Shown: positions 1-32,700 of the stretch, in pieces
Position numbering within the stretch: position 1 is the first letter of the stretch
Layout: the number at the start of each line of letters is the position of its first letter
Assembly (NCBI GenBank): GCA_016781505.1
Contig: JADDQF010000052.1
Coordinates: forward strand, 1 to 32,700
DNA length: 32,700 nt
Direction: 5' to 3'
DNA from: a bacterium
GTDB lineage: Bacteria > Chloroflexota > Chloroflexia > Chloroflexales > Kallotenuaceae
The notes under the pieces: generated by a model
The model's database searches: none
What the model saw: only the letters and a program-made list of their open reading frames with translations
Told to the model about the DNA's origin: nothing
Translations under genes and position numbers: made by a program

Positions 1-324
1 TGCGCTGAGCGGCGCAGAATTACGATTCGCCAGCAGGATCTGGGCGAAGCCAGGAGCTATCCCGCGGCGGTGTGCGCCGGGCTGCCCGAGGCCGAGCATC
101 GATCGTCGACGTATTTGAACCATCGCCTCGAACGGGACCACGAACAGCTGAAAGGTCGGGTCCGGCCGATGCGCCGGTTCAAGCAGGTTGCCAGTGCGCA
201 CAATTGCTGCCGTGGCCACACCGTGATCCGCAACCTCATGCGGGGGTTCGCAAACCTGACGGCAGCGGTTCCTCATCGTCTACGCCTCGCACGCGCCTGG
301 ACAGTCCTCGCGACCAGCCTCTAA
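1..324 (+). CDS. IS6-family transposase, C-terminal part (cut by window edge)
   Basis: The reading frame is open from the first base of the window to a TAA at 322-324, so the gene starts outside. The visible ~107 residues carry the end of the IS6/IS26-type DDE domain: an HRSSTYLNHRLERDH block whose Glu is the third catalytic acid, followed by LKGRVRPMRRFKQ and RGHTVIRNL, in the family's usual order. The enzyme would cut and join the ends of its own insertion sequence by replicative transposition. The two catalytic Asp residues are upstream and unseen, so activity cannot be judged. No terminal inverted repeat was recognised between the stop and base 395. The neighbouring IS630 remnant suggests an insertion-prone spot. 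Family assignment is firm; intactness is unknown. Confidence 0.8.
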   Translation, partial: CAERRRITIRQQDLGEARSYPAAVCAGLPEAEHRSSTYLNHRLERDHEQLKGRVRPMRRFKQVASAHNCCRGHTVIRNLMRGFANLTAAVPHRLRLARAWTVLATSL

Positions 325-389
325 TGCACGTGATGAGTTAAGGGCAGTCCGCCATATATCGAGACCTCCCACCAATCCCCGACTCAGCA

Positions 390-834
390 TAACCCAACGA
401 AACCCCCTGGCCTGTTATGGCGTGTTGCTGCCGAGACTGACGCAGGTCTGAATGCGGTTCGTGGAGGGCCGTCCGGTGAGTAACGTCACGACGCGTTCTT
501 GGCGTGGGTCTGCGCGCGGTTGGCGGCGCTGGGCAAAACGGCGTGGCTGCTGATTTGGGACAACGCCTCGTGGCATGTCCGCCATGAGGTGCGGACGTGG
601 ATTCAGAACCATAACCAACGGGTGAAGCGGGACGGTGGCGTGCGAAGCATCAGTTGCCGACTGCCCGTTAAAAGCCCGTGGCTGAACCCGATTGAATCGT
701 ACTGGGTGCATGGGAAACGGCGCGTGGTCGAGCCAGCCCGACTGCTTACCGCTGACGAACTCGCTGAACGCGTCTGTGCCGCATTTGGCTGTGTCCATGA
801 ACCCCATTTGTCTATTCCCGATCAGGTCTCTTGA
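390..834 (+). pseudogene. IS630-family transposase remnant (nonsense mutation plus frameshift)
   Basis: Two frames together spell the C-terminal half of an IS630-type DDE transposase. In the first frame, LACYGVLLPRLTQV is followed by TGA at 449-451, where the family normally has Trp, then MRFVEGRPVSNVTT. A one-base loss near 494-495 shifts to the frame that continues FLAWVCARL, LLIWDNASWH (a catalytic Asp), LPVKSPWLNPIESYWVHGKR (the catalytic Glu) and a stop at 832-834. The N-terminal helix-turn-helix and first Asp are missing. The element is dead: it lacks its 5' half and has two inactivating lesions. The left boundary is approximate, and no terminal repeats were found. Confidence 0.85.
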
Positions 835-929
835 TCATGCACTAGCACTGCTCTCTCCACCTGAAACAAGCCATGATAATCATGAATTTTCGCTACTAGA
901 CGACGTCAGGTACAGCGCCGTGTTGGCCG

Positions 930-959
930 TTAACAGCGAAATATTCGTTTCTCTGTTAA
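930..959 (-). terminator. AT-rich stem-loop over the toxin stop codon
   Basis: TTAACAG (930-936) pairs with CTGTTAA (953-959), and GAAA (938-941) with TTTC (948-951), across one mismatch and a six-base loop. The stem contains the toxin stop codon (956-958). No T-run follows on the minus strand, so it may be an mRNA 3'-end stabiliser rather than a classical terminator. Confidence 0.4.
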
Positions 960-1279
960 GTCAGTGCGTCAAATCCCAGTGCAAACTCGATGGCGGCGCG
1001 CACATCCCGCATTTTCGCTCCTGACAAATGTGTAATAAATGTTCCGATATTTGCCTGCTGTACTGTCTGAATGTTGTCAAAATTAGCCGCGCAATCATTG
1101 AACAGGCCGTCCGCCACGGAGAGTATGACTTCTGATGGAATACCACGAATAGTTGACGTAATAGGGGCAATCGTAATCCCGGTCAGGAACTGAAGTGCTG
1201 AATTGCGGGTAAGCACTAACACTGGACGGCGTTTATCAGGGGCTCGAAAGGTGTACCAGTAGACATCACCCTGCTTCAT
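956..1279 (-). CDS. PemK/MazF-family toxin (mRNA interferase)
   Basis: This 107-residue protein matches the PemK/MazF endoribonuclease family in length and pattern. It begins MKQGDVYWYTF, the typical GDVYW strand, continues KRRPVLVLTRN, and has the core IAPITSTIRGIPSEV and NFDNIQTV segments. Such toxins cut mRNA at short sequences and arrest growth unless bound by the antitoxin. The ATG at 1279 was chosen because it overlaps the antitoxin stop in an ATGA (1276-1279), the usual coupling in these operons; a longer frame to 1309 would add residues unlike the family. It is the second gene of the operon, driven from the promoter at 1544-1572. The family is clear; the cleavage specificity is unknown. 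Confidence 0.9.
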   Translation of the reverse strand: MKQGDVYWYTFRAPDKRRPVLVLTRNSALQFLTGITIAPITSTIRGIPSEVILSVADGLFNDCAANFDNIQTVQQANIGTFITHLSGAKMRDVRAAIEFALGFDALT

Positions 1280-1509
1280 TCCACACCCCAATGCTGCTCG
1301 TCGGTCCATACGTCAAATTCATCCGGTGTTATCGGATGCTGGGCATAGCCTTGTGCGTGTTGTTGTTCCTGTTTCCGAATATCGTGCTGGCGCAGGGCTG
1401 CTTCCAGTGCCTCACGAATAAAGGCGGAACGAGTCGTTTGTAGCTCTGCAATCGTGCGATCGACTTCCATTAGTAATGGTTCATCAATCGTCATTTGGAT
1501 CGTCTTCAT
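1276..1509 (-). CDS. Ribbon-helix-helix antitoxin
   Basis: The 77-residue protein starts MKTIQMTIDEPLLMEVD, a beta-strand typical of ribbon-helix-helix (CopG/MazE-like) repressors. The helical TTRSAFIREALEAALRQHD segment follows. The acidic, Pro-containing C-terminus (HPITPDEFDVWTDEQHW) would bind and block the toxin. The ATG at 1509 follows a strong ribosome site (GAGAGGGG, ending a few bases upstream). It precedes the toxin by a four-base overlap. Antitoxins of this kind bind their own promoter, and a long perfect inverted repeat lies there at 1520-1563. An upstream frame to 1572 would run through that operator and is not the real start. Confidence 0.88.
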   Translation of the reverse strand: MKTIQMTIDEPLLMEVDRTIAELQTTRSAFIREALEAALRQHDIRKQEQQHAQGYAQHPITPDEFDVWTDEQHWGVE

Positions 1510-1519
1510 ACCTACCCCT

Positions 1520-1572
1520 CTCACTATGTGGATAAACATGTATAGTCTAATCCACATAGTGAGCGAGGTCAA
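1520..1572 (-). promoter_or_regulatory. Toxin-antitoxin promoter with 14-bp inverted-repeat operator
   Basis: On the minus strand there is a -35 TTGACC (1567-1572), a 17-base spacer and a -10 TAGACT (1544-1549). A perfect inverted repeat, CTCACTATGTGGAT (1520-1533) and its complement (1550-1563), separated by 16 bases, brackets the -10: one arm fills most of the spacer and the other covers the transcript start. Binding of two antitoxin dimers would block polymerase, giving classical autoregulation. Seen directly; the protein bound is inferred. Confidence 0.8.
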
Positions 1573-1807
1573 GAACGAACAAGCAAGGACGTATCATGCA
1601 ACATTGAGAGTGGAGAAAAACGGCCAACACCTGAACTCAGTGGCGCTCCAAGACAACAGCCCGAGCTTTCCTACGCGAACGGAACATGAATACAGCAAGA
1701 TCACAAATAACGATCAGGCGGCGGGGCTGTGTCCGCACCATAATCTGCTTGCCGTTGGGTACAGGGCCACTCCTCAGCAGCAAGCAGTGGGCCGCTCCGA
1801 CGTGACG

Positions 1808-3297
1808 CTAGTGGGCCAGTGCCGGCGCTGATGCAGGGTCTGCTTCTGCATCCGGTGGGCTGGAGCGGCGCAGAAACAACGCGAGGACAAGCCCCAGCAG
1901 GGCGATTCCACACGCGACAGCGAAAGCACCATGCAGGCCACTTGTCAGCGCTGCCTGCCGCACAGCGGGATCGGACGAATTGGCGGCGCTGCGTAGGTAC
2001 GCCTCCGTGCCGGTCGCCATGATCGTACGAGCAGTGCCGTGCCCACTGCTCCGGCGACTTGCTGCAGGGTGCTGAAGATCGCGCTGCCATGCGCGTGGAG
2101 CGAGCGGGGCAGCTGATTCAACCCTGTTGCAAAGATGGGCGTGAACAGCAGCGCCAGACCGGTATTGAACGCGATGTGCAGCGCCAAGAGGATCCCGACC
2201 GTCGTTGCAGCGGTAAGCGTTGTGAAACGCCACAACGCGACGACCAGCAACGCTGCGCCCGTGGTTGCGAGCGCAAGCGGGCCATAGCGATCAAAGATGC
2301 GGCCCACGAATGGCGCGGCCACCCCCATCAAAACACCCCCTGGCAGCAGAAACAGCCCGGTCTGCAGCGGCGTGAATTGGCGGATCGTTTGGAGGTAGAT
2401 CGGTAGCAGGATCGCCGAAGCGAACAGTGCCATCATGACGACCATGATCAGCACCACACTCAGCGAAAACATGCGGTAGCGAAAAGCGCGCAAATTCAGC
2501 AGCGGAGCCGGCAGCGTCATTTGCCGCCAGCCAAAGACCAACAGGCTGAGTACGCCGACCACAAGTGGCACCAGAACATAACTGCTGGTCCAGCCGCCGC
2601 CCTCACCCGCGCTGCTGAAACCGTACACCACGCCGCCGAAGCCGAGCGCGGCCAGTACCACGGATAGGAGATCAAGCGAGGCGCTGCGCGTTTCGCCAAC
2701 GTTGACGAGGTAGCGGGCACCGTACACCAGCACGCCAACGGCGATCGGCAGCACAAAGAAGAACAGGTAGCGCCACGACAGCGACTCCACGATCAGGCCG
2801 GAGATCGTCGGCCCCAAAGCAGGCGCAACCGAGATCACAATGCTGACGGTGCCCATCACGGAGCCGCGCCGCTCGATCGGGATCAGCGCGAGAATCGTAG
2901 TGGTCAGCAGCGGCAGCATGATCGCCGTGCCGGAGGCCTGGCAGACGCGGCCGAGCAGCAGCACGGCAAAGTTCGGGGCGCAGCCGGCCACCAGCGTGCC
3001 CAGCGAGAAAACGCCCATTGCCGCTAGATACAGTGTGCGGGTGGTCAGGCGCTGCATCAAAAAGCCCGTCGTCGGGATCACCACCGCCATCACCAGCATA
3101 AACGCCGTGGCCAGCCATTGCGCTGTGCTTGCGCTGATCTGCAGCTCCGCCATCAGCTTGGGCAGTGCCACGTTCATGATCGTCTCGTTAAGGATCACCA
3201 CGAACGCTGCCACCAGCAGCGTCAGAATAATGCTCATGTCACGCCGTGATGTTTCCTGGGCAACGTTCGGGATTGCTATCGTAGTGTTAGAAAGCAT
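1808..3297 (-). pseudogene. DHA2 (EmrB/QacA) drug exporter, frameshifted near the C-terminus
   Basis: This is a 14-helix major facilitator of the DHA2 drug:H+ antiporter group, with LNETIMNVALPKL in helix 1 and GPTISG in helix 5. The ATG at 3297 follows AGGAG; a TTG at 3333 would overlap the upstream exporter. The frame is intact for about 423 residues to GTALLV, then a one-base loss near 2025-2027 diverts it into a 25-residue nonsense tail ending at 1945. The adjacent frame continues with the expected TIMATGTEAYL, a last hydrophobic helix (GAFAVACGIALLGLVLALFL) and a stop at 1808. The restored protein would be about 496 residues. Either the last helix is lost in vivo or this is a sequencing error. 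It lies 25 bp behind the intact exporter, probably in one transcript. Confidence 0.8.
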
Positions 3298-3322
3298 AAC
3301 GTTTTTTGCTCCTGAAGCAGAC

Positions 3323-5176
3323 TTATTCTCCAACAGTCGACTCCGAGGGACGGCTCTTGCCTAGTGGAATCTCCGGTAGCCACACCACGATTACCAGCAG
3401 CGCAACCGCCGACAACGGAATTGCAAACAGGTAGATGCGGGTGACGCTGGTGGCATACGCTGTTTTCACGGCGCTTGTAACCTCCTGGCCGATACCCACT
3501 GCCTCTGCGCGCACCGCCTGCTCGGCAGTGTCGATTGCGCTGTGGGCCAATGCCAACGCGGCCGGATCGCTGCCGGCATTGCCGGCGACGATCTCCTTGA
3601 CCTCGGGCAGGGTTTCTGAACTGCTCAGCAGTTGGGCGCGCGCCACAGCGTTCCCGTTCAGTGTGGCCTCGAGCAAGCTGCGCTGCTGTTCAAATGGCGC
3701 GACGGCAGCAGCTGCTAGCTGAGCGCCAAGGTCCACCGGCTCACCACTCGCTCCCTCCCCTGCCGTAGCGCTGCTTTGGAACTGGGCTGGATCGAGCGCC
3801 AACCGTACCGCGGGAGACACTTGTTGGCTGAGCTGGGCAAAGTTCTGCTGCAGCTGCGCCGTGAGCGTGGTCGTCAAAATTACGCCAAAGACCGCACCAC
3901 CGAGCGCTTGCCCGAATTGTTGAAAGAACTGCCGGTTGGCCGTTACGGCGCCAATTTGCTGGGGCTGCGCCGCGTTTTGCATCGCGAGGTTCAGCAGCGG
4001 CATAGCTGGTCCTAACCCAACCCCCATCAGAAAGACTCGCCACGCTACGTTCCACACACTGGTGTCGGGCGTAAGCCGGGACATCAGCACAAAGCCGACG
4101 ATCATCAAGGCAAAGCCGCCCACAATAAACGGCTTGTAGCGGCCAAGCCGCTGTACGAGCAGCGAGCTGACGTTGCTCGCCAGAACGAAGCCAGCCATCA
4201 GCGGAATCTGCGCAATACCCGCCTCAGTCGCCGTTAGGTCGAGTACATTGACCAGGAACAGCGACAAGAACAACACCGCGCCAAAGAAGGCAGCACCGCT
4301 CAGCAGCGCCGCGACGACCCCGACCGCAAATGTGCGGTTGCGGAACAGCGCCAACGACAGCACCGGCGATGGGACGCGTAGCTCGACCAGCAAAAACAGC
4401 ACAGTGCAGATCGCCGCGACTGCGAAGTAGCCGAGAATCAAAGGCGACGACCACGGATGAACAGTTTTGTCCAGCGTCAGGCCGAGCAGCAGCGGCACGA
4501 CCGCGCCGATCAGCAGCAGGGTGCCAAGCCAATCGATCCGCGCACGTAAGCCGCTGGCCATACGGGGCATTTTGGTCCACACGAACCACAGCGCAATCAC
4601 GCCTAGCGGCACGTTGACGTAAAACACCCAGTGCCAAGATATCTGGTCAGTCAGCAAACCACCCAGGAACGGGCCAACCACGCTGGCCAAGCCAAAGACC
4701 GCCGGAAACAATCCCATATAGCGCGGCCGTTCGGCCGCAGCAAACAAATCGGCGGGCGTAGCAAAGGCGGTTGACGTGATCGCCGCAGCGCCAATCCCCT
4801 GCACGACGCGAAAGACAATTAGCTGCAGCATGCTTTGGGCAATGCCGCATAGGCCCGATCCCAGGAGAAACACAACAATGCCCCACAGCAGAACAATCTT
4901 GCGGCCATACAGGTCCGACAGCTTGCCGTAAATCGGCACCATGGCGGTGCTGGCCAGCAGGTACCCGGTCGAAACCCAACTCACCAAGCTCAATCCATTG
5001 AAGTCGCGCACAATCGCCGGCAGAGCCGTCGCAACAATTGTCTGGTCAAGCGCCGCAAGAAACAAGCTCAGCAGGACGGCCCCCAGAACAAGGAGCTTGG
5101 TCGCGTGTGGCAATGTTGCCGCGTAGTCAACCGGTTGCTGGGGCAGCTGCTTTGTTGATACATCCGTGACTGCCAT
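3323..5176 (-). CDS. DHA2-family (EmrB/QacA) multidrug efflux MFS transporter
   Basis: This 617-residue inner-membrane protein has the marks of 14-helix drug:H+ antiporters: [13 protein letters not shown] (motif D1) in helix 1, [10 protein letters not shown] (motif A) after helix 2, and GPFLGG (motif C) in helix 5. A long polar loop rich in Gln, Ala and Glu (about residues 440-570) precedes the final helix and basic tail, as in larger DHA2 members. The ATG at 5176 follows AGGAGA; a second ATG at 5248, also behind a purine-rich stretch, would add an uncharacteristic 24-residue lead. It sits between a MarR regulator and a second exporter, all on the minus strand, a usual layout for inducible efflux. 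The substrate cannot be read from sequence. Confidence 0.9.
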
Positions 5177-5255
5177 ACATTCTCTCCTTCTCGGCCGCGG
5201 ATTGCCGGATGCGCTGAGGCCAGCTGTGCACCAAACTACGACTAACATAAAAATG

Positions 5256-5334
5256 CCTACCCTTCTCCTGAGCGATTCCGTGATACAAGCGGTGTTGTTC
5301 CGCCCGTACCCTCGTCGCTGAGGTACAGGGTAGG
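5256..5334 (-). promoter_or_regulatory. Inverted repeats in the exporter leader
   Basis: CCTACCCT (5256-5263) is the complement of AGGGTAGG (5327-5334), with a smaller GTACC/GGTAC stem between them. They lie in the 183 bp separating the MarR stop from the exporter start. They could form an mRNA leader structure, or mark the end of the marR transcript; no T-run is present. Function is speculative. Confidence 0.25.
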
Positions 5335-5359
5335 CCCGATTATCGCGCCGGCAGCGGCG

Positions 5360-5854
5360 TTAGTCCGCCGCGGTTTCCACTATAACTGTTGGAAGCTGCG
5401 TTTTTGACAGCTCGTCCGTGATTGACCGTAACAGCGTGATCGTCTGCGTCACCAATGGGGGTGGTAATTGGAGCAGTTGCTGAGCCATTGTTTCGGCCCG
5501 CGCTGCCTGTAGCCCTGCAAGCACTGCCTGGCCCTTCGGCGTGAGCTGCACCAGCTTGTGCCGCCGGTCCTTTGCGTTCTCAACGCGGGTGACGTATTCC
5601 AGACAGACCAACTTGTCTACTAGCAGGCTTGCATTCGCCAATGTGTAGTTCAGGCGCACACCAATCTCCCCAATCGAACTTGCTCCTTGGCGCTCGACCA
5701 GCGCAAGCACGGCAAGCAAGGGCAGTGTAAGCTCGGCTTGCCGCACAAACCGCAACAACGTGTCGGTGTCACAGTGCAGCACTTGCGCAACAAAAACGCT
5801 CAGCACCTCGCTAAGCTCCTCGTGCGCTGTATCGGTACCCGCTTGATGGTTCAT
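5360..5854 (-). CDS. MarR-family regulator of the adjacent exporters
   Basis: This 164-residue winged-helix protein has the MarR layout: dimerising N-terminal helix, helix-turn-helix (SIGEIGVRLNYTLANASLLVDKL), and a wing with the conserved DRR in NAKDRRHKLVQLT, then a long C-terminal helix. MarR proteins repress efflux genes and release DNA when they bind phenolics, drugs or oxidants. The ATG at 5854 is preferred over a TTG nine bases upstream; neither has a strong ribosome site. It is first in the minus-strand set with two DHA2 exporters. A good promoter lies just upstream at 5890-5918, and it is divergent from a second, unrelated marR gene. Its operator was not recognised. Confidence 0.88.
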   Translation of the reverse strand: MNHQAGTDTAHEELSEVLSVFVAQVLHCDTDTLLRFVRQAELTLPLLAVLALVERQGASSIGEIGVRLNYTLANASLLVDKLVCLEYVTRVENAKDRRHKLVQLTPKGQAVLAGLQAARAETMAQQLLQLPPPLVTQTITLLRSITDELSKTQLPTVIVETAAD

Positions 5855-5889
5855 AACACTCAATACTCAAGAAGCCTTAACTAAATATA

Positions 5890-5918
5890 ACTGTACCCAG
5901 ATATGTGAAAAATGTCAA
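5890..5918 (-). promoter_or_regulatory. Promoter of the marR-exporter operon
   Basis: On the minus strand TTGACA (5913-5918, perfect -35) and TACAGT (5890-5895, four of six -10 bases) are separated by exactly 17 bases, about 36 bp upstream of the start codon. Seen directly; activity is inferred. Confidence 0.65.
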
Positions 5919-6043
5919 ACCTGAATATGCAAACCGAATTAAGCGCTGTCTCCGAAGATACATATTTGGCTACTGCCTTCGCCGATCCAACACTATCTTG
6001 TTTGGTGCAGCCCTGTGTAGCTCCCTGGGCTTGTCCGAATGTA

Positions 6044-6085
6044 TTGACATGCTCATGGTTTAGCGCTAAACTATGAGCATGTCAA
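6044..6085 (+). promoter_or_regulatory. 42-bp near-perfect palindrome holding the promoter and start of marR
   Basis: Bases 6044-6085 read the same on both strands except at 6057/6072. The outer arms are TTGACATGCTCAT and its complement, and the core is GTTTAGCGCTAAAC. The left arm begins with a perfect -35 TTGACA (6044-6049); after 17 bases the core ends in the -10 TAAACT (6067-6072). The start expected about seven bases on falls at the ATG at 6079, so the mRNA may be leaderless. The core recurs at 6546-6559. This is very likely the autoregulatory operator of the gene it overlaps. Confidence 0.8.
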
Positions 6086-6528
6086 AAATGGATCGCGTGC
6101 GAGGACAAAGTTTACGTCGGCCGGGGGTGTTAGCCTGGATCAGGCTGGCGCGGGTGTTTCAAAAGATCAGCACGCGCTCAGAACGGTTCTTTCGCCTGCA
6201 TGGATTGAACACGGCTTATTTTGATATCCTGGCCAAAGTGGGCGCCGCCGAAGGCATCACGCAACAAGAGCTGGCCGCCGCGCTGCTTGTTACGAAGGGG
6301 AATATCTCGCAGCTGCTCACGAAGTTGGAGGAGGCGGGGTTAGTCCGGCGTCGTCAGGAGGGCCGCTCAAACTGTTTGTCACTCACGGAACGTGGGCAGA
6401 CGCTCTTTCAGGCGCTGGTGCCGCAGGAGGAATGTTTAATTGCCGATTTGCTGGCTCCACTTTCGAATGACGAGCAGCACGAGCTGCTTCGTTTACTGCG
6501 CAAACTGGATCATGCGCTTAAGCCATAA
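6079..6528 (+). CDS. MarR-family regulator, probably of the ring-cleavage dioxygenases
   Basis: This 149-residue MarR protein has a helix-turn-helix (ITQQELAAALLVTKGNISQLLTKL, about residues 60-83) and a wing (RRRQEGRSNCLSLTERG). Cys99 lies in the wing and Cys119 in the C-terminal helix; MarR proteins of the MhqR/YodB/OhrR type sense quinones or peroxides through Cys or a ligand pocket, so redox sensing is possible but unproven. In-frame ATGs occur at 6073, 6079 and 6088 and none has a ribosome site. I chose 6079 because the promoter in 6044-6072 predicts transcription from about that base. A copy of its operator core lies just downstream of its stop, ahead of two dioxygenase genes. Confidence 0.87.
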   Translation: MSKMDRVRGQSLRRPGVLAWIRLARVFQKISTRSERFFRLHGLNTAYFDILAKVGAAEGITQQELAAALLVTKGNISQLLTKLEEAGLVRRRQEGRSNCLSLTERGQTLFQALVPQEECLIADLLAPLSNDEQHELLRLLRKLDHALKP

Positions 6529-6538
6529 TTTTTTTTGC

Positions 6539-6560
6539 GATAATAGTTTAGAACTAAACT
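6539..6560 (+). promoter_or_regulatory. Second MarR operator upstream of the dioxygenase operon
   Basis: AGTTTAG-AA-CTAAACT (6545-6560) is an inverted repeat whose core GTTTAGNNCTAAAC is identical to the centre of the palindrome at 6058-6071. A GATAAT (6539-6544) abuts it and may be a -10; TAAACT (6555-6560) is the alternative by analogy with the marR promoter. No good -35 is visible for either. It lies 218 bp before the first dioxygenase. The gap also holds the palindrome GGCAGGCCTGCC (6610-6621). Confidence 0.65.
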
Positions 6561-6778
6561 AAAGCGAGGATCGTTGGGACCAGTGAATGCTTGGTACGTA
6601 TGCTGGGAAGGCAGGCCTGCCGTAACTGTTCGGAGGTGCAGGGCAAAAACAAGGCCGGTTATCTAGGCCTGTGAAGCCCCAGATGTCTCGCTGTACGTGA
6701 AATCAAAGCTACTCGGGCGTCATCGGTATGCCTGTGTGGTTGTAAACATACTTGTCTGCAGGTGAGGAAGAAAATACG

Positions 6779-7756
6779 ATGCAACAACTGATCGGCGTCC
6801 ACCATGTCAGCGCGCTCAGCGCTCATATTGAACGGACACATACTTTTTATACGCAAGTGCTTGGACTACGGCCGGTCATCAAGACGGTGAATCAGGATGC
6901 TCCCAGCATGTACCATCTGTTCTACGGCGACGGGATCGGCGGTCCTGGCTCCGACATGACGGTGTTTGATATGCCGAACGCTGTTCGCGAACGCCGCGGC
7001 AACAACAGCATCTCGCGCACAACCTTTCGTGCAGGCGGCGCAGACACGCTGGAATATTGGGCTGAGCACTTGGGCCAGCATGGCATTCCCCACAATGGTA
7101 TCTTGGAGCACGACGGACGGCGCGTGCTCGCCTTTGACGATCCCGAGGGAACGCAACTGGAGCTAGTCGACGATGGCGGCATAGGTACAGCCTATCCTTG
7201 GGACGAGAGCCCAGTACCGGCCGCGTACCAGATCCGCGGACTGGGCTACATCGTGATCACGGTCCCGGTGCTCGCTCCCACCGACCGCTTTCTGACCGAA
7301 GCGCTCGGCCTCCGCCGCGACCACGCCTACGCCTCGGCCGAAGATCAGCGGTGCAACGTTCATGTCTACACCATGGGCAATGGCGGAGCGCACGCCGAGG
7401 TGCACGTGGTCGTCCGAGACGATCTGCCGCGCGCTCGATACGGTGCGGGTGGTGTACATCATGTCGCGCTGCGCGTCCCTGAGGGTGAACAGATCGACCG
7501 TTGGGTTGAACGGCTTGACGCACATGGCTTCCGCAACTCAGGCGTGGTTGATCGGCACTACTTTGCCTCGACGTATGTGCGCGAGCCGAATGGCGTGCTC
7601 TTCGAGCTGGCTACGGATGGACCAGGTTTTGCGGTAGACCAGCCACTTGACGGCGAACGACTATCACTGCCGCCCTTTTTGGAAGGGCGGCGCGCAGAAA
7701 TTGAAGCGCAGCTTAAACCACTGACAACGGTACCGGCCGAACGACCGGTACCGTAA
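6779..7756 (+). CDS. Ring-cleaving dioxygenase (glyoxalase/VOC fold, PcpA/MhqO type)
   Basis: The 325-residue protein consists of two vicinal-oxygen-chelate modules, as in the iron-dependent extradiol hydroquinone dioxygenases PcpA, MhqA and MhqO. The metal-ligand positions are visible: His-His at 8-9 (GVHHVS), His-His at 227-228 (GGVHHVAL) and Glu276 (LFELATD). This spacing is almost that of PcpA (His11, His227, Glu276). It would open the ring of a hydroquinone or catechol-like compound. The ATG at 6779 follows GAGGAA; a TTG at 6752 is not preferred. It is followed 11 bp later by a paralogue. In Bacillus, related genes are controlled by the quinone-sensing MarR protein MhqR, which supports control by the neighbouring marR. 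The exact substrate is unknown. Confidence 0.88.
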
Positions 7757-7767
7757 GGGAGGAACTA

Positions 7768-8718
7768 ATGGACCTTTTGGGTATTCATCATCTGACAGCG
7801 GTCTCGGCGCAGATCCGTGAGAATAAGCGCTTTTACACCCAGACGCTTGGCCTGCGGCTTGTCAAGCGCAGCGTTAATCAAGACGACGTCAGCGCCTACC
7901 ACCTGTTCTACGCCGACGCCAAGGGGACACCCGGCACAGACCTCACCTTTTTCGATTGGCCAGTCCCGCGAGAACGACGGGGCACGCGCTCGATCACGCG
8001 CACCCATCTGCGGGTAGCCGGGCTTGAAGCACTGCAGTGGTGGGCTCAGCACTTTCGAGAAACCGGGGTGACTGCCAACGAAATCGGGGAGCGCGATGGC
8101 CGTTTGATGCTCGATTTCGAGGATGGGGAAGGCCAGCGCCTCACGCTGATCGATGATGGTGGCGTTGGCGCTGCCTTTCCATGGGAGCCGAGCCCCGTTC
8201 CCGCCTCGTATCAGATCCGCGGTTTAGGCCCGATCATGCTGAGCGTGCCCGCGCTACACCCGACTGACACCATCCTGCAGCGAGTAATGAACATGCGACC
8301 GGTGCGTGAGTACGCGCATCCAGAACATGCTGGGGACACCGTGCATGTGTATGAGATGGGACCAGGTGGTGTTCACGCCGAGCTGCATGTTGCCGTTCAA
8401 CCCCATCTGCCTGTTGTACAGCCAGGTTCCGGTGGCGTCCATCACGTCGCGTTCCGCACACCGACCTTTGAAGAGTACGACGGCTGGGCCGACCACTTGA
8501 ATAGACTGAGTGTCCCAAACAGCGGCAAGGTGGATCGGTACTGGTTTCGCAGCCTGTACTTCCGCGAGCCGAACGGCATTCTGTTCGAGATTGCCTCGGA
8601 TGGCCCGGGCTTCGCAGTGGACGAGGACGAGGCCACGCTCGGCGAGAAGGTCGTGCTGGCACCTTTTCTGGAGCCACGGCGGGAAGCCATTGTGGCGAAC
8701 CTGAAGCCAATCGACTAA
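7768..8718 (+). CDS. Ring-cleaving dioxygenase, tandem paralogue
   Basis: This 316-residue protein is a clear paralogue of the preceding one, with the same two-module VOC fold. It has the same ligand motifs: LGIHHLTA at the start, GGVHHVAFR in the C-terminal module and [12 protein letters not shown] with the ligand Glu. The ribosome site GGGAGG lies between the two genes, so both are on one transcript. The two copies have diverged widely outside the motifs, which suggests different substrates or a hetero-oligomer rather than a recent duplication. It would protect the cell from quinones or degrade plant-derived aromatics. A weak AACAT/ATGTT stem follows the stop. Confidence 0.88.
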
Positions 8719-8867
8719 CATCCGGTATATGTTGTGTTTCGACGCTAAGCAACGTTAGGTGGCGCTGGGTGTCCCATTGCCCTACACGATACCCGACGAG
8801 CACTACAGGGCAAGACTACGGCGCTGAGTCCCCTACGGTGGCCGGTAAAAGCGCGCTAACATTGGCG

Positions 8868-9009
8868 TATAATGTTTGAAGCTGGATAGGCAGCGGTGAA
8901 GGGCTCGGTAATGTACGGGTGAGACTGATCGTCTCATGCTGGATTGCATTACCCGGTTGCCCTGGTAGCGAACTGGTCGTCGGCGCGGCCACTTTCATGG
9001 TGGCCGCGC
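8868..9009 (+). ncRNA. Candidate structured small RNA or leader
   Basis: TATAAT at 8868-8873 (with a poor -35, GTAAAA, 17 bases upstream) could start a transcript near 8880. The following sequence folds in a nested way. GGTAATG pairs with CATTACC around an inner TGAGAC/GTCTCA hairpin, and GGGC pairs with GCCC outside. At the end GCGCGGCCAC (8983-8992) and GTGGCCGCGC (9000-9009) form a perfect 10-bp stem followed by ACTTTCGTTGTTTT. I do not recognise a known RNA family. The layout of promoter, fold and terminator-like end is suggestive only. Confidence 0.25.
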
Positions 9010-9097
9010 ACTTTCGTTGTTTTGGATTGCGAGCCAGCAGGATCGGTTGTGGTGACGCTGAGAGCCTGGCCTGTGCATCGAGCGGCGCTGTTTATGA

Positions 9098-9118
9098 ATG
9101 GTATGCGACTCATACCAT
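9098..9118 (+). promoter_or_regulatory. Perfect 8-bp inverted repeat upstream of the acyltransferase fusion
   Basis: ATGGTATG (9098-9105) and CATACCAT (9111-9118) flank a five-base loop. The T-rich stretch CTTAACATTTTTTG follows, so it could be a terminator of an upstream transcript. Alternatively it is an operator beside a TTAACA -35-like element. It is about 180 bp before the start codon at 9299. Confidence 0.35.
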
Positions 9119-9298
9119 CTTAACATTTTTTGAATATGAATTTGGTATCCTTGCGGACTATGCGCGGCCACCTCGCCGCAGCTTGGCCTTGCATACGTCC
9201 TTTTATTAGGCAGTTCGGGTGCCGGGCGTGGGGTTGGCCATGGCCCAAGCCGGCAGCTATGTACGGTAAACCGCTTGTGTTTGAGGAAAACTTTCATC

Positions 9299-11920
9299 AT
9301 GTCGCGCGATCTGTCCTCGCCGCTTAGCTCGCCCGCTCAGGACGGCGAAGCGCGCCTCCCGTATATGCCAGGCCTTGACGGCCTGCGAGCGCTTGCGGTC
9401 ATCGCCGTGCTGCTCTACCACGCCGGCCTGCCGATCCAGGGTGGCTTTCTGGGCGTTGAAGTCTTTTTCGTAATCAGCGGCTTTTTGATTACGGCGCTGC
9501 TCCACGCTGAGTGGACCACCCACAAGCGGATCGATTTGCCTGGGTTCTGGCTGCGACGAGCACGCCGTCTGCTGCCCGCGCTCCTGTTTACCCTGCTCGG
9601 GACCGTGCTGATTGCCGCCTTGTTACTGGGGGGGGAGCGCAGCAACCTGGGCGCCGATCTGCTGGCCGGCCTTGGCTACGTGATGAACTGGCACCTGATC
9701 GCCAGCGGTCAGTCCTATTTCGATCCGCTTGTGCGTCCCTCGCTGCTGCAGCACCTGTGGTCGCTCGCGGTGGAAGAACAGTTTTACCTGCTGTGGCCCC
9801 TTATCTTCGTGGCTGGCATTCGTGTGCTGCGCCGCCGTGGCTTGTTGCTGCTAATTCTAGCCGCTGCCGTGGGGAGTTTGGCGCTGATGGCCGCTCTTTA
9901 CCGTCCGGGCAGCGATCCATCGCGGGTGTACTATGGTACCGATACGCGGGCTGGTGGTCTGCTGATCGGCGCTGCGCTGGCGCTATTGTGGACGCCAAAA
10001 AGCACTCCCGTTGCACATCCGGGTTGGTGGCGATGGCTCCTAAACGGCGGCGGGATCTTGGCGTTAGGCGCGCTGCTTGTCAGCTTTGTTGCCGTATCCG
10101 AACGGCATTCGCTGCTGTATCGTGGTGGCTTTGCGCTGATCGACCTTCTGAGCGTGGTGCTGATTCTCGCCGCAACGTATCCTGGCACCCGTTTGTTGCC
10201 GCAGCTCTTGGGGAGCTGGCCTTTACGGGTCATCGGTCTACGGTCGTATGGACTGTACCTGTGGCATTGGCCTATCTTCATGGTGACGCGCCCGTATCTT
10301 GACCTGCCGCTCGCCGGGCTGCCGCTGTTTGGTCTGCGTTTGTTGATCGTGGCTGCGTTGGTCGAAGTGTCGTATCGCTGCATCGAGCTGCCGGTGCGGC
10401 GCGGCTTTATCGAACGCATGTGGCGGCGCAGGGCGAGTGGGAAAGGGCAGCCCTTGCTGGGTTGGCCGCGTCCGGCTATGGCGCCTGTTGCCGTCCGCTG
10501 GCTGGGACTGCTGGTTCCGATGCTGGTGCTGCTGACTGCTGGCGCGGCATCGCTGCGCCTTGACATGCCCAGGACTGGAACAGGGCGGACAGCTGCGCCG
10601 CCACCAGGGAGCCGTAGCCAAGGTGAGTCAGGCCCAACGTCCGTTTCAAGGTTGGAACCGCTATCCGTGCCAGCGCGAACGCCAACCGTGGTCGGTGACA
10701 AGCCCGCAAGCCTGTCGAGCAATCTCGATGCGTCGGGATCGACAGAGCTGGGCGGTGAGCCAACGCCGATACCGACTGCGGCGGGCAGTGCGGCAACGTC
10801 GGTTTCAACTCCGTCGCCCACACCAACACCCGAACGACCCCAACCACTTGATCCGGCGCTGATCGCTCAGCTGCAGGCTGTGCTGGACAACACGCTGGCT
10901 GACGGCACGATCCCCGGTGGGGTATTGTCCGTCAGTATTCCGGGGTACGAGCCATGGAGCGGCGCGAGCGGTCTAGCCAATTCTGAGCAGGGTCGGTCGA
11001 TGGAGCCAGCTACCCTGATCCATCTTTCAAGTATTACCAAGATGTACACTGCGGTGGTGGTGCTGCAGCTCGTGGAAGAAGGGCAGATCGATCTGGACGC
11101 GCCGATCGGGACGTACCTGCCGGAGATTGTGCCTCTGGCTAATCGGACAACGGTGCGGCAGCTGCTGAGCCATACCTCCGGCATCTTTGATTACCTTGAA
11201 GACTCCCGCTTCTTTCTTGAAGCCTACCAGAATCCGGAACGGACCTACACAAGCGCTGAGCTGGTCGAAATGGTAGCGCCGTTTGGCGCGGCGTTCGAGC
11301 CGGGAACTGCGGGCGCTTGGAAATACTCCAGCACCAACTATGTCATCCTGGGCATGCTGGTGGAACAGGTTACCGGCCGGCCCATGGCGGAGCAGATGCG
11401 CCAGCGCATTTTTGAGCCGCTAGGGCTTGAGCATTCGTTTTTTGCGCCATACCAACCGGTGCAAGGCACGGTAGCGCAGGGCTATATCGGCACATCTGAC
11501 CGAGTGGATGTGTCGATGACCTTTGTGTTTGCTACGGGCAACATCGTAGCTACCGCCGGCGATCTGCGTCAGTTTGTTGATGCGCTCTTTGCCGGCCGAC
11601 TGCTCAATGCACAATCAATGGCGCTGATGACCAGCGTCGTAGACACCGGGGGAGCGTATGATATGCCCGAGCTGCACTATGGCTTGGGCCTGATGCAGGC
11701 GAACCTGGCGGTGGGCCCTGGACCAAACGGCGAGGAGCGCCCGGAGGCTTTGAGCGCTGTCCTCGGACATATCGGCGGCATCGCTGGTTCGCGCTCAGCG
11801 GTGTGGCATGTGCCGGCAAGCGGGATCACGATCGCGCTGGGCATGAACCAGGCTAACATCGATCCGAATGTGCTGGCCCGTGACACGTTGGAGGCGATTT
11901 TGACCTGGCAGGGCCAGTAG
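9299..11920 (+). CDS. Membrane acyltransferase-3 fused to a serine beta-lactamase-like domain
   Basis: This 873-residue protein has two catalytic parts. Residues ~20-375 form a multi-helix acyltransferase-3 (OafA/YrhL type), with GLDGLRALAV, LYHAG (His41) and GVEVFFVISGFLI (52-64). Such enzymes move acyl groups across the membrane onto cell-surface glycans. A transmembrane helix (~405-425) and a Ser/Pro/Thr-rich linker (~430-515, ending STPSPTPTPERP) lead to a class C beta-lactamase/DD-peptidase-like domain. Its motifs are Ser578-x-x-Lys581, Tyr676-Ser-Ser (usual form Tyr-x-Asn) and His824-Ile-Gly826. OafA-type proteins more commonly end in an SGNH domain, so this pairing is unusual. The outer domain would be extracytoplasmic and could be an esterase, deacylase or peptidase. 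The ATG at 9299 follows GAGGAA. Confidence 0.85.
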   Translation: MSRDLSSPLSSPAQDGEARLPYMPGLDGLRALAVIAVLLYHAGLPIQGGFLGVEVFFVISGFLITALLHAEWTTHKRIDLPGFWLRRARRLLPALLFTLLGTVLIAALLLGGERSNLGADLLAGLGYVMNWHLIASGQSYFDPLVRPSLLQHLWSLAVEEQFYLLWPLIFVAGIRVLRRRGLLLLILAAAVGSLALMAALYRPGSDPSRVYYGTDTRAGGLLIGAALALLWTPKSTPVAHPGWWRWLLNGGGILALGALLVSFVAVSERHSLLYRGGFALIDLLSVVLILAATYPGTRLLPQLLGSWPLRVIGLRSYGLYLWHWPIFMVTRPYLDLPLAGLPLFGLRLLIVAALVEVSYRCIELPVRRGFIERMWRRRASGKGQPLLGWPRPAMAPVAVRWLGLLVPMLVLLTAGAASLRLDMPRTGTGRTAAPPPGSRSQGESGPTSVSRLEPLSVPARTPTVVGDKPASLSSNLDASGSTELGGEPTPIPTAAGSAATSVSTPSPTPTPERPQPLDPALIAQLQAVLDNTLADGTIPGGVLSVSIPGYEPWSGASGLANSEQGRSMEPATLIHLSSITKMYTAVVVLQLVEEGQIDLDAPIGTYLPEIVPLANRTTVRQLLSHTSGIFDYLEDSRFFLEAYQNPERTYTSAELVEMVAPFGAAFEPGTAGAWKYSSTNYVILGMLVEQVTGRPMAEQMRQRIFEPLGLEHSFFAPYQPVQGTVAQGYIGTSDRVDVSMTFVFATGNIVATAGDLRQFVDALFAGRLLNAQSMALMTSVVDTGGAYDMPELHYGLGLMQANLAVGPGPNGEERPEALSAVLGHIGGIAGSRSAVWHVPASGITIALGMNQANIDPNVLARDTLEAILTWQGQ

Positions 11921-11925
11921 CTGCT

Positions 11926-11957
11926 CCGGTAGTGTTGAAGCGAAGAACACGTACCGG
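11926..11957 (+). terminator. Stem-loop between convergent genes
   Basis: CCGGTAGTGTT (11926-11936) pairs with AACAC (11946-11950) and TACCGG (11952-11957) with one bulged base and a nine-base loop; GTTGTTTCT follows. It lies six bases after the acyltransferase stop and before the convergent peptidase gene, a good intrinsic terminator for the plus strand. Confidence 0.6.
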
Positions 11958-12009
11958 GTTGTTTCTAGCTTCATAGCTGGTAGCACTTTGTGGTGGCTTC
12001 CCGCGTCGG

Positions 12010-12807
12010 CTACTGACCCTGCACCCACACCCGCCATTCCGCTTCCAAATCGGCAAACGACTTGCCGTACACCTGTGCGTAGTCCGCCGAGCCAGCCGCG
12101 CGACCGTGGCCACTCGCATACACCGCGGCTAGCGCCTCCTGTCCATATTGTTGCTCAAGAAACGCCACAAACGATGCCCAGTGGTCATAGATGGTGTTGC
12201 GCGTGGTTGTGCGGCAATTCCGGCCGAGGTCAACGGTTAAGGGCAAAATGGCGTTTTGGCGTACCTGTTCCCGCATCCGTGCTTGCCAGCGTGGCTCGCC
12301 GCCATCCGGCGTGCGCGCAAAATCGTCGCTCGCCACCATCGCCCAACCTTCCAGCAGGATCACGTCGGCGCTTTGCTGCACGCGATCCCCGAACCGTTCG
12401 CGCTGCAACTGATGGACAAGCTCGTGCGCCATGAGTGCTTGCAAACGGTCGAGGTCGGTGTTGGGCCCATAAAACAGCTGGATCTGCCGCTTCCCGGAAA
12501 AGGTTAGGCCCCGGATCGCGCAGGCACCACGCTGCGGCGGCAGTATGTCCACTCGCTCGCGCCCGTTAAAAGGCGTTCCAAAACGTTCGGCAACCACGGC
12601 CAGCGTTGGCTCCAGGCGTGCGATAAACTCCAGTGCCTCTTTGCGATGGAGCGAGCCTCGAGCCAACGTAACCATGAAGTGCTCGGTACGACGGACAAGC
12701 CTGGGCGCTCCACGCGCACCTTGCGGTAGGGAAGCGTGTCCAACTGCGGGTAGGGCAATGACGAGGCTCAGCACCACAGCGACGAATGCACGCACAGGAT
12801 AGGGCAT
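12010..12807 (-). CDS. Exported gluzincin-type metallopeptidase-like protein
   Basis: This 265-residue protein has a signal peptide (basic MPYPVR, then a hydrophobic stretch to about residue 25, AVGHA). It carries the zinc motif His128-Glu-Leu-Val-His132, with a likely third ligand Glu153 in LLEGWAMVAS. That spacing is typical of gluzincin (peptidase MA-like) enzymes. The N-terminal part (RTEHFMVTLARG) and the C-terminal YDHWASFVAFLEQQYG and SFADLEAEW segments match the layout of DUF-type peptidase_MA proteins. It would cut proteins or peptides outside the cytoplasmic membrane. The ATG at 12807 follows GGAGAAGGTG. It is convergent with the acyltransferase fusion. Its substrate is unknown. Confidence 0.78.
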   Translation of the reverse strand: MPYPVRAFVAVVLSLVIALPAVGHASLPQGARGAPRLVRRTEHFMVTLARGSLHRKEALEFIARLEPTLAVVAERFGTPFNGRERVDILPPQRGACAIRGLTFSGKRQIQLFYGPNTDLDRLQALMAHELVHQLQRERFGDRVQQSADVILLEGWAMVASDDFARTPDGGEPRWQARMREQVRQNAILPLTVDLGRNCRTTTRNTIYDHWASFVAFLEQQYGQEALAAVYASGHGRAAGSADYAQVYGKSFADLEAEWRVWVQGQ

Positions 12808-12982
12808 CACCTTCTCCTTTGGACGGGAACAGCGTTGGCCGTAGCATATCACCACAGCTTGTGCAGAACGGCAATGGCAAGCTCAATGCAGGCTGATTAT
12901 AGATACTTGACCGATCCCGTATGGCCGCTGTAAAACCCCGCAGTGGGATGATCATGTCAAGGTAGTGTGTTTTATCTTTACA

Positions 12983-13003
12983 TAATCAAAGACATATTGA
13001 TTA
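12983..13003. repeat. AT-rich inverted repeat between peptidase and GH43 genes
   Basis: TAATCAA (12983-12989) and TTGATTA (12997-13003) are perfect complements separated by seven bases. It lies just past the GH43 stop and about 175 bp upstream of the peptidase start. It could end the GH43 transcript or bind a regulator of the peptidase. No T-run follows. Confidence 0.35.
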
Positions 13004-13025
13004 CCATCTTGCTGCCGGCTTCTGC

Positions 13026-13997
13026 TCATCTACTCCCATCAATGGTCACGATCGAGCCATCGGGTCGATAGGTGAGCTCGGTGACCTTGGGGCTTCTCAA
13101 GTGTGTCCGTCCGCCGGAAAGCGAGGCGTCGTGGTAGAACAGATACCACTTTTCCTGGAACTTGACGATCGAATGGTGGGTGGTCCATCCGACGACCGGA
13201 GTTAGTAGCACCCCGCCATAGGTGAACGGGCCGTACGGATTGTCGCCTACCGCATATACGAGCAGGTGCGTGTCGCCCGTGGAGTACGAAAGATAGTATT
13301 TGCCGTTGTACGAGTGCAGCCAGACCGCTTCGAAAAATCGGCGGGCGTGATCCGTCGCCAAGATCGGGTTACCCTGCTGATCCAGGATGCGAATCTCGCG
13401 AACTGGCTCGGCAAAGCCGCGCATATCGTCGCGCAGCCGAGCTATGCGCGGACCAAGCGCCGGTTGGTCCGCATCCGGCTCCGGCGCGACATTGGGATTG
13501 TATGTGCCACTTTGCCAGCGCTGCAGCTGTCCACCCCACAGCCCACCAAAACACAGATAGAATTGACCGTCATGGTCTTCAAAAGCGCAAGGATCGATGC
13601 TGAAGCTCCCTTCGATTGGTTCCGGCTCGGCAGTGAACGGTCCGCTCGGCGAAGGACTGGTGGCGACGCCAATTCTGAAAATGTCTTGCTTATCTTTGGC
13701 TGGGAAATACAGGTAGTAGGTGCCGGCTTTGTACGCGGCGTCGTTGGACCACAATTGTCTCGCAGCCCAGGGGATGCCGTCGATATGTAACGCCACACCA
13801 TGATCCGTTACCTCACCTCCGACCCGGTCCAGCGAGAGCACGTGGTAGTCATGCATGTCGAAGTGGTCGCCCTCGTCGGTCTGGGGTGCGCCCGTGTCGA
13901 TATCATGTGACGGGTAGATGTAGAGCTTGCCGTCAAACACGTGCGCGCGCGGGTCGCCGAAGTACAGATGCGAGACCAAAGGTTGGGCTGTTGTCAT
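13026..13997 (-). CDS. Glycoside hydrolase family 43 (arabinosidase/xylosidase type)
   Basis: The 323-residue protein is a single five-bladed beta-propeller of family GH43, with the three catalytic acids in place. They are Asp15 (FGDPRAHVFDGKLYIYPSHD, general base), Asp135 (SIDPCAFEDHDG, pKa modulator) and Glu223 (FFEAVWLHSYNGKYYLSYS, general acid). Family members remove arabinose or xylose from plant arabinoxylan and its oligomers by inversion. There is no signal peptide and no carbohydrate-binding module, so it likely acts inside the cell on imported oligosaccharides. The divergent MFS permease could supply them. The ATG at 13997 follows GAAGG. A promoter is visible at 14044-14071. Substrate choice between arabinose and xylose cannot be made. 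Confidence 0.88.
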   Translation of the reverse strand: MTTAQPLVSHLYFGDPRAHVFDGKLYIYPSHDIDTGAPQTDEGDHFDMHDYHVLSLDRVGGEVTDHGVALHIDGIPWAARQLWSNDAAYKAGTYYLYFPAKDKQDIFRIGVATSPSPSGPFTAEPEPIEGSFSIDPCAFEDHDGQFYLCFGGLWGGQLQRWQSGTYNPNVAPEPDADQPALGPRIARLRDDMRGFAEPVREIRILDQQGNPILATDHARRFFEAVWLHSYNGKYYLSYSTGDTHLLVYAVGDNPYGPFTYGGVLLTPVVGWTTHHSIVKFQEKWYLFYHDASLSGGRTHLRSPKVTELTYRPDGSIVTIDGSR

Positions 13998-14014
13998 TGG
14001 GTACCTTCTTTCGT

Positions 14015-14071
14015 GCCGATTGCTCCCAGCATTGGTAAACCGAAGTATAATCGGCTTGCGGCTGCGGGCAA
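14015..14071 (-). promoter_or_regulatory. GH43 promoter with flanking inverted repeat
   Basis: On the minus strand TTGCCC (14066-14071), a 16-base spacer and TATACT (14044-14049) form a plausible promoter. GCCGATT (14015-14021) and AATCGGC (14049-14055) are perfect complements, one overlapping the -10 and the other in the leader, so they may be paired operator half-sites. The regulator is not known; a LacI gene lies 5 kb away. Confidence 0.45.
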
Positions 14072-14273
14072 ACGCCTGTGGTATTCACTCCGGCATTAAG
14101 GGCGTGTGAAACAGCCGTTGCCATCGGGTTGCTGCACGTGCTCCACTGATCAATTTCGGCAACCAGCGTTACCTCCCCGCATTCTGCCGCCCATTGTGGT
14201 CCCGTGCTTGCTAAGGATGCGCAGGCGGTGTTGTATTTGGTGCCACGGAAGAATAGGATACGCTATCTTGAAA

Positions 14274-15482
14274 ATGCCGATTCACATGCTCCGAACCGTG
14301 CCGGGATCGGTGTGGCTGAGCTGCAGCTACTTTTGGTATCTTGCCGCCATCGGCTGCCTTGGCCCCTATATCGGCTTGTACTATCGCCTGCTCCAGCTCA
14401 ACGGCATACAGATCGGGTTCTTGGTAGCAATCCCACCACTCGGAATCGCCGTGCTGGCACCACTTTGGGGCGGTTTTGCCGACACGTATAGTGCCCACCG
14501 GCTGGTGCTGCGCGCAACATTGCTGATTGCAGCACTGTCGGCCTTGTTGATCGCATGGACCACGAGCTTTGTGCCGCTGCTGCTGTTAACGGTCCTGCTT
14601 GCGAGCTGTTTGGCTGCTATTCCCGCGCTCCTGGACTCGTATGCAGTAACGATCAGCGAACGGAGCGGCCTGTCCTATGGGCAATTTCGGGTCTGGGGCA
14701 CGATTGGTTTTATTGTCGGGGTCTGGTTCGTCGGCTGGCAGATGGGCCAGAACATTTCGCACTTCTTTCTGCTGGCCTATACTGCGACCCTGCTGATAAC
14801 CTGCGGCGCGACCTTCGGCCTGCCCCCACTACGGCGCTCGTCAACGCAGCCGATGTGGGAATGTGTTTCGGAGATCCTGCATGATCGATCCGTCACGCTG
14901 GTGCTGCTGACAAGCTTTTTGGTTATTGGCAATGCTACCATGATGGGCAGCTATTTCGGCATTTATCTAACCGAGATTGGCGGCTCGATTAGGTTAGTGG
15001 GCACGGCGGCGGTGCTGGCGGCGGTCAGCGAAGTGCCGATCATGCTGTTTGGCCGACGATTCATCGAGCGCTTTTCAAGCCGTAAGATCTTGATCTTTGC
15101 GGTGGCCATGTACACCATTCGTTTGCTGCTGTACAGCCTTCCCCCTGCAGCAGCCTGGGTGGTCTGGGTGCAACTGTTGCACGGCATGTCGTTTGGGCTG
15201 TATCTGATGGCCTCGGTGACATTGGTGCATCAACTGGCAGGACGGGAGCGCGCGGCGACTGCCCAAGGATTGCTTAGCTCCTCGTCACAGGGGTTTGGCG
15301 CAATCACCGGGGCGCTGATTGGCGGCGTGCTTTTAGATCAAATGGGTGCAGTGGGCATTATGCGCGTGGCAAGCGTTGGCATGTTTGTGGCGCTGGCAAT
15401 CTGTCTTTGGGGTGGGCAGATCGTGATGGCGCGACGGGCTGCGACGAATTCTGTGCTCAAGCCCAGCCAAGAGCAGCGCTGA
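14274..15482 (+). CDS. MFS permease, probable sugar or oligosaccharide importer
   Basis: The protein (about 402 residues) has 12 predicted membrane helices and resembles the MFS_1-like group (sugar and nucleoside permease type) rather than drug exporters. Helix 1 begins SYFWYLAAIGCLGPYIGLYY and the loop after helix 2 reads GGFADTYSAHRLVLR. The start is uncertain: the frame is open from 14106, but the first ~55 residues are Cys/Arg-rich and unlike a transporter. I chose the ATG at 14274, preceded by GGAAGAATAGGA; another ATG is at 14286. TTGTAT and TAGGAT, 17 bases apart, lie just upstream as a possible promoter. Divergence from the GH43 gene suggests uptake of its substrate. Confidence 0.78.
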   Translation: MPIHMLRTVPGSVWLSCSYFWYLAAIGCLGPYIGLYYRLLQLNGIQIGFLVAIPPLGIAVLAPLWGGFADTYSAHRLVLRATLLIAALSALLIAWTTSFVPLLLLTVLLASCLAAIPALLDSYAVTISERSGLSYGQFRVWGTIGFIVGVWFVGWQMGQNISHFFLLAYTATLLITCGATFGLPPLRRSSTQPMWECVSEILHDRSVTLVLLTSFLVIGNATMMGSYFGIYLTEIGGSIRLVGTAAVLAAVSEVPIMLFGRRFIERFSSRKILIFAVAMYTIRLLLYSLPPAAAWVVWVQLLHGMSFGLYLMASVTLVHQLAGRERAATAQGLLSSSSQGFGAITGALIGGVLLDQMGAVGIMRVASVGMFVALAICLWGGQIVMARRAATNSVLKPSQEQR

Positions 15483-15512
15483 CCCACCTTGATGATGCGG
15501 TGTTCCGATTGA

Positions 15513-15674
15513 GCTGTCTTCGGCGGCACAAATGGAGACAGTACCTATAAATATGGCCGTACAACCTACAAAGTGTACGCGAGCTACAAGACGGCAGTCG
15601 TCCCTGCATCATTTGTTGCATCGGATACCACCAACCCGCGCTTGCTCACCGATGCCCAATTCGCCGCTCAGTAA
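15513..15674 (+). pseudogene. Possible C-terminal remnant of an unknown protein
   Basis: After a TGA at 15510-15512 a frame of 53 codons without a start codon runs to TAA at 15672. Its composition looks protein-like: FGGTNGDSTYKYG, RTTYKVYASYK, then PRLLTDAQFAAQ. The alternation of Tyr, Thr and Lys suggests beta-strands. I do not recognise the family. It may be the tail of a gene lost beside xylB, or chance. Confidence 0.2.
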
Positions 15675-15731
15675 GCGGCGATCTTGCACTGGTTGCCTGT
15701 AATGCCCTTGCGACACCCCCGGCAGCAACAA

Positions 15732-15757
15732 CCCCACGATCATGCATGATCGTGGGG
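15732..15757. terminator. 26-bp perfect palindrome between convergent genes
   Basis: CCCCACGATCATG and its exact complement meet head to head, giving a GC-ended stem with only a tiny loop. It lies between the ends of the convergent permease and xylulokinase genes, so it probably terminates both ways. T-runs are short, TTGTTG on the minus side. Confidence 0.5.
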
Positions 15758-15972
15758 CTGCGTAACGTATCTTCACGTTGGTGATGGAAGACCACGGAGC
15801 GCCAGAGGGCAGCTGTTTGTGACGCTGTGCATGTTTCCGCAGCAACAGGAGGGCCTAGGCCGACCGCTCCGCCAAGCGTGACAACCAGTCCTGCCTGTTT
15901 GAAGCGTAGTTGTTCGGTATGGTCAGTACGGCTGCTCGCGCTGTGGTGGGCTGTCGTAGCCCAGCCTTCCGA

Positions 15973-17484
15973 TCATTCTTCGGCCGCAGCTGCGAGTGCG
16001 CCAAAGGTTGGCTTAAGGGCTGGATACAGCTCCCGGTAAACGCCATGCAATTCGTCGTAATGCCGCAGCCGCTGTGCATTTGGTTCGACGGTATCACGTG
16101 TGGCAACTCCCGCGGCGACGGCTGCGCGCACATCAGGATACACCCCGGCCCCCACGCCTGCCAACAGCGCCGCGCCGAACGCTGGTCCTTCCTCCACGGC
16201 CATCGTGGTGATTGGGCTGCCAAGAATGTCGGCCTGCAGCTGCCGCCATAGCTTGGAGCGTGCGCCACCTCCGATGGCACGTACCTCGTCAAGGTTAAGG
16301 CCAAGCTCGCGCATGATCGCTAGCCCATCGCGCAGGCTGAAAACCACACCTTCCAACACTGCCCGCACCATATGCCCGAGCCCATGGCGAAGTGTCAGGC
16401 CAACAAACGCCCCACTCGCCAATGGGTCACGATGAGGAGTTCGTTCGCCGGATAAGTAGGGCAGGAAGATGAGACCTTCCGCTCCCGGTGGTGTTTGTTC
16501 AGCTAATCCCACCAGCTGGTCGTAGCTCAGATCGGGCAGCAGTCCACGCAGCGTATTCCTGAGCCATTGAAACGCGCCGCCCGCGCTGAGCGTGACGGCC
16601 ATCAGGTGGTAGGCGTCGGGAACGGTGTGACAGAACGTATGCAAGCGCCCTTCCGGATCAAGGCGAATCGCATCGCTGTGGGCGAACAACACGCCACTGG
16701 TACCCAACGACGAGCTGATCACACCATCACGAATAATGCCGGTGCCAATCGCCGCCGCCGCATTATCACCACCGCCGGCGATCACCGGGAGGCCTGTCGG
16801 CAGCCCAAGCTCCTCCGCGGCTGCGCGTGTGAGGCGGCCGGTTACCTCAGGGCCTTCATACACTCGGGGCAGCCACTCACGGGGAATTTCCAGCGCTTGG
16901 ACGATCTCATCCGACCAGTCGCGCCGTGTCAGATCGAGGAGCAGAGTTCCGGCCGCGTCCGAGGCATCGCTGGCGTATTCGCCGGTCAGCTGGAGCCGGA
17001 TAAAATCTTTGGGTAACAACACCCGGCGCACGCGGGCGTAATGGTGCGGCTCATGCTCGCGCAGCCACAGCACCTTGGGTGCTTGAAAGCCTGCCAACGC
17101 CGGATTGCCGGCGATGGAGATCAGCCGTTCAGCTCCAACGCGTTGGGTGATTTCGACGCATTGTGGACCTGTCCGTCCATCATTCCATAACATGGCAGGA
17201 CGAATAACCGCGTCGCGCTCATCCAAGAACACGGCGCCGTGCATCTGGCCCGTCAGTCCGATCCCTGCGATAGCGTCAGCCGGGATGCCAGCCGAAGACA
17301 CAACCCGTTGGATCGCCGCTCGACTGCCCCGCCACCAGTCAGCCGGATCTTGCTCACTCCACAGTGGGCGTGGATTAGACAAGCCGTATTCTTCCGTGGC
17401 TGTGGTGCTGACCTGTCCATCAGCCGCGACAAGGACAGCTTTCGCGCCACTGGTTCCCACATCTAAGCCGAGCAAGTAGCTCAT
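15973..17484 (-). CDS. xylB: Xylulokinase
   Basis: This 503-residue protein is a FGGY-family carbohydrate kinase of full length. It phosphorylates D-xylulose with ATP to D-xylulose 5-phosphate, feeding the pentose phosphate pathway. Visible features are LLGLDVGTSGAKAVL with Asp8 in the phosphate loop, GLTGQMHG (77-83, xylulose binding), AMLWNDGR, PKDFIRLQLTGEYASDASDA, and the catalytic base Asp240 in AGGGDNAAAAIGTG. The C-terminal ATP side has GGGARSKLWRQLQADI. The ATG at 17484 follows GGGAGA. The upstream 176 bp end in a fragment that resembles the tail of a sugar isomerase, so a xylA-xylB pair may once have existed here. Its own promoter was not identified. Confidence 0.93.
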   Translation of the reverse strand: MSYLLGLDVGTSGAKAVLVAADGQVSTTATEEYGLSNPRPLWSEQDPADWWRGSRAAIQRVVSSAGIPADAIAGIGLTGQMHGAVFLDERDAVIRPAMLWNDGRTGPQCVEITQRVGAERLISIAGNPALAGFQAPKVLWLREHEPHHYARVRRVLLPKDFIRLQLTGEYASDASDAAGTLLLDLTRRDWSDEIVQALEIPREWLPRVYEGPEVTGRLTRAAAEELGLPTGLPVIAGGGDNAAAAIGTGIIRDGVISSSLGTSGVLFAHSDAIRLDPEGRLHTFCHTVPDAYHLMAVTLSAGGAFQWLRNTLRGLLPDLSYDQLVGLAEQTPPGAEGLIFLPYLSGERTPHRDPLASGAFVGLTLRHGLGHMVRAVLEGVVFSLRDGLAIMRELGLNLDEVRAIGGGARSKLWRQLQADILGSPITTMAVEEGPAFGAALLAGVGAGVYPDVRAAVAAGVATRDTVEPNAQRLRHYDELHGVYRELYPALKPTFGALAAAAEE

Positions 17485-17660
17485 ATGCTCTCCCTTTCCT
17501 GCCTCCCAGCACGAGGGTGGCTGCTTCCTGTAAAACGCAGCTAACAACACTGCAGCTTCGGCCCCGCTTGTGCCGCATGACGAGGCTTGAAGGTGCTAGC
17601 TCCACTGCTTAGCGCACGCCGTGCAACAGCTCGACGGTCAAACTGGCATGCATTGAGCTC

Positions 17661-17813
17661 CTACGCGTTAGCCGGGCTGTACACAAAGGGCGGCTGATCG
17701 CCGGCCTGAATCTCTGCTGCCAGTGCCTGGATTTCGGCATCCGCGTTCCGTTGCCGAGCCTTTTCCCGCAGATTCAGATACGCCCGCATAACTTGATGGC
17801 TGTACAAACATGA
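17661..17813 (-). pseudogene. Probable C-terminal scrap of a sugar (xylose-type) isomerase
   Basis: Directly after the beta-glucosidase stop, one minus-strand frame reads LYSHQVMRAYLNLREKARQ, then RNADAEIQALAAEIQAGDQ, to TAG at 17661-17663. The Leu-rich amphipathic helix followed by an N-A-D-x-E-I-Q-A-L segment resembles, from memory, the C-terminal helix of xylose-isomerase-like TIM barrels. It lies immediately upstream of xylB, the usual place for xylA. No start codon with a ribosome site is present, although ATG at 17789 would give 42 residues. I infer that an isomerase gene was truncated when the GH1 gene arrived. A real small protein is the alternative. Confidence 0.45.
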
Positions 17814-17814
17814 T

Positions 17815-19167
17815 CTAATCGTCAATGGCGTTAGCCGCGATCACATCCCGATACATGTAGCCGCTGTCTTTGATCGTCCGTTGCTGCGTGGCGTAGTCAA
17901 CATATATGATGCCGAAGCGGCGGGTATAGCCCCAGGCCCACTCAAAGTTGTCCATCAGCGACCACGCGAAATAGCCTTTGAGTGGCGACCCGGCCGCTAT
18001 CGCCCGTTGGGCCGCCGCAAGATGCTGCCGGTAGTAGTTGGCGCGCTCGGGATCACGGACCCGCCCATCTGCCGGCGGCTCGTCGGGATAAGCCGCGCCG
18101 TTTTCGGTGATGTACAGCGGCCCGGTCGGATAGTCACGCGGCACTCGCAGCAGCTGATCATAAAGCGCTTCGGGATACACCAGCCAGTCCATGGCCGTGT
18201 ATTCACCCTCGCGCCGGGTGCTGCCGACGCGGAGCACGCCGCCGTCTTGATTGTCGTGAATAAAGGTCGGAGTATAGTAGTTAAGGCCCAGAAAATCGGT
18301 GGGCGCGGCGATGGTATCAAAGTCGGCGGCTTCAAACGCCGGCACGCGGTCGCCGTAAAGCTCGAGCATATCCTGGGGATAGCCCCGGCCGTAGAGCGGA
18401 TCCAGAAACCAGCGATTGAAGTAGCCGTCGTAGCGCACTGCAGCCGCCTGGTCTGCAGAGCTGTCGCTGGCCGGATACACCTGCGACAGGTTAAGTGTGA
18501 TGCCAACCTGTGCGCCCGGGCTATTGCGCCGAACGATTGGTACGGCCTGACCGTGTGCCAGCAACAGCGTATGTACGGCGGCTAAAGCTTCCTCGAAGCT
18601 TTTGTGCCCCGGCGCGTGCTCGCCAATATGGTAGCTCAGGAACGAGCTGCACCACGGCTCGTTAAGGGTGATCCAGTGCTTGACGCGGTCGCCCAAGCGG
18701 CGTGTAATAGCCTCGGTGTACTCCGCAAACGCATCCGCCGTTGCGCGGTTAGTCCAGCCACCCTCATCCTGCAATACCTGGGGCAGATCCCAATGGTATA
18801 GTGTGACCCAGGGCGTGATGCCGGCTTCGAGCAAGCCGTCGACGAGCTGATCATAAAAGGCTAGCCCGGCCTCGTTGACTCGGCCCCGCCCTTCAGGCAG
18901 GATGCGTGGCCAAGCTACCGAGAAGCGATAGGCCTGCAGCCCAAGCTCGCGCATCACCTCGATATCGTCGCGCCAATGGTGATAATGATCGCAGGCGATG
19001 TCTCCGGTGTCACCATTTAGCGTTTTGCCCGGCGTATGGCTAAAGCGGTCCCAAATCGACTCGCCCCGCCCGTCTTCGTTTGCAGCGCCCTCGATCTGAT
19101 AGGCCGCGGTTGCGGCACCCCAAAGAAAATCGTCAGGAAAGCGGTTGGAGGACGTTGAGTTAGCCAT
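17815..19167 (-). CDS. GH1 beta-glucosidase
   Basis: This 450-residue protein is a complete family GH1 retaining glycosidase. The N-terminal signature FLWGAATAAYQIEGA (14-28) is present, with acid/base Glu170 in ITLNEPWC and nucleophile Glu355 in YITENGAAY. The sugar-binding FAWSLMDNFEWAWGY segment lies near the end. It hydrolyses cellobiose and other beta-glucosides; relatives also accept galactosides, fucosides or xylosides. There is no signal peptide, so it acts in the cytoplasm. The ATG at 19167 follows GGGAG, 43 bp after the lacI stop, which makes a lacI-bgl operon likely. Its stop codon abuts the isomerase-like scrap at 17661-17813. Confidence 0.94.
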   Translation of the reverse strand: MANSTSSNRFPDDFLWGAATAAYQIEGAANEDGRGESIWDRFSHTPGKTLNGDTGDIACDHYHHWRDDIEVMRELGLQAYRFSVAWPRILPEGRGRVNEAGLAFYDQLVDGLLEAGITPWVTLYHWDLPQVLQDEGGWTNRATADAFAEYTEAITRRLGDRVKHWITLNEPWCSSFLSYHIGEHAPGHKSFEEALAAVHTLLLAHGQAVPIVRRNSPGAQVGITLNLSQVYPASDSSADQAAAVRYDGYFNRWFLDPLYGRGYPQDMLELYGDRVPAFEAADFDTIAAPTDFLGLNYYTPTFIHDNQDGGVLRVGSTRREGEYTAMDWLVYPEALYDQLLRVPRDYPTGPLYITENGAAYPDEPPADGRVRDPERANYYRQHLAAAQRAIAAGSPLKGYFAWSLMDNFEWAWGYTRRFGIIYVDYATQQRTIKDSGYMYRDVIAANAIDD

Positions 19168-19210
19168 GGTCCGACTCCCTTTGTTATCCAAATGACGCTC
19201 GTTTGCGCGC

Positions 19211-20251
19211 TTATGCGGTGCGCCGTGTCGCTGGAGGCCTACACGATTCGCGAATAACAAGTTCAGTTTCTAGCTCTATGCGAGTCAAAGGATGGGACGG
19301 ATCTGCAATATGTTGGAGCAACATCCGCGCCGCAGCCCGTCCCATTTCAAGCAAGGGCTGCCGCACCGTTGTTAACGGCGGATTGACCTGAGCCGCCTGT
19401 GGAATGTCGTCAAAGCCCATGACCGAAATATCATGCCCAATCCGTAAACCCTGCTCACGCACGGCTTCCATAGCGCCGAACGCCATCAGATCGTTGGCGG
19501 CAAAGATGGCGGTTGGCGGTTTTTCAAGCCCGAGCAGCATAGTGCTGCGGTAGCCGCTCGGCTGACCGTAATCACCCTGCCAGATCAACGCCTCCTCCAC
19601 GCATAGCCCGGAGTCGCGGAGCGCGGTTTGATACGCGGCGAGTCGTTCAGCCGAGGCGGGAAGATCAGAGCGGCCGTTGATGAACGCAATGCGGCGGTGC
19701 CCAAGGTCGATCAGGTAGCGCGTTGCATCGTAGGCGCCGCGCCAGTTTGTGACGCCAACCGAGCGGTCAACAAGATTGCTGCCGGTATGGTCGAGCAACA
19801 CGAAAGGGAAGTTGCGGGCCTGCAGCGAGGATACATACATTTCCGGATCGGTCGGCGAGATCAGGATCAGTCCATCGGCTAATCCCTGGCTGATCGACGT
19901 AACATAGGCTGATTCTTTCACAAGCCGACGATGCGTGGTGTACAAAATCACATCGTAATTAACAGGCTGCAGCGCCTGGTCGATGCCGCGAACGATCTCG
20001 CCAACGTAGCTGGAGCCAAGATCCGGGACTAGTAAGCCAATCACCTGCGAACGACCGCGGGCTAGACTGCGCGCCTGTTGATTGACCACATAGCCAAGCC
20101 GATCCATGGCATGTCGGACGCGCTCGCGTTTGTCGGGCTTGATATGGTCTTTGCCGTTGATCACGCGTGAAACAGTGGTGTACGAGACGCCTGCTTCGCG
20201 TGCCACATCGATGATGGTGGTGTTCCGAGTTTTGGGGCTTCTGTGCTGCAT
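19211..20251 (-). CDS. LacI-family transcriptional regulator
   Basis: The 346-residue protein has the LacI helix-turn-helix and hinge at residues 12-60 ([23 protein letters not shown], then [16 protein letters not shown]). A periplasmic-binding-protein-like effector domain follows, with [29 protein letters not shown] and [10 protein letters not shown]. It should repress sugar genes until its sugar binds. The ATG at 20251 follows GAGGTG; a GTG nine bases upstream is possible. It is followed by the beta-glucosidase gene on the same strand, its likely target. A perfect LacI-type operator lies at 20387-20400, 136 bp upstream, which points to autoregulation. Confidence 0.93.
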
Positions 20252-20557
20252 ACACCTCACACGAGCTATGTGTGGAGTAATCCTGTGCAGGTCTGACGTA
20301 TGAGTTGGTGCGCCAGATCAGTCACTTTGTCAGATTGCTCCCCATCGCCGCCCACAGGCACGACACTTGTTGTGCTTATTTCGCGTTGCAAACGTTTGCA
20401 GGATGGTAGCAAAGCTCCGAGGGCGTGTCAAACTGAGCAAAGCCGCAGTCACCAAGGTTTCGAAGTTCCGTCCCAGCTGCACCAAACGCGTGGCCCATTG
20501 GTTGCTAGCTTACGTAACGACCCTTTCAAGAGGGGCAATAATTGAAGGAGGCAGAGT
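20252..20557. other. Intergenic region between lacI and a small orphan gene
   Basis: These 306 bp separate divergent genes. They contain the LacI-type operator at 20387-20400 and a small CACAC/GTGTG repeat near the lacI start. I found no convincing -35/-10 pair for either gene and no other coding frame. Confidence 0.5.
20387..20400. promoter_or_regulatory. LacI-type operator
   Basis: TGCAAACGTTTGCA is a perfect 14-bp palindrome with the central CG typical of LacI/GalR-family sites. It lies between lacI (136 bp away) and the small plus-strand gene (157 bp away), so it may control both. The binding protein is inferred from position. Confidence 0.7.
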
Positions 20558-20761
20558 ATGGCGAAGGGACCAGATACCCAAGGCGGCAGCAAAGAGGCGG
20601 TGCAGCCAAAAGATTTGAGCAAAGGCGAGCAAGCGGAAAAGGGTGATGACCACCGCGAATATCGTCGGCACCAGGGCCAAACACGTGGCCGCACGATGCA
20701 TAACGAGCGTTCGGGTAGCGACAGCAATGCCGGTCCCAACAGCGGCAGTAAGAAGAAGTAA
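20558..20761 (+). CDS. Small highly hydrophilic protein of unknown function
   Basis: This 67-residue protein follows a strong ribosome site (GGAGG, seven bases before ATG) and is followed five bases after its stop by a 12-bp hairpin, so it looks like a complete monocistronic gene. It has almost no hydrophobic residues: Gly, Lys, Ser, Asp, Glu, Gln, Asn and Arg dominate, with segments such as GGSKEAVQPKDLSKGEQAEK and SGSDSNAGPNSGSKKK. It should be intrinsically disordered, like hydrophilin-type stress proteins. I do not recognise the family and no function follows from the neighbours. The LacI-type operator upstream may or may not affect it. Confidence 0.65.
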   Translation: MAKGPDTQGGSKEAVQPKDLSKGEQAEKGDDHREYRRHQGQTRGRTMHNERSGSDSNAGPNSGSKKK

Positions 20762-20765
20762 TCGC

Positions 20766-20794
20766 GCAGACGCAGTCCTTTCGACTGCGTCTGC
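20766..20794 (+). terminator. 12-bp perfect stem-loop after the small gene
   Basis: GCAGACGCAGTC (20766-20777) and its exact complement (20783-20794) enclose a five-base loop, ctttc. TTACG follows, so the T-run is poor. Its position between a plus-strand gene and the end of the convergent minus-strand operon supports a terminator, possibly for both. Confidence 0.7.
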
Positions 20795-20875
20795 TTACGC
20801 CCGATAAGCAGGACTGCGCCTACTCACAGGTTGTGTGTATCTCAACGAAAATGCCGCGAGCATCCAACAGAGCCG

Positions 20876-22897
20876 TTATCGGCTAGGCTCGTGCTCGCTC
20901 GACGATGAATGCCTTACACCCCCCGTTAGGGCTGCCACGATCGCATCAACATCATACACACAGCCGCCCCAGGTGCCGCCGCTAACCTGTTGTAACGCAG
21001 CCCATAAACGTGTATCGTCCGGTAGCTGCGCATGAGGCGCGAGATCGGGATGCGACTCACGCGCTGCCAGCACCTGTGCGCCAACCTCGGGCCCAAAGGC
21101 GATATCGCCCTCGCCCACCAGATCGACGCTCCCTACCAAATTGACCCGATCCACCACGATCTCGATCAGATCGCCGTCGCGCACTTTGCCAATCGGACCA
21201 CCAGCGAGCGCCTCCGGCCCGATGTGGCCAACACATGCGCCTGTGCTAACTCCGGAAAAGCGTGCATCCGTGAGCAGCGCGATCTGCTTGCCCCAGGTTA
21301 AGTGTTTAAGCGCCGACGTTACCTGATAAATCTCCTCCATGCCGGTGCCCAGCGGCCCTCCCCCAATCAGCACGATCACTTCCCCTGACTGCACCCGGTC
21401 TGGCCCGTGACTCTTGATGGCTGCAATTGCGGCACGCTCACGCGTAAACACCCGTGCCCGGCCCAGCTTGCGATACACACCGTTCGCGTCCACGACGGTG
21501 GGATCGATCGAGGTGCTTTTGATGACCGCGCCCGAGGGCGCGAGATTGCCGCGCGGAAAGGTAATCGTGCTGGTCAGACCCCGCTCGCGTGCCCGTTGCG
21601 GTGACATAATCACGTCGTCAGGATCGACGCCATCCCGTGACGCAAGCAGATCGCGCAGCACGGCACGCCGCTCGGACTGCTCCCACCAATCGAGTACTGC
21701 ACCAAGCCGCTGGCCGGTTACCGTTAAAACGTCTTGATGCAAAATGCCGAGCCGCCGCAGATGCAGCATCACTTCCGGCACACCGCCCGCCAAAAAGGCT
21801 CGAACGGTCGGATGGCTGCTTGGCCCGTTCGGGAGCACATCCACCAGCCTTGGTACCCGACGGTTGATCCTGATCCAGTCGTCCACGGTTGGCCGCGGCA
21901 GCCCCGCTGCGTGGGCGATCGCCGGGATGTGAAGCAGCAGGTTGGTCGAGCCGCCAAATGCAGCGTGCACCACCATCGCGTTTTCAAGTGCCGCCGGTGT
22001 CAAGATGTCACGGGTAGCAACCTTGTGTTCGTGCAGTCGCAGCAGCGCGCGAGCGGACGACCGCGCCAGCTCAAGCCAGATCGGTTGGCCCGATGGCGCC
22101 AGCGCCGAGTGCGGCAGCGCGAGGCCGAGCGCCTCCCCCACCACTTGAGACGTCGCGGCTGTGCCGAGAAATTGGCAGCCGCCACCCGGTGTGGCACAGG
22201 CCCGGCAGCCAAGCTCCGCCGCCTCCCGCAGCGTAATCTCACCGTGAGCAAAGCGCGCCCCAATCGACTGGATCTTGCCGGCATCTTCGCCCACCGTTGG
22301 CGGGAGGGTCACGCCGCCGGGTACCAAAACGCATGGCAGATCCGGCGTACCTGCCAGCGCCATCAGCATTGCGGGCAAGCCCTTGTCGCAGGTTGCCACG
22401 CCAAGGACGCCGCGCCGGGTTGGGAGCGAGCGAATCAGCCGCCGAAAGACCAGGGCCGCGTCGTTGCGGTAGGGTAAGCTATCGAGCATTCCCGTTGTGC
22501 CCTGCGAGCGACCATCGCAGGGGTCGGTTACATAGCCAGCGAACGGCAGCGCCTGGTGGCTACGCAGCTCTTCGGCGGCAGCCTGCATCAGCAGCCCCAC
22601 CTCCCAATGGCCGGTGTGATACCCGAGCGCGATTGGTGTCCCGTCGGGTGCCCGGATACCGCCCTGCGTGCTGAGAATCAACACCTGGGTACGTAGGAGA
22701 TCGGCGGGGTCCCAGCCCATGCCAACGTTCTGACTGAGCGCAAACACATCGCCGCTGGGCGAGTTAAGCAGCATCTCCTCCGTCAGCGGAAGTGTGCCCG
22801 CGGCACCAGGGGCGTGGGTTTGAATGTCAAATAATGCGCTCGTGCTGGGACCGATCAATGTGTCCAGCTCAGCGCGCGCGTTTGCAGTATCGGTCAT
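20876..22897 (-). CDS. yjhG: Xylonate dehydratase, IlvD/Edd family, YjhG/YagF type
   Basis: The 673-residue protein agrees with the E. coli YjhG/YagF branch of the IlvD/Edd family across its length, including [33 protein letters not shown] and [13 protein letters not shown]. Iron-sulfur Cys candidates are Cys127 (DPCDG), Cys170 (ATCDKG) and Cys241 ([10 protein letters not shown]). YjhG dehydrates D-xylonate to 2-keto-3-deoxy-D-xylonate, the second step of non-phosphorylative xylose breakdown. The ATG at 22897 follows AGGAG, 35 bp after the aldehyde dehydrogenase. It is the last gene of the iclR-FAH-ALDH operon, and a small stem (AGCCG/CGGCT) overlaps its stop. Activity on related aldonates is possible. 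Confidence 0.92.
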
Positions 22898-22932
22898 GTT
22901 TGCTCCTGTGGCGGTGTGGTCGGCGCCGTCAA

Positions 22933-24366
22933 TTATCCATGCCCGACGTAGATTGTTTTTGTGCGCGTGTAAAATTCGATCGCCGCCTGGCCCTGCTCCT
23001 TGAAGGTGTTAGAGCTTGAGTGCTTAAAGCCGCCAAACGGAGCCTGCAGGGCAAGGCCAGTGGTTGGCTGGTTGATCTTGACTACCCCTGCGTCGATGTT
23101 GTTGGCAAAGGCAAACGCTTTATGCAAATCATTGGTGACAACGCCCGCCGCCAGACCATAGCCGACAGCGTTGGCTTTCCCTAGCGCATCGTCGAAGTCG
23201 CGCGCCCGGATCACGCCGATTACCGGGCCAAAAATTTCCTCCTGCGCGATTCGCATCCCCGGCTCGACGCCATCAAAGACCGTCGGCTGCACAAAGTGCT
23301 CGTTGACACGCTGCCCACCAACCACCAGCCGCGCCGCCTCGTCCTTGCCGACTTGCACATACTGTAGATCGGTTTCAAGCTGGCTTTGATTGATCGCCGG
23401 CCCCATCTGCACGCCCTCGTCTAGCCCGTTGCCGACCTTGAGGGTACGAGCGGCCTCGCTCAACGCCTGCACGAACTTGTCGGCAATTCCCTGCTCCACA
23501 ATCACCCTGCTGGTCGCGGTACAGGCCTGCCCGGTGAGGCCGAAGCCGCCGGTAACCGATAAACGTACAGCAAGCTCAAGATCAGCGTCGTTCAGCACCA
23601 CGAGCGCGTTTTTGCCGCCCATCTCAAGCTGAACGCGGGTCATGTTCTTGATTGCCTGCCCATAAATGCCGGCGCCGACGTCGTACGAGCCGGTAAAGCT
23701 GATACCGTTTATCTCCTTGTTGCTGATCAGCTCATCGCCGACTGTTCGACCCGAGCCCGTTACATAGTTAATGACGCCGGGTGGCAGCCCTGCTTCGTGG
23801 AGCGCTTCAACCAGGAGCAAGCCTACATGGGGCGCATCCGAGGCTGGCTTGAAAACAACGGTGTTGCCGTACGCCAGCGCGGGCGCAATCTTCCAGGCCG
23901 GGATCGCAATCGGAAAGTTCCAGGGCGTGATAATGCTGACGACGCCTAGCGGCTCGCGTTTGGAGTACAGCAGTTCGCCGCTTGTGTTGCCGGGGATTAC
24001 GTCGCCGCCATTGCGCCAGCCTTCGCCGCTGAAGTAGCGAAAGATGTCGCGTGCCCGCCCAACTTCGACCTTGGCCTCCGCCAGTGTTTTGCCTTCTTCG
24101 CGAACCAGCGCCGTCGCTATCTCGTCCAAGCGTCCATTGATGATTTGGGCTGCTTTGTCAAGGATCGCGCCGCGCGTCGGCGCTGGCGTGTTAGCCCAGC
24201 TTGCCGCCGCTGTACGGGCTGCCGCGATAGCCCGTCGGGCATCCTCCCGCGTTGCTTTGGGAAACGTGCCAAGCACCTCGCCCGTCGCCGGATTGTGATT
24301 TTCAAAGGTCGCGCCGTCGCTCGCCGCGACCCGCGCTCCCTCTATCACATTTTGGTATGTCTGCAT
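22933..24366 (-). CDS. Aldehyde dehydrogenase, probable 2-oxoglutarate semialdehyde dehydrogenase
   Basis: This 477-residue protein is a complete NAD(P)-dependent aldehyde dehydrogenase. It has Asn150 in [11 protein letters not shown], Glu248 in QLEMGGKN and the catalytic Cys282 in GQACTATSR, followed by EEIFGPV. In this operon it most likely oxidises 2-oxoglutarate semialdehyde (2,5-dioxopentanoate) to 2-oxoglutarate, the last step of the Weimberg pathway. Succinate semialdehyde or glycolaldehyde are other substrates in the same branch, and glycolaldehyde would fit the Dahms variant. The ATG at 24366 follows AAGGAG, 18 bp after the FAH-family gene. Family assignment is certain; the substrate comes from context. 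Confidence 0.9.
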
Positions 24367-24384
24367 GACTGTGAAAGCTCCTTG

Positions 24385-25284
24385 TTACTCCATCAGGCGC
24401 GCAGTGTTGCGCAGCGCGCCAATGCCTGCAATCGTGATCGTTACCTGATCGCCATGGTGCAGGGTAAAATCATCAGGCGGCACGATGCCCGTGCCGGTGA
24501 ACAGCAGCACTCCGTCCGCAAAATCGTCGTAACGCCCCAGGAAGCCCGCGAGCTCCGGCAGCGGTCGATTTAGCTGGGCGGTGCTGGTCTCGGCTTCAAA
24601 AACGGTTGCCCCGTCACGCACAATACCGAGCTTGATCGGCAGGTTGTGGGCGTTAAACGCCGTGTCGGCGATCGTGATCACCGGACCAACCGCGCAGGCG
24701 TGCCGATACACTTTGGCTTGCGGCAAATACAGCGGATTTTCGCCCTCGATGTCGCGGCTGCTCACGTCGTTGCCGATGGTGTAGCCCACGATCTGCATTC
24801 CAGGGTTGAGGACCAGCACCAGCTCAGGCTCGGGCACGTTCCACTTGCTGTCACCGCGCAGCCCGATCCAGTTGTGCGGCCCCACGGCCTTGCTGCCGAT
24901 CGACTTGAAAAACAATTCAGGACGCTCCGCCTCGTACACACGGACATAGATGTCTTTGGTAACCGCCTCGCGTACCCTGGCTTCACGGCTCCAGGCGTAG
25001 GTCACACCGGCAGCCCACACCTCCTGCCGATCCACGGGCGGCAGCAGATGCGCCACATCGCCAGCTGGCTCACGCTCGAGGTCAGCGTAGCGGTAGGTCG
25101 GCAATTGGTCCAGCGGAATGTCTTGCAGCAGCGTTGGGAGCGGCGTCGAGGTCGAAGCCTGGAGCAGCGCGGCAAGCGTAGCCATATGGGGCTGGCCGCT
25201 CGCGGTTACGTCGTGTACAGTTTCGTCGACCAGGAGGCCGAGGCGCGCGCCGTGGATGGGACTGTGGAATCTACAAAGTTGCAT
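24385..25284 (-). CDS. FAH-family 2-keto-3-deoxy-pentonate dehydratase
   Basis: The 299-residue protein belongs to the fumarylacetoacetate hydrolase superfamily. Its metal site is visible: Glu123 (RPELFFKS), Glu152 and Glu154 (VPEPELVLVLN), Asp173 (GNDVSSRDIEGENP) and Lys191. The length and motifs resemble the archaeal 2-keto-3-deoxy-D-arabinonate dehydratase (KdaD), about 298 residues, which turns the keto-deoxy acid into 2-oxoglutarate semialdehyde. Between a xylonate dehydratase and an aldehyde dehydrogenase this role fits well. Other FAH members hydrolyse acylpyruvates, so it is not proven. The ATG at 25284 follows AGGGAGCAG, 50 bp after the iclR stop. Confidence 0.86.
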   Translation of the reverse strand: MQLCRFHSPIHGARLGLLVDETVHDVTASGQPHMATLAALLQASTSTPLPTLLQDIPLDQLPTYRYADLEREPAGDVAHLLPPVDRQEVWAAGVTYAWSREARVREAVTKDIYVRVYEAERPELFFKSIGSKAVGPHNWIGLRGDSKWNVPEPELVLVLNPGMQIVGYTIGNDVSSRDIEGENPLYLPQAKVYRHACAVGPVITIADTAFNAHNLPIKLGIVRDGATVFEAETSTAQLNRPLPELAGFLGRYDDFADGVLLFTGTGIVPPDDFTLHHGDQVTITIAGIGALRNTARLME

Positions 25285-25334
25285 ATCTGCTCCCTGTTCG
25301 TTAGCTCAGCCGTGGCTGTGTCTTCGTTCACAGA

Positions 25335-26138
25335 TTACGCACGGTCTCCCGCATAGCCCAGCCGCCGCTCAATGGTCCGGGCTGCATCACACACAAGCTG
25401 AGCCAGACCGGCTGCACGCTGATCGTCGATCCGGGTAATCGGTACGGATACGCTGATTGCCGCGATAATTGCCCCGGTTGCATCATGGACGGGCGCGCCC
25501 ACGCAGCGAAGCTCGGGACTAACCTCGCCATTGTCGGCCGCGAACCCTTGCGCTCGAACCGCTGCCAGCTCGCGCTTAAGCTCAGGCAGCGCGGTGATCG
25601 TGCGCTCCGTCAAACGTTCCAACGCCACATCGGCCAGGAGCTGCTCCACAGCCGCCTCGCACAGACCGCTCAACAATGCTTTGCCCAAGGCTGTGGCATG
25701 CGCGGGCAGTTGGCCGCCGATCTGCGCAGCCAGCCGCACATGATGCGTGCCGTCATGCTTGCCAATGTACAGGATATGCCGGCCGTGCAGCATAGCCAGC
25801 TGAACCGTTTCACCACAGCGGCCCACAAGATCAGTCGCTACCGCTTCAAAGGCGTCAAGGAGATTGGTTTGGCGGCCGTACGCCGCTCCTACCACGAGTG
25901 CCTGCGGGCCGAGCTGGTAGCGCTTGGTTGTGCTGTCCTTGATCACAAACCCGCGCTGCTCCAGCGTCGTCAAAACCGCGTGCAGGCTGCTTTTGGCTTG
26001 GCCTAGCACACGGCTGATCTCGCTCACGCCCAAGCCCTGCTGGAGCGCTGCGAGCAGTTGCAGAATAGCTAATGCCCGGTCTACAGCAGGCGAGGGCGGT
26101 TTTTGGATGGCAGGACTGGTGTTCGTCATTTGGAACAT
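25335..26138 (-). CDS. IclR-family regulator of the pentose-acid cluster
   Basis: This 267-residue protein has the IclR winged helix (LGVSEISRVLGQAKSSLHAVLTTL) and a GAF-like effector domain (GETVQLAMLHGRHILYIGK, then PAHATALGKALL). IclR proteins of sugar-acid pathways, such as KdgR, respond to keto-deoxy acids, so 2-keto-3-deoxy-xylonate is a reasonable inducer. ATGs at 26138 and 26129 are both possible and neither has a clear ribosome site; an operator-like repeat overlaps the first. It heads the operon iclR-FAH-ALDH-dehydratase and is divergent from the zinc dehydrogenase operon. Its promoter, at 26162-26190, is strong. Confidence 0.9.
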   Translation of the reverse strand: MFQMTNTSPAIQKPPSPAVDRALAILQLLAALQQGLGVSEISRVLGQAKSSLHAVLTTLEQRGFVIKDSTTKRYQLGPQALVVGAAYGRQTNLLDAFEAVATDLVGRCGETVQLAMLHGRHILYIGKHDGTHHVRLAAQIGGQLPAHATALGKALLSGLCEAAVEQLLADVALERLTERTITALPELKRELAAVRAQGFAADNGEVSPELRCVGAPVHDATGAIIAAISVSVPITRIDDQRAAGLAQLVCDAARTIERRLGYAGDRA

Positions 26139-26190
26139 TGTTCAATATACGGAATGCTGCTATGATAGAAGCGCAGAACGTGCTTGTCAA
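26133..26190. promoter_or_regulatory. Overlapping divergent promoters with an IclR-type operator
   Basis: Minus strand: TTGACA (26185-26190), 17 bases, TATCAT (26162-26167). Plus strand: TTGTTC (26138-26143), 17 bases, TATGAT (26161-26166). The two -10 boxes share the same seven bases, TATGATA. GAACATTGTTC (26133-26143), an 11-bp inverted repeat resembling the KdgR box of the IclR family, covers the plus -35 and the start of the iclR transcript. One bound repressor could silence both operons. Sites are seen directly; the regulator is inferred. Confidence 0.75.
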
Positions 26191-26256
26191 GAATGGACGC
26201 ACCTCTTACGCGTCGACGGCGTTACAGCGGCCATGGGGGTGCGGCATGGAGGAATG

Positions 26257-27273
26257 ATGCGTGCACTAATGTATGAGGGTCCCTGGCAAATGCCGCTCCG
26301 CGATGTGCCCGAGCCAACTCCCGGGCCGGACGAGGTCGTCGTTTCCGTGCAGGCAGCCGGTATTTGCGGCTCGGATATTCACGGCTTTACTGGCTCAACC
26401 GGGCGGCGTACACCGGGTATCGTGATGGGCCACGAATTTAGCGGCAAGGTTGCCGCGGTAGGCTCCAACGTGCAGAAGTATGCCGTGGGCGATCGGGTGG
26501 TCGTGCAGCCACTGCATCGCTGCGGGACGTGCGCAATGTGTCGGGCGGGGCGCGGCAATATTTGTCAAAACCGCACCTTGATCGGCATGAACAAGCACGG
26601 CGCTTATGCGGATGCCGTCAGCGTGCCGCAAACACAGCTGTATCGCTTGCCCGACGATCTTTCCTATGCCGACGGCGCGTGGACCGAGCCGCTCTCGGTT
26701 GCGCTGCACGCCGTCGCGATCACGCCCCTCAACATGATGGATACGGTTGTGGTGGTTGGCGCCGGGCCGATCGGCTTACTAACCGTGCAGGCGGCACGGC
26801 TGCGGGGCGCCGGAACCATTATTGTTACGGATCGCAGCCCGCATCGGTTGGAGATTGCCCGCCAGCTTGGCGCAGATCAGGTCGTGAACGTCGCCGATGC
26901 CGATCCGGTCGCGCTGGTGCAGCAGGCGACGGATGGCCTGGGTGCAGACGTTACGTTTGAGGCCGTGGGTATTACGCCGACGGTCCAGCAAGCGCTGGCG
27001 GTAACGCGGATCGGCGGCAACATCACCTGGATCGGCAACTCGCAGCCCGAGGTCACGCTCAACATGCAGCAGGTTGTCACGCGCGAAATCACAATCCGCG
27101 GTACGTACGGCTTTGACCAAGAATTTGGGCAGGCGATTGAATTGCTGCGAACCCGCCGGGTCGACGTCGCCCCATTAACTGAGCGGGTGGCATCACTAGC
27201 GGAGGGACCACAGCTGTTCCAGGATCTGGCCCAAGGCAAGCTGGATGCTCTCAAGGTGATCTTGCAGCCATGA
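26257..27273 (+). CDS. Zinc-dependent alcohol (sugar) dehydrogenase, MDR family
   Basis: This 338-residue medium-chain dehydrogenase has catalytic zinc ligands Cys37 (GICGSD), His59-Glu60 (GHEFSG) and Glu144 (WTEPLSVALH). The structural zinc Cys are at 89, 92, 95 and 103, and the NAD site is GAGPIG (168-173). Asp192 after the second strand favours NAD over NADP. In this cluster it could oxidise an aldopentose or a sugar alcohol; threonine, sorbitol and galactitol dehydrogenases share the fold. The ATG at 26257 was chosen for its GGAGG five bases upstream; another ATG directly precedes it. Its stop overlaps the next gene by ATGA, showing translational coupling. The frame remains open upstream through iclR, without meaning. 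Confidence 0.88.
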   Translation: MRALMYEGPWQMPLRDVPEPTPGPDEVVVSVQAAGICGSDIHGFTGSTGRRTPGIVMGHEFSGKVAAVGSNVQKYAVGDRVVVQPLHRCGTCAMCRAGRGNICQNRTLIGMNKHGAYADAVSVPQTQLYRLPDDLSYADGAWTEPLSVALHAVAITPLNMMDTVVVVGAGPIGLLTVQAARLRGAGTIIVTDRSPHRLEIARQLGADQVVNVADADPVALVQQATDGLGADVTFEAVGITPTVQQALAVTRIGGNITWIGNSQPEVTLNMQQVVTREITIRGTYGFDQEFGQAIELLRTRRVDVAPLTERVASLAEGPQLFQDLAQGKLDALKVILQP

Positions 27274-28370
27274 AGGAGCAGATCGGCACAGCCATCATTG
27301 GCCCGGGCAAGGTAGCACATACCCACGCCCAAATCTTGGCCTCCCTGCCGCAATCGCGCTTTGTCGCGGTGTCCGGGCGCAACGCCGAGCGGACAGGAGC
27401 GTTTGCGGCGCAGTACGGCGTGCAGCCTTACACCGATCTTCCGACTATGCTGCAAGATCAGGCTGTCGAGCTGGTGATCGTGTGTACGCCGCATCCCCAG
27501 CACGCCGAGCAGGCGATCATGGCGGCGGAAGCGGGCGTACATGTGCTGATCGAAAAGCCGATGGCGATCACGGCGGCGGAGTGCGGCCAGATGATCGCGG
27601 CTGCGCGCAAAAGCGGCGTGAAGCTCGGGGTGATCAGCCAGCGGCGGCTGTATCCGTCCGCTCAGCGGGTTAGGGCAGCAATCGATAATGGCAAAATCGG
27701 CCATCCAATCTTGGGGACGCTCACGTTGCTGGGCTGGCGCAGTCCCGAGTATTACACTATGGATGCGTGGCGTGGAACATGGCAGGGCGAGGGCGGTGGG
27801 GTGCTGGTCAACCAGGCGGTGCATCAGCTCGATCTGTTTCAATGGTTGATGGGACCAATCGCCGAGGTGTCGGGCTATGTCGCCAATCTCAACCACCCGT
27901 CCATCGAGGTTGAAGACACGGCGGTGGCTGTGGTGCGCTGCCACAGTGGGGCGTTGGGCGCCATCGTCGCCAGCAACAGCCAGAATCCGGGCTTGTACGG
28001 CAATGTCCATGTGCACGGCTCGAACGGCGCCTCAATCGGGGTGCAGACCGATGGCGGCTCGATGTTTATATCGGGCGTGACCACCGCTGTCGAGCCGCCG
28101 ATCAACGATCTTTGGACTGTGCCGGGCGAAGCCGAACTTCTAGCGGCCTGGCAAGCTGAGGATCGCGCCCTAGCCGCGAAGATCGACATCATGTCGCATT
28201 ACCATCGGCTCCAGATCGAGGATTTTTTGGACGCGGTCATCGCGGATCGGCCACCGCTGGTGCCGGGCACCGAGGGCCGTAACGCCGTCGAGCTGTTCGA
28301 GGCGATCTACCGCTCACAGCGCGAGCAGGGCCCGATCCGCTTGCCGTTAGGAGGCGCGGGCGACGCATGA
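27270..28370 (+). CDS. Gfo/Idh/MocA-family oxidoreductase
   Basis: The 366-residue protein has an N-terminal Rossmann fold (AIIGPGKVAHTHAQIL, residues 8-23) and the family signature Glu95-Lys96-Pro97 in VLIEKPMAI. The C-terminal Gfo/Idh sheet includes the NQAVHQLDLFQWLMG active-site helix. These enzymes oxidise or reduce sugars and their acids with tightly bound or free NAD(P). Coupled to the zinc dehydrogenase by a four-base overlap, it may be the pentose 1-dehydrogenase or act on a side product. It could also reverse a keto-sugar step together with its partner. It ends 32 bp from the convergent aldo/keto reductase gene. Confidence 0.9.
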   Translation: MKEQIGTAIIGPGKVAHTHAQILASLPQSRFVAVSGRNAERTGAFAAQYGVQPYTDLPTMLQDQAVELVIVCTPHPQHAEQAIMAAEAGVHVLIEKPMAITAAECGQMIAAARKSGVKLGVISQRRLYPSAQRVRAAIDNGKIGHPILGTLTLLGWRSPEYYTMDAWRGTWQGEGGGVLVNQAVHQLDLFQWLMGPIAEVSGYVANLNHPSIEVEDTAVAVVRCHSGALGAIVASNSQNPGLYGNVHVHGSNGASIGVQTDGGSMFISGVTTAVEPPINDLWTVPGEAELLAAWQAEDRALAAKIDIMSHYHRLQIEDFLDAVIADRPPLVPGTEGRNAVELFEAIYRSQREQGPIRLPLGGAGDA

Positions 28371-28402
28371 TGCGCCGCCCGTGCCTGTTTTGCCCGAGCT
28401 GG

Positions 28403-29371
28403 TTACCAGGCGTAAGCCTCCGGCGCCTCGCCGCCCGGTCCGGGAAAGATTTGGTCGAGCTGCGCGAGGTGCTCCGAACCAAGCTGTACCTCCAGCGCCG
28501 CTAACGTCGCATCGAGCTGCTCGCGGGTACGGGGACCAATGATCGGCGCCGTTACCGCCGGATTATGCAGCAGCCACGCCAGCGCTACATCCGCCGGTTG
28601 TGCGCCAAGCTCTCGGCAGAAGGCCTCGTATGCCTCCAGCTTGGGACGGTACTGGTCAATTTTTTGCTGCATGCTGTCGGCTGCGCGGCGGCCCGTGCTC
28701 GCTTTTTCGAGTGCGCCGGCCAGGAGACCACCGCCGAGCGGACTCCACGGAATGACGCCGACGCCAAAGGCGCGACACGCTGGCAAGACCTCCAACTCAA
28801 TCGTGCGCGCCGTTAAGTTGTACAAGCTTTGCTCCGAGACAAGCCCCAGGAAATGTCGCTGCTGGGCAACGCAGTTCGCGTGGGTGATATGCCAGCCCGC
28901 AAAGTTGCTACTGCCGACATACAGAACTTTGCCTTCACGCACAAGCTGTTCCATCGCCTGCCAAATCTCATCCCAGGGCGTGTTACGATCAACGTGGTGC
29001 ATCTGGTACAGATCGATATGGTCGGTTTTGAGCCGGCGCAAGCTATCCTCACATGCCCGGCGAATATGATACGCCGACAAGCCGCGGTCGTTGGGTCCTT
29101 CCCCCATCGCCCCATACACTTTTGTCGCGAGCACGATGCGCTCGCGCCGCCCGCCCTGTGCCAGCCAGCGTCCAATGATCTCTTCCGTAAAGCCGAGATG
29201 AATTTCTCGGCCATAGCGGTTGGCTGTGTCAAAAAAGTTGATGCCGTGTTCCAAGGCCTGGTCCATGATGGCAAAGCTATCGGCCTCGCTGGTTTGCTGG
29301 CCGAAATTCATGGTGCCTAGGCAAAGCGGGCTAACCCGAAGACCCGTGCGACCGAGCTGACGATACTGCAT
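28403..29371 (-). CDS. Aldo/keto reductase
   Basis: The 322-residue protein starts MQYRQLGRTGLRVSPLCLGTMNFG, as expected for this superfamily. It carries the tetrad Asp48 (FDTANRYG), Tyr53, Lys84 (LATKVYG) and a His at 125-126 (YQMHHVD). It would reduce aldehydes or sugars with NADPH in the cytoplasm; the YajO/YghZ-like group fits best. The ATG at 29371 was chosen by similarity; an ATG at 29389 would add six residues and has no better ribosome site. It faces the Gfo/Idh gene and precedes the aldose epimerase gene on the other side. A role in pentose metabolism is likely from context only. Confidence 0.9.
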   Translation of the reverse strand: MQYRQLGRTGLRVSPLCLGTMNFGQQTSEADSFAIMDQALEHGINFFDTANRYGREIHLGFTEEIIGRWLAQGGRRERIVLATKVYGAMGEGPNDRGLSAYHIRRACEDSLRRLKTDHIDLYQMHHVDRNTPWDEIWQAMEQLVREGKVLYVGSSNFAGWHITHANCVAQQRHFLGLVSEQSLYNLTARTIELEVLPACRAFGVGVIPWSPLGGGLLAGALEKASTGRRAADSMQQKIDQYRPKLEAYEAFCRELGAQPADVALAWLLHNPAVTAPIIGPRTREQLDATLAALEVQLGSEHLAQLDQIFPGPGGEAPEAYAW

Positions 29372-29491
29372 GGCTGGTCCGCCTTTCATGAATGATGAGG
29401 TACAGATATGTACGTCAAACAGGTGTCATGTTGCTTGTGATACAGCACCAAAGCGTCTTACATTGTCAGCCTGTATTTGTACGAATCCCCC

Positions 29492-30547
29492 TTAGTCTCG
29501 GGTCCTAAACCGATACATGGTTGTCTGCCTGAAGGTTTCGCCTGGCCGTAGCACAGTTGATGGGAACTGCGGCTGATTAGGAGAGTCCGGAAAGTGCTGG
29601 GTTTCCAAACATAAACCGGCATGCTTCTCGTAGCGCTGGCCCCCCTTGCCGGTCAAACTGCCATCCAGCAGATTGCCAGAGTAGAATTGGACTCCAGGCT
29701 GCGTCGTGTATGTTTCCATCACCCGCCCCGTTGTCGACTCATACAGGCGCGCCGCCAGCCCTAAGCTTCCGGCTCCCTGATCCAGCACCCAGTTATGGTC
29801 ATATCCCTGCCCGTTGCGAAGCTGCTCGTCGTCGGCTCCAATATGAAGCCCAATCGCTTTGGGGGCTGTGAAGTCCATCGGTGTGCCGTGCACGGGACGG
29901 ATCTCCCCCAGCGGGATCGAGGTTTGGTCCACCGGGAGGAAATGCGCTGCGACCAGTTCCAACTCGTGGTCAAGGATGCTCCCGTGCCCGGCAAGGTTGA
30001 AGTACGCATGGTTGGTGAGATTGATGATGGTATCCTGGTCGGCGGTCGCGGCGTAGTCGATCCGTAGCTCGTCCTGGTCGCTCAGCGTGTACACAACCAT
30101 GACGGACAGGTTTCCCGGATAGCCTTCCTCGCCATCGCGGCTGTCGTACCGCAACTCCAGGCTTGGTCCGTCGGGGGATGTTTGATCGCTGGCGCTCCAA
30201 ACGGCGCGATGAAAACCACGTGGACCACCATGGAGATGATTCGGTCCATTGTTACGAGCCAGCGTGTAGCTGCGCCCATTGAGCTCGAAACGGCCATGTG
30301 CGATGCGGTTGGCGAAGCGCCCAACCAGGCTGCCAAAGTACGGATGGTCGATCAGATACGGCTGCAGGGTGTCGAAACCGAGCACTACATCCGCAAGCTG
30401 GCCCAGCCGATCCGGTACGCGTAGTGCCAGCAGAGTCCCGCCGTAGGTCATAATGCTTGCTTCCAGCCGGTTGCCGTTCGTCAAGGTGTAGCGCTCGATC
30501 GAAATGCCGTCCTCGGTTGTCCCAAAGGTGTCGCGTGTGATTGGCAT
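29492..30547 (-). CDS. galM: Aldose 1-epimerase (mutarotase)
   Basis: This 351-residue GalM-type beta-sandwich enzyme interconverts the alpha and beta anomers of aldoses. The catalytic residues are in place: Arg81 (FANRIAHG), His106 (NHLHGG), acid His180 (TNHAYFNL) and base Glu315 (CLETQHFPDSPN), close to His96, His170 and Glu304 of the Lactococcus enzyme. It has no signal peptide. The ATG at 30547 follows GAGGAG. Supplying the right anomer to a sugar 1-dehydrogenase fits the neighbouring oxidative pentose cluster. An inverted repeat (30569-30594) sits just before its ribosome site and may regulate it. Confidence 0.93.
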   Translation of the reverse strand: MPITRDTFGTTEDGISIERYTLTNGNRLEASIMTYGGTLLALRVPDRLGQLADVVLGFDTLQPYLIDHPYFGSLVGRFANRIAHGRFELNGRSYTLARNNGPNHLHGGPRGFHRAVWSASDQTSPDGPSLELRYDSRDGEEGYPGNLSVMVVYTLSDQDELRIDYAATADQDTIINLTNHAYFNLAGHGSILDHELELVAAHFLPVDQTSIPLGEIRPVHGTPMDFTAPKAIGLHIGADDEQLRNGQGYDHNWVLDQGAGSLGLAARLYESTTGRVMETYTTQPGVQFYSGNLLDGSLTGKGGQRYEKHAGLCLETQHFPDSPNQPQFPSTVLRPGETFRQTTMYRFRTRD

Positions 30548-30568
30548 CAAGAAACTCCTCAGAAGCGT

Positions 30569-30594
30569 GGCATTGGCCGACCTGGCCAAATGCC
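30569..30594 (-). promoter_or_regulatory. Stem-loop just upstream of the galM ribosome site
   Basis: GGCATTGGCC (30569-30578) and GGCCAAATGCC (30584-30594) pair with one bulged base around a five-base loop, about ten bases before the galM Shine-Dalgarno. It could be an operator or an mRNA structure affecting translation. Confidence 0.4.
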
Positions 30595-30678
30595 GTAGCT
30601 GATTACAGGTTTCGTATGAGGCCGACTGACCGCGCCTATCTTGCTGCAGCCCGGCTCGTGGCAAGAGTTACATTCATC

Positions 30679-30690
30679 TGCTTGCAAGCA
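30679..30690. promoter_or_regulatory. Perfect 12-bp palindrome upstream of galM
   Basis: TGCTTGCAAGCA is self-complementary and lies 132 bp before the galM start. It has the size of a repressor site, but its centre differs from the LacI-type operator at 20387. No promoter was recognised next to it. Confidence 0.3.
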
Positions 30691-31243
30691 AGGCCGCCAG
30701 GTTGCGGCCGGTAAACTGGTGTCGCTCCTTCCCATGGTCCGTCACGCACTAACAGCCCAGCAGCAATAGTAGCACCAGCGTGCCGAGAGCTCAGTCATTC
30801 CACTCCAGAATTTAGCCGTTGCAAGCATACCGACGTGGTCAACTATGAACAGCTCCTGGTTCGCGCAGCTTGTCCGGTTGGCTCGGAAGGCTGCCGCACC
30901 GCTCAACAAGCTGCCTTGGTCAACAGCACACTTGCTGCAAGGCCACTCAGCTGCCGGTGCTTGCACTGTTTGATCAATATGACGCTCTGCGATCTGGAGT
31001 GCTTGCCCTCACCCGTTTGGTCTCACCGCCGCAGGACCTTTTATACGACATAGGCTTGCTATACTTCCGTTCGCAAGGGTGGACAGCAGTCGTACAGCAG
31101 CGTGTGCTCCAGTTGCTGTTTCGTCCATCGTTCAGCAGCAAAGCCATACCGACCAGGTGATCTCGTAAAGACCGGTGGCGGTGTCGCTGCATCGCCGCAT
31201 TTCGTTTTCGGGTGCGCCCACCAATCGCGAAGAGACGAAAATC

Positions 31244-32530
31244 GTGTTCCACAAACACTGGCCCGGCCGTCTCACGGTCGCGATCCTGCTCCATGCTCTC
31301 CTTGTGCTAGGGGCTTGCGCTCCCGCGCCCCAGGCAGCATTGCAGCACGCCAAGCGCTGGGTGGACCAGCCGGTTATCGCCGCCGCGGTAAATCAACCCC
31401 AACCAGTTCAGCTACCGCCGCCAAGGCCCACCCCGACCGCGGTTCCAACCCTGACGCCAAGTCCGATACCCACGCCATCACCCGCCTCGCCAACGGCTAC
31501 GCCCTTGCCGACGGCAACACCCCTGCCGACCGCAACGCCGGTGCTGCCCCCAAATCCGCTCGCCGATCAGCTGGATGCTTACCTTTCCCGCATGGTTCAA
31601 GCCGGCCGATTCCAAGGCAGCGTCCTTGTCGCGCGCAACGGTACGATTTTGCTGAGCAAGGGCTATGGCTGGGCTAATCGCGCGCAGCAGGTGCCGAATA
31701 CCTCGCAAACGCGCTTCCGCCTGGCCTCGGTTTCGAAGCAGTTTACGGCCATGGCGATTATGCACCTTCAAGCTCAGGGCAAACTATCGGTGCATGACTC
31801 GATCTGCGACTATCTGGCGAACTGCCCGGCCCACTGGCGCCCGATCACGATCCATCACTTATTGACGCATACGTCCGGCCTACCCAATTACACGGATTTT
31901 CCTAGCTTTGGTGCAACCCGCACGGTGCAAACCACGCCCGGGGAGTTGGTGGCGCGCTTTCGACAGCGTCGCTTGCTGTCTCAGCCGGGCAAGGTCTTCC
32001 AATACGAGAACTCAGACTACGTGGTGTTGGCGCTGCTGATTGAGCAGGTTTCCGGACAATCCTATGCCGACTTGCTGCGGGACGTGATCTTCGCACCGCT
32101 CGGCATGAACGCCAGTGGCATCGCTCCCAGCACTCCCGAGCTCCGTGTCGATGCCCTTGGCTACCGCCGTCTTGGACAAGCATCGCCGCCGCTCGACCCG
32201 TCCACGCTGTACGGCTGTGGCTCGCTGGCTTCGACGGTCGAGGATTTGTACCGCTGGAGCGAAGCCCTTTCCACGGATCGGCTCCTGCCTGCCGCGGAGT
32301 TGCAGCAGATATTCACGCCGTATGCCCGGAGCTATGGGTATGGCTGGTTCATCGAACGATCAGGCGACAGGCTGCGGATTGGCCATCCAGGCAGAATCGA
32401 CGGATTCTCAACCTCAATAGCCCGTTATCCCGAACAAGGCGTGACGGTGATTGTGCTCAGCAATCTGTGGTCGGTCGACGCCGATGGCATCAGCGCGCGG
32501 TTGGTCGATCTGGTCTTCAAGCACCCCTAA
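31244..32530 (+). CDS. Lipoprotein serine hydrolase (beta-lactamase/DD-peptidase-like)
   Basis: The 428-residue protein begins with a lipoprotein signal (MFHKHWPGRLTVAILLHALL, then VLGAC with lipid-anchored Cys25). A Pro/Thr-rich stalk (about 60-103, including TPLPTATPLPTATP) carries a class C beta-lactamase-like domain. Its motifs are Ser162-x-x-Lys165 (ASVSKQF), Tyr254-Glu-Asn256 (YENSDY) and His381-Pro-Gly383. Such enzymes include DD-peptidases, esterases and beta-lactamases; the first two are commoner with a His-x-Gly motif. GTG at 31244 was chosen because it gives a perfect signal peptide after GAAGAG; a GTG at 31175 would bury the signal. It resembles the C-terminal domain of the fusion at 9299-11920, but the two are diverged. 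Confidence 0.87.
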   Translation: MFHKHWPGRLTVAILLHALLVLGACAPAPQAALQHAKRWVDQPVIAAAVNQPQPVQLPPPRPTPTAVPTLTPSPIPTPSPASPTATPLPTATPLPTATPVLPPNPLADQLDAYLSRMVQAGRFQGSVLVARNGTILLSKGYGWANRAQQVPNTSQTRFRLASVSKQFTAMAIMHLQAQGKLSVHDSICDYLANCPAHWRPITIHHLLTHTSGLPNYTDFPSFGATRTVQTTPGELVARFRQRRLLSQPGKVFQYENSDYVVLALLIEQVSGQSYADLLRDVIFAPLGMNASGIAPSTPELRVDALGYRRLGQASPPLDPSTLYGCGSLASTVEDLYRWSEALSTDRLLPAAELQQIFTPYARSYGYGWFIERSGDRLRIGHPGRIDGFSTSIARYPEQGVTVIVLSNLWSVDADGISARLVDLVFKHP

Positions 32531-32700
32531 GACGACCCCCACAATTTCGGGCTGTTGTGCTCCAATTCGCATGCATTCATTGGTAACGCTTTGCCGTAGC
32601 GACTTACCAGGTGAAACCTTAACTTGACGTACAGCGCTGTTTTGGTGTACAAGCTAAGGCGTGGTGCAATCCCACGTTTCTCCTTGCTTGGCTCAACATT
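32531..32700 (+). promoter_or_regulatory. Window tail with a possible promoter
   Basis: The last 170 bp have no gene. TTGACG near 32624 is followed after 16 bases by TGTACA, with the palindrome ACAGCGCTGT between them and a near-match of CTTG-GTACA to TGTACAAG around it. This may be an operator-bearing promoter for a gene beyond the window. Confidence 0.3.

Follow-up and report, generated by a model that had tools for sequence, protein, structure and literature searches.

A putative MarR-type repressor gene with a palindromic operator in its own promoter and a probable leaderless start in a Chloroflexota genome

What is the role of a long palindrome that covers both the promoter and the first codons of a regulatory gene? 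Such a palindrome, 42 bp long, lies at positions 6044-6085 of the stretch of a Chloroflexota genome analyzed here (32,700 nucleotides; hereafter the window), at the 5' end of a gene of the MarR family (marR). An inverted-repeat search returned it as two arms of 21 nt each, 6044-6064 (TTGACATGCTCATGGTTTAGC) and 6065-6085 (GCTAAACTATGAGCATGTCAA), 95% complementary and separated by a gap of 0, with G6057/T6072 as the sole mismatch, and it was the best-scoring palindrome in the window. In 20 simulated windows (first-order Markov), arms allowed up to one mismatch reached a maximum of 9-12 nt, compared to 21 nt at 6044-6085, and no second palindrome with 21-nt arms and at most two mismatches was found in 371,062 bases of the same genome, consisting of the window and 338 kb in 20 stretches. 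The palindrome is far above chance expectation and is the longest in the 371 kb scanned, and the symmetry of every pair except 6057/6072, as described in an earlier note on this DNA, was borne out by the repeat search. Elsewhere in the window, a perfect 26-bp palindrome (CCCCACGATCATGCATGATCGTGGGG, 15732-15757) sits between convergent genes at 14106-15482 (plus strand) and 15973-17550 (minus strand), and is possibly a two-way terminator.

Both strands of the 42-bp element carry promoter boxes, as the earlier note had also read them. On the plus strand, facing marR, the promoter is TTGACA-17-TAAACT, with the -35 box at 6044-6049 and the -10 box at 6067-6072, the latter made up of the right half of the core operator described below plus T6072. 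The minus strand mirrors this arrangement as TTGACA-17-TAAACC, with the -35 at 6080-6085 and the -10 at 6057-6062. The gene that follows (6079-6528, plus strand) encodes a MarR winged-helix domain (PF12802, E 6e-14; PF01047, E 9e-11, both over the gathering score) with the recognition helix LLVTKGNISQLL. Three in-frame ATGs are present at its 5' end (6073, 6079 and 6088), and a start before 6067 is excluded because an in-frame TAA (6067-6069) lies inside the -10 box. We rejected the mechanical ORF start at 6073, which abuts the -10 and lies 5' of any plausible RNA 5' end. The favored start codon is 6079-6081, 7 nt past the -10, where the RNA 5' end is also predicted to lie.

The functional core of the palindrome is much shorter than its full length. 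It is a 14-bp operator, GTTTAGNNCTAAAC, at 6058-6071 (O1; conserved part GTTTAGcgCTAAAC; GTTTAGCGCTAAAC in the form of a 20-bp duplex), delimited by its copies and by the relatives, and it spans the 3' half of the promoter spacer and five of the six bases of the marR -10. An 18-mer of O1, TAGTTTAGNNCTAAACTA, is repeated perfectly at 6544-6561 as a second operator, O2 (TAGTTTAGaaCTAAACTA), which is separated from the marR stop codon by 15 nt and precedes the downstream genes. In the whole 4.18-Mb genome GTTTAGNNCTAAAC occurs twice, both times flanking marR (6058-6071 and 6546-6559), and a reversed control pattern occurs 0 times. The base that breaks the symmetry at O1 is G6057, and O2 has an A there. 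A palindromic operator overlapping the regulator's own promoter is in keeping with MarR regulators, the sites of which are typically 16-20 bp long (PMC6798810, PMC5401885). The earlier proposal that promoter and operator form one element is supported, but the start codon and first codons of marR do not belong to the conserved operator: the 14-bp core stops short of them and they lie in the outer arms only.

Examination of the gene neighborhood revealed two VOC/glyoxalase-fold genes resembling ring-cleaving dioxygenases downstream of O2, identified by domain search and by comparison with relatives. The first (6779-7756, plus strand) is the presumed target of regulation, and the second (7768-8718, plus strand) is a paralog presumed to belong to the same operon; the tandem pair (6779-8718) is about 53% identical. 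Many relatives, as well as Listeria and Bacillus, have a downstream operator copy, an adjacent dioxygenase gene, or both; RefSeq names the neighbor in Listeria and Bacillus a ring-cleaving dioxygenase. A stretch of T residues precedes the downstream operator by a few bases in the window (6530-6561) and in loci L008, L009, L011, L014 and L024. On the other side of marR, a second and different MarR gene (5360-5863, minus strand) precedes a pair of DHA2-type MFS efflux genes (1945-5863, minus strand).

To place the element in a comparative context, relatives of marR were collected from 200 genomes of the group and from genome contigs, giving 54 loci after orientation, and were scored with thresholds of at least 10/12 for an operator match and at least 4/6 for a TTGACA-like -35. 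Upstream of marR, 37 of the 54 loci carried both, with the operator placed between the TTGACA -35 and a TAAACT-like -10, and the forward -10 was exactly TAAACT in 29 of these 37. The start codon fell 7-8 nt past the -10, equivalent to position 6079, in 22/37 loci and across several families, whereas other offsets averaged 1.1 loci each; the corresponding binomial probability (P ~3e-18) ignores relatedness and overstates the significance because the loci are kin. The RefSeq-annotated marR start of Deinococcus taeanensis has the same +7 spacing. A search for the layout alone, using no protein query, returned three sites in 82 genomes of the order, each of them at this marR, and the reversed pattern returned 0 sites in the same 82 genomes.

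Leaderless genes have been recognized by a TANNNT-like -10 about 10-12 bp before the start codon, and are reported to make up about 5% (a few percent) of genes in Chloroflexi (PMC3160421). TAAACT begins 12 nt before 6079 and fits this description, and the spacing is the same to within 1 nt in 22/37 relatives. Across 371 kb of this genome, TANNNT motifs 6-7 nt before starts showed a slight excess only, which together with the few percent reported for Chloroflexi indicates that leaderless starts are not the general mode of the genome. About 12 of the 37 relatives had no start near +7, several of these having leaders with Shine-Dalgarno-like sequences, and some relatives, Listeria included, have a longer leader of this kind. 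Leaderlessness in this subfamily thus appears to be common but not universal. Because the start spacing is conserved, a leaderless marR mRNA beginning at 6079 is well supported by comparison and is probably the best reading, if short of proof; the start at this ATG that the earlier note expected is strongly backed by the relatives.

Which protein might recognize the operator? When the recognition-helix region was aligned with the operator, helices of the form VT[K/R]GN paired with GTTTAG operators, and VTQGN helices paired with CTTTAG..CTAAAG in loci L034 and L036. The comparison was then carried outside the phylum, to plasmid-borne MarR relatives. In Deinococcus taeanensis, a locus outside the set from which the VTQGN rule had been formed, the helix is VTQGN and the operator is CTTTAGTTCTAAAG, so that the rule also fitted there and the VTQGN-CTTTAG pairing is independent in Chloroflexota and Deinococcus. 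Deinococcus sp. NW-56 has the helix VTRGN and an operator, GTTTAGTCCTAAAC, that lies over the start codon itself (GTGTTTAGTCCTAAACAC), preceded by a TTGACG/TACACT promoter with the GTG at +7; at this locus (L085, 540-565), the operator over the GTG is inside a perfect 24-bp palindrome, CTTGTGTTTAGTCCTAAACACAAG, located 3' of the separate promoter. In Listeria innocua and Bacillus badius, VTKGN helices go together with GTTTAG sites (a match of 11/12 in Bacillus), and a ring-cleaving dioxygenase gene adjoins. No such site was found in D. deserti, where the helix is FTEGN, and neither a GTTTAG nor a CTTTAG operator was found upstream of the VTPGN relatives, all from one genus (L041-L043 and L045-L047, in genomes of genus g40). 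The covariation of helix residues with the operator points to binding of this operator by the MarR protein itself.

The sequences themselves show the operator and its pair of copies, their conservation, the start-codon spacing and the covariation of helix and operator, and on these grounds the element is very likely a promoter through which a MarR-type repressor controls its own gene, with transcription probably starting at the initiation codon. We can postulate the following course of events, in which the binding of the repressor and its effect, the 5' end of the RNA and the class of ligand are predictions. A MarR dimer would bind GTTTAGNNCTAAAC, over the 3' spacer half and the -10 minus its last base, and would shut RNA polymerase out of the marR promoter, while O2, 15 nt past the marR stop, would place the downstream genes resembling ring-cleaving dioxygenases under the same protein. 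Once the repressor was released by an aromatic or quinone-like ligand, transcription would proceed from about 6079, the A of the ATG, to give a leaderless marR mRNA. Autorepression by MarR proteins is of a well-known kind, and what this member adds is a layout that is cleanly conserved, together with a rule of specificity.

The single mismatch of the palindrome raises the question of promoter direction. The earlier note treated the whole 42 bp as an operator and a nearly symmetric bidirectional promoter that G6057/T6072 could make one-way. The presence of TTGACA-17-TAAAC[T/C] on both strands suits this idea, as does the fact that the only mismatch falls on the last base of the -10, where 35/37 loci have a T on the side of that box, and bacterial transcription from symmetric sequences in both directions is known (PMC12825309). 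However, the mirror base varies freely (A in 15 loci, G in 11, T in 9 and C in 2), and T6072 is fixed by the -10 while its partner is not, so that in most relatives the asymmetry is an ordinary one between a -10 T and a free base. TAAACT occurs on both strands in 12 loci, including the nearest ortholog (L008), none of which has a full mirrored TTGACA; the reverse -35 match is mostly 2-4/6 among the loci and reaches 6/6 in this window only. Direction in those 12 loci presumably comes from the one-sided TTGACA, and it follows that the -35 normally sets direction. As a general rule, then, a single asymmetric base that decides direction is not supported.

Other observations weigh against the bidirectional reading as well. 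The outer arms are not conserved; TAAACC serves as the forward -10 in L020, so a weak reverse promoter may exist in the window; the nearest minus-strand gene, the second MarR gene at 5360-5863, is preceded at 5918-5890 by a promoter-like TTGACA/TACAGT that belongs to it; and this neighbor pair was not found at the same place beside marR in other loci, nor did the relative loci show any conserved, divergently oriented gene that a reverse transcript might serve. We therefore regard the bidirectional reading of the whole element as quite unlikely. Since both boxes are mirrored here, what chiefly still distinguishes the core promoters of the two strands is the last base of the -10, and a one-base direction switch is possible in this window alone. 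It is decidedly improbable that, in this lineage, polymerase docks both ways on one 42-bp palindrome that has taken in the operator, the -35 and the opening codons of a leaderless gene, with a single -10 pair choosing the strand.

If the 14-bp core suffices for the autoregulated promoter, how did the symmetry come to extend so far beyond it? In the window 13 of 14 outer positions are symmetric, compared to 3-10 of 14 in the other loci, and pairing the left arm of one locus with the right arm of another gave a mean of 4.5 and a maximum of 10 over 1,332 pairings. Two of the 13 outer pairs are expected from the layout because the CA of TTGACA faces the TG of the start codon. Judged from these comparisons, the extension of the arms is real, is not due to chance, and is specific to this lineage. 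It is conceivable that template switching from one half of the operator-promoter region to the other (quasi-palindrome correction) made the arms, and that the 42-bp symmetry is a mutational scar instead of a selected site. Such a process has been documented to extend the arm identity of imperfect inverted repeats (PMC3820800, PMC8604942), and it agrees with the confinement of 13/14 symmetry to a single lineage and with the finding that 0 of the 1,332 cross-pairings exceeded 10. However, the nearest ortholog, at 79% protein identity and with 7/14 outer pairs, is too distant to show the state before the event, and selection is an alternative source of the arms. Template switching is the simplest source of the outer arms, and we hold it with a confidence a little short of even; it concerns the arms only and is compatible with autorepression by MarR.

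The selective alternative is that the outer arms form an extended operator for a second MarR dimer or for longer contacts. The very low probability of the arms arising by chance and the perfect 28-bp palindrome on the same core in L030 would fit such an operator, but the outer arms contain no copy of the TTTAG half-site, O2 lacks any extension of this type, typical MarR sites span the 16-20 bp noted above, and mean outer symmetry in the other 35 loci was 5.1 compared to 4.5 expected, a marginal excess. We consider an extended operator unlikely. The palindrome could also act as RNA: in transcripts reading through from upstream, a 19-pair hairpin would hide the start codon and restrict translation to the leaderless mRNA. 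The segment 6030-6130 does fold at -38.4 kcal/mol (z -4.2), compared to a z of -0.7 for RNA from 6079 on, and an mRNA starting at 6079 would exclude the hairpin; however, such folding is common to any long palindrome, the fold is not conserved in relatives, and no Rfam family matched, making this role very improbable. The extended symmetry in this genome is probably incidental, and the outer arms are dispensable for the proposed repression mechanism.

These results define an operator for a MarR subfamily that spans Chloroflexota, Deinococcus, Listeria and Bacillus, together with a specificity rule in which one residue corresponds to one base pair (VTKGN with GTTTAG, VTQGN with CTTTAG). They also describe a conserved promoter layout from which the repressor seems to be made without an mRNA leader. 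The 42-bp version offers a natural test piece for promoter direction with a nearly symmetric -35 and -10.

Among solved structures, the best-scoring by sequence was PDB 2fbk (E 3.3e-10), which we take to be the HucR-type MarR of Deinococcus; the similarity is weak and makes it a fold-level relative only. Among the papers searched by text, the commonest operator forms did not turn up in a regulatory context: the letters occurred mainly in primers or probes for tick pathogens and in unrelated text, and in MarR papers as a primer or an unrelated site. A parallel in layout may be drawn with MhqR, the quinone repressor of Bacillus subtilis and Staphylococcus aureus, a MarR protein whose own promoter carries an inverted-repeat operator and which controls ring-cleaving dioxygenases, as the two VOC/dioxygenase-like genes downstream of marR would suggest here. 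However, the MhqR operator, TATCTCGAA-aTCGAaATA, differs in sequence and lies at -6 to +12 of the transcription start (PMC6798810), whereas GTTTAGNNCTAAAC covers part of the spacer and the -10; the mhqRED operon of S. aureus begins with MhqR, whereas here O2 follows marR; and a leaderless start is predicted here. The bidirectional promoters of Warman and co-workers likewise owe to symmetry the ability of polymerase to engage in both orientations (PMC12825309), but they share one -10, while this element has two in the arms of a repressor palindrome, the reverse one lacking the final T. CrtR of Corynebacterium glutamicum is a MarR regulator for which a leaderless transcript has been reported and whose short palindromic site lies close to the promoter (PMC5401885), although it is divergent to carotenoid genes, its site is of the TTAA type, and its own promoter motif is not evident. 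In Streptomyces coelicolor, both operators of SCO3205 are upstream of the gene and their consensus, TTnAAnnnTCAA, is different, but there too MarR operators were predicted from the upstream sequences of orthologs, and those of SCO3205 were then verified (PMC3737563).
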